DNA of 64,000 nucleotides from Oscillibacter sp. 1-3. Its GTDB lineage: Bacteria; Bacillota; Clostridia; Oscillospirales; Oscillospiraceae. The position numbers and the translations under genes were made by a program. The stretch is taken from the NCBI RefSeq assembly GCF_000403435.2, contig NZ_KE159711.1, forward strand, positions 236,880 to 300,879. Direction: 5' to 3'. Shown piece by piece: positions 1 through 64,000 of this stretch (the stretch's first letter is position 1; each line of letters begins with the position of its first letter). Below the pieces are notes generated by a model. That model worked only from the letters and a program-made list of their open reading frames with translations. It did not search any database and was not told the DNA's origin.

Positions 1-681
1 TTGAGCCAGCAAAAAGATATTTGCTTCCAGCGATCTCGCCAGTGTATAGCTTATGGGGACAAGCCCATTTTCGTCCATCTCCTCACCGCCAATAAATTCA
101 TCATACTCGCTTATGCCACATTGGCCAGACCATCTGATCGAAAAATCCGGATACAGAAACCACATATTGTCATCAATCCCCGGAAATTGTCCAAAATAAA
201 ATCTGCACCACTCTTCTAAGTCAGCTCTTTCCGATGGTGCTTCTCCACTTTCAAGCAAGCCTAACGCACTGGTAATGACATCCGCTCTGGTCTACAGAAT
301 CTGATCTGGCACCGCATAGTCTAAAATGGTAAATTGGCGCTCATTGGAATCTTCACCCATGGAGTCCAGCATGGAGGATATCAAAATCTTTGCAGCCTCA
401 TCTGGAGTAACAGCCGCACCACTCTCACAGAAAAATACTGTTCCGCACGAGAGTGGACAGGTCAAATCAATATTCAATGCCGCAGCATCCATCCACTCTA
501 AATCATTCTCATGCAGGTCATCCCATGCACGCCAGCTAGCTTCGTCGGCACCGAAGTTCCGAATTATTGTCTCTGGTGTCGTTTCATCCGAAGGCTCGGA
601 AACCTTCACTTGGCAGCCGGCCAATGCAGTCGTCAAAATTATAGCCGCAACCAGAAATAGGAATCGTCTTCTCATATTCAC
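1..681 (-). pseudogene. Lipoprotein gene interrupted by an in-frame amber codon, also cut by the window edge
   Basis: The N-terminus is a lipoprotein signal: a short basic stretch, a hydrophobic core and the lipobox LAGC. The frame runs about 129 codons to a TAG at 292-294. Beyond that TAG the same frame stays open for 97 more codons to base 1, with acidic, Trp/Tyr-rich sequence of the same character (for example LEEWCRFYFGQ, DDNMWFLYPDF). The simplest reading is one longer exported lipoprotein gene carrying a nonsense mutation, continuing past the left edge. Start is GTG at 681 or ATG at 675; the ribosome site is weak. No family was recognised. A genuine stop with a chance open frame behind it is less likely, because 97 codons contain no other stop. 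Confidence 0.6.
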
Positions 682-692
682 TTACTTCACCG

Positions 693-770
693 TTAAGTTT
701 TATCCGAATCAACAATAAAGACACCCAGAAGTGCCAGGACATTCCTTTGGTTAAACTTACTCTTAGTCAT
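693..770 (-). CDS. Possible 25-residue small ORF with a strong ribosome binding site
   Basis: A GAAAGGAG site sits about 6 bases before an ATG that opens a 25-codon frame (MTKSKFNQRNVLALLGVF..., with a short hydrophobic stretch). It ends 12 bases before the lipoprotein gene's GTG. It could be a leader peptide for that gene or the surviving N-terminus of a lost membrane protein. The ribosome site is the main support; no family is recognised. Confidence 0.3.
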   Translation of the reverse strand: MTKSKFNQRNVLALLGVFIVDSDKT

Positions 771-1101
771 AATTAGCTCCTTTCAAACATATACGGCTTA
801 ATGGTCTATAACACGACAAAACCCATCCCTTCTGCGGACAACAAAGTACTCACATAATTCTCGTCTCCAAATATTTATCTTGAGTGGAATCACTTTTCGT
901 ATTGGTATTTTGTAAAAAGCAGCTATTCCAACTCCTTCCTGTTTATGGCACATTGAAGCAACAATTTAGCAAAGAAATGGCAACAATCAAATTAAAAATT
1001 CCATCCTATCGTTTGATTCAGCTACCACTTAAATTGCCCCCACTTATAGCATATACCCAAAATTCTGACACCGTATGTCGAGGTTTTTCACTGCAAAACA
1101 A
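771..1101. other. Intergenic stretch, no gene supported
   Basis: About 330 AT-rich bases. The open frames here have no ribosome site and no recognisable protein. It probably holds the promoter for the interrupted lipoprotein gene to its left. Confidence 0.4.
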
Positions 1102-1140
1102 CACCTGGCCAGACCAAGCAGATGCTGGTCTGGCCAGGTG
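1102..1140 (-). terminator. Rho-independent terminator after the 256-residue lipoprotein gene
   Basis: Perfect 15-bp inverted repeat (arms 1102-1116 and 1126-1140, 9-base loop). Read on the minus strand it is followed by TTGTTTTG and lies 7 bases past the stop of the lipoprotein gene at 1147. Confidence 0.8.
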
Positions 1141-1146
1141 CAGATT

Positions 1147-1917
1147 TCACGGTAACTTTTCCTCCAACTCCGTTCCGAGTGCTTCGCTGTCTCCAGACTT
1201 GGCAATCCCGCTCGCCACCATCAGGTCAGCCGGAACGGTGCTTATTGCCGCCTGCTCGTCTGTGCTCAGGCTGTTATACCACGTAAGCCACTCGATTGTC
1301 TCTTGAGACAGGGCCTTCTTCTCCGCGAGCTTATCCCCAAACTGGATATAGCCGTCCCCTGCCATAGCGCCTGCATAAGACGCGGTATCGGACACACTCT
1401 GCAGTTCGCTGCCATCCTCCTCGGAAAGATCAACTATGAAATGCTGAGCGACTTGCTGGTTAGCGCCCGCATTGGGATCGTCCTCCGGGGCAATGTCCGG
1501 CGCGCCAATGGCATTCTCCGGCACCCCCTTTGGGGTGCTGCTCTGCGCATCATTCCAATTCGGCTCGGCGTTAGGAAGTTCGGGAATGTCCTTATAGTTT
1601 TCCATATAGGGGCCCTTATCAATTTCAACTTTCCAATCTGCCGTGTCCAAACCGTTATGGGTATCAGCTTTGCCGTCCCCATCGGAAAGATTGATCTGAC
1701 CCTGTTCAGCGGTTTGCTGGCTGGACTTCGCGCCCGGGTCATCCTCGGGAGCGATATCCGGGTTGCCTTCATTCTCGGGATTGCCGCTTGCGCTGGGTGC
1801 CCCCACCTGCTGGCTGGAGTTTCTGCCCGCTTCATCATTCTCGGGAACATCCTGGCCGCAGGCAGCCAGGGAGAGCAGCATCACAGCTGCAAGGAAAAAA
1901 GCAAAGATTTTTTTCAT
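1147..1917 (-). CDS. Lipoprotein with internal duplication and acidic DGDG-type motifs
   Basis: 256 residues. The lipoprotein signal has a hydrophobic stretch ending in LAACG. The mature part is acidic and contains two related units: each begins PDIAPEDDP, continues with a QQ-rich segment, and ends in an Ile/Val-x-Leu-Ser acidic patch (LSDGDGKAD in unit 1, LSEEDGSEL in unit 2). The DGDGK patch resembles a calcium-binding loop, but this is not a clear EF-hand or dockerin. It lies 26 bases after the anti-sigma gene, so it is probably the last gene of the sigma/anti-sigma operon and may be a surface effector or sensor of that system. Function unknown. Confidence 0.7.
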   Translation of the reverse strand: MKKIFAFFLAAVMLLSLAACGQDVPENDEAGRNSSQQVGAPSASGNPENEGNPDIAPEDDPGAKSSQQTAEQGQINLSDGDGKADTHNGLDTADWKVEIDKGPYMENYKDIPELPNAEPNWNDAQSSTPKGVPENAIGAPDIAPEDDPNAGANQQVAQHFIVDLSEEDGSELQSVSDTASYAGAMAGDGYIQFGDKLAEKKALSQETIEWLTWYNSLSTDEQAAISTVPADLMVASGIAKSGDSEALGTELEEKLP

Positions 1918-1943
1918 GATAGATTACCTCCTATGTCAGTTAT

Positions 1944-2783
1944 TCAGTTGATGATCGTAATGTCCGCTGTACCGGCGATGATAGATGCGATGGTCTTGAC
2001 CACGTCCGTCCGCTCGATCTGCTGGGCTGTCAGCTGGAAGTGTAGCCCACCCGACTCCCACTCAGCATTGATCACTTCCACCGTTCCAGCTGGCTCGCAT
2101 GGACAGATACTCACGCCCAAAGTGACCGCTATGCCGTCAATATCCGTGGTCTGGCGCTCCTGCTCAGGCAGAACATAGTCCCATTGAGGGAGTGCTCCGA
2201 TCCGGGAGGCCGACAGACTCAGGCCTTTGACGGCGTTGGTATTCTCGTACAGTTCCGGTGTGCCGTCCTCATAGTAGCCAGAATAGAAACCAAGGTTGGC
2301 AATATCGCTGATCACCGTGCCATCTGCCGCTGTTATCTGCTCCGCGGTATCGTTCCATTTTGCTGGAGACAGCCCATCCGGGAGCCAGGGCGGTGTAAGC
2401 CCCCGCTGATAATAGTCTGCATACGCCTGCCCGCTCAACGGAGTAATGGTGTAAACATCCGGGTCATACCATATATCCTCCTGCGGGCCTATTGCATCGT
2501 TGAAGTAGACCTGCCCCATATCTACAGTCACTTCCTCCGGGACGAACTCAGGCGGCTGGCTGATGTCAGGGGGCTCAACAACTGGTCCGGGCGGCGTGGG
2601 CCCAACGGGGCTGCGCGTATAGAATACCGTAGCGGCAACGATCAACACCGCAAAGCAGGCCGCCATAGCGCCATAGCGCCTTAATGCCGTACCAAAGGGC
2701 TTCCTCAGTGTCTTTTCTTCCGCCGCCTGGATGTACACCTCGTCTACATGCCCTAAACCCATCAGCAGGTCTTTCCCGTTCAT
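1944..2783 (-). CDS. Membrane-anchored anti-sigma factor-like protein
   Basis: 279 residues. An N-terminal cytoplasmic segment of about 33 residues (MNGKDLLMGLGHVDEVYI...) precedes one transmembrane helix at about 36-55 (GAMAACFAVLIVAATVF) and a long extracytoplasmic part starting with a Pro/Gly-rich linker. This is the usual architecture of the partner encoded after Clostridia ECF sigma genes. It overlaps the sigma gene by 4 bases (ATGA), implying translational coupling. The expected role is to hold the sigma factor at the membrane until an envelope signal arrives. There is no ZAS-type zinc motif, so the assignment rests on architecture and neighbourhood. Confidence 0.65.
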   Translation of the reverse strand: MNGKDLLMGLGHVDEVYIQAAEEKTLRKPFGTALRRYGAMAACFAVLIVAATVFYTRSPVGPTPPGPVVEPPDISQPPEFVPEEVTVDMGQVYFNDAIGPQEDIWYDPDVYTITPLSGQAYADYYQRGLTPPWLPDGLSPAKWNDTAEQITAADGTVISDIANLGFYSGYYEDGTPELYENTNAVKGLSLSASRIGALPQWDYVLPEQERQTTDIDGIAVTLGVSICPCEPAGTVEVINAEWESGGLHFQLTAQQIERTDVVKTIASIIAGTADITIIN

Positions 2784-3334
2784 AGATGGATTCCCTCCTT
2801 CTCCAAGAAATTTCTCAGATTGGTCCGGGTACGCAGCAGGGTGGTCTTCACCTTGCTCTCCCCAATCCCATATCGTTTGGCAATATCTTTCACGGAGTCC
2901 TCAAACCAGTACCGGCGCAGGAAAATCAACCGCTTCTCCTCAGTCAATGTCCCAAGGAATATGTTCAGCAGTTCCCCCAGTTCCCGGCTGTCAAAGGCGG
3001 CCTGGGCTGCAGCGTCCGGGATGCAGGTCTCCAACTCAGCGGTCAATTCCACAACCTCCGCCTGACGCTTTTGAGCTGTTTTCCAATCCAGCTTTCCATA
3101 GGCTGCAAACCGGCATATTTTTGCTAGAAACGCAAAGAAATACACGGGTCTCTGGGGCGGGATGGTGTTCCAGGCCGACAGATAGGTGTCGTTGACACTC
3201 TCCTCCGCATCCTCGCGGCTGTATAGAATCTTCATGGCCAGCCGCTGAAGCCTGCTGCCATACTTTATGCCGGTCTCTTCAATGGCCGTCTGGTCGCGCG
3301 TCCAGAACAGGTCAATGATTTTATCGTCTTCCAC
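2780..3334 (-). CDS. ECF-type RNA polymerase sigma factor
   Basis: Region 2 is seen as SREDAEESVNDTYLSAWNTIPP and region 4 as LTEEKRLIFLRRYWFEDSVKDIAKRYGIGESKV, the latter with a helix-turn-helix that binds the -35 element. I chose the GTG at 3334 (VEDDKIIDLFW) over upstream ATGs at 3340 and 3349: a GGAGG lies 8 bases before the GTG but only 2 before the ATG at 3340, and the paralogue at 30110 starts at the matching position (MDDNGIIQLYW). It heads the operon with the anti-sigma gene and probably the lipoprotein gene. The signal sensed is unknown. Confidence 0.85.
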   Translation of the reverse strand: MEDDKIIDLFWTRDQTAIEETGIKYGSRLQRLAMKILYSREDAEESVNDTYLSAWNTIPPQRPVYFFAFLAKICRFAAYGKLDWKTAQKRQAEVVELTAELETCIPDAAAQAAFDSRELGELLNIFLGTLTEEKRLIFLRRYWFEDSVKDIAKRYGIGESKVKTTLLRTRTNLRNFLEKEGIHL

Positions 3335-3439
3335 GGTCATATCCTCCATTTGGTGTTGAGGGCCTCTCACCCCTATAGTGGGATTCGGAGCAGTGCAGGT
3401 TACACCCACTAAAAATATTTTCTGTTTTTTCTTCCCACC

Positions 3440-3468
3440 TTGTGACTACAGGGTCGGCGTGATATAAT
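3440..3468 (+). promoter_or_regulatory. Sigma-A type promoter for the gene at 3504
   Basis: TTGTGA and a perfect TATAAT separated by 17 bases, about 35 bases before the ATG. The two elements and the spacing fit a housekeeping promoter. Confidence 0.65.
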
Positions 3469-3503
3469 AGTTGTCAATCCTTTAGAATACCAGGAGATGT
3501 ACG

Positions 3504-3953
3504 ATGGAATTAGAAACATTAGTCCGCAATTTCCGTAAAGCCATTGAAGACGCGCAGACCAATTATGAACCGGGCTCGTTTTTTAGAAAGTTCCCCACCA
3601 GACAGTGCGGGCATACTAGCGATATGCTGGCCCAATATCTGATTGATAATGGGATAGGCCCAATTACCTATGTAAGCGGCACATATTACGGTGATGATCC
3701 TGAGGATAGTTGGCACCACGCCTGGCTTGTCTTGGATGGATTAGTTATCGACATTACTGGTGATCAGTTCAGATATCATCCCGCCCCTCTAACCTTCAAT
3801 ATCCCCGTATACATAGGGCCGACTGCGGAGTTCCATCGGCTGTTTGAAGTAACTCCTGCCGGTTGTTCAGCACATCACGGTCTGGAGCGGCATTGGATCC
3901 ACTACCATGACCTGAGAAGTTGGTATGAGACAATCCTGAAATACCTGGTATAA
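3504..3953 (+). CDS. Small papain/transglutaminase-fold-like protein with a Cys-His-Asp set
   Basis: 149 residues with no signal peptide. Three blocks recur in the order expected of thiol hydrolases or transglutaminase-like folds: a Cys at the start of a helix (RQCGHTSDMLAQYL, about residue 36), a His in WHHAWLVLDG (about 73-74), and an Asp in VIDITGDQF (about 83-87). No substrate can be named. It is a single gene with its own promoter and ends in a hairpin shared with the converging YpsA-like gene. The fold call is inference from motif order. Confidence 0.55.
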   Translation: MELETLVRNFRKAIEDAQTNYEPGSFFRKFPTRQCGHTSDMLAQYLIDNGIGPITYVSGTYYGDDPEDSWHHAWLVLDGLVIDITGDQFRYHPAPLTFNIPVYIGPTAEFHRLFEVTPAGCSAHHGLERHWIHYHDLRSWYETILKYLV

Positions 3954-3957
3954 ATCG

Positions 3958-3990
3958 CTGGGCGGTCATCCAAAACAGATGACTGCCCAG
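3958..3990. terminator. Bidirectional terminator between converging genes
   Basis: 13-bp arms (3958-3970 and 3978-3990, one mismatch) around a 7-base loop, with TTTGTT after it on the plus strand. It sits between the stops of the genes at 3504-3953 and 3996-4526. Confidence 0.7.
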
Positions 3991-3995
3991 TTTGT

Positions 3996-4526
3996 TCATG
4001 CTCTATCGCCCCACACATCACCATCTACCGCCGCAGTATCCGGATGGATCCGCAGGATACCCATTTTCTTTTTCCTGGCGTACCCTACCATCTCCCCTTC
4101 ACCGTCACTGACCGCTACCAGAAAGTCCGCATGGTCCACCAGGTAACGGTTTTGCTTGGCATAGTTCTCTGGATTGGGCTGGCTCCCTATCGTCAGCTGC
4201 TCTGTGCAGTTTTTCAGCAGCTGCTCCAACCGCTTCCGGCTGCGCACGTCCCACCTCGCGCTATGGCCGGGGGCCGGCAGCACGACAACCAGTTCTATAT
4301 CCTCATAGCCTGGCTGCGCCTTCATCTGTAAGATTAACTCACCAGCCCAGATATGCACGCCTATGGAGCCGCCAATGTAAAACCGGCGAACGCCTTTTTC
4401 ATTGTAGAGCCGCTTGAATTGCTCCTGCATAGCCTTTTTAATTTTCTTACACAGTGAATAATCCTCTTTGTAGCCGAATTTGAAGCGAGTCGGTTTGGGG
4501 CCTGTTACCGCACATGATCTTCTCAT
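3996..4526 (-). CDS. YpsA/DUF1273-type SLOG superfamily protein
   Basis: 176 residues. It matches the family pattern from the start: CAVTGPKPTRFKFGYKED, then FYIGGSIGVHIWAGELIL, then ELVVVLPAPGHSARWD. These glycine-rich Rossmann-like motifs are typical of the SLOG superfamily (nucleotide or nucleotide-sugar binding, or ligand signalling). The C-terminal half carries the usual NRYLVDHADFLVAVSDG strand-helix. The family usually has Asp where IGVH has His; I note but cannot interpret this. It is monocistronic and converges with the thiol hydrolase-like gene. Confidence 0.8.
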   Translation of the reverse strand: MRRSCAVTGPKPTRFKFGYKEDYSLCKKIKKAMQEQFKRLYNEKGVRRFYIGGSIGVHIWAGELILQMKAQPGYEDIELVVVLPAPGHSARWDVRSRKRLEQLLKNCTEQLTIGSQPNPENYAKQNRYLVDHADFLVAVSDGEGEMVGYARKKKMGILRIHPDTAAVDGDVWGDRA

Positions 4527-4572
4527 ACTTTTCTGTTCTCCCTTTCAATGGTATAGTTCTAATATATACGCT

Positions 4573-4636
4573 TTAGATAATTTATTCTATCCATAGCCTG
4601 TTAATTTTTTGTGTTATAGCGGGTAGAATATTATCC
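4573..4636 (+). promoter_or_regulatory. Operator-like motifs before the XRE gene
   Basis: Two related AT-rich sites: a near-palindrome TAGATAATTTATTCTA at 4575-4590 and a half-like site TAGAATATTATCC from 4624. Similar sites lie before the second XRE gene (50582). This suggests XRE autoregulation; it is inference from sequence likeness only. Confidence 0.4.
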
Positions 4637-4650
4637 ATAGGAGGGGTGCA

Positions 4651-4995
4651 ATGGAAGAAATGTTATTAAAGGAGATGGGGCAGCGGCTATCAGCGCGTAG
4701 GAAACAGCTCCGCCTTACACAGGAAGAAGTTGCAGAACGGGCCGACATGACAACTCAGACCATATCCACAGCCGAAAATGGCATTAAGGCTCTGCGCCCG
4801 GAAAACATCATCAAGCTATGTGGTGCTCTGAAGATCAGCGCGGACTATCTATTATTTGGAACAATTTCCAGCGACGATCAATCCGTTCTATTCTCTAAAG
4901 TATCCCAACTTTCTCCGGCGCAATACCGGCACCTGGAGGATATCGTCAACAGCTTTATCGCCGCTGTTATCCCCGATGATAAAAGCGAGGCATGA
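4651..4995 (+). CDS. XRE-family transcriptional regulator
   Basis: 114 residues. The Cro/C1-type helix-turn-helix fills residues about 8-70 (LSARRKQLRLTQEEVAERADMTTQTISTAENG), and a short C-terminal tail may mediate dimerisation. A strong AGGAGG lies 7-8 bases before the ATG. The AT-rich repeated sites just upstream are probable operators. There is no nearby restriction or toxin partner, so the regulated genes are unknown. Confidence 0.85.
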   Translation: MEEMLLKEMGQRLSARRKQLRLTQEEVAERADMTTQTISTAENGIKALRPENIIKLCGALKISADYLLFGTISSDDQSVLFSKVSQLSPAQYRHLEDIVNSFIAAVIPDDKSEA

Positions 4996-5029
4996 CTGAC
5001 CGTATGGCCATATGTCATACCTCGCTTTT
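4981..5029 (+). terminator. Terminator of the XRE gene
   Basis: AAAAGCGAGG (4981-4990) pairs with CCTCGCTTTT (5020-5029), with further internal pairing (CATGAC/GTCAT). The stem includes the gene's stop codon, and a T-rich tail follows. Confidence 0.8.
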
Positions 5030-5161
5030 GTTGTTGTGCGTTCTTTCCGTTTGACCGCATTGTTTAGTTTGCTGTCTTACCCCTGCTACATTTTAGGCCC
5101 CCACCCGGAGAAAGTCAAGAAAGGTGCTTCCAGAAATTGTATTAAATTGTCGCAGACAAAA

Positions 5162-5214
5162 TGAAAATGCGGGGCAGACTGAACCACATCGTCAGTCATA
5201 CCCCGCATTTTTCA
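5162..5214 (-). terminator. Terminator after the VOC/DUF3795 genes
   Basis: TGAAAATGCGGGG pairs with CCCCGCATTTTTCA around a long loop. T runs on both sides allow use in either direction; it directly follows the minus-strand VOC pseudogene. Confidence 0.7.
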
Positions 5215-5220
5215 TTTTAC

Positions 5221-5641
5221 TCAATGTTCGGTCTGCTCTGTCATAATAACCCACCGGAATCCGAACCGGTCAATCACATTGGTGGTACAGGAACTGTATG
5301 TGGTACTGTGGGGCGGATAAATTACCTCGCCCCCATTTTCCAGCACCTCAAATGCTGCTAAGACTTCCTCTTTTCTGCTCATGGTCACAGTCAACGATAA
5401 TGCTGTACTGGGCCGGAACAGAATGTCCAGGTTGTCAGCCATCATAATGGCCGCCGATGTGGAGCTCCGCGTGATAGACGTAACCCTTTTGCTCCTCGGA
5501 TAGTTCCCGCTTGAAATCCGACTGGTCTGCGTCCCGATAGTGGAGCAGGCAGTCCACTTTGGCGCCGAACGCCTGCTGGTAGGGTGTAATCGCCTCCCCG
5601 CATTTGCCATCAAAATTAAAATTCGGCGTTATGGTCGTCAT
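5221..5641 (-). pseudogene. VOC/glyoxalase-type (PhnB-like) protein gene with a frameshift
   Basis: The N-terminal part reads MTTITPNFNFDGKCGEAITPYQQAFG and continues to YHAELHIGG, the typical first half of PhnB-like VOC proteins. It then hits a stop at 5435. The second half (IMMADNLDILF through VIDRFGFRWVIMTEQ) is intact in another frame from about 5455 to 5221. The two halves join cleanly at HIGG-IMMADN if two bases are restored (or one removed) near 5447-5455. The gene overlaps the preceding DUF3795 gene by 4 bases. Either it is inactivated or the sequence has an error here. Confidence 0.8.
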
Positions 5642-6084
5642 TCGGTTTTACCCTCCCAACGCTTAAAGACTACGATTTCAGCATCAGAGCCATAGCCGCT
5701 GTACTCAGATACCATAAGGTATTGTTCGTCAGCGACGATCCCATAGCTCCTGTCGCTGCCCTGTTTGGGAAGTTGATACCCCAGATAAATCTTGTCACCA
5801 TCCCAAAATTTCATGATTTCACCGCTTGGCAGTGTGTACGTAATGTTGATCACAGAGCCCTTCAAAGCGTAGAGTTCTCTCACCGGCGGCATATCTGGAA
5901 TGCCAAGATTGTTGAACGCCGCCATCAGCTTGTCCTTCAGTTCCTGTAATGCGTTCTCACCTTTCCGGCAACACCCCGCAACAAGGCACGGCCTCCCAAA
6001 AGGAGCGCCGTTGGTTTCCGTACAGCCTGCACAGGCGCTGGTGAACTCACACTTCGTACAATCAGCTCCACAAATAGATCCCAC
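5638..6084 (-). CDS. DUF3795-type cysteine-rich zinc-binding protein
   Basis: 148 residues. The N-terminal 40 residues hold a dense Cys set (CGADCTKCEFTSACAGC, then CLVAGCC) typical of DUF3795 proteins, probably binding zinc or an Fe-S cluster. The rest is a compact domain without a recognised motif. It shares an ATGA overlap with the VOC gene downstream, so the two form a small operon. Function unknown. Confidence 0.75.
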   Translation of the reverse strand: MGSICGADCTKCEFTSACAGCTETNGAPFGRPCLVAGCCRKGENALQELKDKLMAAFNNLGIPDMPPVRELYALKGSVINITYTLPSGEIMKFWDGDKIYLGYQLPKQGSDRSYGIVADEQYLMVSEYSGYGSDAEIVVFKRWEGKTE

Positions 6085-6168
6085 AATTTTTCCTCCATAG
6101 TTTGATTTATTTTTTTGCTGGATACTTATATTTTAACAAAGAAATATGAACACCTTATGTCAAGGTTT

Positions 6169-7041
6169 TTAACCCCATAAACTGATTTGCTCTGCCACAG
6201 GCTTTTCTTCAAAGGTTTGCAGATAGGAGAATATCTGCTCCTTACTATGCACGATTCCATGCTTTCCACAGGTCTGATGGAACAGGCGCATCAGGCAGCC
6301 GCTGTTGGGACTGTCGATGATATACTGATTCCTGTACCGGCGCACATACCTCTCCTTCAATCCCGGAAACAGCCGGTCCAGTTGTGCGTAAAAGTATTCC
6401 CGGTTGCCCTCCCGCAGTGTAAGCCCCATACCGAAACAGAGCACTCCGTAGACCTTCGCCTGGATGCACAGGTTCAGGATACCTGATATGTTTTCCTCAG
6501 TATCGTTAATCCAAGGCAGGATTGGCGCCAGCCACACCACCGTGGGGATGCCTGCATCACGCAGCTGCTTCAAAACCTCAAACCGCTCTCTGGTGGTACA
6601 GACATTGGGTTCGATCTTCCTGCACAGTGCCTCGTCGTAGGTCGTCAGGGTCATCTGTACCACGCACTTGGCCCTTTTATTGATCTTTTCAAGCAGGTCG
6701 ATGTCCCGGAGGATTCGATTGGACTTGGTGATAAGGGTAGCCCCGAAGCCATGTTCATATATGAGAGCGAGGGCCTGCCGGACATGTCCCAGCTCCAGTT
6801 CCAGTGGAATGTAGGGGTCGGTCATGGCGCCCATACCGATCATACATCTGCGGCGCTTCCGCCGGAGCGTATCCGCCAGCAATGGGATGGCGTTCCGTTT
6901 TACCTCAATGTCCTCAAAGGTATGCTCCATATGATAGCACTTGCTCCTGGAGTCGCAGTAGATGCAGCCGTGAGAACAGCCGCGATACAGATTCATGCCG
7001 TTTTTCGCAGATAAAATCCCTTTTGCATCCACATAATGCAC
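6169..7041 (-). CDS. SPL-family radical SAM protein
   Basis: 290 residues. The CxxxCxYC cluster motif (GCSHGCIYCDSRS, about residues 21-33) binds a [4Fe-4S] cluster that cleaves SAM. MGAMTDPYIPLE and the following barrel strands match the spore-photoproduct-lyase-like family of uncharacterised radical SAM proteins. The start is GTG at 7041 with GAGGGG 6 bases upstream. It lacks the region that defines true spore photoproduct lyase, so its substrate is unknown. It is followed, across a 22-bp gap, by the WYL regulator in the same direction. Confidence 0.85.
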   Translation of the reverse strand: MHYVDAKGILSAKNGMNLYRGCSHGCIYCDSRSKCYHMEHTFEDIEVKRNAIPLLADTLRRKRRRCMIGMGAMTDPYIPLELELGHVRQALALIYEHGFGATLITKSNRILRDIDLLEKINKRAKCVVQMTLTTYDEALCRKIEPNVCTTRERFEVLKQLRDAGIPTVVWLAPILPWINDTEENISGILNLCIQAKVYGVLCFGMGLTLREGNREYFYAQLDRLFPGLKERYVRRYRNQYIIDSPNSGCLMRLFHQTCGKHGIVHSKEQIFSYLQTFEEKPVAEQISLWG

Positions 7042-7062
7042 GGGCTACCCCTCCCCGTCCGG

Positions 7063-7956
7063 TCAGTCTCTATATTTTTCATAGATAGCTCTCCCAAGCT
7101 CCGCCAACATGGGCCGCAGCTCTGGCGGCTCCAACACCTCTATTTCACTTCCAAAGGTCAACAGATATCTGGTCAGCCATTCATCCACCGGCATCCATAC
7201 CGTTACAACCAGCACCCCGTCCTCACGTTTCACGGTCTCCGGATTGAACTCGTCATAAATCCGATAAGCCAGCGATTCTGGAAAGCGCAGGACGATTTTC
7301 TCATTATCGAACTGTGAAAAGTCTGTTTTGGGCGGGGGCGGATGCGGTGAAAACTGATCTTCCAGCATCTCTAGCTCCAGAATGCGGGTCAGTTTGAAGG
7401 TGCGGTAATCCTGCTTTTCCACACAGAACGCCTTCAAGTACCATGCCCTTGATTTATAGGAGAGCTTCAAAGGGTGTACGCCCCGGCTGCTGATGGAACC
7501 GTTGGCATTGGCGTAAGTGATGCGCACACTCCTGCGATGGATCACTGCTGCCTTCAGCCGCTCAAATTTCTCGTTATCGCTCCCCTCACCGCCCCAGCGG
7601 GAGAAGTCCACCTCCAGCCAGCTCTCTGTACTGACATCAAATAAAGCAGAAAGTTTATTCAAGGTATCCCTGTCCTGGACGCCAACTGTACCGCCCATGC
7701 TTTGCAGGGCCGCAAGGATCTCATGTTTCTCTGCCTCAGATAAGACGGTCCGATCCAGGACAAAGCTGCCCAGCAGACGAACGCCGCCGGTCCGGCCGGT
7801 CTCCGTGTAAACAGGGATCCCCGCTGCACTCAGGGCATCAATATCCCGGTAGATGGTCCGGTCCGATACCTCAAACTTCTCCGCCAGCTCATGGGCAGTG
7901 GCCTGCCCCTTTTCCAGCAGGTAGTAAACAATTTTGAACAGCCTGCTCTCCTGCAT
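7063..7956 (-). CDS. WYL-domain transcriptional regulator (YafY/DeoR-like HTH)
   Basis: 297 residues. The N-terminal winged helix is seen as ATAHELAEKFEVSDRTIYRDIDALSAAGIPV (about 19-50). A central WYL domain (WYLKAFCVEKQDYRTFKLTRI) and a C-terminal WCX-like segment follow. Family members sense small ligands or nucleic acids through the WYL domain and control adjacent genes. It lies directly upstream of the radical SAM gene on the same strand and diverges from the MerR-like gene at 8090. Confidence 0.88.
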   Translation of the reverse strand: MQESRLFKIVYYLLEKGQATAHELAEKFEVSDRTIYRDIDALSAAGIPVYTETGRTGGVRLLGSFVLDRTVLSEAEKHEILAALQSMGGTVGVQDRDTLNKLSALFDVSTESWLEVDFSRWGGEGSDNEKFERLKAAVIHRRSVRITYANANGSISSRGVHPLKLSYKSRAWYLKAFCVEKQDYRTFKLTRILELEMLEDQFSPHPPPPKTDFSQFDNEKIVLRFPESLAYRIYDEFNPETVKREDGVLVVTVWMPVDEWLTRYLLTFGSEIEVLEPPELRPMLAELGRAIYEKYRD

Positions 7957-8089
7957 CAGTCATCACCTCTTGGGCGCAGTATAACACAAAAAACTGGACA
8001 CCGGAAGTCAAGTTTTTTCTACTTCTCAAATATGATTATGCTTGTATTGTTCCGACATCTGAATTATAGTATGGTCAGGAGGGATCGAT

Positions 8090-9094
8090 ATGGACTACCT
8101 GACTGCCACAGAATTCTCAAAAAAGTGGGGTATCACCAGCCGCATGGTCGCCCGGTACTGTGAGACGGGAAGAATTGTTGGCACTCACAAAAAGGGAAAA
8201 ACCTGGCTGATACCTGCCAGCGCAGAAAAGCCGCTAGACCAGCGCTGCAAAAAGCAAACGGTCAAAACAATCGTATCAGCAGGCGGTTCGCTGGAATCCA
8301 GTGGGGAGGCTGAAACTTATCATACCACCGACGTCTACCAAACCCTTGGCCTTACCCGCGAAACACTGCGCTACTATGAGGATGTAGGATTGATTCAGCC
8401 AAAACGGAGCAGTCAAAGCCAGTACCGAGAGTTCGATCTGTATGATATGTCCCGGCTGATGTCCATTGATTTCTTTAGAAAGCGCGGATTTTCGCCTGTA
8501 GAAATCCGGGAACTCCTGACGGCGGCGGCGCCGGAGGACTGTGCGGCCCTTATGCACAGCCAGTTGGATCTCTTAGATCGAAAAATTGCCCAGCTTCAGC
8601 AGATGCGCCATCGCCTGGTAGAAGCACAATCGTTTTGCGAATCTGTCCCGGATATAGCTGGCTCATTTTCAATCCGAGAACTTCCACTTTACTGTGTCCG
8701 GGAAACGCTGCCCTCAGTCTCCTCCTTTGGCGAGTACCGGAACCGGGTCCTGAAATTTCTCGACTTGGAACAGGAAGATATCCTTTCCAACCTGGTTCGC
8801 GCAATTTCGTTTGACGATACAGGCTATAAGGGCTCTGAAATGTATGTTGTGAAGCCTGCTGTCCGAATGAGCCGGGCAGAGACATTTCTGGAGCATGGGA
8901 AATGCCTCTATACCACCCTGATTGCTGACAATAATGATCCTTCTGTACCTGAGAAGATGTTTGACCTGTGCCATAACTGGGCAACGGAGCACAAGGCGTC
9001 TTTCCGGGGTGTAGTCTATATCTTCATTCGATTCGTTATGCTGAAGAAGACTACAGATCAGCATTTCTACGAGGTGTGGGTCCCACTTAAATAA
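8090..9094 (+). CDS. MerR-family regulator with an extra N-terminal excisionase-like HTH
   Basis: 334 residues. Residues 1-45 form a helix-turn-helix of the MerR/Xis type (YLTATEFSKKWGITSRMVARYCETGRIVG...WLIP). A full MerR domain follows at about 80-150 (TLGLTRETLRYYEDVGLIQPKR) with a coiled coil (LLDRKIAQLQQMRHRLVEA). The C-terminal third looks like a ligand-binding domain of GyrI type. The double DNA-binding architecture is unusual. It precedes a 19-bp-spacer promoter and the MFS/ABC cassette, so it is the likely drug- or peptide-responsive activator of those pumps. A GGAGGG site precedes the ATG. Confidence 0.85.
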   Translation: MDYLTATEFSKKWGITSRMVARYCETGRIVGTHKKGKTWLIPASAEKPLDQRCKKQTVKTIVSAGGSLESSGEAETYHTTDVYQTLGLTRETLRYYEDVGLIQPKRSSQSQYREFDLYDMSRLMSIDFFRKRGFSPVEIRELLTAAAPEDCAALMHSQLDLLDRKIAQLQQMRHRLVEAQSFCESVPDIAGSFSIRELPLYCVRETLPSVSSFGEYRNRVLKFLDLEQEDILSNLVRAISFDDTGYKGSEMYVVKPAVRMSRAETFLEHGKCLYTTLIADNNDPSVPEKMFDLCHNWATEHKASFRGVVYIFIRFVMLKKTTDQHFYEVWVPLK

Positions 9095-9105
9095 AAAATT
9101 CCCTC

Positions 9106-9136
9106 TTGACTTGGGGGTTCCCACCGGCCTTACACT
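9106..9136 (+). promoter_or_regulatory. MerR-type promoter (19-bp spacer) driving the MFS/ABC cassette
   Basis: TTGACT at 9106-9111 and TACACT at 9131-9136 are exactly 19 bases apart, and the spacer has a partial dyad around GGGGGTTCCCACC. Over-long spacers with a dyad are the hallmark of MerR-activated promoters, where the regulator untwists the DNA. It lies between the MerR gene and its presumed target. Confidence 0.65.
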
Positions 9137-9160
9137 TTTTGTGTCAAGGAGGTGGCGATA

Positions 9161-10402
9161 TTGAATCACAAATTATTGGGCAGGGATTTTGCGCTGGCAA
9201 TCGCGGGTCAAATAGTCTCTCTATTTGGCAACGCGATCCTGCGCTTTTCCTTGCCGCTCTTTTTGCTCCGGGAAACCGGATCATCGGCTCTGTTTGGCAT
9301 GGTGACAGCCTGTTCTCTCCTGCCGATGATCCTTCTCTCTCTGCTGGGCGGCGTATTGGCTGACCGGGTGAATAAGCGAAACATCATGGTGCTTCTGGAC
9401 TTTTCCAAAGCAGGCATCATAGCGGGATTCTATTTTCTGGTGGGCAAGGCGCCAACAATCCCTCTGTTTATTGTTACCTTGATGCTTTTATACGGGATAT
9501 CCGGGACATACCAGCCTGCTGTACAGGCCAGTATCCCGGCACTGGTTGCGAAAGATTACATCCTGACTGCCAGTGCTATCGTTAATCAGATCGGTTCTAT
9601 GGCGAACTTTATTGGGCCGGTCATAGGCGGGTGGATCTATGGTCTGTGGGGGCTGGAGCCGATTTTAGAAATCAGCGTGGGTTGTTTTGCCCTGTCCGCA
9701 GTCATGGAAATCTTCATCAAAATCCCCTTCGTCAAGCGTCCGCGGGAAAAACCGGCCCTTCAAATCGCAAGGCAGGATCTGCTGGAAGGCTGCCGGTTCC
9801 TGCGTGTCGATCAGCCGGTATTCCTCAAAGTATCTCTGATTATTGCGGGTCTGAATCTGATTCTCTCGGCTATGATCACCGTCGGCATTCCGGTGCTGAC
9901 TGTGGAGCATTTAGGGTTCTCCGATCAACTGCTTGGAGTCGCCCAGGGGCTGCTGGCGGCAGGAGGTGTGCTTGGCGGCCTATTGACTGCGCTCCTTGGC
10001 AAGCGGCTTCAGCCAGAGCGAGCTTATGTATTTCTGATCCTCTGCGCCATGCTCACGCTGCTGATGGGAGCGGGGATGCTCTGGAGCAATACTCCTTATT
10101 TGAAGTATCTGATTCTGTCGGGCACTGGTACCGCAATTACAATTTTTTCTACTATGTTCAGCATCCAAATGCTTGCGGTCGTACAGAGGGAAACGCCGGA
10201 ACATCTGATTGGGAAAGTCATCGCCTGCATTATGACGCTGATCATGTGTGCTCAACCCATTGGGCAACTGACTTACGGGATTTTTCTTGAGCAAATAAGC
10301 GCCGTTCCCATCATAACCGGCGCAGGTGCAATCTCAATGTGTATTGCTCTATATGCAAAGAAAGTTCTAAGTGAATTGGGGGGAGTAACGAGCAATGGCT
10401 AA
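9161..10402 (+). CDS. MFS drug/peptide efflux transporter
   Basis: 413 residues with about 12 transmembrane helices. The inter-helix motif GGVLADRVNKRNIMVLLD (between helices 2 and 3) is the MFS signature; overall it resembles macrolide-efflux-type MFS proteins. I prefer TTG at 9161 because AGGAGG (9147-9152) lies 8 bases before it; the alternative GTG at 9152 overlaps that site. It overlaps the next ABC ATPase gene by 8 bases, so export by MFS and ABC is co-expressed, under the MerR-type promoter upstream. Confidence 0.85.
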   Translation: MNHKLLGRDFALAIAGQIVSLFGNAILRFSLPLFLLRETGSSALFGMVTACSLLPMILLSLLGGVLADRVNKRNIMVLLDFSKAGIIAGFYFLVGKAPTIPLFIVTLMLLYGISGTYQPAVQASIPALVAKDYILTASAIVNQIGSMANFIGPVIGGWIYGLWGLEPILEISVGCFALSAVMEIFIKIPFVKRPREKPALQIARQDLLEGCRFLRVDQPVFLKVSLIIAGLNLILSAMITVGIPVLTVEHLGFSDQLLGVAQGLLAAGGVLGGLLTALLGKRLQPERAYVFLILCAMLTLLMGAGMLWSNTPYLKYLILSGTGTAITIFSTMFSIQMLAVVQRETPEHLIGKVIACIMTLIMCAQPIGQLTYGIFLEQISAVPIITGAGAISMCIALYAKKVLSELGGVTSNG

Positions 10403-11120
10403 TCCAATGATAGCAATGCGGTCAGTGACAAAAACATATGCAAGTAGAGAGGTTTTGCACCAAATCAACCTGCGTGTAGAGAGCGGGGCAATCTATGGGC
10501 TGCTGGGCGTCAATGGTGCGGGAAAAACCACCGCTTTCAAATTGCTCGCTGGTCTGCTGTACCCAACCTCGGGGGAGATTGTGTTTAACGGGCAGCCTAT
10601 AACCATGAGGAGACGGGCGTTCTTAAAGGATATGGGTATTATGATTGAAACTCCAGTCTTCTATGAACATCTCTCCGCACTGGCCAATCTGGAGATACAC
10701 TTGGAATACATGGGATGCAGCTGTTCCGGAATCCGCAGCGCCTTGGCTGCCGTAGGTCTTGGAGACGTTGATGGCCAGCCGGTATCCCAATTCTCACTGG
10801 GTATGAAGCAGCGCCTTGCCATTGCCAGGGCTATCAGCCACACACCCAAACTTCTGATTTTGGATGAACCGCTCAACGGTCTTGACCCTCTTGGAATACG
10901 GCAAATGCGTGATCTGTTTTTGTCCCTGGCACGGGAGCGCAATATGACACTTCTGATTTCCAGCCACATCCTCAGCGAAGTAGAGCAGATCGCCGACCGG
11001 GTAGGCGTGCTTGCGGACGGCTCTATCACGCAGGAGATCTCTATGCCGGAAATCAGAGCAGCCTGTCCAAACGGGCTGGAGGACTATTTTTTCAAAATTA
11101 TGCTGGGAGGGAACACATAA
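10395..11120 (+). CDS. ABC transporter ATP-binding protein (BcrA/lantibiotic-immunity type)
   Basis: 241 residues. Walker A is GVNGAGKTT (about 38-46), the signature is FSLGMKQRLAIARA, Walker B is LLILDEPLNGLDP, and the H-loop is SSHILSE. Sequence and context (a small ABC-2 type permease next) fit the BcrA / LanF class that expels peptide antibiotics. It overlaps the MFS gene and abuts the permease gene, so they are one transcript. Confidence 0.9.
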   Translation: MANPMIAMRSVTKTYASREVLHQINLRVESGAIYGLLGVNGAGKTTAFKLLAGLLYPTSGEIVFNGQPITMRRRAFLKDMGIMIETPVFYEHLSALANLEIHLEYMGCSCSGIRSALAAVGLGDVDGQPVSQFSLGMKQRLAIARAISHTPKLLILDEPLNGLDPLGIRQMRDLFLSLARERNMTLLISSHILSEVEQIADRVGVLADGSITQEISMPEIRAACPNGLEDYFFKIMLGGNT

Positions 11121-11855
11121 ATGCGGATACTGCGACTGGAGCTGCGAAAAACGAATATATGTCCCTACTGCATTGCGGCAGCAGCCATATTTCTCTGCTT
11201 GCTGGGGCTGTCTTTTCTATTTGCCTATGTACCGAAGCTGGAGTCTGGCAGCCAGAACAGCGCCGTACTCTTTTCTTCCTATTCTGGAATTATGGCCGTC
11301 AACGGCGCCATTGCGCTTATGGCCTTCTCCGCGCTGTCCTCCGCTATGGGATACCGGTATGTGATTCGGGAATACTGCGGTGCTCAGGCCATCTTACTGT
11401 TCAGCTATCCCATCAGCCCAAAACGTATCCTGACGGCAAAAACGCTGCTGTTGATGATGTTTACATCCATAGCGGCAATAGGCACGACGCTGTGCAGTTT
11501 CACTGCTTTTGCAATGGCAGCAAGCACATTTTCCTTCGTGGAGGAACAACTGGTACTTGCGCACTTTGTCACCGCGCTACGCAATTCTATTATGATAGCC
11601 TGCCTTGCCTGTGGTATTACTCTGTGCTCTATCCGCATCGGGTTCGCCCGAAGGTCCAATTCCATGACCGTCATCAGTGCCGTTCTGTTCAGTATGCTCC
11701 TGACAAATTTTGTGGCTGCAATTAACGCCTACTTTGCAGGGCTGCTTTTATTCACCGCTATTCTGCTGTTGACGGGTATCTTGCTCATGTGGAACCTGGC
11801 AAACAGTATGGACAGCATGGAGCTGTCCACAGCGAAAGGAAGGTATGAAACTTAA
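11121..11855 (+). CDS. ABC-2 type transporter permease
   Basis: 244 residues with six predicted hydrophobic segments, starting immediately after the ATPase stop. It resembles the small permeases of bacitracin and lantibiotic self-protection systems (LanE/G class). It overlaps the CPBP protease gene by 11 bases. Confidence 0.8.
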   Translation: MRILRLELRKTNICPYCIAAAAIFLCLLGLSFLFAYVPKLESGSQNSAVLFSSYSGIMAVNGAIALMAFSALSSAMGYRYVIREYCGAQAILLFSYPISPKRILTAKTLLLMMFTSIAAIGTTLCSFTAFAMAASTFSFVEEQLVLAHFVTALRNSIMIACLACGITLCSIRIGFARRSNSMTVISAVLFSMLLTNFVAAINAYFAGLLLFTAILLLTGILLMWNLANSMDSMELSTAKGRYET

Positions 11856-12639
11856 TATGCGCCTCACTAAAATTGAAAAATCAATGATGAACACCTATCT
11901 GCTGCTTACATTTTCGATTGCTTGGGGGACCGAACTGCTGCTGATCCTTCTTTACCGCCTGCCGTTGTCCAGCAGTGCTTTCCTACAGGTACTGTACTAT
12001 ATCGGGCTTGGATTCGGCTGCGGGATGGCCCCCGCCTATGCGGCATTCATTGTGGAGCGGAAATGCCATGGGATGATGCTGCGGTCATTCCTGCGGAAAG
12101 TTATCGAAACGCACAGTATGAAACGGTGTCTAGGCGTCCTCCTTCTATTTGGTCTGATCCAATTCTGTGCCTGTACGCTTCAGGAGCGCTACACCGGCAA
12201 TTCCTGGTACTTATTTGTTCTGTTTATGCCGCTGATGATTTATGGCGGCGGGCTGGAGGAGGTCGGCTGGCAGGGTATCCTCCAACCGCTGCTGCAAAAG
12301 CGGTTCCCGTTTCTGATCGCTGTGCTGATTGAAGGTGCTGTATGGAGCATATGGCATCTGCCCTTGTGGTTTATCCCTGCTTCATCACAAAGCACATACA
12401 GTTTTGCAGCTTTCACGCTGTTCTGCATTACTCTGGGCGCAACCCTGGCCGCAGCGCACAGAATTACCAAAAGTATCTGGGTATCCGTTCTGCTCCATGC
12501 CTGGTCAAATACCGTCTTGGGTGGAATGTATACTCTCACGTCACTATGCAGCTTTCCCAATATGAGGACTCTTACAATCAGTGTAATACAAATATTGGTA
12601 GTTATGGGACTAGCATATCTTATGAAAACAAAACCATAA
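11845..12639 (+). CDS. CPBP-family intramembrane glutamic protease
   Basis: 264 residues, about seven transmembrane helices. The conserved CPBP motifs are present: EEVGWQG (motif 1), WSIWHLP (motif 2, His) and HAWSNT (motif 3, His and Asn). Members include bacteriocin-immunity proteins and type II CAAX proteases. Its place after an ABC exporter suggests a role in peptide immunity, processing or regulated proteolysis. The EExxxR form is replaced by EEVGWQG, which occurs in several Firmicute members. Confidence 0.85.
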   Translation: MKLNMRLTKIEKSMMNTYLLLTFSIAWGTELLLILLYRLPLSSSAFLQVLYYIGLGFGCGMAPAYAAFIVERKCHGMMLRSFLRKVIETHSMKRCLGVLLLFGLIQFCACTLQERYTGNSWYLFVLFMPLMIYGGGLEEVGWQGILQPLLQKRFPFLIAVLIEGAVWSIWHLPLWFIPASSQSTYSFAAFTLFCITLGATLAAAHRITKSIWVSVLLHAWSNTVLGGMYTLTSLCSFPNMRTLTISVIQILVVMGLAYLMKTKP

Positions 12640-12680
12640 CAGCTGCTTGCTATAATTATCATACATTGGAGTGACCCACT

Positions 12681-12998
12681 ATGAAGCCACCAGAAATAAA
12701 ACGCCTACCCATTATCCAGTATCATGATCTCGTGATTGACCCACAATGCCACACTGTCGCACTATCGGGAGAAGAAGTCATCCTATTCCCAAAAGAATTC
12801 AATGTACTCCTGCTCTTGGCTCATTATCCCGGCTGGGTTCTTACCCCAACCCAGATCTATACATCAATATGGCATGAGGATCCGATTGACTGCAATCATA
12901 TCATCCGTAATACAGTTTGCCAACTGCGGCGGAAGCTGGGCAATGCGGATTTAATCCAGACTGTTACTGGCTATGGGTACAAATTTACATACAGGTAG
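12681..12998 (+). CDS. Stand-alone OmpR-type winged-helix DNA-binding protein, no receiver domain
   Basis: 105 residues. They cover only the C-terminal effector domain of OmpR/PhoB regulators (FPKEFNVLLLLAHYPGWVLT...HIIRNTVCQLRRKLG...GYGYKFTYR). There is no phospho-acceptor domain, and the 40-base gap upstream leaves no room for one. It could be a constitutive or interaction-controlled regulator of the export cassette, or the relic of a response regulator. It has an internal start with its own weak ribosome site (TGGAGTG). Confidence 0.8.
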   Translation: MKPPEIKRLPIIQYHDLVIDPQCHTVALSGEEVILFPKEFNVLLLLAHYPGWVLTPTQIYTSIWHEDPIDCNHIIRNTVCQLRRKLGNADLIQTVTGYGYKFTYR

Positions 12999-13038
12999 CA
13001 GCTGAACTATGGACCTCAATATTACTCAACTTGCACAA

Positions 13039-13074
13039 CCTCCTATGCGGCATCCCCTGATGCCGCATAGGAGG
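13039..13074. terminator. Strong hairpin between converging operons
   Basis: Perfect 15-bp arms (13039-13053, 13060-13074) with a 6-base loop between the winged-helix gene and the FtsX permease gene. There is no clear T run on either side, so it may act as a weak bidirectional terminator or mRNA 3' stabiliser. Confidence 0.6.
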
Positions 13075-13116
13075 TACACCTAATTTCATTAGTAAAAATC
13101 AAGGATCGCCAATACA

Positions 13117-15594
13117 TCAGTCCTCTCGCAGCCGTTGAATGATACTCTCCATCCCGACCTTCCGGTAGATGCCTGATGGAATTATACCGCAAGGGATCAA
13201 AGTAGCCAATAAATAGAGTACCAAAGGTAGAACAGGGTAAGAGAATACCCCAAATTCCAGAGAATTTTGAATGAGTCCAAATAGAAGGACATCAGCAACA
13301 GAACCAAAGGTAAGCACCAGTATCATCGTAGAGACAAAGTACCAAAAGCCCTCCCACACAACCAACTGACACACCTGCCGCTTGGTTGCTCCTACTGCCT
13401 CCATCGCAGCAAACTCTCTTTGACGGTTCAACACATTTGCGCTCATAGTATTGATGAAATTGAGGATACCTATGGAAAACAGCACCACTGTGAGAAAGAT
13501 AGACAGTTTTGACAGGGAGTCTTTCACCTCGGCAAGCGACTGTGCCAGTTCTATCTTAGATGTCCTTGAAATGGCCGGGATGTGCTCTGTTAAAGACATC
13601 ACTTGGTCCAAAATGTTCTGCTCATATTTAGGTTTACTGTCAATCTTAATAGAGTAGATGATGGCGTCCGGCCTATACTGGTCTATGACTTTATTGGATA
13701 CTACCAGCCACGGAGCCGCGCCGCCGTTCATTCCATCCCGCTCCAGCGGGAGCTGCCCCCTGATAGGCAACTGAAATTGCTGGTCTGTATCCATAACAAA
13801 AAAGGTTATCATATCCCCTTGGTGCAGCCCGTCCCCATTCATGCCTGTGGTCATCAAAAATTCCCCACGTTCAAAGGCATCAATATCCACCGGCGTTTCC
13901 GCCGACTGGTTATAGGCAGTGATTACATCACGATCCACGCCCACCAGCAGTCCCCAAAACGCCGCACTGGGATTGTCGATCCAAATCTGCGGATCCGTCG
14001 GTTCCACTCCATTTGACTTCTCAAACTCACTCTTGATCTGATACCAGTCTCCATATACCTCCTCAGAATACTGCTCGTAGATGGGAACAACCTTTGTGGT
14101 ACGAAAGGCTTCAACACCCTCTATCCCCTGCAGTTGGGCTATAATTTCCGGCGTAAAGGACTGCTCCTCCTGGGGCGAGAATGAGGCCCGGCTCATATGG
14201 TTATATAGGGCGATGTCATGGGCAGTATTAAAGTTGACGTATTCATCTACCGACAGGCCATTCAGCACTGTCATACAGAGCAGGAAAGTCACACCGCTCA
14301 AAAAGAAGGTCCCAATCACAAAGAAAGCCTTGGTGGGATGCCGGAAAGCGTTCCTCAGCCCCATCCAAGGCATCGTAGCGTGATCGCTGGAGCGGCTGGT
14401 CTTTCGCTTAATGCCTTCCTCAGTGTAACGCAGCGCGGCCATGGGCGAAACAGCCAGAACCTTCCGCGCCGTCATGGCAAAACTGAAAAAAACTATTGCG
14501 CAGGAAAAAATGGCCGATACAACAGGTACCGCCCAATGGAGGTTTGCCTGAGTGAAACCTTCCAGCAAATTTCCCAACAGCAGGGGCACGATCCATTGCG
14601 TTATAATACAGCCGAGGAGCAACCCAGCGGGAAGAGCCATCAGCAATATCCGAGCCATCCGGTAATAGATTACCCGCTTTAACTGCTTGGGGGAGATTCC
14701 AATGGTCTTCAGTAGGCCATAAAACTGAATGTCCTTGGTAACGGAAATGGAGTTGATGTTGAAAATGATTAAAAAGCCATCTACCATAAAAAACAGGATG
14801 ACCGCCAGGGCCAAAACCATATCCTGAAGCGACATCTTCCCGGCAGACAAAACTGTAACCGTCTGTTGCTCTGTCAGTCCAAGCTGATTGATGACCTGGT
14901 TCAAATCCCTCTGGCCACTGCCAGCCGAAACGGAAAATCCAGCGATTGACGCCGGCAATTCATGCTGTGCAAGAACCGCAGCGGACAGAAAGACCTTTTG
15001 CTTTGATGTCGTGTCAATATAGGATGTATCGGTATAGAAGCCACATAGATAAAATGTCTCCTCCTGCACCGCATCACAATCATCCCAGCCAACGGAAAAT
15101 GTGATCTCTGTGCCAATCACTGGCTCAATCTCAAACCGTTCCAGTAGCCAGGTGGACAGCATGACCTCGCCTGCCTCAACTGGGTAACGCCCTTGTAGAT
15201 TAGAAACCAGCGGACTGCTCCAGGTGTCCCAATTTTCAACCGCCCACAGGTCAATACTAAGACCGGACTGACCGGGGTTTCCAATCAGCCGTCCCAGTCT
15301 GTAGGAAGTATACAAGGGCTTCTGCACAAGATTACTTTCCTCCAGTTTGGTCAGCTGCGCAGTACTAGGGTTGGAGAAAATGATTTCCGTAGTCGTTCCA
15401 TAACTTTTCAGAGTTTGCAGCGTGGAAAAATTCTGCAGATTAAACAAGACGCTGCAGGTGGCTGTAATCAGAATAACCACGATGATAGCTGCAACGGCAA
15501 TCAACCGGTTTGTAGCACGGCTGTTGTGAAAGGAACGCTGGGCAACGATCTGAACTGACGATTGTGTTTTGATCAGTCTCTTTCCGTGTCTCAT
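13117..15594 (-). CDS. Large FtsX-domain ABC transporter permease (Bce/Mac-like)
   Basis: 825 residues. One transmembrane helix near the N-terminus is followed by an extracytoplasmic domain of about 200 residues, a three-helix FtsX block (about 260-400), a further helix at about 425, a second large outer domain (about 450-680), and a C-terminal FtsX block (FINTMSANVLNRQREFAAMEAVGATKRQ). This duplicated-FtsX layout occurs in mechanotransmitting ABC systems for antimicrobial peptide sensing or removal. Its start overlaps the ATPase gene stop by 4 bases, and an HK/RR pair lies upstream. Confidence 0.88.
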   Translation of the reverse strand: MRHGKRLIKTQSSVQIVAQRSFHNSRATNRLIAVAAIIVVILITATCSVLFNLQNFSTLQTLKSYGTTTEIIFSNPSTAQLTKLEESNLVQKPLYTSYRLGRLIGNPGQSGLSIDLWAVENWDTWSSPLVSNLQGRYPVEAGEVMLSTWLLERFEIEPVIGTEITFSVGWDDCDAVQEETFYLCGFYTDTSYIDTTSKQKVFLSAAVLAQHELPASIAGFSVSAGSGQRDLNQVINQLGLTEQQTVTVLSAGKMSLQDMVLALAVILFFMVDGFLIIFNINSISVTKDIQFYGLLKTIGISPKQLKRVIYYRMARILLMALPAGLLLGCIITQWIVPLLLGNLLEGFTQANLHWAVPVVSAIFSCAIVFFSFAMTARKVLAVSPMAALRYTEEGIKRKTSRSSDHATMPWMGLRNAFRHPTKAFFVIGTFFLSGVTFLLCMTVLNGLSVDEYVNFNTAHDIALYNHMSRASFSPQEEQSFTPEIIAQLQGIEGVEAFRTTKVVPIYEQYSEEVYGDWYQIKSEFEKSNGVEPTDPQIWIDNPSAAFWGLLVGVDRDVITAYNQSAETPVDIDAFERGEFLMTTGMNGDGLHQGDMITFFVMDTDQQFQLPIRGQLPLERDGMNGGAAPWLVVSNKVIDQYRPDAIIYSIKIDSKPKYEQNILDQVMSLTEHIPAISRTSKIELAQSLAEVKDSLSKLSIFLTVVLFSIGILNFINTMSANVLNRQREFAAMEAVGATKRQVCQLVVWEGFWYFVSTMILVLTFGSVADVLLFGLIQNSLEFGVFSYPVLPLVLYLLATLIPCGIIPSGIYRKVGMESIIQRLRED

Positions 15595-16268
15595 TCCTTG
15601 ATCCTCCCATCCTCGATGCGAATGATTCGGTCTGCCAGTTGCGCAATGGCGTCATTGTGTGTTATCATAATGGTGGTCTGATGGAATTTAGTACTGGTGA
15701 CCTTCAGCAGGGCAAGCACGTCCTCGCTGGTTCTGCTGTCCAGGTTTCCGGTGGGCTCGTCTGCTAGGATGATTTCCGGTTTCGTAAGCAGGGCGCGGGC
15801 GATGGAGACCCGCTGCTGCTGGCCACCAGAGAGGTTATTGGGGAGGCTCTGGAGCTTGTCCTGGAGGCCGAGGGAGCAGACAATCTCCTCCAAAAAGTCC
15901 TTGTCCGCTTTTCTTCCATCCAACTGCACAGGTAAGACGATATTCTCATAGACGTTCAGAATTGGTACCAGATTGTAATTCTGGAAAACAAAGCCAATAT
16001 GGCGGCGGCGAAACACTGCCATCTGCTCCTCACTCTTTTTCGAGAGCCGTTTCCCGCCCACAATGATGTCCCCGGAGGTGGGCGTATCAAGTCCGCCCAA
16101 CATATGGAGCAGCGTAGACTTGCCGGAGCCGGAGGTGCCGACAACCGCCACGAACTCCCCGGCATCTACAGAGAGGCTTACCCCATCGAGGGCCTTTGTG
16201 ACATGATCTCCCTGCCGATAATACTTTCTCAAATTAGCTGTTTGCAAAATTGGGGTTTCTGTCATCAT
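15591..16268 (-). CDS. ABC transporter ATP-binding protein (MacB/BceA/LolD class)
   Basis: About 225 residues. Walker [11 protein letters not shown]-loop region [10 protein letters not shown], signature [15 protein letters not shown], Walker [14 protein letters not shown] and the switch His in ITHND are all present. The [10 protein letters not shown] form is typical of MacB/LolD-type ATPases. I chose ATG at 16268 (MMTETPILQ) because an AAAGGCGG ribosome site precedes it; upstream in-frame sequence does not look coding. It works with the 825-residue permease. Confidence 0.9.
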
Positions 16269-16350
16269 TAAGAACCGCCTTTCCTTGATTGGGAGATGAA
16301 AATACTCCCCATGCGTTACATGAGGAGTATAGCGGACAAATTCCAACTTT

Positions 16351-17520
16351 CTATCTACTTTTGAAAAAAGCAGTCACATTGGCGCCGGAAGGAGTGTTCT
16401 CAAGCCGCAGCCAGCCGCCATGATGCTCGCAAAGTATCTTGCTGGTGTAAAGGCCCAGGCCAAAGTGGTCCGCCTTTTCTCTGGTGAAATAGGGATCTGC
16501 CGCTTTTTCCAGACTGATTTTATCAAAGCCAGGTCCATCATCTGATACAGACAGCAGAAGGCCATCCTGCGTTTCTTCTAGGCAAAGCGTTACGGATGCA
16601 ACGGCATACCGTATAGCGTTCGCAATTAGGTTGCTGTGTACCTGTGAAATCAGATCCCCGTCCAAAGTCAGCGTTGGCGAATTGACCTTGTTCTGCATGA
16701 AAAACTGTCTCCCCATTTGTCCACATAGAATCGATCCGCTTTCATGCAAAGAAGCAGCGAGAGTTTTCAGCGGTGTCTGCTGGCAAATGGGCTGTGTGTC
16801 CTCTAGCCGGCGCAGCTGGCTCATGGTATCCGCATAATGCTCCAGCCGAGAGATATGCCGTTGCATGGTGACAGCGGTGGCCCGAGTCTGTTCATCTCCG
16901 CCAGCCTGTAACATCTCGTTGTACCCCTTCAGAACAGTGAGCGGCGTCCGAAGATCATGGGCGAAAGCGGCGTTCAGTCGCTTTCGCTCCTCCATCTGCC
17001 TCCACATCTCTGAGAAATTTTGGGCCAGAGCCTCCCGCATAGTTTCAAAGGATGCGCAGAGCTGGCCCAATTCATCGTCTCTGTCGGAGGCTACGGTGAA
17101 ATTCAAATCATTGTTGGAGATTTTTTCAGATGCGAGGCGCAACTCCGCAAGGGGCTTTTTCAGCTTATCCCGATAGAACAGCAGGGCTGCTGCTAAAATG
17201 CAAAGTGCGGAATAGACCGGTATTATGACGCCAGGGAAGGCCCGAAGAATATCGACCATTCGCTGATCCTTCGCGGAGAGCGGTACAAAATCTCTCCCGA
17301 CATAACTTCCATCCCCCAGCCGCTCCCCCCGCTCGTTGGTCAAGTAGTATTTCTCCACAGTTTCAGGATATGCCTCATAAATCTCTTTGACTAAAAAATC
17401 GCAAAGATTTGAGGTGATCGCGCACAGGGCCAGCGCCAGCACAGCAGCAGCAGCAGTAACATAGCAGACGAGCGCCTTTCGCAAGGACATATTATACCAG
17501 CGACGTTTTACCGACTCCAT
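16351..17520 (-). CDS. Sensor histidine kinase (two transmembrane helices, HAMP)
   Basis: 389 residues. Transmembrane helices at about 16-35 and 95-115 enclose an extracytoplasmic loop of about 60 residues. A HAMP linker leads to the H-box FAHDLRTPLTVLKGYNEML, and the ATP-binding domain ends in SDDGPGFDK...FGLGLYTSKILCEHHGG. Its 5' end overlaps the response regulator by 13 bases. Together they probably control the adjacent ATPase/permease genes, as BceS/VirS-like kinases do. Confidence 0.9.
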   Translation of the reverse strand: MESVKRRWYNMSLRKALVCYVTAAAAVLALALCAITSNLCDFLVKEIYEAYPETVEKYYLTNERGERLGDGSYVGRDFVPLSAKDQRMVDILRAFPGVIIPVYSALCILAAALLFYRDKLKKPLAELRLASEKISNNDLNFTVASDRDDELGQLCASFETMREALAQNFSEMWRQMEERKRLNAAFAHDLRTPLTVLKGYNEMLQAGGDEQTRATAVTMQRHISRLEHYADTMSQLRRLEDTQPICQQTPLKTLAASLHESGSILCGQMGRQFFMQNKVNSPTLTLDGDLISQVHSNLIANAIRYAVASVTLCLEETQDGLLLSVSDDGPGFDKISLEKAADPYFTREKADHFGLGLYTSKILCEHHGGWLRLENTPSGANVTAFFKSR

Positions 17521-18182
17521 TTATAGCCGCACCCCCAAACTGTTTCAATATAAGGCCGATCTGTGTGCGCGGCAATTTTTGTTCTAATCCTGCGGATATG
17601 CTCCGCTACGACGCTGCTGTCTCCCTCGCTGTCATACCCCCACAGTTTCTCGTAGATTCGCTCCTTGTCAAACACCTGACCGGGGTTTTGGGACAACAAC
17701 TCCACAATGTCAAATTCCTTTTTCGTCAGGAGGATTTCTTCCTTCCCACAAAACAACTGGCGCTTGGCAAAATCTATCGCAAGATTTCCGACAAATCTTA
17801 GCCGGGTGTCTGCCTTGTGCCGTGCCTCCCGCCGTAGGTGGGCACACACCCTCGCCTCCAGTTCCATCAGCGAAAAGGGCTTTAGGATATAGTCATCTCC
17901 GCCAGCAAAGAAACCCTTCACCTTGTCCCGGTCCTCAATCCGGGCTGTCAGGAAGAGGATGGGGCAGGATACACGGTCCCTGATTAACTCGCAGACCTCC
18001 AGGCCGTCCATGTCCGGCATATTGATGTCAAGCAAAATAATGTCCGGGTTTTGCTCAACTCGCCTGAGCGATTCCATACCGCTATGGGCTGTCAGGGCCT
18101 GATAGCCATTTCCTGTGAAGAAACTGGCCAGCATGGAGACAATATCAGGTTCATCGTCCACAATCAATATTTTATAGTCCAT
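17508..18182 (-). CDS. OmpR-family response regulator
   Basis: 224 residues. The receiver has the acidic pair DDEPD near the N-terminus, the phospho-acceptor in LLDINMPDMDG (about residue 51) and the conserved Lys in ILKPFS. The winged-helix domain ends VWGCGYKWSR. It is the first gene of the RR-HK-ATPase-permease operon. Confidence 0.92.
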   Translation of the reverse strand: MDYKILIVDDEPDIVSMLASFFTGNGYQALTAHSGMESLRRVEQNPDIILLDINMPDMDGLEVCELIRDRVSCPILFLTARIEDRDKVKGFFAGGDDYILKPFSLMELEARVCAHLRREARHKADTRLRFVGNLAIDFAKRQLFCGKEEILLTKKEFDIVELLSQNPGQVFDKERIYEKLWGYDSEGDSSVVAEHIRRIRTKIAAHTDRPYIETVWGCGYKWSR

Positions 18183-18274
18183 TGCGGCACCCCCTTTAGA
18201 TCAGTTTAGCATACAAGTTTCAACATTTTATCAACACACCGAAATATTTACTGCAACATAGCGGACAAATCAAC

Positions 18275-18308
18275 TAAGCGGCACCAGTGCGTCCCCTGGT
18301 GCCGCTTA
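18275..18308 (-). terminator. Hairpin after the PPC-domain gene
   Basis: 13-bp perfect arms (18275-18287 and 18296-18308). It lies 40 bases past the stop of the secreted protein gene, before the RR gene. The downstream T run is weak. Confidence 0.6.
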
Positions 18309-18347
18309 TGAGGCTCAACTATTTCATCGTACCGGTTTGCCGGAGTT

Positions 18348-18950
18348 TCAGTCCAGGATATAGGACACATCAAAGTTAACGCTGACAGAAGAGGGATTCC
18401 CCACATAAATGGAATAGGTGCCAGTTTTGTTGATGCTGAAGGTTGCAGAACCGGAACCGCCAGTAACCGTGGTATAGTAAACCGTACCATTGGAGTCCTT
18501 CAAACCAATCTGCATATTGGACGAGGTGGGCGTGTAGTCTACGCTAATCGTAATCTTCTGGCCTTTACTCATAGACTGCGCATCATAGCTCCAGGATTTT
18601 CCAGCAGCCAACTCGCCGCTTGACTCCGGGTCAATGCCATCTCCATGGCTTTCAGTGCCGGGGACATAATCGGTCTGTTCAACGTCCCCGTCCGCCTGCA
18701 ATGCGTTAGAGGTCGCCACATCACTAAAGTGGGAAAATTCAGGAGCGACCACAACAGCACCGGCCTGCTTCTCCAATACATTGACCATCTGCGCCTCGTT
18801 GCTTTCAATGGTGGAGAATAGGGCCGCAGTATCCACCTCGATCACGGCGGGCTCCGTCTGGGTGTCCCTGTTGGCGGCAAATGCGGAGGTACACAGCAGG
18901 GAGCAGACCAGCAGGGATACAAGGGCCAGGGGCATAAACTGTTTCTTCAT
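18348..18950 (-). CDS. Secreted protein with a C-terminal PPC-like beta-sandwich domain
   Basis: 200 residues. A Sec signal peptide (about 1-25, cleavage after TSAFA) precedes a low-complexity acidic middle region. The C-terminal ~90 residues alternate beta strands typical of bacterial pre-peptidase C-terminal domains (WSYDAQSMSKGQKITISVDY...TGTYSIYVGN). There is no catalytic domain, so it may be a stand-alone surface-binding or stress protein. It is monocistronic, between the two ABC/two-component blocks. Confidence 0.7.
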   Translation of the reverse strand: MKKQFMPLALVSLLVCSLLCTSAFAANRDTQTEPAVIEVDTAALFSTIESNEAQMVNVLEKQAGAVVVAPEFSHFSDVATSNALQADGDVEQTDYVPGTESHGDGIDPESSGELAAGKSWSYDAQSMSKGQKITISVDYTPTSSNMQIGLKDSNGTVYYTTVTGGSGSATFSINKTGTYSIYVGNPSSVSVNFDVSYILD

Positions 18951-19100
18951 TGCAAATAACCTTCTTTCAATTAGATTTATTTCAGCCGACTCGTCAGCCG
19001 TTTGAAACCGAATACGGTATTCTTCTATGATAGAAGTGGGAAAAGGAAGGCTATAGGTTACACTGTTTCATTCTTTTTTAGAAAGTTTTGTATGGCTCTC

Positions 19101-19784
19101 CTACCCCTGAAATGACAGGACACCGTCTACCAGCCGTGCGATCCGCTTGCTGTGCTGCGCCACGCTCAGGTCATGGGTGATCATGATAATGGTGTTTCCC
19201 ATCTCATTGAGCCGCTGGAACAGGGCAAGGATCTCTTTGCCGGTCTGGGAGTCCAGTGCGCCCGTGGGTTCGTCCGCCAGAAGCAGGGTCGGTGCCGTCA
19301 CCAGCGCCCGGGCAATCGCCACACGCTGCTGCTGGCCGCCGGAGAGCTCGTTTGGCTTATGGGAGATGCGCTCCCACAGGCCCACCATCCGTATGTACTC
19401 CTCTACCATTTTTGCCGCTTCCGTCCGGGTCTTCCCCCGGATCAGCAGCGGGAGCATCACATTCTGCAGCACGGTGTACTGGGGGATCAGATGGTACTTC
19501 TGGAAGATGAACCCGATCTTCTGGTTGCGCAGAGCTGTCAAGCCAGCGTCATTGCAGGTGTTCACATCCACACCGTCCAAAAGGTATTGCCCGGAGTCCG
19601 ATGTGTCCATACACCCAATGATATTCATAAGCGTGGACTTTCCCGACCCGGACGCGCCCAGGATCGCCAGGTACTCGCCCTTGTTGACGGTCAGGCTGAC
19701 CCGCTTCAGTACATAAAGCCGCTCGCCGCCGGCGGTATAGGACTTTTCAATCTCGCTCAGTGTTACAATGTTTTCCGCATCCAT
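19101..19784 (-). CDS. MacB-type ABC transporter ATP-binding protein
   Basis: About 227 residues. Walker A GASGSGKST, signature [16 protein letters not shown], Walker B LLLADEPTGALDS and the H-loop in ITHDLS are complete. LADEPTGALD marks the MacB/LolD/SalX class. I chose ATG at 19784 (MDAENIVTLSEIEKSY); the residues before it belong to the end of the upstream lipoprotein gene in another frame. It is the last gene of the adaptor-permease-lipoprotein-ATPase operon. Confidence 0.9.
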   Translation of the reverse strand: MDAENIVTLSEIEKSYTAGGERLYVLKRVSLTVNKGEYLAILGASGSGKSTLMNIIGCMDTSDSGQYLLDGVDVNTCNDAGLTALRNQKIGFIFQKYHLIPQYTVLQNVMLPLLIRGKTRTEAAKMVEEYIRMVGLWERISHKPNELSGGQQQRVAIARALVTAPTLLLADEPTGALDSQTGKEILALFQRLNEMGNTIIMITHDLSVAQHSKRIARLVDGVLSFQG

Positions 19785-19788
19785 CCCG

Positions 19789-20271
19789 TCAGCCCAAAAC
19801 CTCAATGGACTGGATGTTCATGTCCTCCCGGTTGTCCACAGTAACAGACACAACGCTCCCCTTCTTGACGGCCGACAGGACCGTCTCCTGACCGTCGCTG
19901 TAGAACTGGGTCCCTGCGGGGACTGTGAACGTCAGGGACTCCCCGGTATATTCCATGCTCTCCACGTTGATCGGCTCCTTCTGGGTCACAACGATGCCGC
20001 CCGGAAGCTCGACCGGCGCCGGGTCATCGTCACCGTCACCAGCATCATCGTCCGGCAGCTCCGCAAGGGCCAGCTCGATCTCATTGCCCACGATGCTGGT
20101 CACCTTTCCGTAGAGGGACTCGTAGTTCTCCTCCTCTCCGCCGGAGACATCGCCGTCCAGGACATCCGACTGATTGGGCTCCTGGGTCTGATCTCCACCG
20201 GCCTGGCTGCCGCAGGCGGCCAGCGTAAACAGCATCGCAAGGGTAAGCAGTAATGTCATCAGAGTTTTCAT
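19789..20271 (-). CDS. Acidic lipoprotein inside a MacAB-like operon
   Basis: 160 residues. A lipobox LAACG ends the signal. A Gln/Glu/Asp-rich spacer is followed by a small beta-rich domain (YGKVTSIVGNEIELALAELP ... VPAGTQFYSDG ... GSVVSVTVDN) resembling an OB-like periplasmic domain seen in exporter-associated lipoproteins. It sits between permease and ATPase genes, which suggests a physical or regulatory partner of the exporter. No named family. Confidence 0.7.
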   Translation of the reverse strand: MKTLMTLLLTLAMLFTLAACGSQAGGDQTQEPNQSDVLDGDVSGGEEENYESLYGKVTSIVGNEIELALAELPDDDAGDGDDDPAPVELPGGIVVTQKEPINVESMEYTGESLTFTVPAGTQFYSDGQETVLSAVKKGSVVSVTVDNREDMNIQSIEVLG

Positions 20272-20362
20272 AGTGGTCCGTTCCTTTCAAAACAATTATT
20301 TTTATTTTAAGCCGCAGTTCGATGCCCTGGCGGACAATCTGGCTCCACAGCATAAAATCTTC

Positions 20363-21559
20363 TCACTCATATGTCAGCGCATCAATCGGTTTCAGTCCTG
20401 CGGCCTTATAGGCGGGATAGAAGCCGAACACCGCCGCAGTACCCACTGCGAAGAACAGTGCGATGACCCAGCCCTCCACGCTGGGTGATACCGCAATGCC
20501 GGTGCGCTGCATCAGCGGCATTGCCACAAAGCTCACCAGGACGCCGACAATCCCGCCAAAAAGGCCAATCTCAACGGACTCCAGCAAGAACAGCAGCAGG
20601 ATATCCTTTTTCGATGTCCCCAGCGCTTTCAAAATGCCAATCTCTTTGGTCCGCTCTTTCACGGAAACAAACAGGACATTCATGATACCGATACCGCCCA
20701 CCAGGAACACGATTGCGGCCACCGACACCAGCAGCATCTTCATCGTGCGGGCCGACTGCAGGGCCGCCTCGATACGTCCGCCGGCATCCTCAATGCCGTA
20801 CATCGTGCTGTCCTCCAGCAGATAATCAAGTGAGCTTTTCAGCCTGGTCATGGCCTGGTCGATCACCTCGGTGCTGGTGGCCAGGCCGACCGCCTGAGGT
20901 ATGGCGTAGTCATCCAGCATATCGCCGTTCTGCGCTGTCTGGAGGGGCAGGAAAACACTGTCGTCCGGAGACAGGCCCTGCAGGCCCTCGGACTTCTTTG
21001 CCAGGACCCCAATGATCTCATAGCGGGCGTTGTTGATGACCAGGGATTCCCCGACCGCGGCCTCCGGGCTGGCAAAGTTCTGCTGCGCCACATTATTGCC
21101 CAGTACCACCACACGGCTTCCATCCTCAAAGTCCGCATCCGCAAAATCGGTCCCCTCCGCTATGGGCAGCGAGGAGATCTCACTGTACCCCTGCGTCACA
21201 GCCGCAATGGTGAGGTCTTTCTTTTTCTGTCCGATTCGTGTCTCCTGGAACAGTGTGGTACGCAGATATATCCCCTCAAGGTAGGGGTTTTCCTCCAATA
21301 TCACCGCCAAGTGTTCTGTGGAGATGCGCGGTATGCTGGCAAAGTCGAGCCTGTCACTGTATATGACATTAACATAGATCGTCTCAGCGGACATACTGGA
21401 ATACTGCCGGGCCACCTCTTCCTCGCCGCCTTTGCCGATGGCGGTTACCAGGATGATGGTCAGGGTCCCGATAATAATGCCGAGAGAGGTCAGCAGGACC
21501 TTGGACTTGTTCTGGAGCAGATTCGTCCAGATCATGCGGAGCGTTTCTGTCAGCCGCAT
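20363..21559 (-). CDS. MacB-like ABC transporter permease
   Basis: 398 residues. One N-terminal transmembrane helix (LLTSLGIIIGTLTIILVTAIG), a MacB-type periplasmic core domain (about 50-270) and a C-terminal FtsX block with three helices (GIGIMNVLFVSVKERTKEIGILKALG) are visible. This is standard MacB permease architecture without a fused ATPase. The ATPase is encoded separately two genes downstream and the adaptor 4 bases upstream. Confidence 0.9.
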   Translation of the reverse strand: MRLTETLRMIWTNLLQNKSKVLLTSLGIIIGTLTIILVTAIGKGGEEEVARQYSSMSAETIYVNVIYSDRLDFASIPRISTEHLAVILEENPYLEGIYLRTTLFQETRIGQKKKDLTIAAVTQGYSEISSLPIAEGTDFADADFEDGSRVVVLGNNVAQQNFASPEAAVGESLVINNARYEIIGVLAKKSEGLQGLSPDDSVFLPLQTAQNGDMLDDYAIPQAVGLATSTEVIDQAMTRLKSSLDYLLEDSTMYGIEDAGGRIEAALQSARTMKMLLVSVAAIVFLVGGIGIMNVLFVSVKERTKEIGILKALGTSKKDILLLFLLESVEIGLFGGIVGVLVSFVAMPLMQRTGIAVSPSVEGWVIALFFAVGTAAVFGFYPAYKAAGLKPIDALTYE

Positions 21560-21563
21560 ACAC

Positions 21564-23636
21564 TCACCCCGCTACCACAACAATTTCGCCGGCGGACAGG
21601 CCGCTGGTCACCTCGCTGGTGCGCCCATCGGAAAAGCCCGTCTTAATCTCCCGCTCCTCATGGGAGCCGTCCGCCATCTGGACGATGACTGTCTGTTTCC
21701 CATCTGTCAGCGTAATGGCCTTATTGGCCAGGGTCAGAACATTCTCCACCCGTTTCTGGATGAACTTCACACTGCAAGTCATGCCCTGCAGTAGTTCTTC
21801 CTGCGGCTCGTCAAAGGCGATCTTCACCGTATATGTAACGCCCTCTGTCCCCTGGGTCGGTACAAGGTTTTTCTCAACCACCCGCCCGGAGATCGTGTTG
21901 TCCGGGTCCGCCACAAACTGCAGCTCCACCGCCTGGCCAAGCTCAACGCCGCCTATGTCCTCCTGCGGGATCTCCGCTGCCACGCATTTCTCACCGCTGT
22001 CCCCAATCGTCACCACGGACTTCCCGGCGGGGACGGTATCCCCCTCGGTATAGCTCACCAGTGTGACGACCCCATCCGCCTTTGCGGACAGTGCGGGAGT
22101 AGCGAGCAATGCCTGGGCTGCGGACAATTCTGCATTGATGCTTCTGATCTCCGCCTGTGCGTTCTCAATAGCATTGTTCAGTGTTTCAACGGTAAGCGCG
22201 TCGATCTGGGACTGCGTCGCCTGGTTGGCCTCCGTCTTTGATACCTGCGCACTATGGTTGGTCTCCAGTGTCTCCAGGGCAATACGCTGGGTCTCCAAAT
22301 CAAAGTTGGCGGTATTTATATCCTCTATCGCTTTCTCAATCTGGCCACTCAGTGAGTCAATCTTCTCTTCCTTGGCAGAAAGCGCATTGATCTGTGCTTG
22401 TAGGTTGTCAATCTGACTCTGTTTTTTCTGGATATCCTCAGCAATCTGGGCCGAGTCCTCCATGGCGTCAATCTGGTCGTTGACATTGGATATGCTGCGT
22501 TCTGTGCTTCGCCTCTGTGAGCGGAGTGAGGCGAGTTGGTCGGACGGATCGGCTGTGGCATCAATCTCAGCCTTCAGGCGGGTTTCGTCGGCCAGGAGGT
22601 TCTCCAGCTGCGCCTTCAGGACCGAAAGCTGCCCGTTATCTGCCGCTGTCTCCGGGAAGAGCTCCGTCTCCGGCTGCTGCGTGGGCGGAGGGTCCTCTGG
22701 CAGGTCCGGGGTCTGCGTGGGTTCTGTGGTTGGGTCTGGCGTGGGCTCTGGCGCAGGAGACGTTGTGGGGACCTGCTGCTGGGCAGCCTCCAACTCGGCA
22801 ATCTGCACACGGAGCGACGCGATCTGCTGCTGCACACCTGACAGGTCCTGCTCCAGCCGCTGTAAGTAGCTGATTGTATTCTCAGCGTCCCTGATCTGAC
22901 GCTCAATGTCATCCAACTGATCATACAACTCCCTGCGCTGCTGGACCAGGGCGGCGATCTGCTGGTCGCCGGCGGCAGCGGTGTTGCTCGCCTGCAGCCG
23001 CTCCATGTCCTTTTTCAGACGCGACATTTGGGCCATCAAATTCTGTAAATCAGCGGAGGCGGCGGTGCCATCCTGTGACATACTCACCTGCCGCAGTTCT
23101 TCCTGTAAAGAGACGACCTTCTCCTGAAGCTGGGCGACTGTGTGCTCCCCATTCTGAATCGCATTCTCAATCTCCCGTTTGGAACCCTCATAGGCCGTTT
23201 CCTGATCCTGCTGGCCCTGGGTCTGACTGAGCACGCCCTCCAGCTGCATCTTCCGCTTATTGTTCTGGGCATCCTCCAACGCCCGCTGGGCTGCCTGCAG
23301 GGAGGCTGTCAATTCGTCTATCTTCTCCTGAAGCGCAGTTTTGGAATATGTGACCAGGGTATCCCCCGCCTTTACTTCCTGTCCGGCCTCAACCAGTATC
23401 TGGTCAATTTTCAAGTCCACATCGAAGCTATGATGGATGCCGGTGGCCTCCAGCAATCCGCTGCCGTCAAGTGATGCCGTAATCGTGCCGAGCTTAACGG
23501 GGTATTCCCGCCAGATCACATCGTCCTCCGGCTCTGCTTTGGGCTGTAAAAAAACCGCACCCATAGCTATGGCCGCCAACACGCACACAACTGCAATCAA
23601 AAATTTCTTGTGCTTCCGCAGGTCTGACAACTTCAT
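21564..23636 (-). CDS. MacA/HlyD-type efflux adaptor with very long coiled coils
   Basis: 690 residues, much longer than typical MacA (about 370-400). One N-terminal membrane anchor (about 13-31) is followed by a half lipoyl/barrel segment and a first heptad-rich coiled coil (about 80-280). A Pro/Thr/Glu linker (about 285-325, repeats such as PEPTPDPTTEPTQTP) and a second coiled coil (about 330-500) follow. The C-terminal half has the lipoyl and beta-barrel parts (SYTEGDTVPAGKSVVTIGDSGE) ending GLSAGEIVVVAG. The split hairpin with a proline break could span the peptidoglycan of a Gram-positive wall. It is first in the operon. Confidence 0.88.
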   Translation of the reverse strand: MKLSDLRKHKKFLIAVVCVLAAIAMGAVFLQPKAEPEDDVIWREYPVKLGTITASLDGSGLLEATGIHHSFDVDLKIDQILVEAGQEVKAGDTLVTYSKTALQEKIDELTASLQAAQRALEDAQNNKRKMQLEGVLSQTQGQQDQETAYEGSKREIENAIQNGEHTVAQLQEKVVSLQEELRQVSMSQDGTAASADLQNLMAQMSRLKKDMERLQASNTAAAGDQQIAALVQQRRELYDQLDDIERQIRDAENTISYLQRLEQDLSGVQQQIASLRVQIAELEAAQQQVPTTSPAPEPTPDPTTEPTQTPDLPEDPPPTQQPETELFPETAADNGQLSVLKAQLENLLADETRLKAEIDATADPSDQLASLRSQRRSTERSISNVNDQIDAMEDSAQIAEDIQKKQSQIDNLQAQINALSAKEEKIDSLSGQIEKAIEDINTANFDLETQRIALETLETNHSAQVSKTEANQATQSQIDALTVETLNNAIENAQAEIRSINAELSAAQALLATPALSAKADGVVTLVSYTEGDTVPAGKSVVTIGDSGEKCVAAEIPQEDIGGVELGQAVELQFVADPDNTISGRVVEKNLVPTQGTEGVTYTVKIAFDEPQEELLQGMTCSVKFIQKRVENVLTLANKAITLTDGKQTVIVQMADGSHEEREIKTGFSDGRTSEVTSGLSAGEIVVVAG

Positions 23637-23713
23637 TATAAAATGTCCTTTCTTCCAGGTTGAACGTGCTACCGCAAGGATACCAAACAGAATGTTAGAT
23701 TTTCGTTAGAAGA

Positions 23714-23752
23714 CAAAAAGAAGCAGGAGTCTCCAACCCCTGCCTCTTTTTT
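23714..23752 (-). terminator. Terminator between the HK gene and the adaptor operon
   Basis: On the minus strand a GAGGCAGG stem (one mismatch to CCTGCTTC) is followed by TTCTTTTTG, 19 bases past the kinase stop. It separates the RR/HK transcript from the adaptor operon. Confidence 0.65.
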
Positions 23753-23770
23753 CGTTTATTGGCCACGGAC

Positions 23771-24883
23771 TCAATCCGGGAAAAATATCATGAAACAGAT
23801 ACCGGCTCCTCCGCCGTTCTCGGCCGATATCGTTCCCCCTATCGACTCCACCATCGTCTTCACAATCGATAGTCCCAAGCCAGCACCACCAATCTCTCGG
23901 GAGCGTGATTTATCGACCCGGTAAAACGCATCGAATATATAAGGGATATGTTCTTGCGGAATGCCCGGCCCATCATCCAATACGCATACATAAATGCCGT
24001 CATCGCCCCGGGAGCCGGTGATGCAGATACTCCCCTCCTGTTTTCCGTATTTACAGGCATTTTCCATCAAGTTAAAGAAAACGCGATACAACAGCGCAGG
24101 ATCTGCGGTGACGGACAGCTCGCCGCAAATCACAGAACAGCTCATATCCCGTTCGTCCAGCTGAGCAGACAACTCGCCTTGGATGGCCTCCATCAAAGGC
24201 TCCAGCATCACGTCCTCGTCCGTGTCGTGCCCTGGGTCGCTATTAGCTGCCAGTACCAGGAGGCTGTCTACAATCTTTGCGAGCCGGTCAATGCTGTCCA
24301 AGAGCTCCCGTCCGTTCTCCTGATAGTCCCCCAGCGTAGCCGCTCGGTCCGCGAGCAGCACCTGAACCCCAGTCTTCATGATGGTAAGCGGTGTCTTCAG
24401 TTCATGGGCCGCATTGGCTGTAAAGCTGCTCTGGCGCTGGAAGGCGTCCTCCAGCCGGGCCATCATACCGTTGAAACTGTGGGTTAGCCGCCCAACTTCA
24501 TCATTTGCGCCCGTCTCCGCTATCTGCTCAGACAGTTTCTGTTCATCAATCCGTTCTATGGCCTCGATCAGCTTCGTCAAAGGGCGCAGCGCCCTGCCCA
24601 TAATCAGATAGATAGCGATTCCGCCCAACAGATTGACAAAGATGCAGAGAATCACACTCGTAGCATTAAACTTGCGAAGCGTGATGACAGTATCGGCATT
24701 CTCCTGGCCCTGCGGTAAAGCATCCAAATCGTCACCGCCATACTGCGTCCCCCAGTAATCCTCTGACGATGAAATAATGCTCTCCACACTATAGACGGAT
24801 ACGACCGTCAATGCCACCGTACAAACAATCAGCGCAACCACTGATAAAAGCGCCACCCTCATTTGTAAACTCATATGTCTCAT
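23771..24883 (-). CDS. Sensor histidine kinase (two TM, HAMP)
   Basis: 370 residues. Transmembrane helices at about 10-33 and 75-97 flank a short outer loop. A HAMP segment (LIEAIERIDEQKLSEQIAETG) precedes the H-box AAHELKTPLTIMKTGVQVLL. The ATPase lobe has VLDDGPGIPQEHIPYIF and GGAGLGLSIVKTMVESIGG. It overlaps the RR stop by 4 bases. The pair lies directly upstream of the MacA-like operon and probably controls it. Confidence 0.92.
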   Translation of the reverse strand: MRHMSLQMRVALLSVVALIVCTVALTVVSVYSVESIISSSEDYWGTQYGGDDLDALPQGQENADTVITLRKFNATSVILCIFVNLLGGIAIYLIMGRALRPLTKLIEAIERIDEQKLSEQIAETGANDEVGRLTHSFNGMMARLEDAFQRQSSFTANAAHELKTPLTIMKTGVQVLLADRAATLGDYQENGRELLDSIDRLAKIVDSLLVLAANSDPGHDTDEDVMLEPLMEAIQGELSAQLDERDMSCSVICGELSVTADPALLYRVFFNLMENACKYGKQEGSICITGSRGDDGIYVCVLDDGPGIPQEHIPYIFDAFYRVDKSRSREIGGAGLGLSIVKTMVESIGGTISAENGGGAGICFMIFFPD

Positions 24884-25554
24884 TGCGGCGCCTCCATGAT
24901 ATAGCCCTGCCCTCGGATGGTTTTGATATATTCGATCCGGCAGGCCATATGCAACTTCTTTTTCAACGAGTGGATATGGTAGCGTACAGTGTTGGAGAAC
25001 GGATCAAACGTGTTGTTCCAGATGTGCTCTGTCAACTCCTCCGCACTGATTACCTGGTTCTGATGAAACATCAGGTACTCCAGAATACCGTACTCCTTGC
25101 GTGTCAAAACGACCTCTGTACCATGGAATGTGACCCGCTTGGCCTTGGTATCCAGACTCAGATCGCCCAGTGACACGGTTGAAGGCATCTGCAAAAACTC
25201 CCGGCGCAGCAGATTCCGGATACGCGCCTCCAGCTCCCCAAAATCAAAGGGCTTGATCAGGTAGTCGTTCGCTCCGTCATCCAGCCCCAGGATCCGGTCG
25301 CTCACTTTACTGCGGGCGGACAGGATAATGACTTTGATGCTGCCGTCAGTCTTCCGAATCTCCCGCAGGACATCCAGCCCATCCACTTTGGGAAGGTTCA
25401 GGTCCAGAATGATCAGGTCATAGCTGTTTACCCCATACTCATATAGGGCCGCCTCCCCGTCATAAACGGCATCCACCGCGTAGCCGCTGTTTTGCAGGCC
25501 CTTTGCAATATAGCCGGAAAGCCGCCGTTCATCTTCAACCAGCAAAATTCTCAA
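24880..25554 (-). CDS. OmpR-family response regulator
   Basis: 224 residues. The receiver has EDERR, phospho-acceptor in ILDLNLPKVDG and Lys in LIKPFDFGE. The winged-helix C-terminus ends TIRGQGYIMEAPQ. It is the first gene of the pair with the kinase at 23771-24883. Confidence 0.92.
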   Translation of the reverse strand: MRILLVEDERRLSGYIAKGLQNSGYAVDAVYDGEAALYEYGVNSYDLIILDLNLPKVDGLDVLREIRKTDGSIKVIILSARSKVSDRILGLDDGANDYLIKPFDFGELEARIRNLLRREFLQMPSTVSLGDLSLDTKAKRVTFHGTEVVLTRKEYGILEYLMFHQNQVISAEELTEHIWNNTFDPFSNTVRYHIHSLKKKLHMACRIEYIKTIRGQGYIMEAPQ

Positions 25555-25733
25555 AGCTACACCCCCTTTTTCTTCTTATTGTACCAATCTGAGTGTTAGA
25601 TTTTTGTTAGAAGCATCTTGCTTATGGAATTTTTGTTCCATCAAATTAAATAAGCCAAAATCTACAAAAAATGCTGTATTTAATTTGTTCGATGTGTTAT
25701 ACTGTATTTGTATCCAACGGAAGGGGTGATGGC

Positions 25734-26918
25734 ATGAATTTGCGAAAAATCAGCTTTGGCAACTTTAAGTGTCTATATAATATAGCTTTTGAGCCTGGGA
25801 AAGTCAATGTGTTCATTGGTGCCAACGGTTCTGGGAAGTCTACAATTTTGGAGGCTATTGGACTGCTCAGCGCGGCCATGACAGATCGTGTTGACTCTGC
25901 AAGCCTACAAAGGAGAGGCGTTAGGCTAAGCATCCCCTCACTCTATAAGTCTAATTTTAAGGGGATTAGTCGTCAGAAACTAACAGTGGATCTCTCTTTG
26001 GAGTGGGATGATGATGACTCCTCTGATGTGTGCCAATATGACGTTCACCTCACAACCCCTACAGATAGCGACTATTGGAAATATCACGCAGAAGCATTTT
26101 TCCTCAATGGCATAAAAAAGTGGGGGCGCAGCCATGCCTCCCAGCAGCAAACCAACAATCATATTGGCTTCTTTTTAATTGACAACAACGAGGATTTGGC
26201 GGCAAGCCGAAAAATAGCACAGGACTTTTCCTCATATGGTATCTTTCAACCAAATACAATGACCCTGCGCGGAACAACTCCCGACCCAAACCAAACTACC
26301 CCTATCGGCCTGAATGGCGGTCGTTTGGCTGAAGCAATTGATGCTCTCATTCACGAAAAAGATGGCGATCTTTGTTTTGGTGATCTATACATGGATGATA
26401 TCCTGGATATGATCGATTGGGCATCTGATATCACCGTAGGCGCACCTAAAAAGAGTACTATCAATTCCAACATCCCTTCTCCACGACAGGTTATTCAATT
26501 TGCAGACCGCTATATGAAAGCGTCTGCGCAGTTCACCGGCTACGATGCCAGTGAGGGTGCGCTGTATGTGCTGTTCATGCTGGCTCTGGCAATGCACCCG
26601 CAGGCCCCTTCTATTTTCTCCGTAGATAGTTTTGACCATGCCTTAAACCCCCGGCTTGCCAAGAAAATGATTCAGGTTTTCTGTGAGCAGGTCATTCAGC
26701 ACAAGAAGCACGTTTTTCTGACAACTCATAACCCGCTGGTCCTGGACGGCCTGGACCTGTGCAATGACGACATCCGCTTGTTCGCTTTGGATCGGGACTC
26801 CAACGGTTATGCGCAAATCAAACGGATTCTTGTCTCCCAGGATCTGATCAACGAAGGCCAGCCCCTGTCCCGGCTGTGGATCAACGGCAGGCTGGGAGGT
26901 GTCCCTACGCTGTTATGA
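25734..26918 (+). CDS. AAA-family (SMC/ABC-like) ATPase of a probable two-gene defence system
   Basis: 394 residues. Residues 1-45 carry the RecF/OLD-like start (ISFGNFKCLYNIAFEPGKVNVFIGANGSGKST) with Walker A. The C-terminal lobe has IFSVDSFDHALNPRLAKKMI (Walker B-like, with DS in place of the usual DE) and the H-loop region FLTTHNPLVLDGLD. This is the AAA_15/AAA_21 class that drives many anti-phage pairs. Start is ATG at 25734, preceded by GGAAGGGG. Its stop overlaps the start of the TOPRIM-like gene (ATGA), so the two are translationally coupled. Defence role is inference from the pair. Confidence 0.8.
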   Translation: MNLRKISFGNFKCLYNIAFEPGKVNVFIGANGSGKSTILEAIGLLSAAMTDRVDSASLQRRGVRLSIPSLYKSNFKGISRQKLTVDLSLEWDDDDSSDVCQYDVHLTTPTDSDYWKYHAEAFFLNGIKKWGRSHASQQQTNNHIGFFLIDNNEDLAASRKIAQDFSSYGIFQPNTMTLRGTTPDPNQTTPIGLNGGRLAEAIDALIHEKDGDLCFGDLYMDDILDMIDWASDITVGAPKKSTINSNIPSPRQVIQFADRYMKASAQFTGYDASEGALYVLFMLALAMHPQAPSIFSVDSFDHALNPRLAKKMIQVFCEQVIQHKKHVFLTTHNPLVLDGLDLCNDDIRLFALDRDSNGYAQIKRILVSQDLINEGQPLSRLWINGRLGGVPTLL

Positions 26919-27627
26919 AAAATATCGGAATCGTATGCGAGGGTCCAACAGACTTTATTATTCTTCAAGCCGTGATTGATGCCATCACCGGGGAAAGCAA
27001 CGGTTTTACCTCTTGCAGCCAGAGCCCGATGTAATTGGTCGGTATGAAAATGGTTGGAAAGGTGTTTGGAAATGGTGCATAGATCATGCCGACATCAAAA
27101 AACAGTTTATGAACAGTATCCAGCCTGCACTGGATCTCCTGATCATCCAGATGGATGGTGATGTCTCCAGGAAAGAAAAGCCAGCCCATTGCAGCTGTGA
27201 CCCCACTGTATGTCCTGACAGAGAAAGTCTGAACCCTCTGTATTGTAACACGATAACCTGCCCGGTTACACTGCCCTGCAATAGACATAGCGCCCCTGTA
27301 ACCGGCTACATAGATCATCTGAAAAGTTTGATTTCCTCTAAACTGATTGATATAGATGACACCTGTGTTGTGGTTCCCTGCGATAGTTTAGAAGCCTGGA
27401 TTGTGGCAGCGTATGACGGCCCGAAGGATGTTGAGTCTTTTGAAGACCCTTGGAAACAAATTATTCTCAGAGGAGCTCCTTATCATGGTGTCCGGATTCC
27501 ACGCCAAAAAAAGAGCGCCAAAGTTTTTAGAGAGTTTGCTCCAGTTGTCTGCCGGAACTGGCAGCAGGTAACGCGGCTCTGTCAGAGCGCAAGAGACTTT
27601 GAGCAAACTATCCGTTCCTTTACATAG
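26915..27627 (+). pseudogene. TOPRIM-like nuclease partner of the AAA ATPase, single-base frameshift
   Basis: The ATG at 26915 opens MKNIGIVCEGPTDFIILQ, with the EGPTD motif that bears the catalytic Glu of TOPRIM-like proteins. The frame stops at 27032. The rest (FYLLQPEPDVIG... through LLIIQMDGDVSR, whose DGD supplies the second acidic site, and VVPCDSLEAWIVAAYD) continues in another frame to 27627. The halves join if one T is added to the run of four at 27004-27007. Repaired, it would be about 237 residues. RloB, DUF4276 and PARIS AriB-like proteins share this motif layout and ATPase partnership. It is a mutated gene, a phase-variable tract or a sequencing slip. Confidence 0.75.
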
Positions 27628-27630
27628 CAT

Positions 27631-27674
27631 AAAGCAACTATTTTAGAAGTCCCAATTCGACTTCGTGTTCCCGG
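27631..27674 (+). repeat. Left copy of a 44-bp inverted repeat
   Basis: Its reverse complement matches 31549-31592 at 35 of 44 positions, including two unbroken 10-base blocks (CCGGGAACAC and CGAATTGGGA). It begins 4 bases after the TOPRIM-like gene's stop. The copies face each other across about 3.9 kb holding the endonuclease, transposase and second sigma/anti-sigma genes. Confidence 0.7.
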
Positions 27675-27727
27675 TAGAATCTTCTAAATAAATATTTATA
27701 TCAATGCAATAATTATACAACAGCTGC

Positions 27728-27766
27728 AAAAAGAGACTGCTCACCATAGGTGGACAGTCTCTTTTT
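27728..27766 (+). terminator. Terminator after the ATPase/TOPRIM pair
   Basis: AAAAAGAGACTG (27728-27739) pairs perfectly with CAGTCTCTTTTT (27755-27766), with a T run built into the 3' arm. Confidence 0.85.
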
Positions 27767-28021
27767 GGCTTTCGTTATAATAAACAGTTTCACCATCTTG
27801 TTTTTGGTCATTGTTCTGAATTTCAAGAAATGAATTTTGAGAGTAGAAAAAGACAGCTACTCATGTTCGCTTATATTATCAATCATTCTGTTCGAGGGCT
27901 GAACAGTTAAAAGGCCTAATACATCATCGACCAAATGGAACATATAGCGTGTTGTACTGACTTCCTCTATGTGGTGTTGAACTTAAAAAACAGTTCAATA
28001 CTTTTTTAGGAGGCATACATC
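27767..28021. other. AT-rich intergenic region upstream of the endonuclease
   Basis: No gene is supported. A 7-bp dyad TTGAACT...AGTTCAA at about 27977-27998 lies 25 bases before the endonuclease start and could be an operator. AGGAGG precedes the ATG by 8 bases. Confidence 0.4.
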
Positions 28022-28051
28022 ATGCAGGCGAACATCATGCAGGCGAACATC
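28022..28051 (+). repeat. 15-bp tandem duplication at the endonuclease start codon
   Basis: ATGCAGGCGAACATC occurs twice back to back and encodes MQANI-MQANI. Each unit carries an ATG; the first is best placed relative to AGGAGG (8 bases). It looks like a recent slippage duplication. Confidence 0.9.
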
Positions 28052-28714
28052 ATTCCTGAGAACATCGTCTTTAACAATTGCTATTCAGGTACAGAGTTTG
28101 AAAACAAAACGGTAGACTTTCTTCGACTGGCTGGACTCACAGCTAACAGAGTAGGTAAAGCTAATGATGGAGGTATTGACATTGAAGCGAGTGTGAATAT
28201 TCAAGGGGTTAAATATTCATATTACATTCAATGCAAGTATTACAACAAGCCTTTGGGCAAGGGCCCAATTCAAGAGGTTTATTCTGGAGCGGCATTTTAC
28301 AATAATATTGGAAAGCCCGTTGTCATTACCAATAACGAAGTGACATTCAATGCCAGAACTTATGCCAAAAAATTGGGTGTAGAGATCATTGCGGATTCTG
28401 AATGGGATGAAATTAAAGACACTTGTAATTCCAAGAAAGCAAAATATCAACATACTGGTTTATTGGGAATAATTATTTCGAGTGCAATTAAAAACGCAGA
28501 ATACGCTAAACGATCTGTAGCAACTGAACAAGACCATATTGTACCAGAATTAAGTGATAAAGACGAGTACAGACTTCAACTCCAATCTGATTTTGATATG
28601 GCGGAGGAATACTTGAAGGAGGAGGAACGCTTACAACAAAAAGCTCTCAAATATCGGAGGATGGCACTCGAGCGGCAGAAAAAAGCGATTCTAGCAAGTC
28701 TTGACTATGGTTGA
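28022..28714 (+). CDS. Mrr-type restriction endonuclease (PD-(D/E)xK fold)
   Basis: 230 residues. The Mrr_cat core is at about 18-120: an N-terminal helix (TEFENKTVDFLRLAGL), the acidic motif ANDGGIDIEA, and the QxK motif YYIQCKYY. The family cuts foreign, often modified, DNA. The C-terminal 60 residues form a charged helix or coiled coil (EEYLKEEERLQQKALKYRRMALERQKK). It is AT-rich compared with flanking DNA, which suggests transfer. It is 54 bases upstream of an IS1595-type transposase in the same direction and might be its passenger. Confidence 0.85.
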   Translation: MQANIMQANIIPENIVFNNCYSGTEFENKTVDFLRLAGLTANRVGKANDGGIDIEASVNIQGVKYSYYIQCKYYNKPLGKGPIQEVYSGAAFYNNIGKPVVITNNEVTFNARTYAKKLGVEIIADSEWDEIKDTCNSKKAKYQHTGLLGIIISSAIKNAEYAKRSVATEQDHIVPELSDKDEYRLQLQSDFDMAEEYLKEEERLQQKALKYRRMALERQKKAILASLDYG

Positions 28715-28768
28715 AGGGTAAGCACCGCAGAGGGTGCAAACAATTTAATAGCATTAGTAGGTTTTACA

Positions 28769-29959
28769 ATGTCCGACTTCTTCAACGAAGCGTTGAAGGG
28801 TGGCCTTGATAGTTTGACAGCTGACCAACTGGATGAACTGATAATCATGGCACAAGCAAAAAGGTCGGAAAGTAAAGGGAAAAAGGAAATTAAAACGTCG
28901 GATAGTTGTCCATTCTGTGGGAGTATCAGGATTAAAAAGCATGGAAAGTCTAAAAAGGGTACTCCAAGAATAATTTGTAAGGATTGTGGTAAGACATTTT
29001 CGTCTGACATAGATATACTTGACCAAAACTCTCGTCTGTCAGATACACAACTTGCAGCTTTATATGTGGGGATTGTAGAGAATCAAACAATTGGGAATCT
29101 TGCTCAAAAGATGAATGTCAGTAGATCAACAGCGGCACAGCACAAATTAAAGGTCATGGACATTCTTTTTCAACGGATGATGGCGCAATATAGTGTATTA
29201 GATACAGAGGGGAAACATAATTTCAAATTTGAAGGTGAAGTGCAATGTGATGAATGTTTTTGTACTGTATCATTTAAAGGTAAACGCGACCCGGAGTTTT
29301 TCATATTCACATTGAAAAGATTTCCCAGGCATAACTGTTCCAACGCAGATCAAGAGGAATATTTGAAAAAGCATGGTCTATGGACGAGGGTAATATCAAT
29401 ACCAGGTTATTTAAAGGAACTGCGGGAGAACACCAAGAGATACAAAAGAGGAATCAGCAATGAACAGGCCTGTATTGTTGTTGCGGCGGATGATGAAAAG
29501 AACTTAATAGCAAAACCTGTTTCTGTTGGCAGATTAGAAACAGAAGATGTTAAAAAATTGTTATCAGGGCATTTTGATAGTGATAGCACTCTAATTACTG
29601 ACAGTCATTCAGCCTATCCGATTTTGGCAAAGAGCGAAAATATTCGTCATGTTCAAATCAAAGCAGATAAGCACACTGAAGGCAGATATAATCTTGCAAA
29701 TGTCAATGGAATTCATTCACAGATAGAAAAATTCATGCCAGAATCAGCAGAACGTATCCCAGCAACAAAGTATTTGAATCAATACATGGCTTTGTTTACA
29801 TGGCAATGGATACATAAAGGTTTATCACTGGATGAAAGGGTTATTCTACTCAAACGTACTCTTGCAGACAGTTGGGATGATTACAAAGAATCCTATGACA
29901 GCATAAAATCTCGTCCGCTTGACATTAACACCAAAGGTCAATTCCCTAATGTGGTGTGA
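28769..29959 (+). CDS. IS1595-family (ISXO2-like) transposase
   Basis: 396 residues. A zinc ribbon (CPFCGS...CKDCGKTF, about 47-78) and HTH (TIGNLAQKMNVSRSTAAQHK) precede the ISXO2-like catalytic domain, with VQCDECFC (first Asp), LITDSHSAYPILA (second Asp) and NVNGIHSQIEKFM (the Asn/His-type third position typical of this family). Full length with no frameshift, so it may be active. I could not define its terminal repeats with confidence. Codon use is AT-rich like the neighbouring endonuclease. Confidence 0.85.
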   Translation: MSDFFNEALKGGLDSLTADQLDELIIMAQAKRSESKGKKEIKTSDSCPFCGSIRIKKHGKSKKGTPRIICKDCGKTFSSDIDILDQNSRLSDTQLAALYVGIVENQTIGNLAQKMNVSRSTAAQHKLKVMDILFQRMMAQYSVLDTEGKHNFKFEGEVQCDECFCTVSFKGKRDPEFFIFTLKRFPRHNCSNADQEEYLKKHGLWTRVISIPGYLKELRENTKRYKRGISNEQACIVVAADDEKNLIAKPVSVGRLETEDVKKLLSGHFDSDSTLITDSHSAYPILAKSENIRHVQIKADKHTEGRYNLANVNGIHSQIEKFMPESAERIPATKYLNQYMALFTWQWIHKGLSLDERVILLKRTLADSWDDYKESYDSIKSRPLDINTKGQFPNVV

Positions 29960-29973
29960 TAATAATGATTTTG

Positions 29974-30005
29974 AAATGGGCCAGACACTGTTCTGGCCCA
30001 TTTTT
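29974..30005 (+). terminator. Terminator after the transposase gene
   Basis: GAAATGGGCCAGA pairs with TCTGGCCCATTTTT around a 6-base loop, 15 bases past the stop, with a T run. Confidence 0.85.
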
Positions 30006-30109
30006 AATGATATCATGTAGGCAGTATGATATAATAAGAAAAAAATTTTTCAAAATAGGTGTCAGATTTTTGCCTAGAAGTTGTGTATATAGGTGGAAGG
30101 AGGATTTGT

Positions 30110-30670
30110 ATGGATGATAATGGCATAATCCAGCTCTATTGGGATAGGAATGACCAAGCCATAAAAGTAACATCCGATAAATATGGTCATTACTGCAAAG
30201 CTATTGCAAGGAATATTTTAAACAATGAAGAAGATGCAGAGGAATGTGTCAATGATACCTATCTAAACGCCTGGAACTCCATGCCAACCCATTGGCCTGA
30301 ACAGTTGGCAACATTCCTCGGTAAAATCACACGGAACCTAGCTTTTAACAGGTACAAGCACAATCATACCGAAAAACGCGGTGGGGAAAAAATAACACTT
30401 GTTTTAGACGAATTGACCGACTGCATATCGGACGTTGATGATGTGGAGCAAATCATTGACCGTCAGGAACTAATAAAGGCTATCAATTCATTCGTCAGAA
30501 GTCTTTCGGTAAGCAAGCGAAATATATTTGTACGGCGCTATTGGTATGCGGACTCAGTCACAGAAATTGCACATGACAATGGAATGTTGCAGGGAACCGT
30601 ATCAAAGACACTGGAACGGACAAGAAAAGAGTTAAAAGCATATTTGACAGAAAGGGGCTTTGAGATATGA
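30110..30670 (+). CDS. ECF-type RNA polymerase sigma factor (second copy)
   Basis: 186 residues. Region 2 reads NEEDAEECVNDTYLNAWNSMP and region 4 LSVSKRNIFVRRYWYADSVTEIAHDNGMLQGTV. It is paralogous to the sigma factor at 2780-3334. The start MDDNGIIQLYW is fixed by AAGGAGG 8 bases upstream. It overlaps the anti-sigma gene by 4 bases (ATGA). It lies within the inverted-repeat-bracketed segment, so it may have moved with it. Confidence 0.87.
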   Translation: MDDNGIIQLYWDRNDQAIKVTSDKYGHYCKAIARNILNNEEDAEECVNDTYLNAWNSMPTHWPEQLATFLGKITRNLAFNRYKHNHTEKRGGEKITLVLDELTDCISDVDDVEQIIDRQELIKAINSFVRSLSVSKRNIFVRRYWYADSVTEIAHDNGMLQGTVSKTLERTRKELKAYLTERGFEI

Positions 30671-31404
30671 GAAAAGAAGATTTCTTTGAAGTCCTTGGTG
30701 AACTTGATGACGACATTGTGAAAGGGGCTAAAATAACTATGAAGAAAAAAATGAATTGGAAGGCTTGGGGTGCAATGGCAGCTTGCCTGTGCCTTATTGT
30801 TGCAGGCACTACTGCTCTTTTACAGCAGGATTCTTCAACAATACTCGGTGGAATTTCGATTCCCGGTACTGGCGGCACTGCTGGAATTGATGCCGGAAAC
30901 AGCGATGGGATGACATCAACATACAGCGTTGCCGTATATCCTAGCACCGAGAGCGAAGAAAATGTAGAATCGGCAGAAGTGGCAAGCCTGACAGAAGAAG
31001 AAACCTTGGCACATCCATTAGCAGAACACCTTCCCAATCAGTTGCCAGACGGTTTTCACTATGGGCGCGGAAGCGTTTATAACACAACGATGAAAGATGG
31101 AACCCAGTATAATATGTTGAGAATTGAATACATTACCGGCGAGATACCAGAACCAGAATTTGCAGAGGACGGCGGAGAGGTTGTACCCAATCCGGAACTA
31201 CTCGGAGACTCTTTTACTGTATGTGTTATGAACTATGAACCGGAAACTGATATAAGCATTTATTCCAGTCAGGAGGATATAACAATATCGCTTCTTGAAA
31301 AAGATGAGGCGGCTTATATTCATTCTGGAGATTACTATATTGGCGTTTTTACTGATACAGCGGAACTGGAAAATGTGTTAGACGCTTTGAGAAATATTAA
31401 GTAG
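30667..31404 (+). CDS. Membrane-anchored anti-sigma factor-like protein
   Basis: 245 residues. A cytoplasmic N-terminus (MRKEDFFEVLGELDDDIV) precedes a transmembrane helix at about 35-52 (GAMAACLCLIVAGTTALL), a Gly/Ser/Thr-rich stalk, and an extracytoplasmic domain of about 130 residues. The arrangement parallels the pair at 1944-3334. Coupled to the sigma gene. The outer domain is not a known sensor family. Confidence 0.7.
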   Translation: MRKEDFFEVLGELDDDIVKGAKITMKKKMNWKAWGAMAACLCLIVAGTTALLQQDSSTILGGISIPGTGGTAGIDAGNSDGMTSTYSVAVYPSTESEENVESAEVASLTEEETLAHPLAEHLPNQLPDGFHYGRGSVYNTTMKDGTQYNMLRIEYITGEIPEPEFAEDGGEVVPNPELLGDSFTVCVMNYEPETDISIYSSQEDITISLLEKDEAAYIHSGDYYIGVFTDTAELENVLDALRNIK

Positions 31405-31426
31405 ATTCATGCCCTTGTTTTGAAAA

Positions 31427-31454
31427 AAAGCTGCTCCGATTTTGGGGCAGCTTT
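31427..31454 (+). terminator. Terminator of the sigma/anti-sigma operon
   Basis: AAAGCTGCTCC pairs with GGGGCAGCTTT (one wobble) 23 bases past the anti-sigma stop, followed by CTTCTTG. Confidence 0.75.
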
Positions 31455-31548
31455 CTTCTTGAAATTTGCACACGCATCATGGACAAGATAAATTCAGATA
31501 ATTTTGTAGAAATGAATGCTTATACACTAGAACATCGGATTTTAGTCA

Positions 31549-31592
31549 CCGGGAACACAAAAGCGAATTGGGAGTTTTAGAAATGCTGCTTT
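31549..31592 (+). repeat. Right copy of the 44-bp inverted repeat
   Basis: Inverted match to 27631-27674 (35 of 44). It lies in non-coding DNA between the anti-sigma terminator and another hairpin. No protein-coding frame crosses it. Confidence 0.7.
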
Positions 31593-31646
31593 CCTGTTGC
31601 CATAGCGCAGTTCTAACATACTATTTAGGAATGAACGGAATATTTT

Positions 31647-31673
31647 AACGGCGGTTCAAACTGAACCGCCGTT
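31647..31673. terminator. Perfect 12-bp hairpin in non-coding DNA
   Basis: AACGGCGGTTCA and TGAACCGCCGTT around a 3-base loop. A TTCCTCTTG tail follows on the plus strand. No gene directly upstream uses it; the span from 31455 to 31791 otherwise holds only the inverted repeat. Confidence 0.6.
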
Positions 31674-31791
31674 TCCTCTTGCAAAATAGGGGGTATCAAA
31701 GCCACCCATTTTAAGGACAGGGCGGTTCAGGAAGCCACCATCATGTCCTTTCCAATTTTTATGATATAACTGCCCGATAAACTGCAGTTTA

Positions 31792-32157
31792 TCATACAAA
31801 TATACACCAATATACTCCAAATTTATCTATCAAAGAGAACATACAAGGACTATAATCACATGGACCCATCGGAATGCAGATAGTTGCCTCTTCCCGCAAA
31901 ACTTCATATGCCTTTTTTACATACTCTTCCCCGCCTTCGCCGAAATGAAAGCAAAATTGCATGGTATTTCCTACAACAAGGCCATCTGTCAATTCCGACA
32001 CAGCCAATATCTGCCCATGAGCATTTAGTTCAGAGTGCATGTATCCACCATTCCCATCAGGGTACAAACCAAGAATTTCAGCTTCAAACGCTCTCTGATA
32101 GGTATGAACAGCCTCAGCGCTGCCTTTAACATATACTTGCATCATTGACCTTAACAT
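31792..32157 (-). CDS. VOC-family (glyoxalase/PhnB-like) protein
   Basis: 121 residues covering one VOC half-barrel unit. It starts MLRSMMQVYVKGSAEAVHTYQRAFEAEILG, has YMHSELNAHGQILAVSEL in the middle and ends FSLIDKFGVYWCIFV. His and Glu positions that bind metal in some family members are partly present. A GAGGGGG site sits 8 bases before the ATG. Family members include isomerases, dioxygenases and resistance proteins; no substrate can be given. Confidence 0.8.
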   Translation of the reverse strand: MLRSMMQVYVKGSAEAVHTYQRAFEAEILGLYPDGNGGYMHSELNAHGQILAVSELTDGLVVGNTMQFCFHFGEGGEEYVKKAYEVLREEATICIPMGPCDYSPCMFSLIDKFGVYWCIFV

Positions 32158-32468
32158 ATAAATATCCCCCTCAAATCCCGGCTATTGTTCTATGACAATC
32201 ATCAGAAGCAGCGACATACTGTAGATGAACCGTTAATAATTTTGTATGTTGCTATTATATTATCATAGACACCCAGTAAATTCAATACAAGTCGGTGAAA
32301 TCGCTTAAACGGTATCCCAACAACCATGGTCTTTAATAAAGACATACTCTATCAAATCTTGCAGAGTAAAAAGCTGCATTTGAGTTACCCCTTGGGATTA
32401 CCAGTGTGCAAAATCTTTCGAGCATATCATGCGTTCTCTTGTATGAAAATTCCCTTCGTACATACCGA
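32158..32468. other. Intergenic region, no gene supported
   Basis: About 310 mixed AT-rich bases upstream of the VOC gene. Short open frames lack ribosome sites. It probably holds the VOC promoter. Confidence 0.4.
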
Positions 32469-32511
32469 AGCAGGACACGGCAGCCGCTATCGTGGCTGTC
32501 GTGTCCTGCCT
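32469..32511 (-). terminator. Terminator of the VanY operon
   Basis: An 18-bp stem with two mismatches (AAGCAGGACACGGCAGCC with GGCTGTCGTGTCCTGCCT), one base beyond the stop of the CofE-like gene. Confidence 0.7.
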
Positions 32512-32512
32512 G

Positions 32513-33220
32513 TTATGTTTGTTGAATTTCCCGAATCAGGATGAATGGGGTAAGCTGCCGGTTCTGACCAGCCGGATTATCTACAATTAGCGCAAGGAGT
32601 TGATCCTGCTTCCAGTCTCTCAGCTGATTCCCTTTACCCAGCAGGTCTACATCCAGGTCGTTGGCATCCACAATCATCATAACAACTCCGGTCCGTTTAT
32701 AAACCTCATTGCAGACCATGTCTGGATTCCTGGGAACGCGGATGCCGATGTGCTTATATTCTGGGATGTCTTCTCCGTAGAAGCCGTCCAATCCCCGGAC
32801 CTCCTCTCCGAGGAGCCGGTAGAAAGTGCCGTGGATGCCCCGCAGCTTGTCCAGACCGGCTCGGACCGCTGCCCAGAGCACCCGGCCCAAACCGCAGGTG
32901 TTGATGGCAAACTGCATCTTCACCGGCAGGCCCATGCCCGGTCCCGCCGCAGTCTGCCGGACAAAGCGGGAGAGCAGCTTGGCCCAGAAGCCGGGGCGCA
33001 CCTGGTCCTCTGTCACCACCCGTCCCTGACACAGGGCGATCACCTTCTCGCTGGAGGAAAGGATATCCCCTGGCTGATAGACGGGCTTAACATATCGTTC
33101 AACAAGGTCGATATAGCTTTCCCCCGCTTGGACGAAATGTGTGGTAATGGCATGGCGGGCATAGATTTTCCCGTTTGCCTGGATCAATACGTCCTTTCCC
33201 TCATTTGCGTAAAATTCCAT
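32513..33220 (-). CDS. CofE-like (coenzyme F420-0:L-glutamate ligase family) protein
   Basis: 235 residues. Key stretches are YVKPVYQPGDILSSSEKVIALCQGR, FAINTCGLGRVLWAAVRAGLDKL and RVPRNPDMVCNEVYKRTG...IVDANDLDVDLLG, all typical of the F420 ligase fold. Firmicutes with this protein usually lack F420 synthesis, so its ligase substrate is unclear; peptide or wall metabolites are possible. Its start overlaps the VanY stop by one base, placing it last in the VanRS/VanY operon. Confidence 0.75.
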   Translation of the reverse strand: MEFYANEGKDVLIQANGKIYARHAITTHFVQAGESYIDLVERYVKPVYQPGDILSSSEKVIALCQGRVVTEDQVRPGFWAKLLSRFVRQTAAGPGMGLPVKMQFAINTCGLGRVLWAAVRAGLDKLRGIHGTFYRLLGEEVRGLDGFYGEDIPEYKHIGIRVPRNPDMVCNEVYKRTGVVMMIVDANDLDVDLLGKGNQLRDWKQDQLLALIVDNPAGQNRQLTPFILIREIQQT

Positions 33221-34173
33221 CAGGACACTCCCTCCAAATACTCCTCCAGGCAGACGCCCAGGGAATGGATCTGCTCCGCGTCCTCGTGCCCCACATAGCG
33301 GTAATGCCAGGGCTCATAGATGATACCGGTGATCTCGCTTTTGTCATTGGGATAGCGGAGGATGAAACCATACTCCCAGCTGTGCTCCATCAGCCACTTC
33401 TGCACAGCGGTGCTCTCCTGGGTTTCATCCAGATGCTGATTATTGATGTCCACAATATCCACTGCCAGTCCCAACTGATGCTCGCTAGTACCTGGGACTG
33501 CCACAGATTTCCCTGCCTCCACTGGGGCGTCAGCCTCAGAGTATCCTTGTGCTATCAGGCGGTCAACCTTATTCTGGAACAACTTCTCCTGGTACTCCTG
33601 TGTACGGTAGGCGGAGCAGATGACTGGGGACAGACCATCCGCCCGGCAAGCGTCCATCATGGCCTGTAAATCCGGATAGCACCGGCTATCCACTGAGAGC
33701 CCGTTCTTCAGTTCTGTCAGGGAGAGAGAATAGTCTGTCGGCAACGGGTTCCAGGGGTTTACCAGAAGCAGATTCCAGCTATCTTTGTCTGGTGTGGTAG
33801 TTTTGGGGCTGCCGCTGGCCTCTGGCGATGTGGAACTGGGATCCTGCTGGGTGCCGACTGAAGGCTCAGGCTGCAGCGGGAAAAAATTTGGGTCAGTTTG
33901 GGTAGAAGCACCTTGCTCGATAACCTTGAGCGTGTCTGTGGCAGAATCCGGATTGGTCTGGGTGGAGCTATTGGGCTGATAAGCGGTTTTCGCCAGTGAT
34001 GTGGAATCACCCTGCGCTGAGGCGTCCGGTTTGAATCCCATGATGCAAACCGCAAGCAGAAAGCAAAGAGCCGAAACAGGGAGAAACCAATTCCCCAATC
34101 CTCTGCTCCGTCTGCGTCTACGCCTGCGCACACGTTTGCCGCGAGACCGCATCATCACTTCTCCTTGGTTCAT
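33220..34173 (-). CDS. VanY-type D-alanyl-D-alanine carboxypeptidase (peptidase M15B)
   Basis: About 317 residues. A very basic cytoplasmic N-terminus (R-rich) and one transmembrane anchor (WFLPVSALCFLLAVCIMG) precede a Ser/Thr/Gln-rich stalk and the zinc peptidase domain. Catalytic motifs are PVICSAYRT, SEHQLGLAVDI (zinc His and Asp) and EPWHYRYVG (catalytic Glu, zinc His). It removes the terminal D-Ala of cell-wall stem peptides on the outer face. Start is ATG at 34173 (GAAGG upstream); an internal ATG 6 codons later also has a good site. In the same operon as a VanS/VanR-like pair. Confidence 0.88.
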   Translation of the reverse strand: MNQGEVMMRSRGKRVRRRRRRRSRGLGNWFLPVSALCFLLAVCIMGFKPDASAQGDSTSLAKTAYQPNSSTQTNPDSATDTLKVIEQGASTQTDPNFFPLQPEPSVGTQQDPSSTSPEASGSPKTTTPDKDSWNLLLVNPWNPLPTDYSLSLTELKNGLSVDSRCYPDLQAMMDACRADGLSPVICSAYRTQEYQEKLFQNKVDRLIAQGYSEADAPVEAGKSVAVPGTSEHQLGLAVDIVDINNQHLDETQESTAVQKWLMEHSWEYGFILRYPNDKSEITGIIYEPWHYRYVGHEDAEQIHSLGVCLEEYLEGVS

Positions 34174-34261
34174 GATAAGCACCTTCTTTATTTGAGATGC
34201 CTTTATCATAGCGGGAGGATAGAAAGAACCATTAACATTCCGGCAACGAAACTGCATCATT

Positions 34262-34969
34262 TTACTTAAAGATCGCTAAGCCGCCAAACAGTTTCAGTTC
34301 CAGCTCACAGACATCCAAGCCGTCCTGCAAATCAGCCCCAAAAACGAACTGGTATAGAATGCCGCCGGAATCAATGCCTTGAGACTCCTCTTTCACACTG
34401 ACAATTTCAATTCCATAGTAGCCCTGAAAGAATATGTTCCAGTTTGCAGCCAGGGCGTGGGCGGCATCCGTATCTCGGGGCGTAGGGCTGCTCACCAGAA
34501 ACTGTACGGCCTTACCCGTCGTGTCATCAATCCACATCTGGTATGGCACATTCTCGCTGTACGAATAACAGTTCCAAACCAGTGCGGAGCTGCCGTCGCC
34601 GCCAATTAAGAGAATCGGTTCAGCTCGTCCCTCTGCGTCTCGTATCAGTGCCAAATCGCCCACAGACAATAGGTCCATGGCCTCCATTTCAGTTAGCACC
34701 GCCTTAGCGGCTTCGATTGCATCCTGTTCGGTGAGCTTTGTTTCCTCCTCCCACAGGATGCTGTTACACTCTCCTGCAATCAGGCGGAGAACCGGACTTA
34801 CCCCAACATCCTGCTGGAGCGTCAGATTAACCGTATTAAGCAGGAACTCTTCCCGCAGGCTGCTGATCCGGCTGTCCTGCATTTGCGAAACTGCAAGGGG
34901 CATCGCCGCGCCCACAGTAATAAGCACGAGCGTAAACAGCGGGAGGATATATCGTTTGATTGTTCTCAT
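34262..34969 (-). CDS. Membrane-anchored extracytoplasmic protein of unknown function
   Basis: 235 residues. One N-terminal transmembrane helix or uncleaved signal (about 8-27) is followed by an outer domain without recognised motifs; it ends with alternating strands (YYGIEIVSVKEES...LYQFVFGADL). It overlaps the kinase stop by 4 bases and precedes the VanY gene, so it may modulate the kinase or the carboxypeptidase. Confidence 0.6.
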   Translation of the reverse strand: MRTIKRYILPLFTLVLITVGAAMPLAVSQMQDSRISSLREEFLLNTVNLTLQQDVGVSPVLRLIAGECNSILWEEETKLTEQDAIEAAKAVLTEMEAMDLLSVGDLALIRDAEGRAEPILLIGGDGSSALVWNCYSYSENVPYQMWIDDTTGKAVQFLVSSPTPRDTDAAHALAANWNIFFQGYYGIEIVSVKEESQGIDSGGILYQFVFGADLQDGLDVCELELKLFGGLAIFK

Positions 34970-36399
34970 GGCCGGCCCCCTCTTAGATCCACCGTTACGC
35001 AGGCGCCACCCTCTGGCCGGTTTTCAAATCGAATCCTGCCGTTGTGGAGAGCGGCAATCTCCCGGCACAGGGACAGTCCCAGACCGAAACCACCCTGTGC
35101 CCGGGACCGGGCCTTATCCACCCGGTAGAAGGCTTCTGTCAGATGCTCCAGCGCCTGGGGTGGGATCCCCCGGCCACTGTCCAGGACATGGATGAGGCAG
35201 CCGTCCGCCAGCATCTCCTGCCGAAACTGTATTTCCCCGCCCTGCTCTATGGCCTTCTGTGCGTTGTCTGCCAGGTTCAAGAGCAGGGACCAGACCAAGT
35301 CTGCATCCATCAGGCAGGCCCCCGCCTTGCATACGCAGGACAGACGAATCCCTTTGGCGGCGTACAGCGGCCGCAGTCTCTCTACCAGCGCCTCAATCAG
35401 TTCCGCCGGAGAGACTTTGGCGAAGGGCAGGTCATGCCGTTTCAGGACCAGGAGCTCCAACAGCTTGTGTGACAGGCTCTCCAGCCGTTTTCCCTCCGAA
35501 TACAGGTAGTCCGCGGCCTCCAACTGCTCTTCCGGGGTCAACGTCCCGCTACGCAGCAGCTCCGCGTAGCCAATCAAGGAGGTCATAGGCGTTTTCATCT
35601 CATGGGCGAAGCTGCCGGTGAACTGCTCCTGCCGCTCCATCGCCTGGTGCAGCTCCTCCACAGCCCGGTTCAGCTCGGAGACGGTCTGCTCCATCTTTTC
35701 CGCCATGGTGTTGAAGTCCGTGGATACGGCTCCGATTTCGTCATTGGAGCGGACCCGCACCCGGCTGGCAAAATTGCCAGCGGCAATGGCTCGGGAGGCC
35801 CGGGAGAGCCCGCCCAGCGGGGCGGTCAGCAGCCGCGACACCGTGTAGGACAGCGCCGCGCATAGAACACACATCAGGAAAAATACCTGGAGATAGGTGT
35901 GCTGCTGGGCCTGCCGGGCTGTGTATAGAGCGGAAACATCATGGCTGGTAGTGAGATAGAGAACATCTCCATTGGTCTCGACTGCCCCGGAAAAGACCAG
36001 AAAGTGCGCCCCGGCCCCGTTGTCTAGGATGCGGAACAGGCAGATGCCAGGCGTAGGATCCTCAATGGACCAGGCAGTCTGAATCAATGAGGACTGCGTC
36101 CCTCTGTTCTCATACAGCACTTCATCCCCGGTAGACAGCCGCAGGGCCGACCAGGAGGCGCTGTTCTGCTGGTATAACTGCTCCATCGTCTTGACGATAG
36201 CGTCCCTGTCCAGGTAGGTATCCATGCTGTTGACGATCTGCAGGATGCCCCAGGCCATGCGGTAGTCCCCCAGCGCCGCCGTCTTTTCCCGCTCCAGAGA
36301 GTCCTCAAAGGATTCGGAGATCAGCAGACTGCCTCCGGCTCCAAACAAGGCGGCCAGCACCGCCAGCATACACAGGGTCATCTTCAAATGGAACTTCAC
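34966..36399 (-). CDS. Sensor histidine kinase (VanS-like position)
   Basis: About 477 residues. Transmembrane helices at about 8-28 and 165-185 enclose a large outer domain of about 135 residues. HAMP, then H-box FAHEMKTPMTSLIGYAELL, then ATPase lobe LDSGRGIPPQALEHLTEAF and GGFGLGLSLCREIAALHNG. I chose the GTG at 36399 (VKFHLKM): GGAGG lies 7 bases upstream and the start overlaps the RR stop (GTGA). Confidence 0.9.
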   Translation of the reverse strand: MKFHLKMTLCMLAVLAALFGAGGSLLISESFEDSLEREKTAALGDYRMAWGILQIVNSMDTYLDRDAIVKTMEQLYQQNSASWSALRLSTGDEVLYENRGTQSSLIQTAWSIEDPTPGICLFRILDNGAGAHFLVFSGAVETNGDVLYLTTSHDVSALYTARQAQQHTYLQVFFLMCVLCAALSYTVSRLLTAPLGGLSRASRAIAAGNFASRVRVRSNDEIGAVSTDFNTMAEKMEQTVSELNRAVEELHQAMERQEQFTGSFAHEMKTPMTSLIGYAELLRSGTLTPEEQLEAADYLYSEGKRLESLSHKLLELLVLKRHDLPFAKVSPAELIEALVERLRPLYAAKGIRLSCVCKAGACLMDADLVWSLLLNLADNAQKAIEQGGEIQFRQEMLADGCLIHVLDSGRGIPPQALEHLTEAFYRVDKARSRAQGGFGLGLSLCREIAALHNGRIRFENRPEGGACVTVDLRGGRP

Positions 36400-37055
36400 G
36401 GCTCCACCTCCAGCCGGTAGCCGATCTTGTTCACCGCGCGAAGGCAGGTTTCCCATCCGGTCTTTTTGCGCAGCCGCTGGATATGGATGTCTACCGCCTT
36501 GCTGCCAAAGGGGTACGGTTCACCCCATACCCGCTCATAGATGGTTTCCCGATATAGGGCGCGGCGGGGGTTTCGGGCGAAGAGGAGCAGCAGCTCATAC
36601 TCCGTCTTGGTCAGGCTGATCTCTGCCTCGTCCCGCCATACCTGCATGGATCTGGTGTCGATTTTCAGCCCGCCAATCTCCAGTACCATGTCCGTTTTTT
36701 GATACCGGCGCAGGACCACATCAATGCGGGCCAGCAGTTCGATGACCTCAAAGGGCTTGACGATATAGTCCTCCGCCCCCAGCTTCAGGCCCTTTACCCG
36801 GTCTTTGACCGCCGATTTCGCCGTCAGGAAGATGACCGGAACCTTCATTGGACGGATGTACTCCATCAGCTCAAAGCCGTCAATCTCCGGGAGCATCACA
36901 TCCAGCAAAATCAGGTCATAGTGATGATCTACCAGCAGGTCCGCCGCAGCTGCGCCGTCAAAAGCGCAGGTACAGTGGTAGCCTTCCTTAGTCAGGCTGA
37001 GACGGATCAGGTTGGAGATGGGCTTTTCGTCCTCTACAATTAAAACTTGAAGCAA
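36396..37055 (-). CDS. OmpR-family response regulator (VanR-like position)
   Basis: 219 residues. The receiver has EDEKP, phospho-acceptor in LLDVMLPEIDG and IVKPFEVIE. The winged-helix domain includes PFGSKAVDIHIQRLRKKTGWE. It is first gene of the five-gene operon RR, HK, membrane protein, VanY, CofE-like. Confidence 0.92.
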   Translation of the reverse strand: MLQVLIVEDEKPISNLIRLSLTKEGYHCTCAFDGAAAADLLVDHHYDLILLDVMLPEIDGFELMEYIRPMKVPVIFLTAKSAVKDRVKGLKLGAEDYIVKPFEVIELLARIDVVLRRYQKTDMVLEIGGLKIDTRSMQVWRDEAEISLTKTEYELLLLFARNPRRALYRETIYERVWGEPYPFGSKAVDIHIQRLRKKTGWETCLRAVNKIGYRLEVEP

Positions 37056-37280
37056 GATAAATCCTCCTTGGTCAAATATGTGGAACGCTCATAAAAAACA
37101 TAAAGCAACATAACCGTTGCATTTCCCCTTTTATCTTATGTGGGATTTTATCGCTTGGAGGTTACATACTGAAAGGGCATTCGGCGTCATGTTACCTGAT
37201 GACTATATAAATTGCGTCAAAATTTTATATGGAAAGCATATTATTTTGCATTGCCCATACCCATTGCCGCAATTAACATA

Positions 37281-37312
37281 TGAAAGCAGCGGGGGTCCCC
37301 CCGCTGCTTTCA
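37281..37312. terminator. Perfect 14-bp hairpin in non-coding DNA
   Basis: TGAAAGCAGCGGGG and its complement around a 4-base loop. It lies upstream of the RR gene. No gene feeds it on either strand, so it may be left from a deleted gene. The stretch 37056-37729 otherwise holds only the degenerate repeat below. Confidence 0.55.
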
Positions 37313-37351
37313 CTAATTATTGTAGTCGTGTCATAATCTTGAAAAGATAAT

Positions 37352-37413
37352 AAGTTCCTTCTGGCAATCCCAACTGATGCTTTACAATACAGCTCCGTTC
37401 AAAGAGCAAAAGC
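37352..37413 (-). repeat. Degenerate direct repeat, copy 1 (copy 2 at 37614-37675)
   Basis: Two 62-base stretches 262 bases apart share most positions. On the minus strand both encode a similar segment: CIVKHQLGLPEGTYYLFKIM in copy 1 and CIEEYQLGFSERTCGFPEVV in copy 2. They look like two decayed copies of one short gene end next to the acetyltransferase fragment. Confidence 0.5.
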
Positions 37414-37613
37414 ACCCTACTGTTTGAACTACTCACAAAACGTAAAACTTATCACATTTGTCACCACTTCATTTTTCTTGTTCAGAAATGTGTAGTATGC
37501 CGAAAAGCGGTCCAGCGCTGTAGCCCTTGCGCCAATAACGGAATTCTCAAGGGGAATCCATGATACAGAATAATCCGCAAGAGATAGTATTATTACGACC
37601 TCGGGAAAACCAC

Positions 37614-37675
37614 AAGTTCTTTCTGAGAATCCCAGCTGATACTCTTCAATACAATTCCGTCTATGGAGCACAAGT
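37614..37675 (-). repeat. Degenerate direct repeat, copy 2
   Basis: See copy 1 at 37352-37413. An 80-codon frame (37429-37671) runs from this copy but has no ribosome site, so I do not call it a gene. Confidence 0.5.
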
Positions 37676-37729
37676 GCATAATCTTGCTTATGCAGGTATC
37701 GACCTCATATTCTATAAACCGATCTTGAT

Positions 37730-37948
37730 TTACATTACCACGCCAACAAGGCTGCCGCCCTTGTCCCGGAACAGGGCATTTTCCGGCAGCCTTTCCACAT
37801 CAAGATACGAATGCGCCATCATCCCATCCAGGCGTCCCCAGTGGAAATGCTCATGAAAGCCAGTGTCAGCATTTTTTTGAAGAAAATTGCGGATTTCCTT
37901 GAACTGCACATTAAATCTGGTATTGCTGTAGTTTTCAACTGAGTACAT
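37730..37948 (-). pseudogene. Truncated GNAT-type acetyltransferase, N-terminal fragment
   Basis: From ATG 37948 (GAAGGAG 8 bases upstream) the protein reads MYSVENYSNTRFNVQFKEI ... FHEHFHWGRLDGMMAHSYLD ... FRDKGGSLVGVVM and then stops after 72 residues. This matches the opening of a GNAT-like acetyltransferase common in Clostridia, ending just where the acetyl-CoA fold's beta-4 would begin. No continuation was found in any frame. It is probably a deletion remnant; the repeated debris downstream supports that. Confidence 0.6.
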
Positions 37949-37999
37949 TACAGCCACTCCTTCCCCTCGGCATAACAAACCTATCTCCAACTGCTGCAA

Positions 38000-38623
38000 T
38001 CAGGGCAGCACCTTGATCAGCAGCAGCCGCCCGTTGCCCACAGAAACCTCCGCTGTCATCCCCGGCAGTACCTCGTTGCTGATACCATACTGATACTCAC
38101 AGGTAATCTCCGCATTGGACAGGGGGAATTTCGCATTTTGGATGGTAATGCCCCTGGCCTGGCCGCTGATATTCAGCAGGGAGAAAAACGGATACCGGTC
38201 CTCAATGCGTACCGGACCGCTTGAAACAATCTCCATCTCAGAGTAATCATCCAGGGCTGCGGCATGTTTTCCCTGGGTATCCAGCATCAGCAACAGGGAT
38301 ACATTTCCCAGCGTGTGATCTAGCCGCCCGCCAATGACCCCGATCAGCAGGAAATCCTGAAAGCCGCGCTTCAGGGCCTCCTTTACTGCAAAGACCGTGT
38401 CGGTATCGTCTTTCTCGCAGGGGAGCACAATGGTCTCCGTGTCCAAATGCGGGTTCGTATGGGAATCAAAGTCGCCCACGATCAGATCCGGAGCAATGCC
38501 CAGCCCTTCCCGATGCTTCAGGCCGCTGTCGCAGCAGATATAAAAATCGTCCGCCCGCAGATAGGCACGAATACGGTCGTACCGTCCAATATCCGCACCG
38601 CCGATAATCACACACCGTCTCAT
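38000..38623 (-). CDS. thiN: Thiamine diphosphokinase
   Basis: 207 residues. CCDSGLKHREGLGIAPDLIVGDFDSH and VIGGRLDHTLGNVSLL are the diagnostic motifs of thiamine pyrophosphokinase (ATP + thiamine to TPP + AMP). The C-terminal beta-sandwich binds thiamine. It is the last gene of the TPP-riboswitch operon. ThiN uses free thiamine, so the operon also needs a phosphatase for the ThiE product TMP. Confidence 0.92.
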   Translation of the reverse strand: MRRCVIIGGADIGRYDRIRAYLRADDFYICCDSGLKHREGLGIAPDLIVGDFDSHTNPHLDTETIVLPCEKDDTDTVFAVKEALKRGFQDFLLIGVIGGRLDHTLGNVSLLLMLDTQGKHAAALDDYSEMEIVSSGPVRIEDRYPFFSLLNISGQARGITIQNAKFPLSNAEITCEYQYGISNEVLPGMTAEVSVGNGRLLLIKVLP

Positions 38624-38637
38624 ACTCGGCTTCTCCC

Positions 38638-39300
38638 TTAATTGCTCATGTTCCAGGCCATCTCCCAGAAGGCCAGCTCATAACGGGAACAGGCAAGGAA
38701 GATATCTGTGAGGTGTTGAAGCTGCGGTTCGGTATAGTGTTGCGTCAGTTGATTCGTCATGTTCAGCAGCAGGACATTCGCTTCGCTGTAATGGGGATCA
38801 GCATAACCCTTTACCCAATCGCCATAGAAGGGATGATCCAGGGCTGCCGGATTATTCTTCACTATCTTCCGGGCGATGATCTCATAGCTGTAGGCACAGG
38901 AGAGGATAGCCGCCAAAATCTCCGCCTCCCCCTCCTCATAGGCCACTCGGAGCATATAGGAAGTGTAGGAGAGATTGTCCAGCGCCCGGGGGGTGGCCTC
39001 CAACTCCTCCCGGGATACGGCAAATTTCCCCATATAGCCCCGGTGAATGTCCATCTCACCCTCGGTGAGCAAGGTCACATACTTGGAGAATAGCTGAATG
39101 GTTTCCGGGCTTTTGGCTTTCGCTATTCCCAGAGCAAAGACTTTTGCATACTCCTCCAGATAGAGATAGTCCTGGATGATGTAATACTTGAACTTCTCCC
39201 GGGCCAGCGTGCCGTTCTGGATGCCCAATACAAATGGATGCTCATTATAGGCTGCCCAAATGTCTTTCGCTGCAGCTAAAAGCCGCTCCGTGGTCTTCAT
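38638..39300 (-). CDS. tenA: Thiaminase II / aminopyrimidine aminohydrolase
   Basis: 220 residues, all-helical TenA fold. FKYYIIQDYLYLEEYAKVFALGIAKA, then the region ILAAILSCAYSYEIIARKI with the active Cys, and HYSEANVLLLNMTNQL. It releases HMP from degraded thiamine for salvage. It overlaps thiD by 4 bases. Confidence 0.92.
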   Translation of the reverse strand: MKTTERLLAAAKDIWAAYNEHPFVLGIQNGTLAREKFKYYIIQDYLYLEEYAKVFALGIAKAKSPETIQLFSKYVTLLTEGEMDIHRGYMGKFAVSREELEATPRALDNLSYTSYMLRVAYEEGEAEILAAILSCAYSYEIIARKIVKNNPAALDHPFYGDWVKGYADPHYSEANVLLLNMTNQLTQHYTEPQLQHLTDIFLACSRYELAFWEMAWNMSN

Positions 39301-40106
39301 TGCTCCGCCTCCTTTGCATATTCGCCGGTGAGATTGAAATTGTGCTGCATGGGGCCCCGTCCCTTCCCCAGATCCAGCATAGCCCCCAGGGCGCCAGAGA
39401 GATAATCCTTCGACCGCCGGATGGATGTGGGCAGGTCAAAGCCCTTGGCCAGGTTGGCCGCAATGGCGCTGGACAGGGTACAGCCGGTACCGTGGGTATT
39501 GGGATTATCTATGTGCGCCCCATAGAACCATGTCCCTGCATGGTCCGCATAGAGAAAGTCATTTGCGTCGCTAATGTTGTGCCCGCCTTTCAGCAGGACT
39601 GCACAGCCATAGGTGTCACCGATCCACTTGGCGGCAGCTTCGATGTCCGATTGGCTGTGGATCGTCACACCGGCCAGGATCTCCGCCTCCGGGATATTGG
39701 GCGTGGCCACAGCCGCCAGAGGGAGCAGGCAGGTCTTTAGCGTGTCCAACGCTGCTTCCGAGATCAGCCGGTCACCGCTGGTAGCCACCATCACCGGGTC
39801 CACCACGATATTCTTCGCCCGATAGAAGCGCAGCCGTTCCGCGATTTTCTCAATCAGGCCGCAGGAGGCCACCATACCGGTTTTCACCGCGTCGGGCGGT
39901 ATGTCCTCAAATACCGCGTCGATCTGCTGCCCGAGAAATTCAGGCGTCATCTCTACAATCTCCCGCACGCCGGTGGTGTTTTGGGCCACCAGCGCCGTGA
40001 TGGCGCTCATGGCGAAAACACCGTTCATGGTCATCGTTTTCAGATCGGCCTGAATCCCGGCGCCTCCGCTGGGGTCGGTCCCAGCGATTGATAATGCTGT
40101 CTTCAT
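39297..40106 (-). CDS. thiD: Hydroxymethylpyrimidine/phosphomethylpyrimidine kinase
   Basis: 269 residues, ribokinase fold. SIAGTDPSGGAGIQADLKT (substrate loop), VDPVMVATSGDRL and the anion hole THGTGCTLSSAIAANLA are visible. It phosphorylates HMP twice to HMP-PP for ThiE. It starts 95 bases after the nucleosidase gene. Confidence 0.93.
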   Translation of the reverse strand: MKTALSIAGTDPSGGAGIQADLKTMTMNGVFAMSAITALVAQNTTGVREIVEMTPEFLGQQIDAVFEDIPPDAVKTGMVASCGLIEKIAERLRFYRAKNIVVDPVMVATSGDRLISEAALDTLKTCLLPLAAVATPNIPEAEILAGVTIHSQSDIEAAAKWIGDTYGCAVLLKGGHNISDANDFLYADHAGTWFYGAHIDNPNTHGTGCTLSSAIAANLAKGFDLPTSIRRSKDYLSGALGAMLDLGKGRGPMQHNFNLTGEYAKEAEQ

Positions 40107-40201
40107 TGCTGTGTCTCCTTTGCATTATTTTTATTGAGCGACGGAGAGTGGTGCCCCCGGTCCGCCGCTTGCAACGTTTGGTTAGTCGTGGTATTACTGT
40201 T

Positions 40202-40867
40202 CTACATCATCCTGCCGGAGGAAAGCATCTCTATTATAAAACGATATGATAAATGGGCCGCCCTGTCAAAATTTCGGGTGATCACATCCTGCCCATTCTC
40301 AACACTATTGTCTGATATAGTCCGAATTGCCAGAAATGGCACATTGTTCATATGGCATACATGAGCAACCGCCGCGGTTTCCATGTCAATACACACTGCG
40401 GTTGGGCTGATACGATCTGTAAATATATCCCCCGTAGTAGTAAGACCAAAATGGATTGGCCAATCGACTGTTGCCGCAGTCTGGCAAGCAAGGTCAATCA
40501 TACGGCTGTCCGCAGGGAACACAGGACTCTCCAGAACTGGAAAATCGGAATAGATTTCGACATCTGTATCTCGAAATTCAGACGCGGTGCAGACAACGGT
40601 ATCAAATATATTTGCTCCGCTTGACAACCCGCCTGCAATGCCTGAAAGCAAAATTGTATCCACGCTGTATCGATCAATCATTTGCTGTGCTGTGATGGCT
40701 GCGTTGATTTTCCCGCACCCTGAGTATACCGCTACGATATCTATTCCCTTGATTTTGCCGCTGTAAAAGGTGTGCATCGCATACTTCGAGACAGCCTTTT
40801 GCACTATATCCGGGATAAATGGTCTCAGTTCTTTTTCACAGGCGCATAAAATTCCAATCTTACCCAT
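40202..40867 (-). CDS. MTA/SAH nucleosidase-family protein
   Basis: 221 residues. Catalytic features: an N-terminal ILCACEKELRPF (general base Glu), LLSGIAGGLSSG, VCIDMETAAVAHVC (ribose-binding MET) and RTISDNS (catalytic Asp). The family cleaves N-glycosidic bonds of methylthioadenosine, SAH or related nucleosides. Its site inside a thiamine operon is odd; either it recycles SAM-derived products or it acts on a thiamine-related nucleoside. GAGGAG 7 bases before the ATG. Confidence 0.85.
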   Translation of the reverse strand: MGKIGILCACEKELRPFIPDIVQKAVSKYAMHTFYSGKIKGIDIVAVYSGCGKINAAITAQQMIDRYSVDTILLSGIAGGLSSGANIFDTVVCTASEFRDTDVEIYSDFPVLESPVFPADSRMIDLACQTAATVDWPIHFGLTTTGDIFTDRISPTAVCIDMETAAVAHVCHMNNVPFLAIRTISDNSVENGQDVITRNFDRAAHLSYRFIIEMLSSGRMM

Positions 40868-40878
40868 GTGAAACTCCT

Positions 40879-41526
40879 CTAAAAATCCTCAGCACTAACT
40901 TGAGAAAAATCCTCTATGTAGAAGTCCGCTAATGCACGGAGTCCTTCCTGGTTCTTTTCATGGCTGTCATATACCGCCGCTACCGGGAATCCGGCCTCTT
41001 TCGCAGTCCGAACGGCATAGAGAGCATCGTCAAACACGAGGGTTTCCTCCCTTCTGGTTCCCAAGAAGCGAAGGGTCGCCTCAAAAATGTCCGGCTCGTC
41101 CTTGCCGTGGCCCACCTCATTGCAGGTGAAAATCTCACCGAAACAGGACAGCACTCCGCACCGGTCCAGCCCGGCCTCCACCAAATGCCGGTCGGTAGCG
41201 GTGGCAATACACAGCCTGACGCCGTCCTGCCGAAGCCGCTCCAGGAGTTCTGCCACACCTGGTTTCAGCGGGACCTCGAAGCGGTAATACCGCTCCAACA
41301 TAGCGTTGACTCCGTCCATGATCTCGTCGATGCTCTGTGTCACGCCATACTCGGTCTGGTAGTAGCGGGCCGCCTGGCGCAGACTCATATTCTTGAACGT
41401 CTCGTTCAAATTCTCTTTCGGCTGATACCCGATGGAGCGAAGATAGGTCTCCCCAATGGTGTCCCAGATAAACATGGAGTCCAGCAGCGTTCCATCCACA
41501 TCAAAAATCGCACCGCGGATCCTCAT
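40879..41526 (-). CDS. HAD-superfamily phosphatase, candidate TMP phosphatase
   Basis: 215 residues. Motif I FDVDGTLLDS (two catalytic Asp), motif II CIATATDR, motif III Lys region and motif IV LVFDDALYAVR are complete, with a helical cap of subfamily I. It overlaps thiE by 4 bases. The operon makes TMP (ThiE) but ends with ThiN, which needs free thiamine; no ThiL was seen. A phosphatase removing phosphate from TMP would close the path, and HAD proteins do this in plants. This role is inference. Confidence 0.85.
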   Translation of the reverse strand: MRIRGAIFDVDGTLLDSMFIWDTIGETYLRSIGYQPKENLNETFKNMSLRQAARYYQTEYGVTQSIDEIMDGVNAMLERYYRFEVPLKPGVAELLERLRQDGVRLCIATATDRHLVEAGLDRCGVLSCFGEIFTCNEVGHGKDEPDIFEATLRFLGTRREETLVFDDALYAVRTAKEAGFPVAAVYDSHEKNQEGLRALADFYIEDFSQVSAEDF

Positions 41527-42164
41527 ACGTTCACCATCTTCTCCGACAGCGCCCGCAGCTCCCGGCAGGTCCCCTCAATGTCCTCCGCCGAGAAGATGGC
41601 CGACACCAGAGCCACGCCGTCCACGCCGCTGCCGGCCAGCCTGAGGATGTTGCCCCGGTTGATGCCGCCGATGGCCACAATGGGCACATCCACCGCGTCG
41701 CAGATGGCCCGCAAGGTTTCGTTGGACATCTGCTCCACATCGGTCTTGGTGCTGGTGGGGAACACCGCACCCAGGCCCAGATAGTCCGCGCCGTCCCGGA
41801 CAGCCTGGCAGGCCTCCTCCACCGTGTGGACGGAGACGCCCAGAATCATATCGTCCCCCACCCGGTGGCGGACCTCGCCCGCCGCCAGGTCCTCCTGGCC
41901 CACATGGATGCCGTCCGCCCCGCAGGCGATGGCAATTTCCACGTTGTCATTTACAAGGAAGGGGACTCCATACCGGCGGCACAGGGCGCACAGCTCCTTC
42001 GCCTCCTGGATGAAGGCCATTTCGTCCAGTTCCTTCTCCCGCAGCTGCACACAGGTCACGCCGCCCTTCAGCGCCGCCTCCACCTGATCATACAAGGTCT
42101 GCTTCCCGGTCCAGGCCCGGTCGGTGACGGCGTAGAGCAGCATATGCCGCTTATCGCACTTCAT
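41523..42164 (-). CDS. thiE: Thiamine phosphate synthase
   Basis: 213 residues, TIM barrel. CVQLREKELDEMAF, LVNDNVEIAIACGADGIHVGQEDL and GLGAVFPTSTKTD (pyrophosphate/HMP loop) are typical. It joins HMP-PP with THZ-P to give TMP. It overlaps thiM by 14 bases, with a GGGGAG ribosome site inside the end of thiM. Confidence 0.94.
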   Translation of the reverse strand: MKCDKRHMLLYAVTDRAWTGKQTLYDQVEAALKGGVTCVQLREKELDEMAFIQEAKELCALCRRYGVPFLVNDNVEIAIACGADGIHVGQEDLAAGEVRHRVGDDMILGVSVHTVEEACQAVRDGADYLGLGAVFPTSTKTDVEQMSNETLRAICDAVDVPIVAIGGINRGNILRLAGSGVDGVALVSAIFSAEDIEGTCRELRALSEKMVNV

Positions 42165-42972
42165 ACTTGGCTCCCCTCTCCAGCTCCGCCGGGGTGAGGC
42201 GGTACATGGCGTCGATGATGTAGTTCCGATAGGAGGAATTGCCGTCCAACTCGGTCAGCCGCCGGTGGGCGATCTCCCCGCACAGGCCCATGGCGCACAC
42301 GGCGGCGGCAGCGGCCTCCAGGGGACAATCCGGGTTGGCGGTGACAAAGGCCGCCGTCAGGGCGGAGAGCTGACAGCCGGTGCCGGTGATGGAGGCCATC
42401 TCCGGACGGCCGTTGCGGATGCAGAAGGCTCGCTCCCCGTCCGTTACAATGTCAATGGCCCCAGTGACGGCAACGACCGCTCCGATCCGCCGGGCAAAGT
42501 CTTTGGCGAAAGCCACAGCCCCGTCCAGGTTCTCCTCCGTCACCTTGTCCGCCACATCGGCGTCCACACCCTTAGTGGTGCCGCTGCCCAGGGCCAGGGT
42601 CTTAATCTCCGAGATGTTGCCCCGGATCACCGCAAACTTTACCTCATTCAGCAGCCGAAGGGCGGTATCCGTCCGCAGGGTGGAGGCCCCCGCCCCCACC
42701 GGGTCCAGCACCACAGGATGGCCCAGTTCATTGGCCCGCTTCCCGGCGGCGAGCATGGCCGGGATGGTGCGCTGGTTCAGGGTTCCAATGTTGATGTTCA
42801 GTCCACCGCAGATGGCGGTAATCTCCACGGCGTCCTCCGGGTCGTCCGCCATAATGGGCGAGCCGCCGCAGGCCAGCAGCATATTGGCGCAGTCGTTCAC
42901 GGTAACATAGTTGGTGATGTTGTGGACCAGGGGGGATTTCTGGCGGACATTCTCAAAAATCGGTTCAAACAT
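42151..42972 (-). CDS. thiM: Hydroxyethylthiazole kinase
   Basis: 273 residues. NDCANMLLACGGSPIMADDP, VVLDPVGAGAS and ITGTGCQLSALTAAFV are the substrate and anion-hole motifs. It phosphorylates salvaged thiazole to THZ-P. It is the first gene after the TPP riboswitch and its terminator. A second, decayed thiM fragment with a riboswitch lies at 48.3 kb. Confidence 0.94.
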   Translation of the reverse strand: MFEPIFENVRQKSPLVHNITNYVTVNDCANMLLACGGSPIMADDPEDAVEITAICGGLNINIGTLNQRTIPAMLAAGKRANELGHPVVLDPVGAGASTLRTDTALRLLNEVKFAVIRGNISEIKTLALGSGTTKGVDADVADKVTEENLDGAVAFAKDFARRIGAVVAVTGAIDIVTDGERAFCIRNGRPEMASITGTGCQLSALTAAFVTANPDCPLEAAAAAVCAMGLCGEIAHRRLTELDGNSSYRNYIIDAMYRLTPAELERGAKYEVR

Positions 42973-43009
42973 GGTTTTTTACTCCCTTTCTCTGATTGGC
43001 AACAAAAAA

Positions 43010-43038
43010 CAGGGGGCATCTGAATACGATGCCCCCTG
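43010..43038 (-). terminator. Riboswitch-controlled terminator before thiM
   Basis: Perfect 11-bp stem (CAGGGGGCATC with GATGCCCCCTG, 7-base loop) followed on the minus strand by GTTTTTTG. It lies between the TPP aptamer and thiM, so TPP binding most likely causes premature termination. Confidence 0.88.
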
Positions 43039-43045
43039 AAAAAAG

Positions 43046-43145
43046 TAGCGTTTCCTACGACTTCCTCCGGCGGCATTATCCGCATCAGGTTCAAGGGTCG
43101 AAGGTCTACCTTCCTCTCAGCCTGTCACACAAGCTCCCCTGCTAT
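43046..43145 (-). promoter_or_regulatory. TPP (thiamine pyrophosphate) riboswitch
   Basis: On the minus strand the aptamer shows the conserved CTGAGAGG (near 43114-43121) of the pyrimidine-binding side and ACCCTTGAACCTGATG plus GGATAATGCC of the pyrophosphate-binding side, closed by a GGAGC/GTAGG-type outer stem. With the terminator at 43010-43038 it controls the seven-gene thiamine operon. Confidence 0.93.
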
Positions 43146-43275
43146 GTTGTTTTCCACATTGTAATGCAATTCTTTTCCGGTGTCAATTATATTTTTCTTG
43201 GCTGCAAGTAAAAACGGATCACTATCGTTCCATACATCCAATCATAGCCAAAGCAGGTTTTCCACTAAAAGGTAT

Positions 43276-44295
43276 TTAGATTGAATATCCCCCTTGCTTT
43301 TTCCGCTGTGTAAAAAGCAAAACGTACAGCGCAGGCCATACCACACAATGAATAGACAGTATGCCGGCATCTTTGATTGCTGCGCCTGTGTTTCCGGCGG
43401 ACAGGGCCATAATGCCGTCGAAGGCGGGCTGGGATGGGACGAGATTGCAGAGGACCGCCGACAGCCCGCTGACCCCAATCAGAGCGCATAAAATGGGCAC
43501 CGCGATAAATACCAGCATGATGATCTTGATATAGACCACACCGATCATCAGGCCCTCGGAGAGCTTGCCGGTAAACAGTCCGATCAGCGCCGCCACAAAG
43601 GACGACAGAAGAATCAGGGCCAGCATTAGTCCCCAATGGTTCCAGGACAGTTGAAAGCAAATACACGCCGTTATGATAGACGAAAGACTTCCAAAGAGAA
43701 ATCCCACTACAACTTTCTGTAAAAAGTACTGGCAGGGCGTCATGGGCAGTATCTCGTTGACAAACGCCACGCCGTCCTCTTTTTCGGAAATGATGTTCAT
43801 GGCGTTGAACGTACAGCCCATAAACATAGCCACGATCAGCACGGCGGGGATGAAAATGTCTTGAAAGTTTTCCAAAATATCAGGCCGATCCAACACCTGG
43901 ACTTCTGTTTGTTCAGCGTTTTCTTGCCGCTCATAGAGGGTGGGCAGGGTAGCCGCCGCCTGCCGGAAAATCTCCAGCTCGTCCCCGCTGATTGCGGTTT
44001 TGAGGCTGTCTCCGTCTGCTTTTACGCCAATCACATTGGTAGACGGTTCGTTGATGGCGGCGGTCAGCTCCTCCTGGGTCCTGTAGGCCGTCACCGGGCC
44101 ATACCGCTCCAGCCATGTAATTGTCTGCGGGGACAGATCATTTTCCAGTACGCCGAAGTGCAGTTCTCCCAGGCTGGACATATCAATGGAGCCCATGAAA
44201 TTCAGCGCCCCGGCGACCAGGATGGGCAGCAGGAATGTCATCAGGCAGAATTTATCCCACAGGACACTTTTTAGCTGATATTTCAAGCCTTTCAC
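43276..44295 (-). CDS. ABC-2 type transporter permease
   Basis: 339 residues. One transmembrane helix at about 14-34, an outer domain of about 130 residues, then five to six helices. The layout matches ABC-2 permeases with a large first extracellular loop. Last gene of the ATPase/permease/permease operon, 3 bases after the preceding permease gene. Confidence 0.8.
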   Translation of the reverse strand: MKGLKYQLKSVLWDKFCLMTFLLPILVAGALNFMGSIDMSSLGELHFGVLENDLSPQTITWLERYGPVTAYRTQEELTAAINEPSTNVIGVKADGDSLKTAISGDELEIFRQAAATLPTLYERQENAEQTEVQVLDRPDILENFQDIFIPAVLIVAMFMGCTFNAMNIISEKEDGVAFVNEILPMTPCQYFLQKVVVGFLFGSLSSIITACICFQLSWNHWGLMLALILLSSFVAALIGLFTGKLSEGLMIGVVYIKIIMLVFIAVPILCALIGVSGLSAVLCNLVPSQPAFDGIMALSAGNTGAAIKDAGILSIHCVVWPALYVLLFTQRKKQGGYSI

Positions 44296-44298
44296 CCC

Positions 44299-45291
44299 TC
44301 ACCCCTCCTTTCCGATTTCCCGATGGAACGCAAGCCGCACCACCAGGAACAGCAGCGCAATCACACCGGCAGCGCCGGCATAATAGGCAGGGGAAATGTC
44401 TGTTCCGAAATAGGCATTTTTCAGGCCCATATAGACGTGATAGAACGGATGATAGCCGATCCAGTCAAGTTTGATGGAGGTGTTGGCCGACAGGAACACC
44501 GGGGTAGCAGCGAAAATAGCGATGACCAGGTAGGCCAGCGTAAACTGACGGAAATCTTTCAGCAGCAGGGCGCAGAGCAGTCCCACCAAGGCCATCATCA
44601 GGGAAAGAATGGCCGTCTGGAGCAGGACCGCAGGCAGCACCGCCGCTCCATCGTTCAACCCTACGTTCAGCAGGGTGAGCAGCACCGCAAAGGCCAGATC
44701 AGAGAGCAGGAACACCGCCAGCTTGGACAGGAGAAACAAATCTTTTCGCACCGGGAGAATGGCGTGGACACGAATGACCCCCATGCCCTTTTCCTTGAAC
44801 AGTACGGCGGCGATGCCCAAAAATCCCACAGCGGCCAGCTCAAAAAACAGCAGTTCGCAGGTGATCTCTTTCCTTGCCTTTTGCTCCGGCGTGTTTGTAC
44901 CCAGCACCGCCGGAGCTTGGCTGTCCGAAGGCCGCAGCAGGGACAGGGCGTAGTCGGCCCGGTGGCGGTCAACGTGTTCCGCCCCCTTGTAGAGTACCAC
45001 CCGCACACCCCCGCCGCTGGCGTCCAGCCCCACACCGTTGGCGTCGGAGAGCAGGACGGCGTCCATAGCCTCCATAGAGGAAACAATCTGCACCAGGGGC
45101 GATTTTTCCGTCTGTGTCCCCGCCGGGTCATACAGATACACATTGTAGGGCGGCATCTGCATAAAGCGGATATAGCCCAGGTTCACATACGCCGTATAGA
45201 GGGCCAGAAAACCGATCGCCATCAGAAAAAACTTCCCAGACGCCAGCATCCGGCAATCCTTTTTGAACAGGGCGCAAAAGCCTTTTCCCAT
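44299..45291 (-). CDS. ABC-2 type transporter permease
   Basis: 330 residues. An N-terminal helix (ASGKFFLMAIGFLALYTAYV), an outer domain of about 120 residues and about five C-terminal helices. It is a likely heterodimer partner of the permease at 43276-44295. It overlaps the ATPase gene stop by one base. Confidence 0.8.
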   Translation of the reverse strand: MGKGFCALFKKDCRMLASGKFFLMAIGFLALYTAYVNLGYIRFMQMPPYNVYLYDPAGTQTEKSPLVQIVSSMEAMDAVLLSDANGVGLDASGGGVRVVLYKGAEHVDRHRADYALSLLRPSDSQAPAVLGTNTPEQKARKEITCELLFFELAAVGFLGIAAVLFKEKGMGVIRVHAILPVRKDLFLLSKLAVFLLSDLAFAVLLTLLNVGLNDGAAVLPAVLLQTAILSLMMALVGLLCALLLKDFRQFTLAYLVIAIFAATPVFLSANTSIKLDWIGYHPFYHVYMGLKNAYFGTDISPAYYAGAAGVIALLFLVVRLAFHREIGKEG

Positions 45292-46139
45292 CAGGACAGC
45301 CCCCTCCCCGTGTACTGGATGAACATATCCTCCAAGGTCGGCTCCTGGGAGTGGATGCTGATAATCTCGTTGTGGGCAAAGGGAATGCCCGCCTCCAGCT
45401 CCGGTGCCTCAATGGTTTTTGTCTCCCGTTTTCCCCGGTACAGGTAGTCGACGACCACCCGGTGGTTGCTGTTTTTCTCCTTCAGACGCTTGGGCGTATC
45501 CAGGGCTACCAAATTTCCGTTGGAAATGAACGCCACCCGGTCGCACAGCAAATCGGCATCCACCATGTTATGGGTGGTGACGAACACCGTAGTTCCCTTT
45601 TTGCGCTCCTGCTCGATGATCTTTCGGAACAGAACCGCCCCGGAGGGGTCCAGGCCGCTGGTGGGTTCGTCCAGGAACAGCAGCCGGGGATTGCTTACCA
45701 GCGCCCGCGCCATGCTCACCCGCTGGCGCATCCCCTTGGAGTAGGAGGACACCGGCTTTTTCAAAAAATCCGGCTTAAATTCCAGCGTGTCCAGCAGCTC
45801 CCCCACATCCCGCCGCTGTTCCCTGGGGTAGAAGGAGGCGAAGTAGTTCAGGTTGTCCACGGCGCTTAAATTGGCGTATAGGTAAGGAAACTCAAACAGC
45901 ACGCCGATCTTCTGAAAAAATTCCTGGCCGTGAGCGGCGGAGATATCCTGCCCGAACAGCGAGACCTTGCCGCCGTGGCCTTTTAATATCCCAGTGAGTA
46001 TCTTTTGTGTTGTGGACTTCCCGGAGCCGTTGGGCCCCAGGAAACCGAAGATTTCTCCGTCCTCCACGGTGAAGTTCAGGCCGTGGAGGGCCTGCTTGTC
46101 TTTGCCGTAGGAGAACGTCAGGTTTTTGACCTCAATCAC
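45291..46139 (-). CDS. ABC transporter ATP-binding protein (CcmA/BcrA type)
   Basis: About 282 residues. Walker A GPNGSGKST, signature SYSKGMRQRVSMARAL, Walker B LLFLDEPTSGLDP and H-loop TTHNMVD. I chose the GTG at 46139 (VIEVKNLTFSYG): it overlaps the stop of the 48-residue gene (GTGA), has GGGGTGG upstream, and upstream sequence in this frame is not ATPase-like. Exports peptides or lipids with the two permeases. Confidence 0.9.
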   Translation of the reverse strand: MIEVKNLTFSYGKDKQALHGLNFTVEDGEIFGFLGPNGSGKSTTQKILTGILKGHGGKVSLFGQDISAAHGQEFFQKIGVLFEFPYLYANLSAVDNLNYFASFYPREQRRDVGELLDTLEFKPDFLKKPVSSYSKGMRQRVSMARALVSNPRLLFLDEPTSGLDPSGAVLFRKIIEQERKKGTTVFVTTHNMVDADLLCDRVAFISNGNLVALDTPKRLKEKNSNHRVVVDYLYRGKRETKTIEAPELEAGIPFAHNEIISIHSQEPTLEDMFIQYTGRGLS

Positions 46140-46282
46140 TCGTCGCCACCCCACTTTCCACGCTGATCTTTTCCCTGCTGGCGCTTGGTCCACCACTTCA
46201 TGAACTTGATCTTGAAGGGGATGGAGATGACAAGCACCGCCCCAATCACCAGCCACCAGTACCACGCTAACCCAAAGAACAT
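46136..46282 (-). CDS. 48-residue single-span membrane protein upstream of the ABC genes
   Basis: AAGGAGG lies 8 bases before the ATG at 46282. The product starts MFFGLAWYWWLVIGAVLVIS (one transmembrane segment, Trp-rich) and ends in a basic/Trp tail (KFMKWWTKRQQGKDQRGKWGGDE is its charged end, shown here only in outline). Its stop overlaps the ATPase GTG by 3 bases, so translation is coupled. It may be a small subunit or regulator of the ABC exporter. It is too short for many gene finders. Confidence 0.7.
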   Translation of the reverse strand: MFFGLAWYWWLVIGAVLVISIPFKIKFMKWWTKRQQGKDQRGKWGGDE

Positions 46283-46318
46283 AAAAAAACCTCCTTAGTT
46301 GCAGCCCCAATTTTTCTT

Positions 46319-46346
46319 CCTGTTCCCGCCCGGGGGCGGGAACAGG
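46319..46346 (-). terminator. GC-rich hairpin between the HK gene and the ABC genes
   Basis: Perfect 12-bp stem CCTGTTCCCGCC with a 4-base loop. No clean T run follows, so it may pause transcription or process the message rather than terminate fully. Confidence 0.5.
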
Positions 46347-46431
46347 GATTTGAATTGGAAGCTGTATGATAAGGAGAGTTTAAGGTTGCGGTGTGAAATT
46401 GGTGTGAGGCCGCTGTGAAATCTGCGTGAAA

Positions 46432-47502
46432 TTATTCTGTGACGGGGATGGAGAACCAGAACAGCACCCCGTCCACCCGGTTTTCCGCACCGTAGGGCAG
46501 ATTCTGCATGGACAGGATTTGCGCCACAATAGACAGCCCCAGCCCGGAGCCACTGTACTCCGCGCTGCTATCCCGATAGAACTTTGTCCAGATTTTGGGC
46601 AGGGCACTTTCTGGAATGGGCCGGCCTTGATTGTAGATAGAGAAATGCAGCATCCCACTATCCACTTTCAGTTCAAGCTGCAGAACGCCGCCAGGACACA
46701 CATTTTTCCTGGCATTGACAATCAGATTACTTAAAACCTGCTCCATGCGCCGCTGGTCTGTCCTCACAAAAACCTTTTGATCCGGCAGCTCATATTGCAG
46801 CTCAAAATTGGTGTCCGGGGCGTCAATCAGCAGCCGCCCGGCTACTGTCTCCATCAGCTCTACAAAGTCAAAGCGGGTCACATTCAGACTTGCAGCTCCG
46901 CTTTCCAGCGCTGACAGGTCCAGCAAGGTTACGATCAGGCCATTCATTCGCTCCACTTCGGAGACAATGACCTGGGCGTATTTCTGCTTTCTGGCCTCGT
47001 CCATCTCGTCCTGCAAGCCCTCGGCATAGGCCCGGATGATGCCCAGCGGAGTTTTCATCTCGTGGGATAGACTGTCCACCAGTTCCTTGCGCTCGGCCAG
47101 CAGAAGCCGTTCCTTTTCCACATCCTTTTCGAGCTGGGTATTCGCATCCTCCAGACGGACAAGGGCCTGTTGCAGATTTTCAGCCATTGTGTTCAGGCTG
47201 GCAGACAGTTCCCCAAATTCATCGGTTGAAACGAGATTGCAGGGGGCGGAAAAATCCAGTCCCGCCATGCGCTTTGCGGAGGCGTTCAGTTTGTCAATCG
47301 GTTTCGTGATAAAGCGGCCCATGAAAAAGTCTATCCCTAAAACCAGCAGCATAAGAAAACCCAACCAAATCAAGAAAGAAGCATCCTCGCTGACAGGCAG
47401 ACGGGTAGACAGAATATAGGAGAAAATCAGCACAATTCCCGCCAGCTTGGAGAGCATTACAATCTTTTTCCGCACTGTGCGGAGGGAAAAAGCCTCTTTC
47501 AT
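46432..47502 (-). CDS. Sensor histidine kinase
   Basis: 356 residues. Two closely spaced transmembrane helices (about 14-32 and 40-60) leave almost no outer domain, as in intramembrane-sensing kinases. HAMP, H-box LSHEMKTPLGIIRAYAEGL, ATPase lobe ending SGSGLGLSIVAQILSMQNL. The N-box reads LSNLIVNARKN. Overlaps the RR by 4 bases. Intramembrane-sensing kinases usually control a neighbouring ABC exporter, here the genes at 43276-46282. Confidence 0.9.
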   Translation of the reverse strand: MKEAFSLRTVRKKIVMLSKLAGIVLIFSYILSTRLPVSEDASFLIWLGFLMLLVLGIDFFMGRFITKPIDKLNASAKRMAGLDFSAPCNLVSTDEFGELSASLNTMAENLQQALVRLEDANTQLEKDVEKERLLLAERKELVDSLSHEMKTPLGIIRAYAEGLQDEMDEARKQKYAQVIVSEVERMNGLIVTLLDLSALESGAASLNVTRFDFVELMETVAGRLLIDAPDTNFELQYELPDQKVFVRTDQRRMEQVLSNLIVNARKNVCPGGVLQLELKVDSGMLHFSIYNQGRPIPESALPKIWTKFYRDSSAEYSGSGLGLSIVAQILSMQNLPYGAENRVDGVLFWFSIPVTE

Positions 47503-48167
47503 ATTGTTACCTCGAATTTATAGCCGGAGCGGATCAGTGTGACGATATGTCTGCCCTCGTCCCCCAGCTTTTGCCGCAGGGTCTTGATGTGGGTGTCCAC
47601 GGTTCGGGTCGTCCCCTCGAAATCATAGCCCCAGACACGGTTTAGAAGCTGCTCCCTATTGAAAATCTGCCCAAGGTTTGCCATCAGAAAAGCGAGTAAT
47701 TCATACTCCTTATGGGTCAACGAGATCTCCTGGCCGTCCAGATAGACCTTGTGTGCATTGGGATGGAGCATGATTTTCCCAGCAGTGATTGCCCCAGAAG
47801 ACGCAGCAGAGGAGCGGCGCAGCAAGGCATTCACCTTGGCCAACAGCACCTTGGGACTGAAGGGCTTGGTCATGTAGTCGTCTGCGCCGTAGTCGTAGCC
47901 TTTCAGCTTGTCATCCTCCGCGCTTTTGGCGGTAAGCATGATAATAGGCATATCGCTCATTTCCCGCGCCATCTTGCAGACGGAAAAGCCGTCCAGATGG
48001 GGCATCATCACGTCTAAGATCATCAAATCCATAGGATGATTCTTCAACGTGACAAGGGCGTCTATGCCGTCGTTGGCAGTAAAGCAGGCGTGTCCGCCTT
48101 TTCGCATATAGTCTACGATAATGTCCTGCATGGCTTTTTCATCTTCGACAATCAGTATATTTGCCAT
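47499..48167 (-). CDS. OmpR-family response regulator
   Basis: 222 residues. The receiver has EDEKA, phospho-acceptor in ILDVMMPHLDG and MTKPFSPKV; the winged-helix domain ends LIRSGYKFEVTI. First gene of the RR-HK pair. Confidence 0.92.
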   Translation of the reverse strand: MANILIVEDEKAMQDIIVDYMRKGGHACFTANDGIDALVTLKNHPMDLMILDVMMPHLDGFSVCKMAREMSDMPIIMLTAKSAEDDKLKGYDYGADDYMTKPFSPKVLLAKVNALLRRSSAASSGAITAGKIMLHPNAHKVYLDGQEISLTHKEYELLAFLMANLGQIFNREQLLNRVWGYDFEGTTRTVDTHIKTLRQKLGDEGRHIVTLIRSGYKFEVTI

Positions 48168-48264
48168 AGTGCCTCCTGTGAATCACAAAGCCTTTATTTC
48201 AGTGTAGATTATATTAGGTATCAGCCAAAAAGGCAAGAGACTATATATGCGGCCAAATCCTGGG

Positions 48265-48330
48265 GCCAAACATCGTGGGGAAGGTGCGCTGGCTCAGTGT
48301 ACCGATGTTGATGGTCAGCCGCCGCAGGTG
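48265..48330 (-). pseudogene. Relic of thiM
   Basis: Plus-strand bases 48270-48325 match the thiM coding region around 42765-42815 (shared GGTGCGCTGG, CAGTGT/CAGGGT, CCGATGTTGATG/CCAATGTTGATG, CCGCAG). The rest of thiM is missing. It lies just downstream (minus strand) of the second TPP riboswitch, in the same order as in the intact locus. Confidence 0.7.
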
Positions 48331-48376
48331 TGCGGCAGTGGCCGGTTTCACATTCTATCAAAAGTGCAGCAAAAAA

Positions 48377-48405
48377 CAGGAGGCACCCGAATACGATGCC
48401 CCCTG
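48377..48405 (-). terminator. Decayed copy of the riboswitch terminator
   Basis: CAGGAGGCACC ... GATGCCCCCTG corresponds to the perfect stem at 43010-43038 but has two mismatches. The T run is kept. Confidence 0.6.
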
Positions 48406-48412
48406 GAAAAGT

Positions 48413-48512
48413 AGAATTTTCTGTGACTCCCTACAGCGGCATTATCCGCATCAGGTTCAAGGGTCGAAGGTCTACCTTCCTCTCTGCCTGTCACACAAGC
48501 TCCCCCTACTAT
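48413..48512 (-). promoter_or_regulatory. Second TPP riboswitch, orphan, with a changed core base
   Basis: Nearly identical to 43046-43145 over the 5' and central part. The conserved CTGAGAG has become CAGAGAG (plus-strand T at 48485). No intact gene follows, only the thiM relic. The 3' side (ATTTTCTGTGACTCCC) has drifted more. Probably non-functional. Confidence 0.85.
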
Positions 48513-48610
48513 GTTGTTATGGGCGGATTATACACCTCTGCCCGCCTGCGCACAAGTACATTTTGATACGGCGATCCATACGGGCCCTCTATCCGAGTAA
48601 TCCCGGCGCC

Positions 48611-49096
48611 TCATACAGCCTCAAAATTGAACACCTGGTCCCAGGGGAAGTTGGCGGAGGCCTCAATGCTATTGGGCCAGCTGCGGCACCACTCAGGGAC
48701 CCGAGGCGTCTCAACCCGGTCGAGACTGGGTGTATAAGGCTTGATATCCAGCACAGGCGTACCATTGTCAGCGTCAATGTAGTCAAGCTGGATCACTCCT
48801 TGGTCAGCATCAATTTTGATAATCTCCGAAGCTGTCAAGGCAATGGGATTGGGCCGGAGCGGAGACCTTGTGGCGAACACGCCCATAACGGCGGGTGCGT
48901 TCTTATAGGGCTGCTCTGCCTGGAAAATGCACCGGTCTGCGGGATTGTCGCAGTTGCTGAACCACCAGAGCACGTTGATATGGCTGAAGCCGTCCAGCGC
49001 CTCCAGACCGGGAACATACTCCGGGAACAGCTTGATGAATATTCCGTCCTTTCCATTCTGAATCGTTCCAATGGGCCTTACCTGATATTCGTTCAT
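48611..49096 (-). CDS. trmO: TrmO-family tRNA-methyltransferase (UPF0066)
   Basis: 161 residues. The family blocks are seen: RPIGTIQNGKDGIFIKLFPEYVPGLEALDGFSHINVLWWF, GVFATRSPLRPNPIALTASEI and LDIKPYTPSLD. TrmO uses SAM to methylate the t6A base at tRNA position 37. It is shorter than the E. coli form, lacking its C-terminal extension, which is common in Firmicutes and archaea. AAGGAGG precedes the ATG. Its promoter looks MerR-controlled. Confidence 0.85.
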   Translation of the reverse strand: MNEYQVRPIGTIQNGKDGIFIKLFPEYVPGLEALDGFSHINVLWWFSNCDNPADRCIFQAEQPYKNAPAVMGVFATRSPLRPNPIALTASEIIKIDADQGVIQLDYIDADNGTPVLDIKPYTPSLDRVETPRVPEWCRSWPNSIEASANFPWDQVFNFEAV

Positions 49097-49125
49097 ACGA
49101 AAACCTCCTTTTTATTGGCAGGCCC

Positions 49126-49156
49126 AGTATAATACCTCACACTGTGTGAGATGCAA
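49126..49156 (-). promoter_or_regulatory. MerR-type promoter of the trmO-like gene
   Basis: On the minus strand TTGCAT (49156-49151) and TATACT (49131-49126) are 19 bases apart. A perfect palindrome CTCACAC-T-GTGTGAG (49136-49150) fills the spacer. This is the classic arrangement for MerR-family activators; a MerR gene lies directly upstream. Confidence 0.75.
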
Positions 49157-49285
49157 TAGGGAAAATGAATTTTCTCCGTCTGCTTGCTGCGTGTCGTGAA
49201 AGATAAAGAAACGGTACAACCCGAAAGCTGCCCCGTTTCCCAAAACCATTCTAATATGTGTGCTGTCCTTACTCTCAAAGCCGTT

Positions 49286-50098
49286 TTACCTGGCTACCAG
49301 CGGTATTTGGAGCTCTGTGAGATATTTAGTCGGATCTGCCTCGTTCCAAGGTCCTCGATGCACGATCTGCCGTGTGGGACAGGTCATCTGATAAACGCCA
49401 TGCTGGCCCAACCACCTGGCAAAGGCGAGGTAGGCCCCCTTGATATTGGAAAAATCGCCATACACCATGGTACTAGCCATGATGGGCACAGGCTCTGTCA
49501 TACGGAACTGAAATGGCTCCACATCATCCATCAACTTATTCACGGGGGCGCATAGTTCGATGTCAACATCCTGCTCTTTGTACTCCGCATCGTGATAAAT
49601 TGAGAAGGTCTCACCAGAGAGGGCTATGTCTTGCGTTTTTGCAAAAGCGCAGAGTTCCCTCCACAGTTCTCCTTCCGAGTAGTATGTGGGCACCACCCTG
49701 CGCAGGGAAAGGACACGGTACTCCGGTACTGACTTGATGGAGATATTATAATGAAGATCACCACTGTTGCCCAATATCTGTTCCTGGGCAACAGCTATTT
49801 TCTGCAGCTTTTCCTGATCAGCCCGTATGGCCTGCTCAATCTCCAGACGTTTTTCCGAGAGATAGTCAAGTAGCGCACTGTCATCCATCTCCAGTGCCCG
49901 GGCAATCTCTGAAACTTGAAAACCGCTGTCCCGCAGGTATCGAATCCGGTTAAGATGTGGAATCTGCTCCGCAGCATACAGTCGGTGCCCCGTCCATGAA
50001 TCGACTTGCGCTGGTTTGAGAAGGCCCGCTTCATCATAGTACCGGAGCATCCGAATGGACACCTGGGTCAGCCTCGAAAATTCGCCGATCCGAAACAC
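49286..50098 (-). CDS. MerR-family regulator with GyrI-like effector domain
   Basis: 270 residues. MerR HTH at 1-70 (FRIGEFSRLTQVSIRMLRYYDEAGLLKP), a coiled coil at about 80-105, and a GyrI-like ligand domain (about 120-270) as in BmrR-type multidrug sensors. It stands upstream of the trmO-like gene, whose promoter has the matching palindrome, so it may also act there. Confidence 0.88.
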   Translation of the reverse strand: MFRIGEFSRLTQVSIRMLRYYDEAGLLKPAQVDSWTGHRLYAAEQIPHLNRIRYLRDSGFQVSEIARALEMDDSALLDYLSEKRLEIEQAIRADQEKLQKIAVAQEQILGNSGDLHYNISIKSVPEYRVLSLRRVVPTYYSEGELWRELCAFAKTQDIALSGETFSIYHDAEYKEQDVDIELCAPVNKLMDDVEPFQFRMTEPVPIMASTMVYGDFSNIKGAYLAFARWLGQHGVYQMTCPTRQIVHRGPWNEADPTKYLTELQIPLVAR

Positions 50099-50255
50099 AG
50101 CATCACCTCCCTGTATCCTATTATACTGAAACTTCCCTATACCTCAATTCTGCTTTTCAATTACCCAAAAATATTGTACTTTCCGACTTGGGGAACAGCT
50201 AAGAAATGGCCAGGGTCAAGGACTTTCCTATCCCTACAGGAGATGCCTTCGCATT

Positions 50256-50582
50256 TTACGTTCTGTCCGCCTTTTCATACCTGCTCTTCAAAAATTCCAT
50301 GTAATCCGTAAGGCTCTCCTGGGCCTTGGCCGGAAAACCAGCCGGGATTTGAAGCACATTGCGCTGGCCGCCGTATGGATTTGGATTGTCCGTCAGACCC
50401 AGCAGATAGTCAACGGAAACCTTAAAATATCTCGCAATCTCAATCTTGATCGCATCTGGCGGCTCACTTTTGCCCCGCTCATATGATGAAATGGAGTGCT
50501 TGTTTATCTTCAGTATCGCCGCCAATTCATCCTGCGTCAGCCCTGCATCCTTCCGCAGATCCAATAATCTCTCCCCTATCAT
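50256..50582 (-). CDS. XRE-family transcriptional regulator
   Basis: 108 residues. The Cro/C1 HTH covers about 5-60 (LLDLRKDAGLTQDELAAILKINKHSISSYERGKSEP), then VDYLLGLTDNPNPYG. It diverges from the gene at 50750. Operator-like sites resembling those of the XRE gene at 4651 fill the space between. A ribosome site (GGAGGG) is close to the ATG. Confidence 0.87.
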   Translation of the reverse strand: MIGERLLDLRKDAGLTQDELAAILKINKHSISSYERGKSEPPDAIKIEIARYFKVSVDYLLGLTDNPNPYGGQRNVLQIPAGFPAKAQESLTDYMEFLKSRYEKADRT

Positions 50583-50606
50583 CTGGAATCCCTCCTTTAT
50601 GGCCTC

Positions 50607-50715
50607 ATTATAGAATAATAAGTCCCTGCCGCTTTCATTATTGACAAAATAAACCCAACCTGATACATTATAGATAATTACTCGATTTTACGGCGCATGG
50701 TAGAAAATTATTCTT
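50607..50715. promoter_or_regulatory. Operator-like repeats between divergent genes
   Basis: Three AT-rich sites of related form: TATAGAATAATAAG (about 50610), TATAGATAATTACTC (about 50670) and TAGAAAATTATTCT (50701-50714, near-palindrome). They resemble the two sites before the XRE gene at 4651. Confidence 0.4.
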
Positions 50716-50749
50716 TCCCGTGGAGAGTCAGAAGGGGTGAGGCTTACAT

Positions 50750-51640
50750 ATGGATCATATTGCGGAATTGTCTGAGCTGGAGAATGAACTGGGCCAGCTT
50801 CTGCTGACAGAACAGGAATGCGCAGGTGTTTATTACCTGGTTGCTCAGCGTGATGATGAAGCTATCGCAACAGAGTATTACGCAGTCACGGATACGCCCA
50901 TCATATCGCAGGAAGCAAGGGAGTATGGGAAAAAGCACTCCATCTTTTGGCTGTTCTCCAAGGCGGAGGATGCAGGCGGCTGGCGGATCATTGACTATGA
51001 GCTTGGAAGATACCGGGTTCAGAATCACCTCAATCAAGCGTGCAGCCTCCATGAAATTGCGCTCAACGCGGCCGAATTCCACCCGGAGTATTTTGGTACA
51101 TACCCAGTCCCCTTCTCTTCACCGCGAGGGTACACCACTCGGTACTGGATTTTAGAGAATGGGATCTACTGGGTCGAGACAGACCAGTGTGAAGAATTTC
51201 TTACAGTCTGTTATCCTGTTTGGTCCACAGAACTATCCGGCTTGGCCATGCAGGTCGGTGAACAGCTGGAGCATGACAAAACACATGGCATACATCAGAC
51301 TCTGGGCTACATATTTTTCTCTTCCAGTGTCAGCTGCATTCCCATCCACGAGTTGATGCAGACACGCACGAAGTGGGACGGAGCCGTGATAGACAAACGG
51401 GCCTTAATGAATGTGATATGGAGACGTATGCCTGAGTACGCCGTCCTCGCAAACAGGTGGGAACAGACCGGGCAGAATAGTATCCTCTCCGTGATCCTGC
51501 CGCAGTTAGAGTTTGAACAAGAGCGGGTCATACAGAACGACCATATGATCACCATGTTCCCGGATGCCGGCGAAGATTACCAGCTATTCAAAAAAGCGGG
51601 TGCTGCTGCACAGTCCACCCAAAATCCATCGACAGAATAA
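50750..51640 (+). CDS. Hypothetical protein, 296 residues
   Basis: No family recognised. There is no signal peptide or membrane segment. The middle is Trp/Tyr-rich (YWILENGIYWVETDQCEEFLTVCYPVWS), and the C-terminus has a helical region (KRALMNVIWRRMPEYAVLANRW). It is divergent from an XRE regulator with shared operator-like DNA, which suggests control by that regulator. GAAGGGG lies 13-14 bases before the ATG. It ends in a strong terminator. Confidence 0.7.
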   Translation: MDHIAELSELENELGQLLLTEQECAGVYYLVAQRDDEAIATEYYAVTDTPIISQEAREYGKKHSIFWLFSKAEDAGGWRIIDYELGRYRVQNHLNQACSLHEIALNAAEFHPEYFGTYPVPFSSPRGYTTRYWILENGIYWVETDQCEEFLTVCYPVWSTELSGLAMQVGEQLEHDKTHGIHQTLGYIFFSSSVSCIPIHELMQTRTKWDGAVIDKRALMNVIWRRMPEYAVLANRWEQTGQNSILSVILPQLEFEQERVIQNDHMITMFPDAGEDYQLFKKAGAAAQSTQNPSTE

Positions 51641-51643
51641 CAA

Positions 51644-51681
51644 AGAAGCGGGCTGCCCATTCGTGGGGACAGCCCGCTTCT
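51644..51681 (+). terminator. Terminator of the 296-residue protein gene
   Basis: AGAAGCGGGCTG and CAGCCCGCTTCT (12-bp perfect arms) with CCC/GGGG extending the stem. Confidence 0.8.
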
Positions 51682-51747
51682 AATCTCTATACATATCCGG
51701 CATAAGGTGGTAAAATAGGGTCACGCCTAAGAAATCGGAGGTCTGCA

Positions 51748-52125
51748 ATGAAAACAAATGAAGAACTGCGCACCAGCCTGCGAGCCATCGACCGCAGAAG
51801 CTACCCTGCCTATAAGTCTCTGGCGGGAAACTGGTCTTTCGGTAAATATATCTTGAATATCGAACACGTCCAGGGAGACCCCTTCGCCGCACCATCGCAA
51901 CTCAGTGGGACGGTGGATAGCCGGACAGCGGGTTTCCCCACCGCCTGCTGGGAGGCCCCCTGGAATCGCACCGCCCTGGAGGATTACCTGCTCCGGCGCT
52001 TTGGCCGTCAGGCGGGGCGGTTCTTCCGCTTGGCCAGGGCTCCGGGAAGAGCGGGGTGCTGGCAGTGACCATTCCCGGCCAGGAGACACTGGAGCGGACG
52101 GACTGTGAGGTGCGCTCCGACGCTA
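51748..52125 (+). pseudogene. COG3044-type ABC-ATPase gene, N-terminal fragment
   Basis: The start MKTNEELRTSLRAIDRRSYPAYKSLAG and YILNIEHVQGDPFAAPSQL are typical of the large predicted ABC-ATPases of COG3044 (about 550 residues). A one-base shift near 52020-52035 moves the frame (RFF then LGQGSGKSGVLAVTIPGQE). The match ends at CEVRSDA near 52125. The middle of the protein, with its P-loop, is missing. The C-terminal part resumes at 52860. Confidence 0.8.
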
Positions 52126-52176
52126 TGTTACTTATTCAGTTGTGATTGTGGTAATAGTTGACTGTTATTCTAATAT

Positions 52177-52656
52177 TTAACCTAACTCCTTAAATTCTCC
52201 CTCCTGAATAGAAATATCAATATCAAATTTTGTGTTCGCGCCCGCAACTATCTTAATTCTATTGTTTCCACTTTCTATATTCAAAGTGCTTTGAATTGGC
52301 TCTGACATTTCGGTGTCACATTCAGCAATGATTGAAACATCTCCCTTGGGATTTATCAATACCAGTTTCATCTTTCCAGAGGAAACATTTATTATGTATG
52401 TTATCTCTAAAGATTTATCTTCCTCTGCGTCAAAAACCCATATGGTGTCCATACCCTCCATTTTTTCAACGCTTGCCGTAAAATGTCCGTCCTCTGCTGT
52501 TTGTTCATAAGTATTAAGATTATATGAATTTGTATTACTTGCTATTTTTATATCGTTGTCATATATGGCAACCATAAGATTTGCACAACCTGTCATTAAA
52601 CAAACAACAATCATTCCTGCACCAAGCATTTGCACCAAGCATTTTTTTGTTTTCAT
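52177..52656 (-). CDS. Small lipoprotein inserted within a split ATPase gene
   Basis: 159 residues. A hydrophobic signal ends in the lipobox MTGC. The mature part is rich in Asn, Asp, Ile and Lys with AT-rich codons, unlike the flanking ATPase pieces. The C-terminus is beta-rich (MKLVLINPKGDVSIIAECD). GGAGG precedes the ATG. The promoter probably lies in the 170-bp repeat copy just upstream. Function unknown; it looks acquired. Confidence 0.65.
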   Translation of the reverse strand: MKTKKCLVQMLGAGMIVVCLMTGCANLMVAIYDNDIKIASNTNSYNLNTYEQTAEDGHFTASVEKMEGMDTIWVFDAEEDKSLEITYIINVSSGKMKLVLINPKGDVSIIAECDTEMSEPIQSTLNIESGNNRIKIVAGANTKFDIDISIQEGEFKELG

Positions 52657-52692
52657 AATGTGCCTCCATAAGCTATGATTTATTCAATTAAG

Positions 52693-52862
52693 ATAGCTTT
52701 GCCCCCAACGTGGATCCTTCATGCGGATACGACCAATCATTTACCCAGCTCACATCATAGAAGCATTATAGAGAAAAAGCAATCAAAATTTCAAATTTAT
52801 ATGCAATCCATATCTTATTTTGAAGTTATTCATATTCTTGTCCACTATACTGGTGAAATCTC
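52693..52862 (-). repeat. 170-bp direct repeat, copy 1, carrying an outward promoter
   Basis: It matches 55058-55227 over 170 aligned bases with about 8-9 differences and no gaps. On the minus strand it contains TTGAAA (52794-52789), an 18-base spacer and TATAAT (52770-52765), directed at the lipoprotein gene. Its far end touches the resumed COG3044 ATPase reading frame, marking an insertion or recombination junction. Confidence 0.85.
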
Positions 52863-53436
52863 TTTCTTGGAGCGGGCGTTGGATCTGTGGCAGAAGGCGG
52901 GGGTATCTTTGATTCTGGTGGTGGGAAGCAGCGGAGCCTACTTCCATATTGCCAACTGTGTGGTGCAGATGGATGCCTACCACGCCAAAGATATCACGGC
53001 GCAGGTCAAAGCGGCGCTGGAAGGCCGGCCTGCACCCATGCTGTCTGCGCCAGGGTTCCATCTGCCTGCGGGCGGACGGGTTGTTGACCTGTCCGGCGAC
53101 CGCCAGACCCGGAAGAACTACCGCGGAAACGGATACTGTCAAGAGCGGCTGAATGTCAAGCGGTTCGGGAAGACCGCCTTCTCCGCAGGGGACCTGGAAC
53201 TGGATCTGCGCTATGTGGAGCAGCTGGTGGATGCCGGGCAGACTCTGGCTCTGGCTTACATGGTGCGCTACGCCCGGGAGCATCTGACGGGACAATCTGT
53301 GGAAGAAATTTCAGCAGCGCTGCTGCGGCTGGTGGAGTCAGGGGACCTTGGGGCCGTCTGCGGCAATGCGGTTGTCCCCGCCGGCCTGACGCTGCCCCGG
53401 CTCCAGGAGATATTTGCGTGTTTTAATCGCTGCTGA
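52860..53436 (+). pseudogene. COG3044-type ABC-ATPase gene, C-terminal fragment
   Basis: From FLERALDLWQKAGVSLILVVGSSGAYFHI through MDAYHAKDI and VVDLSGDRQTRKNYRGNG it matches the last ~190 residues of COG3044 ATPases. There is no start or ribosome site; the in-frame residues before 52860 come from the repeat. With the fragment at 51748-52125 it is one gene that lost its middle and gained the lipoprotein plus repeat. Confidence 0.8.
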
Positions 53437-53483
53437 GAGAACAACAAGAAAATATTGCTCACTACGCAATTTAATTATGAAGC

Positions 53484-53524
53484 AAGCAGGCGCGGCAAGA
53501 TCATAAATCTTACCGCGCCTGCTT
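53484..53524. terminator. Terminator between the ATPase remnant and the DUF3795 gene
   Basis: AAGCAGGCGCGG and CCGCGCCTGCTT with a further inner AAGAT/ATCTT stem. It serves the converging units. Confidence 0.75.
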
Positions 53525-53540
53525 ACTTGAAATGCCCTGC

Positions 53541-53915
53541 TCAGCGAATGCCGGTCTTAATGAATTCAATCAACTTTTCCACATCGTCAAATTCATCATA
53601 GTCACCAAATATTCCCTCACGGTGATAAAGAATGCCTCTTTTTTCATTTGCTTCAAGACAATCCAACAGATGCGTCTCCCCATACCGTTTGGCAAACAGG
53701 GTAAAGGCGTAGGGCTTGATTTTATTCAGTAATCCTTTTTTACAGGTCTCTGTGCAGGCATAACAATGCGAAATGCCCCTTTCGGAAGAGCACCTCTTGT
53801 TTTCGCACTTATCCGCATCGGGACATCCATCCGACCCACAGCCATCGCATCTCACGTTCTCCGAGCACAAACAGCACGCAAGGCCACATCGTGCAACACC
53901 TAGTTCTCGCCGCAT
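53541..53915 (-). CDS. DUF3795-type cysteine-rich protein
   Basis: 124 residues. At least 12 Cys within the first 60 residues (CGLACCLCSENVRCDGCGSDGC, then CENKRCSSERGISHCYACTETC) match DUF3795 zinc-binding proteins. The C-terminal half is helical (FDDVEKLIEFIKTG). It follows the HU gene on the same strand by 22 bases. Function unknown. Confidence 0.8.
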   Translation of the reverse strand: MRRELGVARCGLACCLCSENVRCDGCGSDGCPDADKCENKRCSSERGISHCYACTETCKKGLLNKIKPYAFTLFAKRYGETHLLDCLEANEKRGILYHREGIFGDYDEFDDVEKLIEFIKTGIR

Positions 53916-53937
53916 TTCCCCACCCCACCAAATCTTT

Positions 53938-54210
53938 TTACTGGATCGCGTCCTTCAGAGCTTTGCCAGCTTTGAATACCGGAGCTTTAGACGCAGCAAT
54001 CTCGACAGGTTCCTTTGTCCGTGGGTTCCGGCCGGTGCGGGCCGCACGGGCCTTGACCTCAAAAGAGCCAAAACCGACCAGCTGAACTTTATTCTCCGCC
54101 TTGAGCGCATTCTCCACAACTCCAGTAAATGCGTTCAGCGCAATTTCACAGTCCTTTTTGGGCAGGCCGCTGGCCTCAGCCATCGCAGTAATCAGTTCAT
54201 TTTTGTTCAT
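53938..54210 (-). CDS. hup: HU-family DNA-binding protein
   Basis: 90 residues, full length for HU. It starts MNKNELITAMAEASGLPKKD, with the beta-arm core VGFGSFEVKARAARTGRNPRT and the C-terminal FKAGKALKDAI. It bends and compacts DNA as a dimer. I chose the ATG at 54210 over 54216 because GGAG is correctly spaced only for it. Confidence 0.95.
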   Translation of the reverse strand: MNKNELITAMAEASGLPKKDCEIALNAFTGVVENALKAENKVQLVGFGSFEVKARAARTGRNPRTKEPVEIAASKAPVFKAGKALKDAIQ

Positions 54211-54294
54211 AAACATTCTCCTTCTGTATAAAAAGTCGCTCGTGTAATTATAGCCGCCCCATTGGGAAAAGGCAACCTACATCTCAGAAATTCT

Positions 54295-55059
54295 TTATTC
54301 CTTACTATACTTGTCATAGCGGCACTGCTCAAATACAGCGTTTCCCAACAGTGTAATCGCCTGCGCAGGGCATGAACTGATGCAGCGATAACACATTGTG
54401 CAACGATCTCCCGCTGTTGCTTTGTGATTCTTTAGGGTGATGTTTCCCATTGGGCATATCTGGGCACATAGTCCGCAGCCCACACAGGCTTCACTGATTT
54501 TCAGCTTATCAGAGTAGTCCTTCGTCTTGCCATAATACCATAGGCGCTGACCCAAGAGGCCTGCTGCTCTGTTATAAAAGTTTAAGCCATCCCTTGGGTA
54601 TTTGCCTTGCTTGATCTCTTGCGCACATTTTTCAATCTTTCTGTCCGCCGCTTTTATGATCTCCCGATTTTTTTCAACAGATCTTTTCAGCAGCTTCACA
54701 TCGCAAATCGAATCCGGCATACAGATATGCAGGCCGCCAACGATACTCGCGCCACACTTTTTCAATAGCCGTGCAGAACATCCTGCTCCATCCCCGCTGA
54801 ACAATCCCATTGTGGCAACACAAAGCACTTGCTTGTTTTTCCAAAGTTCCGAATTGTCTTTGATAAAGTTCCGTACCATAACTGGCGCATTGGAGAATTG
54901 AACGGGGTATGCCAATACAATAAACTCGTGCTGTGATAATAAACGCACAGTTTCTTTTCCCTCAATGGGAACTGCCTGCGCATTTTCATCCAATAAATAA
55001 ATCAGCTTTTCGATACAGTGTTTTGTGTTCCCTGTTCCACTTAAATATACGCCAATCAT
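54295..55059 (-). CDS. EFR1-type flavodoxin-ferredoxin fusion protein
   Basis: 254 residues. The N-terminal flavodoxin-like domain has the FMN phosphate loop SGTGNTKHC (about 8-16). The C-terminal ferredoxin part holds two [4Fe-4S] motifs, CVGCGLCAQICPMG and CTMCYRCISSCPAQ. EFR1 proteins carry electrons between unknown partners in anaerobes. The ATG is at the edge of the 170-bp repeat, so its original upstream region has been replaced; the repeat's promoter would drive it. Confidence 0.88.
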   Translation of the reverse strand: MIGVYLSGTGNTKHCIEKLIYLLDENAQAVPIEGKETVRLLSQHEFIVLAYPVQFSNAPVMVRNFIKDNSELWKNKQVLCVATMGLFSGDGAGCSARLLKKCGASIVGGLHICMPDSICDVKLLKRSVEKNREIIKAADRKIEKCAQEIKQGKYPRDGLNFYNRAAGLLGQRLWYYGKTKDYSDKLKISEACVGCGLCAQICPMGNITLKNHKATAGDRCTMCYRCISSCPAQAITLLGNAVFEQCRYDKYSKE

Positions 55060-55227
55060 AGCTTTGCCCCCAACGTGGATTCTTCATGCGGATACGACCA
55101 ATCATTTCCCCAGCTCACATTGTAGAAGCATTATAGAGAAAAAGCAATCAAAATTTCAAATTTATATGCAATCCATATCTTATTTTGATGTTGTTCATAT
55201 CCTTGTCCACTATACTGGTGAAACCTC
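55058..55227 (-). repeat. 170-bp direct repeat, copy 2
   Basis: See copy 1 at 52693-52862. The promoter elements are kept (TATAAT on the minus strand at 55135-55130). It reads into the EFR1 gene. The plus-strand YhfC gene begins 58 bases beyond its other end. Confidence 0.85.
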
Positions 55228-55284
55228 GCTTGGCCTTCTACTTGGTGGATGGTGTATTGTGGGGATAGAAAGGAGTTGCTGAAA

Positions 55285-56109
55285 ATGTTAGAAAGTTTGA
55301 CTGTAACCCCAACAGCTATCATCATCATGGCGTTGGTTGGTCTGTTCACACTGGTACTACCGCTGGGGCTTGGAATTTTCTTTTGGCGAAAGTCAAAGGG
55401 GCGGTGGCGGTTTTTCTTCATTGGCTGTATCATATTCCCCGTCTTTGTGCTGATCCTGGAACGGACTGCACACAGCCTCCTGCTCTATGGCGCTCCTGGA
55501 GCAGTGCTGCAGGAAAACATCTGGCTGTATGCTTTTTATGCCGGTCTGATGGCGGGCGTTTTTGAGGAATGCGGCCGCTGGCTGGCTTTCAAGCTTTCCC
55601 TCCGATGGAGCCGAGGGCCAGGGGATGCGCTGATGTACGGCGCGGGACATGGAGGCATAGAGGCGATTCTGCTGGCCGGGATGACGATGTTAAGCAATAT
55701 TACGCTCGCTTTGGCTTTGAATCGCGGCGGACTGGAAGCGGTAGAGGCTATGATGGGTCCTTTATCGGAAACGGGGCTGGCTGCCATCCAGGGCTTATGC
55801 GCTAACCCGGCAGGCATCTATTTCTGGACCGGTTTTGAACGGCTGGTGGCGGTGGGGCTGCACATCGCGCTGTCGGTACTGGTGTATGTCTCTGTAAGGC
55901 GGAGGGACAACTGGTTCTGGTTCCCCGCCGCCATCCTGCTCCACACCCTGGTAGATATGGTGACGATCCTTGCCAATGCCTGGCTACCCATTGCGGCTAC
56001 TGAGGTGATTGCCGCCCTGCTGACTCTGGGCAGCATCGCCCTGGCCCGCAAAGTTTATATAGAAGAGAAAGAGGACAGCCTACCACCATTTTCCGGCTCG
56101 CACCCCTGA
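55285..56109 (+). CDS. YhfC-family intramembrane metalloprotease
   Basis: 274 residues, about eight transmembrane helices. EECGRWLAF, YGAGHGGIEAILL and HTLVDMVTI supply the Glu/His residues of the YhfC family, related to CPBP-type membrane proteases. AAAGGAG lies 9 bases before the chosen ATG (MLESLTVTP); upstream in-frame residues are not conserved-looking. Substrate unknown. Confidence 0.82.
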   Translation: MLESLTVTPTAIIIMALVGLFTLVLPLGLGIFFWRKSKGRWRFFFIGCIIFPVFVLILERTAHSLLLYGAPGAVLQENIWLYAFYAGLMAGVFEECGRWLAFKLSLRWSRGPGDALMYGAGHGGIEAILLAGMTMLSNITLALALNRGGLEAVEAMMGPLSETGLAAIQGLCANPAGIYFWTGFERLVAVGLHIALSVLVYVSVRRRDNWFWFPAAILLHTLVDMVTILANAWLPIAATEVIAALLTLGSIALARKVYIEEKEDSLPPFSGSHP

Positions 56110-56215
56110 AGTGCTTTCTGAAAATTCTTTCCCATGCTATAAAAGAGCATTGTGTGAGAAGCACCCCCCAAAAGCACATGCTATGATAGGCCCATCAAAC
56201 ATAGGAGGTGCCAAT

Positions 56216-57160
56216 ATGCACGCATGGGAAACAATCGAACACTCTTTGGATTACATTGATGAGCATCTGGGGGAAGAGGTCAAGATCGAAGAGTTGGCCG
56301 GTATGGCCGCTCTCTCGCCATTTTACTTTCAGCGACTGTTCAAACGTCTAGTACACAAGCCGGTTCAGGAGTATGTCAAACTCCGTCGGCTGGCCAAAGC
56401 GGTAGAAGCCTTGCGTGATCCGAGCCGGAGGATACTCGATGTGGCTCTGGACTACGGCTTTTCCAGCCACGCCAATTTCACGCGGGCCTTCAAAGACGCC
56501 TACACAATTACCCCGGAAGAGTATCGGAAGGCGCTCCCTATGCTCAACACTTTTGACCGCCCGGAGGTCGCTGCCAACTATGTGCTGATTAGCGAGGGTG
56601 TTCCGCTGGTGGTGGGAGATATCGTCCTGGAGCTCGAACGGAAGAGTCTAACCGCACCGGAATCCTATATCGGGTTTGAAACCGCTGTCAGCATCGCCGC
56701 GCAGACGCCGGTCGGTGAGAGTACCGGCGTGGATGTTCCCGGCCAGCTCTGGCGCCAGTATCACACCGAGCGGAACGCCACTTCCCCAGGGATCCATACC
56801 GGGGTGGAACTGGGGATGTCGCACTCGGCGGATCCTAAGCTGGGTACTTTCCGGTATTTTGCTGGCGGATTGGCGAAAAGTGGTCCCGGCCCGCTTCCGG
56901 ACGGCATGGTTCTGCGGGAGCTGCCCGCTGGCGAGTATGCCGTCTGTAAAGTGGAAGCAGAAGATTTCGAGACGCTGGTGACCGTTGCTCTGAACCAGGC
57001 CAGCCGGTATCTCTTTGGCACATGGCTTCCGCAGCACAGTCTCACGACCGAGCCGTTTTCGGCTGAAAAGTATTATCGGACCACGGAAGATGTAGCTTAT
57101 ATGGAGCTGTGGGTCATGCCCAAACCCACGCTCACCGCAGACGGAGCTACAACTGTGTGA
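56216..57160 (+). CDS. AraC-family regulator with GyrI-like effector domain
   Basis: 314 residues. Two HTH motifs at about 10-110 (LAGMAALSPFYFQRLFKRLV and ILDVALDYGFSSHANFTRAFKD), then an effector-binding domain of GyrI/Rob type (about 150-314). AGGAGG 7 bases before the ATG fixes the start. Rob-like proteins sense drugs or small molecules; no pump gene is adjacent except YhfC upstream. Confidence 0.88.
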   Translation: MHAWETIEHSLDYIDEHLGEEVKIEELAGMAALSPFYFQRLFKRLVHKPVQEYVKLRRLAKAVEALRDPSRRILDVALDYGFSSHANFTRAFKDAYTITPEEYRKALPMLNTFDRPEVAANYVLISEGVPLVVGDIVLELERKSLTAPESYIGFETAVSIAAQTPVGESTGVDVPGQLWRQYHTERNATSPGIHTGVELGMSHSADPKLGTFRYFAGGLAKSGPGPLPDGMVLRELPAGEYAVCKVEAEDFETLVTVALNQASRYLFGTWLPQHSLTTEPFSAEKYYRTTEDVAYMELWVMPKPTLTADGATTV

Positions 57161-57690
57161 GGACTCCAGAACAAGCCCGTCTTGCGCCTTGTCCACATAC
57201 ACCTGCACACGGAATCTTCCCTACTGGATGGTACCAGCCACAATAAAAAAGGGAAGGTGGTACAGATATAAAAACAGGGGCCAGAAACGACCTTGTTAAC
57301 ATGCGGTCAAGAGGCTGAAAAAGTATATGGAGCATTAGAGCTGAAGACAAGGTGGAAAAAATTCTCTGAAACCATCTTTGCAGGAAAGATTAACTATTAG
57401 AAGTCACCCCCGCCAAAATGAAGGACGGTGGAAAAAGTTAGATGATTCAAAAAGGGTATAGCAAAGCAGAGGTCCAGGAGGACCCCGGATAGCTATTGAG
57501 AGGAATCAGATCGCTGGGCAATAAGGCTGTTTGGATCTCCAGAGCGAAGATACGCCGCACCAGTTTCTTATAAGGCGACGTTGCTTGCCGTTTAGCACAT
57601 TCCCCGGAAACAGTGCAAAAATGGAGTAGGTGCTTTTAGCGTGTGATAACCATTCACAAGGGTTATCCAAATTTTATTTTTAAGACCAAA
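57161..57690. other. Intergenic region without supported genes
   Basis: About 530 bases of mixed composition between the AraC gene and the BlaI promoter. No frame has a ribosome site or recognisable protein. Its end at 57690 borders the BlaI promoter. Confidence 0.45.
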
Positions 57691-57696
57691 GTAGTA

Positions 57697-57753
57697 TTGA
57701 CAAGAAATTAAGACTGTGGTAGTATATTAGCGTAGCCACTACCACAGTCTTAA
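57697..57753 (+). promoter_or_regulatory. Promoter with perfect dyad operator for the BlaI-type gene
   Basis: TTGACA (57697-57702), 17-base spacer, TAGTAT (57720-57725). A perfect 16-bp inverted repeat (57708-57723 and 57738-57753, 14-base spacer, core ACTGTGGTAGT) covers the -10 region. BlaI-type repressors bind such dyads, often with a TAGTA-like core, so this is probably its own operator. Confidence 0.85.
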
Positions 57754-57770
57754 AAAGGAGGTGTTACCAA

Positions 57771-58130
57771 ATGGACATTAAGCTGTTTGCTTCTGAACTG
57801 AAAGTGATGTCCGTCCTTTGGCGCGATGGCGACGTTCCCGCGAAACATATCGCCAAACTGCTGACCGAGGAATTGGGCTGGAATGTAAATACCACCTATA
57901 CCCTGATTAAGCGTTGCATTAAAAAGGGGGCTATTGAACGCTCCGAACCCGGTTTCATATGTCATGCGCTTGTACCGCAGGCGGAAGTACAGGAGGCGGA
58001 AACAAACGAGCTGATCGACAGGGTATATGACGGCTCTGCCGACAAGCTGTTCGCGGCTTTGCTGGGGCGAAAAAAACTGAGTGCCGAGCAAATTGAAAAG
58101 CTGAAACAGATTGTTGGGGATTTGGAATGA
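57771..58130 (+). CDS. BlaI/MecI/CopY-family repressor
   Basis: 119 residues. Winged helix SELKVMSVLWRDGDVPAKHIAKLL...NTTYTLIKRCIKKGAIERSEPGF and a C-terminal dimerisation helix (KLSAEQIEKLKQIV). It is normally inactivated by a BlaR1/M56 sensor-protease after beta-lactam or wall stress. The partner gene starts 10 bases downstream but is truncated, so repression here may be locked. AAAAGGAGG before the ATG. Confidence 0.92.
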   Translation: MDIKLFASELKVMSVLWRDGDVPAKHIAKLLTEELGWNVNTTYTLIKRCIKKGAIERSEPGFICHALVPQAEVQEAETNELIDRVYDGSADKLFAALLGRKKLSAEQIEKLKQIVGDLE

Positions 58131-58140
58131 GGTGGTGCAA

Positions 58141-58425
58141 ATGAGCTTTGCGGGGGCCGTGATGATTTTGGCAATCACCATCATACGCGCCCTGGCGATC
58201 AGCTTACTGCCCAAAAAGACTTTCCTGGCACTTTGGGGGATAGCGGTTGCGCGGCTGTTGCTCCCGTTCTCACTCCCCTCCACGTTCAGCGTATATTCGC
58301 TGATAGGCAGTCAAACTTCCGGGATTGCCGCAACAAAAGTCCCACAGATTAACAAGGTTTTGCCGATTGATACGATAGGGCAAATGGCTACTATGCCCGG
58401 TGTCAACGCCAATTTGAAATTGTAA
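58141..58425 (+). pseudogene. M56/BlaR1-type sensor protease, N-terminal fragment cut by IS21
   Basis: About 94 residues remain: MSFAGAVMILAITIIRALAIS, LPKKTFLALWGIAVARLLLP and a short loop. They are the first two membrane helices of BlaR1-like proteins. The zinc protease domain and sensor are gone. The last codons and the stop (TTG TAA) fall in the left end of the IS element. Confidence 0.88.
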
Positions 58426-58477
58426 GAAAACGCCGAAGAAATTTTGTAGTTTTTCGGCGGGGGGGGGGGTAACAGAA

Positions 58478-59275
58478 TCAGTTATTTCCTTGCAGGAAAA
58501 GAGTATTTACGATTTGCTGTTTCTGGCGCATAAATTCCTTGCGCTCCTTCAGGCGGTAAGACTCACCCTTGATGTTGATAACGGTGCAGTGATGCAGTAC
58601 ACGATCCAGGATGGCGGAGGCGATGGTGACGTCGGCAAAGACCTCGTTCCACTGGGAGAAGGTTTTGTTGGAGGTGAAGACGGTGGATGTTTTCTCGTAC
58701 CGCCTGGCAATGAGCTGAAAGAACAGGTTTGCACCCTGGATGTCCATGGGGAGGTAGCCGATTTCGTCGATGATGAGCATCCTGTACTTGGCCAGAACCT
58801 TGAGCTTGTCCGGCAGACGGTTCTCAAAATGGGCCTTCTTGAGCTGTTCAATGAGCTGGTGGCAGTTGATGTAGTAGGTGGAGAAACGGTGCTGTGCCGC
58901 CACCAGGCCCAAAGCGGAGGCCAGATGGGTCTTGCCCACGCCGGGCGGGCCGAGGAAGACCACATTCTCCCCGTTTTCCAGGAAGCGCATGGTAGCCAAC
59001 TCATCGATCTGGCGCTTGTCGATGGAGGGCTGGAAAGAGAAATCGAAGTCGTCCAGGGTTTTCTTAATGGGAAAGCCAGACATCTGGATCTGCTTCTCAT
59101 AGGCCCGTCTCCGCTTGGATTTGGCTTCTTCTGAGAAAATGTGATCCAAAACCTCCACAATGTTGAGCTTGTCCGCCACCGCCCGTTCCAGGTAGTTGTC
59201 CAGAATCTCCAGGGTGTTTTTCATTTTAAGGGCTTCCAGGTTTTCCCTCAGCCTGTCCATAGTAAATTCAGTCAT
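58478..59275 (-). CDS. istB: IstB-type ATP-binding helper of IS21
   Basis: 265 residues. Walker A GPPGVGKTHLASAL, Walker B LIIDEIGYLPMD, sensor region SNKTFSQWNEVF. It is a AAA+ ATPase (DnaC-like) that assembles on target DNA and stimulates IstA. I chose ATG at 59275, overlapping the IstA stop by 8 bases, rather than the ATG at 59290. Confidence 0.93.
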   Translation of the reverse strand: MTEFTMDRLRENLEALKMKNTLEILDNYLERAVADKLNIVEVLDHIFSEEAKSKRRRAYEKQIQMSGFPIKKTLDDFDFSFQPSIDKRQIDELATMRFLENGENVVFLGPPGVGKTHLASALGLVAAQHRFSTYYINCHQLIEQLKKAHFENRLPDKLKVLAKYRMLIIDEIGYLPMDIQGANLFFQLIARRYEKTSTVFTSNKTFSQWNEVFADVTIASAILDRVLHHCTVINIKGESYRLKERKEFMRQKQQIVNTLFLQGNN

Positions 59276-60491
59276 ACAGCACCTCGTCATATCTGGATAA
59301 ATCGGAGGGCTTCAAGGGGAAATCTATTACTTTGCCCTGTTCCAGCAGAACATTTTCCGCATCTATTGTCTGTTTCAGCGTAATCCTTCTATAGTGCTGA
59401 GGATTGACAACCATGTCCTTCCTTTGATACGATATTCGATGCAGAGCGATCTGCTTTCCCTCATAGTAGGCGGCCAGCATACTGTCGAGGGCCACGACTG
59501 CCACATCTTTGCCGATGTACTCCGCTGGCACGGAGTACTGATTCCCGGCGTATGAGATGAGGCAGTCTTTTTGTACCCGCCTAAGGTTGATCTTGTCGAT
59601 GATGTACTCACGGGAAAGAGGACTCAGCCCCTCTTTTTGCAGCCGCTCAAAGGGAATCTCGTTGGTGGTGGCATGGACTTTGCCATTGACCTTATTACAC
59701 CAAGCCAAGGCTTGTCCATTCAAATCTGCCAGGCTGTTGTACTTGATCCCGACCATGAAGTTGTCCCGCACAAACTGCACCGTCCGCTCCACTTTTCCTT
59801 TCGTCTGACCACGATATGGCCGGCACAGGATGGGTTTGAATCCATAGAATCCCGCGAAGTCCTCAAACTGCCGGTTTAGTGTGGAGTCCTCCTGCTTCAA
59901 AAGCCGCTTGATGACTACCTGCTTCATGTTATCGTACAGAATCTCCTCCGGGTAGCCTCCGAAATACCGAAACGCGTTCTGATGGCACCGTATCAACGTG
60001 TTTGTGCTCATATCTGTGACAAATTCGATGTACCGCATCCTTGAGTACCCCAGAATCATGAGAAAGCAGTACAGCTTCTTCCACTTTCCGTCCTCGTATA
60101 CCAGGTGATCCTCGAAGAATCCCCAGTCCATCTGCCCTTGCTTTCCTGGCATCGTCTCAAACCGCACCGTTGCTTTCTCATTCAAGTCCATCTTCCGGCT
60201 GCTCACATACGCCTTGACAATACTGTAACCTCCGTCAAACCCCATCTCCCGCAGCTTCTCCAGTATCCGCAACGCTGAATACGGCGCCTCTTCCAGCCAC
60301 TCGTCCACGATCTGCTTGTACGGGTCCATCTTTGTTGGCTTGGGTTCGCTCAATGTGTACTCCGGCTTCTGCGGCGATTCCGCGTACCGCTTTGCCGTCC
60401 GCGGGTCCATGTGGTACTTCCGTCCCAGCTCCACATAGCTCAGCCCTTTTTGTCTGTCGCTTCGGATATCCATCCACTGTGCTCCTTTCAT
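59268..60491 (-). CDS. istA: IS21-family transposase
   Basis: 407 residues. HTH at about 10-35 (DRQKGLSYVELGRKYHMDPRTAKRYA). The DDE core shows QMDWGFFED, EEILYDNMKQV and GKVERTVQFVRD; a C-terminal beta domain follows (YSVPAEYIGKDV). Complete, so the element may be active. Confidence 0.93.
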   Translation of the reverse strand: MKGAQWMDIRSDRQKGLSYVELGRKYHMDPRTAKRYAESPQKPEYTLSEPKPTKMDPYKQIVDEWLEEAPYSALRILEKLREMGFDGGYSIVKAYVSSRKMDLNEKATVRFETMPGKQGQMDWGFFEDHLVYEDGKWKKLYCFLMILGYSRMRYIEFVTDMSTNTLIRCHQNAFRYFGGYPEEILYDNMKQVVIKRLLKQEDSTLNRQFEDFAGFYGFKPILCRPYRGQTKGKVERTVQFVRDNFMVGIKYNSLADLNGQALAWCNKVNGKVHATTNEIPFERLQKEGLSPLSREYIIDKINLRRVQKDCLISYAGNQYSVPAEYIGKDVAVVALDSMLAAYYEGKQIALHRISYQRKDMVVNPQHYRRITLKQTIDAENVLLEQGKVIDFPLKPSDLSRYDEVLYD

Positions 60492-60590
60492 TTTCTGACT
60501 CCCTTTCCGGGCTCTTTCTCGCCCTGATTGGGAGTCTATCTTTTTCCCTTCACCTCCGCCACTAAACTACATTTTTTCCTCGGCGTTTTC

Positions 60591-60704
60591 TTACATTTTA
60601 TCACTGGCGCTGACAGTCCGGCCAAGGGGAACCGGCCGCACAGACAGCCGCCTCGCTTCCGCCGTTGGGCGCTCCGGCCTAAGCGGGTTCTTTAATGTAG
60701 ACAT
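60591..60704 (-). pseudogene. Truncated conjugative-element gene ended by the IS right end
   Basis: From ATG 60704 (AAGGAG 8 bases upstream) a 37-residue frame rich in Pro/Arg (MSTLKNPLRPERPTAEARRL...) runs into the IS terminal repeat, which supplies the stop TAA. The gene beyond the insertion is lost. No family identified. Confidence 0.6.
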
Positions 60705-60716
60705 GGCCTGTTCTCC

Positions 60717-60782
60717 TTATGTCAGCACCTTGTAGTCAGTAGACATCGGGATGCTGAAAACATTTTGTTGAAGGCGGCTCAT
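60717..60782 (-). CDS. 21-residue ORF resembling the methyltransferase C-terminus
   Basis: Starts in an ATGA overlap with the 67-residue gene. Its end (FSIPMSTDYKVLT) resembles the end of the methyltransferase-like protein (FNILTPKGFKALT), and flanking DNA is also alike. It may be a leftover of a duplicated gene end or a real small coupled ORF. Confidence 0.35.
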   Translation of the reverse strand: MSRLQQNVFSIPMSTDYKVLT

Positions 60783-60982
60783 AAGGCATCCTCCTTGATT
60801 TCCCACTCTTTCATATTGAACTGCCAGAGAGGATACGCCTCGAAAGCGTTACAGGAAAAGCCAAGGTCTTCTTCTCCTGTTACTCTGCCAGCTGTTGCGC
60901 AGACCTCCCATTCTTCTCCTTGATCATTTACCAGAATCATACCGGCCTTGATCTCTTTTCCGTTTCTGTCTCGATATTCCAT
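60779..60982 (-). CDS. Small hypothetical protein, conjugative-element type
   Basis: 67 residues beginning MEYRDRNGKEIKAGMILVND. Proteins with this opening (xxRNGxEIKAGM) are common small cargo of Clostridia integrative elements; role unknown. It follows the methyltransferase gene by 11 bases on the same strand. Confidence 0.6.
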   Translation of the reverse strand: MEYRDRNGKEIKAGMILVNDQGEEWEVCATAGRVTGEEDLGFSCNAFEAYPLWQFNMKEWEIKEDAL

Positions 60983-60993
60983 TCGTTTCCTCC

Positions 60994-62481
60994 CTACGTC
61001 AGCGCCTTGAAACCCTTGGGCGTCAGGATGTTGAAAATCATCTTATTGGCAATGGTCTCGTGGATCTCCTCGCCCATGTGCTTCCCATGGGAGTTGAACC
61101 GCTCCTCGCTTTCCCTGCGGACCACTTTGACAATCCGGCCTTTGATGATATGGGGTGAATCGCACTCGATCAGCCCGTTGATCATGCCGGAGCCGCCTAC
61201 CAGCCCGATCTGGCTGATGGAAAGCGGCAGAAGGGGCCGCTTCTCACCATTGTCCAGTTCGCTTCGCCGGGACATCATCTCCGTAAAGCTGGCGGAACGC
61301 CGGAGCTGCTGTTCCAGCTCTTTCCGGTTAAATACCGCTCCCTGGAACATCGGGACCTCCAGGAATTGTTCCGGCAGGGCATACCGGTCCTCCGGCAGCT
61401 CCGTCAGGCTGGGGATGGCGGCGGGATCTTCCGCATACCGTTCCAGCCAAAAGGTATCCTGGGGCTCCCGGTCCCGGTGTTTTCGGATACCGAATACCGC
61501 CACTTGCTTGAACTTCTTAAACTCGGCGTCGGTAAAGCGCCAGACGGAGAGCCCGTCGAAGTTGTCTACCAGTACCCGGCAGATGTCCGGCGTCAGGCGG
61601 TAGTAGGGGATGACGTAAATCAGCAGTCCGCCGTAGGCCAGAGCCGGAAGGGATTCAATCAGCAAACGCTTCTCATGCCGTGACTTCCCGCCGCTCTCGC
61701 CCAGAACGGACAGATACGGCGGGTTCAGGAACAGCAGATGGAACGCCTCCCGGCTGATCTGGCTGAAAAAGAAGCTGCCGAAGCCCACGCGATGCAGTCT
61801 CGTTTGGGCTTCTTTCGCCCGGCTTTCGTCCAGCTTCACCCCGTAGGCGTAGCAGTTATTGCCCTGGGCAATCTGCCGCAGGGCCTTGCCGCACCCGCAG
61901 CAGGGGGCCCGGAGATTCGTGGTAACGCCCTCCGGGAACAGGATTCCGCGGAGCATCAATGCGATGTTGTCCGGGTCCGTGGGGTAGTAGCCCAGCTTGA
62001 TATTGTTCATGAGCCGCCCAACAATGGCGGCGTTGGTAGTGCCCTCCACTGGAAGTCTTTGGGCAAAGGCATGGAGTGTGTCATAGACGGGCCGGTAATT
62101 GCCGCTCATGAGGTTGAAACCAAACAGGCCATCCCGGAGCTTTCCGGCGGTGGCGGCGGTCTGGTACTCCTCCGCCTCCGTCAGAAGCAGACGGGTCTCC
62201 CCCAGAACCTCCGCCAGATCACGGCGGACGCTCAGCAAAACGTCAAAGGCGTCCTTGGCGGCGGCGAGGTCCGCAGTCCGGTACTTTCCCACCCTGGCCT
62301 GCCAAACGACCAACGATTGGGACAGGTTCAGGAGGCGCTTTTGCGCCTCACGAAGCTGTTCCACCGCGTAATACTGCGGCCCGTCTCCCCGCAAGGGGGA
62401 TGCGACGGCTCTAAGCGGCATAGCCGCTAAGAGTCCGTCCAAAGGCTGCCCGGTCGTATCGACCGCCGTCGTGCCGCCCAT
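60994..62481 (-). CDS. DUF6094-like putative DNA adenine methyltransferase
   Basis: 495 residues. A helical N-terminal region leads to a Rossmann MTase domain: motif I-like RAPCCGCGKALRQIA, then LFLNPPYLSVLGESGG, where NPPY is the catalytic motif of N6-adenine MTases. The C-terminal ~150 residues are unassigned. AGGAGG 9 bases before the ATG at 62481 fixes the start, even though it overlaps the upstream gene by 71 bases. Carried by conjugative elements, where it may protect DNA from restriction. Target specificity unknown. Confidence 0.78.
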   Translation of the reverse strand: MGGTTAVDTTGQPLDGLLAAMPLRAVASPLRGDGPQYYAVEQLREAQKRLLNLSQSLVVWQARVGKYRTADLAAAKDAFDVLLSVRRDLAEVLGETRLLLTEAEEYQTAATAGKLRDGLFGFNLMSGNYRPVYDTLHAFAQRLPVEGTTNAAIVGRLMNNIKLGYYPTDPDNIALMLRGILFPEGVTTNLRAPCCGCGKALRQIAQGNNCYAYGVKLDESRAKEAQTRLHRVGFGSFFFSQISREAFHLLFLNPPYLSVLGESGGKSRHEKRLLIESLPALAYGGLLIYVIPYYRLTPDICRVLVDNFDGLSVWRFTDAEFKKFKQVAVFGIRKHRDREPQDTFWLERYAEDPAAIPSLTELPEDRYALPEQFLEVPMFQGAVFNRKELEQQLRRSASFTEMMSRRSELDNGEKRPLLPLSISQIGLVGGSGMINGLIECDSPHIIKGRIVKVVRRESEERFNSHGKHMGEEIHETIANKMIFNILTPKGFKALT

Positions 62482-62917
62482 GGACGTCAGCCTCCTTTCT
62501 GAGCGCGCTGAACTTTTCCAGCAGCTCGGAGTAGGAAAGCGTCTGCAGATCCTTCACGGTCAAGAAGTTGTTGTGCCCGCTGGAGTAATCCCGGATATTG
62601 CGAACGGTCCGGTACAGCAGCACACGCTCCCTGTCACAGCAGGGCTGAGAAAGTTGGACATAGATACCGTTGTTCTTCCACATTCCGATCAGAGAGCAGT
62701 CGCCGGAGACAGCGATGCCGCCGGGATTGGACGAAACTGTGGCGTCCCGGAGACCCAGGTCCTTGGACAGCGCCCGCAGGAACACCTTGCCCAGGTTCAA
62801 AAAAGTCTTTTTCGCCCCGTTGGGGCCGCTCTCCCGTTCGCCCCAGATATACCCGATGTCCTGGCTCAGCAGGTCCGCCAGACGGCGCATGTTGTTTTCC
62901 TGAGATTTCACAGACAT
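62411..62917 (-). CDS. Hypothetical protein of conjugative-element type
   Basis: 168 residues, no recognised domain. The N-terminal half includes WGERESGPNGAKKTFLNLGKVFLRAL; the rest is basic. It overlaps the methyltransferase gene by 71 bases, a large overlap that might reflect a late frame extension of its 3' end. Confidence 0.6.
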   Translation of the reverse strand: MSVKSQENNMRRLADLLSQDIGYIWGERESGPNGAKKTFLNLGKVFLRALSKDLGLRDATVSSNPGGIAVSGDCSLIGMWKNNGIYVQLSQPCCDRERVLLYRTVRNIRDYSSGHNNFLTVKDLQTLSYSELLEKFSALRKEADVHGRHDGGRYDRAAFGRTLSGYAA

Positions 62918-62977
62918 AGCAAGTCCTCCTTATAAAAATGGGCAAGGGGCCGCATGGTCCCTTGCCTTCAAAGACGG

Positions 62978-63175
62978 TCAAGCCGCCTTGTCTCTGTTTT
63001 TCGTTTCTTCGCTCGTTTTCTGTCGGATGACAAAGCGTTTTCCGCAGCAGGCCCGCAGATGGAATATCCCATCCGAACCCAGCACACCGCTGTACTTTCG
63101 TTCCAGAAGGGTTGTCCGCCCGTCTTCCGTCGTGACAGTCCGCTCCAGCACGAACCTCTCCCGCATAGCGCTCAC
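62978..63175 (-). CDS. Small hypothetical protein
   Basis: 65 residues, basic, with a Cys pair (LRACCGKRF) and KTSEETKNRDKA at the end. It overlaps the bactofilin-like gene by 4 bases. Unknown function. Confidence 0.55.
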   Translation of the reverse strand: MSAMRERFVLERTVTTEDGRTTLLERKYSGVLGSDGIFHLRACCGKRFVIRQKTSEETKNRDKAA

Positions 63176-63831
63176 GCGGCGGGGCAGTCGATGTGCCCGG
63201 CGGAGAGGTTGAGCACAGGGGCGTTCTCCTCCGGCATACTGGGGATGATCTTCAGCGTGTAGCCGGAGTCCCGCAGCAGCTTGAAGATGGCGGTGATTCG
63301 CTCCAGCTCTTCGTCCCTGGGCGCTTCCGGCCTCTGGGCAGGAGGCACCGCCTCTGCCTGCCGGTACTCAGCGCCCCGGACCTCTCTCTTCCGAGGCTGG
63401 GTCAGGGACATCCAGAGTGACCGCAGGGCCGAGGCCAGCAACAGCCGGAAGAGGCTCCGCTTTTTCGGCGCCAGGACGGCGACCTCCCGGGCGTCGATCT
63501 TCCCCACCTCATGCAGGGCCACCGCCAGCCGGTCCGCCGACACGTAGTCGGCGCAGAGATAGCAGGACACTGCGGCACTCTCCGAGGCAAACACCTCCGC
63601 CGCCTGGACCCGTTTGACAGCCAGCCGCAGGCAGTACACCGAGGCGGCCTCAATTTCCCGGACGCAGAAGTCGTCTGCCGAGATGGTCCCGGCAAGCACC
63701 AGGCCGCCGCCGCTGATGGTTTGGGCTTTGAGGCCGTGGGCCACGGTCAGGACGCCGTTTACCACCAGATGCTCCGTCTCCAGCGAGTCATAGTTCAAAG
63801 CCTGCCCCTTGGGGATGTACATCGTTTTCAT
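63172..63831 (-). CDS. Bactofilin-like polymer-forming protein
   Basis: 219 residues. The first ~125 residues are short regular strands (VNGVLTVAHGLKAQTISGGGLVLAGTISADDF) typical of right-handed beta-helix or bactofilin-like domains. A basic/helical linker and a ~50-residue C-terminal domain (RITAIFKLLRDSGYTLKII) follow. Its place in a conjugative-element module is notable; the role is unknown. Confidence 0.6.
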   Translation of the reverse strand: MKTMYIPKGQALNYDSLETEHLVVNGVLTVAHGLKAQTISGGGLVLAGTISADDFCVREIEAASVYCLRLAVKRVQAAEVFASESAAVSCYLCADYVSADRLAVALHEVGKIDAREVAVLAPKKRSLFRLLLASALRSLWMSLTQPRKREVRGAEYRQAEAVPPAQRPEAPRDEELERITAIFKLLRDSGYTLKIIPSMPEENAPVLNLSAGHIDCPAA

Positions 63832-63842
63832 GATCTTCTCCT

Positions 63843-64000
63843 TTATTTATTCTGATTTGGACGGCCAACCAGCCTGCCTTCGCGGTCCTTCACATAGTAG
63901 TGACAGTCAAAGACCATTCGGTAGTCCTCTTTTCCTGTTGCTCCACAGCTCTCACAGACCCACTCCTTAGTACGGAGTTCGTCCGTTACCTCATTCGCTC
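63843..64000 (-). CDS. Zinc-ribbon-like protein, partial at window edge
   Basis: The last ~52 residues of a gene entering from the right: EWVCESCGATGKEDYRMVFDCHYYV ... GRPNQNK. A CxxC pair (CESC) and a later Cys/His suggest metal binding. It ends 12 bases before the bactofilin-like gene's ATG, in the same direction. Confidence 0.6.
   Translation of the reverse strand, partial: ANEVTDELRTKEWVCESCGATGKEDYRMVFDCHYYVKDREGRLVGRPNQNK

Follow-up and report, generated by a model that had tools for sequence, protein, structure and literature searches.

How does one promoter-like sequence come to lie in front of two unrelated genes of the same genome? This question is raised by a 64,000-nucleotide stretch of the Oscillibacter sp. 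1-3 genome (hereafter the window), in which an earlier note had described a direct repeat of about 170 bp and about 95% identity, each copy ending at or near the start of a minus-strand gene, and had suggested that it might be a mobile cassette carrying a promoter, or else a site of recombination. The answer that we consider likely is a one-off promoter capture by illegitimate recombination, followed by exchange through ordinary recombination, with no mobile promoter involved.

The repeat itself was borne out. Its two copies, 52693-52862 (copy 1) and 55058-55227 (copy 2), are direct, 170 nt long, 95% identical (8 of 170 positions differ) and spaced by 2365 nt; no other family of direct repeats reaching 30 nt occurs in 50000-58000, and beyond the limits of the two copies the surroundings share scattered identity at most. 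The 22-base core of the repeat has two exact matches in the window, whereas 100 shuffles gave 0.01 on average; the repeat is real and chance is excluded. Copy 2 (minus strand) ends at the ATG of an EFR1 family ferredoxin gene (54295-55059, minus), whose native upstream region it represents, with promoter-like hexamers, a 5' leader and GGGGG ahead of the start codon. Copy 1 (minus strand), an extra EFR1 upstream region, lies between a lipoprotein block and the 3' fragment of an ATPase gene, and ends 37 bp ahead of the ATG of a lipoprotein-like ORF (52177-52656, minus), so that the wording "at or near" was correct. Two candidate functions of the repeat were rejected. A 20-codon frame ends on the EFR1 start codon; it is not a conserved leader peptide, its variable sites are amino-acid changing (alignment read by eye), and neither an NCBIfam nor a plasmid match to it was found. 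An RNA element was dismissed in the same way, as Rfam gave no match within the repeat; two Rfam matches below the gathering score fall at a hairpin near 53480.

Within each copy, TTGAAA-18-TATAAT matches the promoter consensus on the minus strand (52765-52794 in copy 1, 55130-55159 in copy 2). These are the only two sigma-70-like 11/12 matches, and the best two, in the 4 kb from 51600 to 55600, where matches of at least 9/12 number 16 versus 5.3 in shuffles. The match in copy 1 faces the lipoprotein gene and that in copy 2 faces EFR1, so the proposal of a promoter-like stretch aimed at two unrelated genes stands on the basis of the consensus, and copy 1 would be expected to drive the lipoprotein gene. 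Upstream of EFR1 in three relatives, designated G199, G200 and G201, one hexamer is altered in each case (-35: TAGAAA in G200 and TTGGAA in G201; -10: TATCAT in G199), and the promoter hexamers at this site are not fixed among relatives.

On its other side, copy 1 meets an ABC-class ATPase gene that is broken in the window. The 5' fragment (51748-52119, plus), itself frameshifted, carries the ABC_N domain in an ORF at 51748-52068, while the 3' fragment (52864-53436, plus) belongs to the same family according to domain matches and relatives, with the end of ABC_ATPase and MRB1590_C in an ORF that crosses copy 1 and runs to 53436. A comparison with empty sites, as the earlier note had proposed, yielded uninterrupted genes in three genomes: G199 and G201 encode an intact 568-aa protein that has all three domains, and the counterpart in G031 is an open frame of 577 aa. 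Homology to the intact G199 and G201 genes ends at 52119 and restarts at 52864, directly after copy 1 stops at 52862; one end of the repeat thus indeed marks the broken gene. Between these limits G199 and G201 each have 761 bp, versus 744 bp in the window, the latter consisting of the lipoprotein block and copy 1. The 761-bp middle from G199 had no match in the window's own genome among the 40 of 87 candidates scored, in a search run without a positive control.

The lipoprotein block (52113-52695, minus) is 93.7% identical to positions 874-1444 of contig C13 in G200, where the upstream region is a different one. Its ORF encodes 159 aa with a signal peptide and an LMTGC lipobox (by eye), has no Pfam match at E 0.1 and retains its own ribosome-binding-like TGGAGG at the ATG (by eye). 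Homology to G200 stops at 52695, no more than 3 bp from where copy 1 begins, and the sequence upstream of the G200 homologue is not the repeat. In a search of 149 genomes, three contained relatives of the lipoprotein, namely the own genome, G200 (listed there also as G033) and G142 (25-28%), with G200 as the sole close one; the block was absent from the matches in G201. In comparison with G200 the frame is open and has 17 changes, 6 synonymous and 11 non-synonymous (dN/dS about 0.45), which weakly favours the idea that the lipoprotein is used. One could go further and propose that the fusion was retained for putting a surface protein under the redox-linked promoter of the EFR1 ferredoxin, and that the lipoprotein gene was kept intact within a dead ATPase gene through being expressed and useful; we regard this as rather doubtful. 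A separate observation concerns the G200 locus (C13, L054:650-814): upstream of the lipoprotein homologue lies a MITE-like repeat of about 165 bp with 20-nt end arms that are 90% complementary, which recurs at ten more G200 sites (98-99%) and one G201 site (83%), and a DUF772 transposase ORF is found 2 kb away.

Genome comparisons identify the native copy. The own genome contains two copies of the repeat, and one copy was found in each of G199 (133 bp shared), G200 and G201, in every case upstream of EFR1 (all candidates scored in G199 and G200, 40 of 52 in G201). This distribution marks copy 2 as the ordinary EFR1 upstream region and copy 1 as the additional one. Among the matches listed in a search of 199 genomes with the 170-mer, three genomes appeared: the own genome, G033 (170 of 170 bases, 95%), which we took to be G200 on account of agreeing contig numbers, lengths and match positions, and G143, whose match of 44 bases and 39 bits was too weak to be counted. 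A second search of 400 genomes gave two among the matches listed, the own genome and G348; the latter covers 47 query bases at the lipoprotein block end only and was left uncounted, and G033 was not among these matches, evidently because it was outside that draw. A scan of genome_contigs with one exact 22-mer, the core, found three stretches, all from Oscillospiraceae (MGBC contigs) and corresponding to G199, G200 and G201, and no stretch in viral_contigs. Carriage by a phage or plasmid was rejected, as neither the repeat nor the lipoprotein had a match among phages or plasmids.

These counts, together with the ends of the repeat, bear on whether the promoter moves as an element. No target duplication was seen in the flanks of the repeat, inverted pairs of 30 nt or more were absent from 50000-58000, and the longest inverted arms within the 170 bp (copy 2) measure 8 nt and are internal. 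Thus, neither the terminal inverted repeats nor the target-site duplication of a MITE or transposon was found, and 761 bp of the target were lost. Moreover, the sequence shared upstream of EFR1 has an outer limit of 133, about 170 or about 180 nt depending on context, instead of the fixed crossover end in all copies that characterizes a site-specific recombination site. A promoter-spreading element, be it a mobile promoter or MITE-like, would fit one promoter-like sequence before two unrelated genes, but the genome-wide search with its two own copies and single copies at EFR1 elsewhere, the three core matches in genome_contigs, the silence of viral_contigs, plasmids and phages, and the ends just described make it very improbable. 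Neither the mobile cassette nor the recombination site of the earlier note is therefore upheld.

Reportedly, the putative mobile promoters of Matus-Garcia (2012) are similar sequences ahead of non-homologous genes in one genome. Our locus resembles them in this respect: a homologous promoter region does precede non-homologous genes here, with similarity that stops at the repeat ends. Unlike such promoters, it comprises two copies only, of which one is native, and no propagation beyond the native and one extra copy was seen in the own genome, in G199, G200 and G201 or among the matches listed from the 199 and 400 genomes. Putative mobile promoters are described in passages of PMC9208149, PMC8049555 and PMC4596501 that cite the original work.

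The tract contains three joints: ATPase to lipoprotein block, lipoprotein block to repeat, and repeat to ATPase. Scored in ungapped register, with the nearest relatives standing in for the true donors as parents, they have 5 (CGCTC), 3 (ATA) and 1 bases common to both parents, respectively. An equal-base model gives a random joint a probability of 0.005 for 5 or more shared bases, 0.05 for 3 or more and 0.44 for 1 or more. Because the third joint shares a single base, as expected randomly at 0.44, and reaches 3 only by assuming one lost base, the use of microhomology is suggestive at the first two joints only. Three abrupt joints inside 750 bp could also come from an assembly artefact that joined separate fragments. 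Yet the order and orientation of the two ATPase pieces are as expected, the site is on a 405 kb contig, and copy 1 bears substitutions of its own and is therefore not a misplaced read of copy 2, so that we consider such an artefact highly improbable.

Evidence on the age and route of the insertion came from the comparison with G201, which differs from the window by 4-20% in a tract from 51750 to 54000 where alignable, versus less than 1% in the flanks (tract ends approximate, based on 150- and 250-base bins). Only 7 of 1555 bases differ in 50195-51749 and 12 of 1750 in 54000-55749, while the divergence is about 6.5% in 51750-52119, 20% in 52864-53436, 7.8% in 53483-53749 and 4% in 53750-53999. 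The tract contains the broken ATPase gene, the lipoprotein block and copy 1, and the divergence step indicates that these have another history than their flanks. The idea that the ATPase 3' fragment by itself is foreign was considered and rejected: G199 and G201 are themselves 14% apart in this region, so that its divergence need not imply a separate origin. The step from below 1% to 4-20% suggests that the chimera was probably passed between lineages by recombination; the exchange may have taken place in either of the two genomes, this one or G201, and in either direction. An exchanged tract explains why copy 1 and copy 2 differ by 4.7% when EFR1 differs by one base from G201. A further bin, 55750-55999 in the YhfC gene, has 17 of 250 bases different from G201, compared with 3 and 1 in the adjacent bins, and is perhaps a second small recombination tract.

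The same data bear on whether the EFR1 promoter was simply duplicated locally, to a site 2.4 kb away in this genome, the event which the earlier note had named as its own refutation. Such an event would agree with the closeness and common orientation of the copies, and over the 170 positions copy 1 is no closer to any relative (G200: 8 differences, G201: 10) than to copy 2 (8). Against it, the copies differ at 8 of 170 positions although the EFR1 gene beside copy 2 has a single base difference from G201 over 254 codons, copy 1 agrees with G200 at repeat positions 35 and 147, where copy 2 and G201 differ from it, and the divergent tract encloses copy 1. Site 120 of the repeat supports a grouping other than that of positions 35 and 147. 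Judged by these substitutions, copy 1 is too diverged to be a recent copy of copy 2; a local duplication as the sole event is not well supported and appears improbable to us, while an old one may have preceded the exchange.

A more elaborate alternative turns on the EFR1 gene and its neighbours. The ferredoxin gene, with flavodoxin-like and 4Fe-4S domains and an NCBIfam EFR1 match, is followed by a conserved downstream part (53483-54216, minus) that comprises an HU gene (53938-54216), a cysteine-rich ORF (53541-53915) and an end hairpin (by eye). EFR1 has a dN/dS of 0.17-0.24 in five comparisons with enough changes, the sixth, window versus G201, showing one synonymous change in 254 codons. 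If this block, from the hairpin to the 170-bp promoter, were a mobile operon cassette, copy 1 could be the promoter end that remained after the cassette had once inserted into the ATPase gene and the lipoprotein block had overwritten everything else of it. This would be in line with homology that begins at one common hairpin (53483-53485) in the window, G199, G200 and G201, with left flanks that differ among all four and right flanks of three kinds (window and G201 alike), and with the location of block and ATPase gene on separate contigs in G199 (C4 and C9).

Some of these differences may have other causes, however. In G199 (C4, L005 near 6125-6147), the YhfC and AraC-type genes are missing between EFR1 and a BlaI-type gene, whose upstream region is joined to that of EFR1 across 16 similar bases, 2 of them mismatched, near 57662; this right end is explicable by a deletion, an event comparable to those at the joints of the window. 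In G200, the block adjoins two-component-system genes that in the window lie at a distance of 5 kb, and part of its left flank is located near the ATPase gene in G201; with such shared neighbours, some flank differences can be deletions and insertion sequences at one locus. In addition, the outer end of the block varies (133, about 170 and about 180 nt), and neither a recombinase within it nor end repeats were seen. A candidate empty site of the whole block was rejected: beyond the ATPase gene, G201:C50 has two stretches that match the G200 left flank, but the right flank has no match at G201:C50, and an empty site is therefore not demonstrated. Altogether, we consider a mobile EFR1 block unlikely.

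For the promoter capture that we prefer, we infer the order of events, the mechanism and the direction of transfer as follows. Part of an EFR1 upstream region, whose source was probably a related lineage, would have been fused by illegitimate joining to the 5' side of the lipoprotein gene block. The lipoprotein-plus-promoter piece would then have displaced about 760 bp inside the ABC-class ATPase gene, the lipoprotein gene gaining a new putative promoter and losing its former upstream region. Finally, the finished chimera would have passed from one lineage to another, with homologous recombination in the flanks as the most likely route.

Both parts of this scheme have counterparts. For regulatory regions, Oren (2014) is said to have described horizontal regulatory transfer with "switched" intergenic regions. 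Our case is similar in that the same lipoprotein gene has unrelated, non-homologous upstream regions in two genomes, for one gene and one genome pair, but differs in that its gene neighbourhood changed as well and is therefore no switch between conserved gene pairs. Such transfer is also described in PMC5890482. Promoter capture by illegitimate recombination is known from experimental fusions that arise via deletion or tandem duplication, as described in PMC11111574. As in these, a gene is joined to another gene's promoter (assigned here by consensus) without a transposase or site-specific signature: the G200 homologue lacks the repeat, which stands at EFR1 in three relatives. Unlike in those cases, part of a third gene gave way here to a promoter piece plus a gene, with expression of the latter predicted from sequence. 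The principle that a gene may gain a new promoter by recombination without long joint homology is already established; the locus adds a fairly clean example from gut Oscillospiraceae, for which intact alleles of the target exist, as does a homologue of the captured gene that still has a different context.

Other rearrangements were noticed nearby. In the window, the BlaR1/M56 peptidase gene, which is uninterrupted in G201 (550 aa), is broken at 58399 and followed by an IS21-type pair (58399-60491; IstB at 58478-59290, integrase-core protein at 59268-60491). In G201, a stretch beside the L054 mutator-family transposase gene recurs in many places (among them C56 at both ends, C47, C107 and C78), often at contig starts; an insertion sequence at which the assembly breaks is the probable explanation. 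Further along the window, 60994-62481 holds a DUF6094 methyltransferase ORF; such ORFs are common on integrative elements, so an element or its remnant may occupy the right end of the window.
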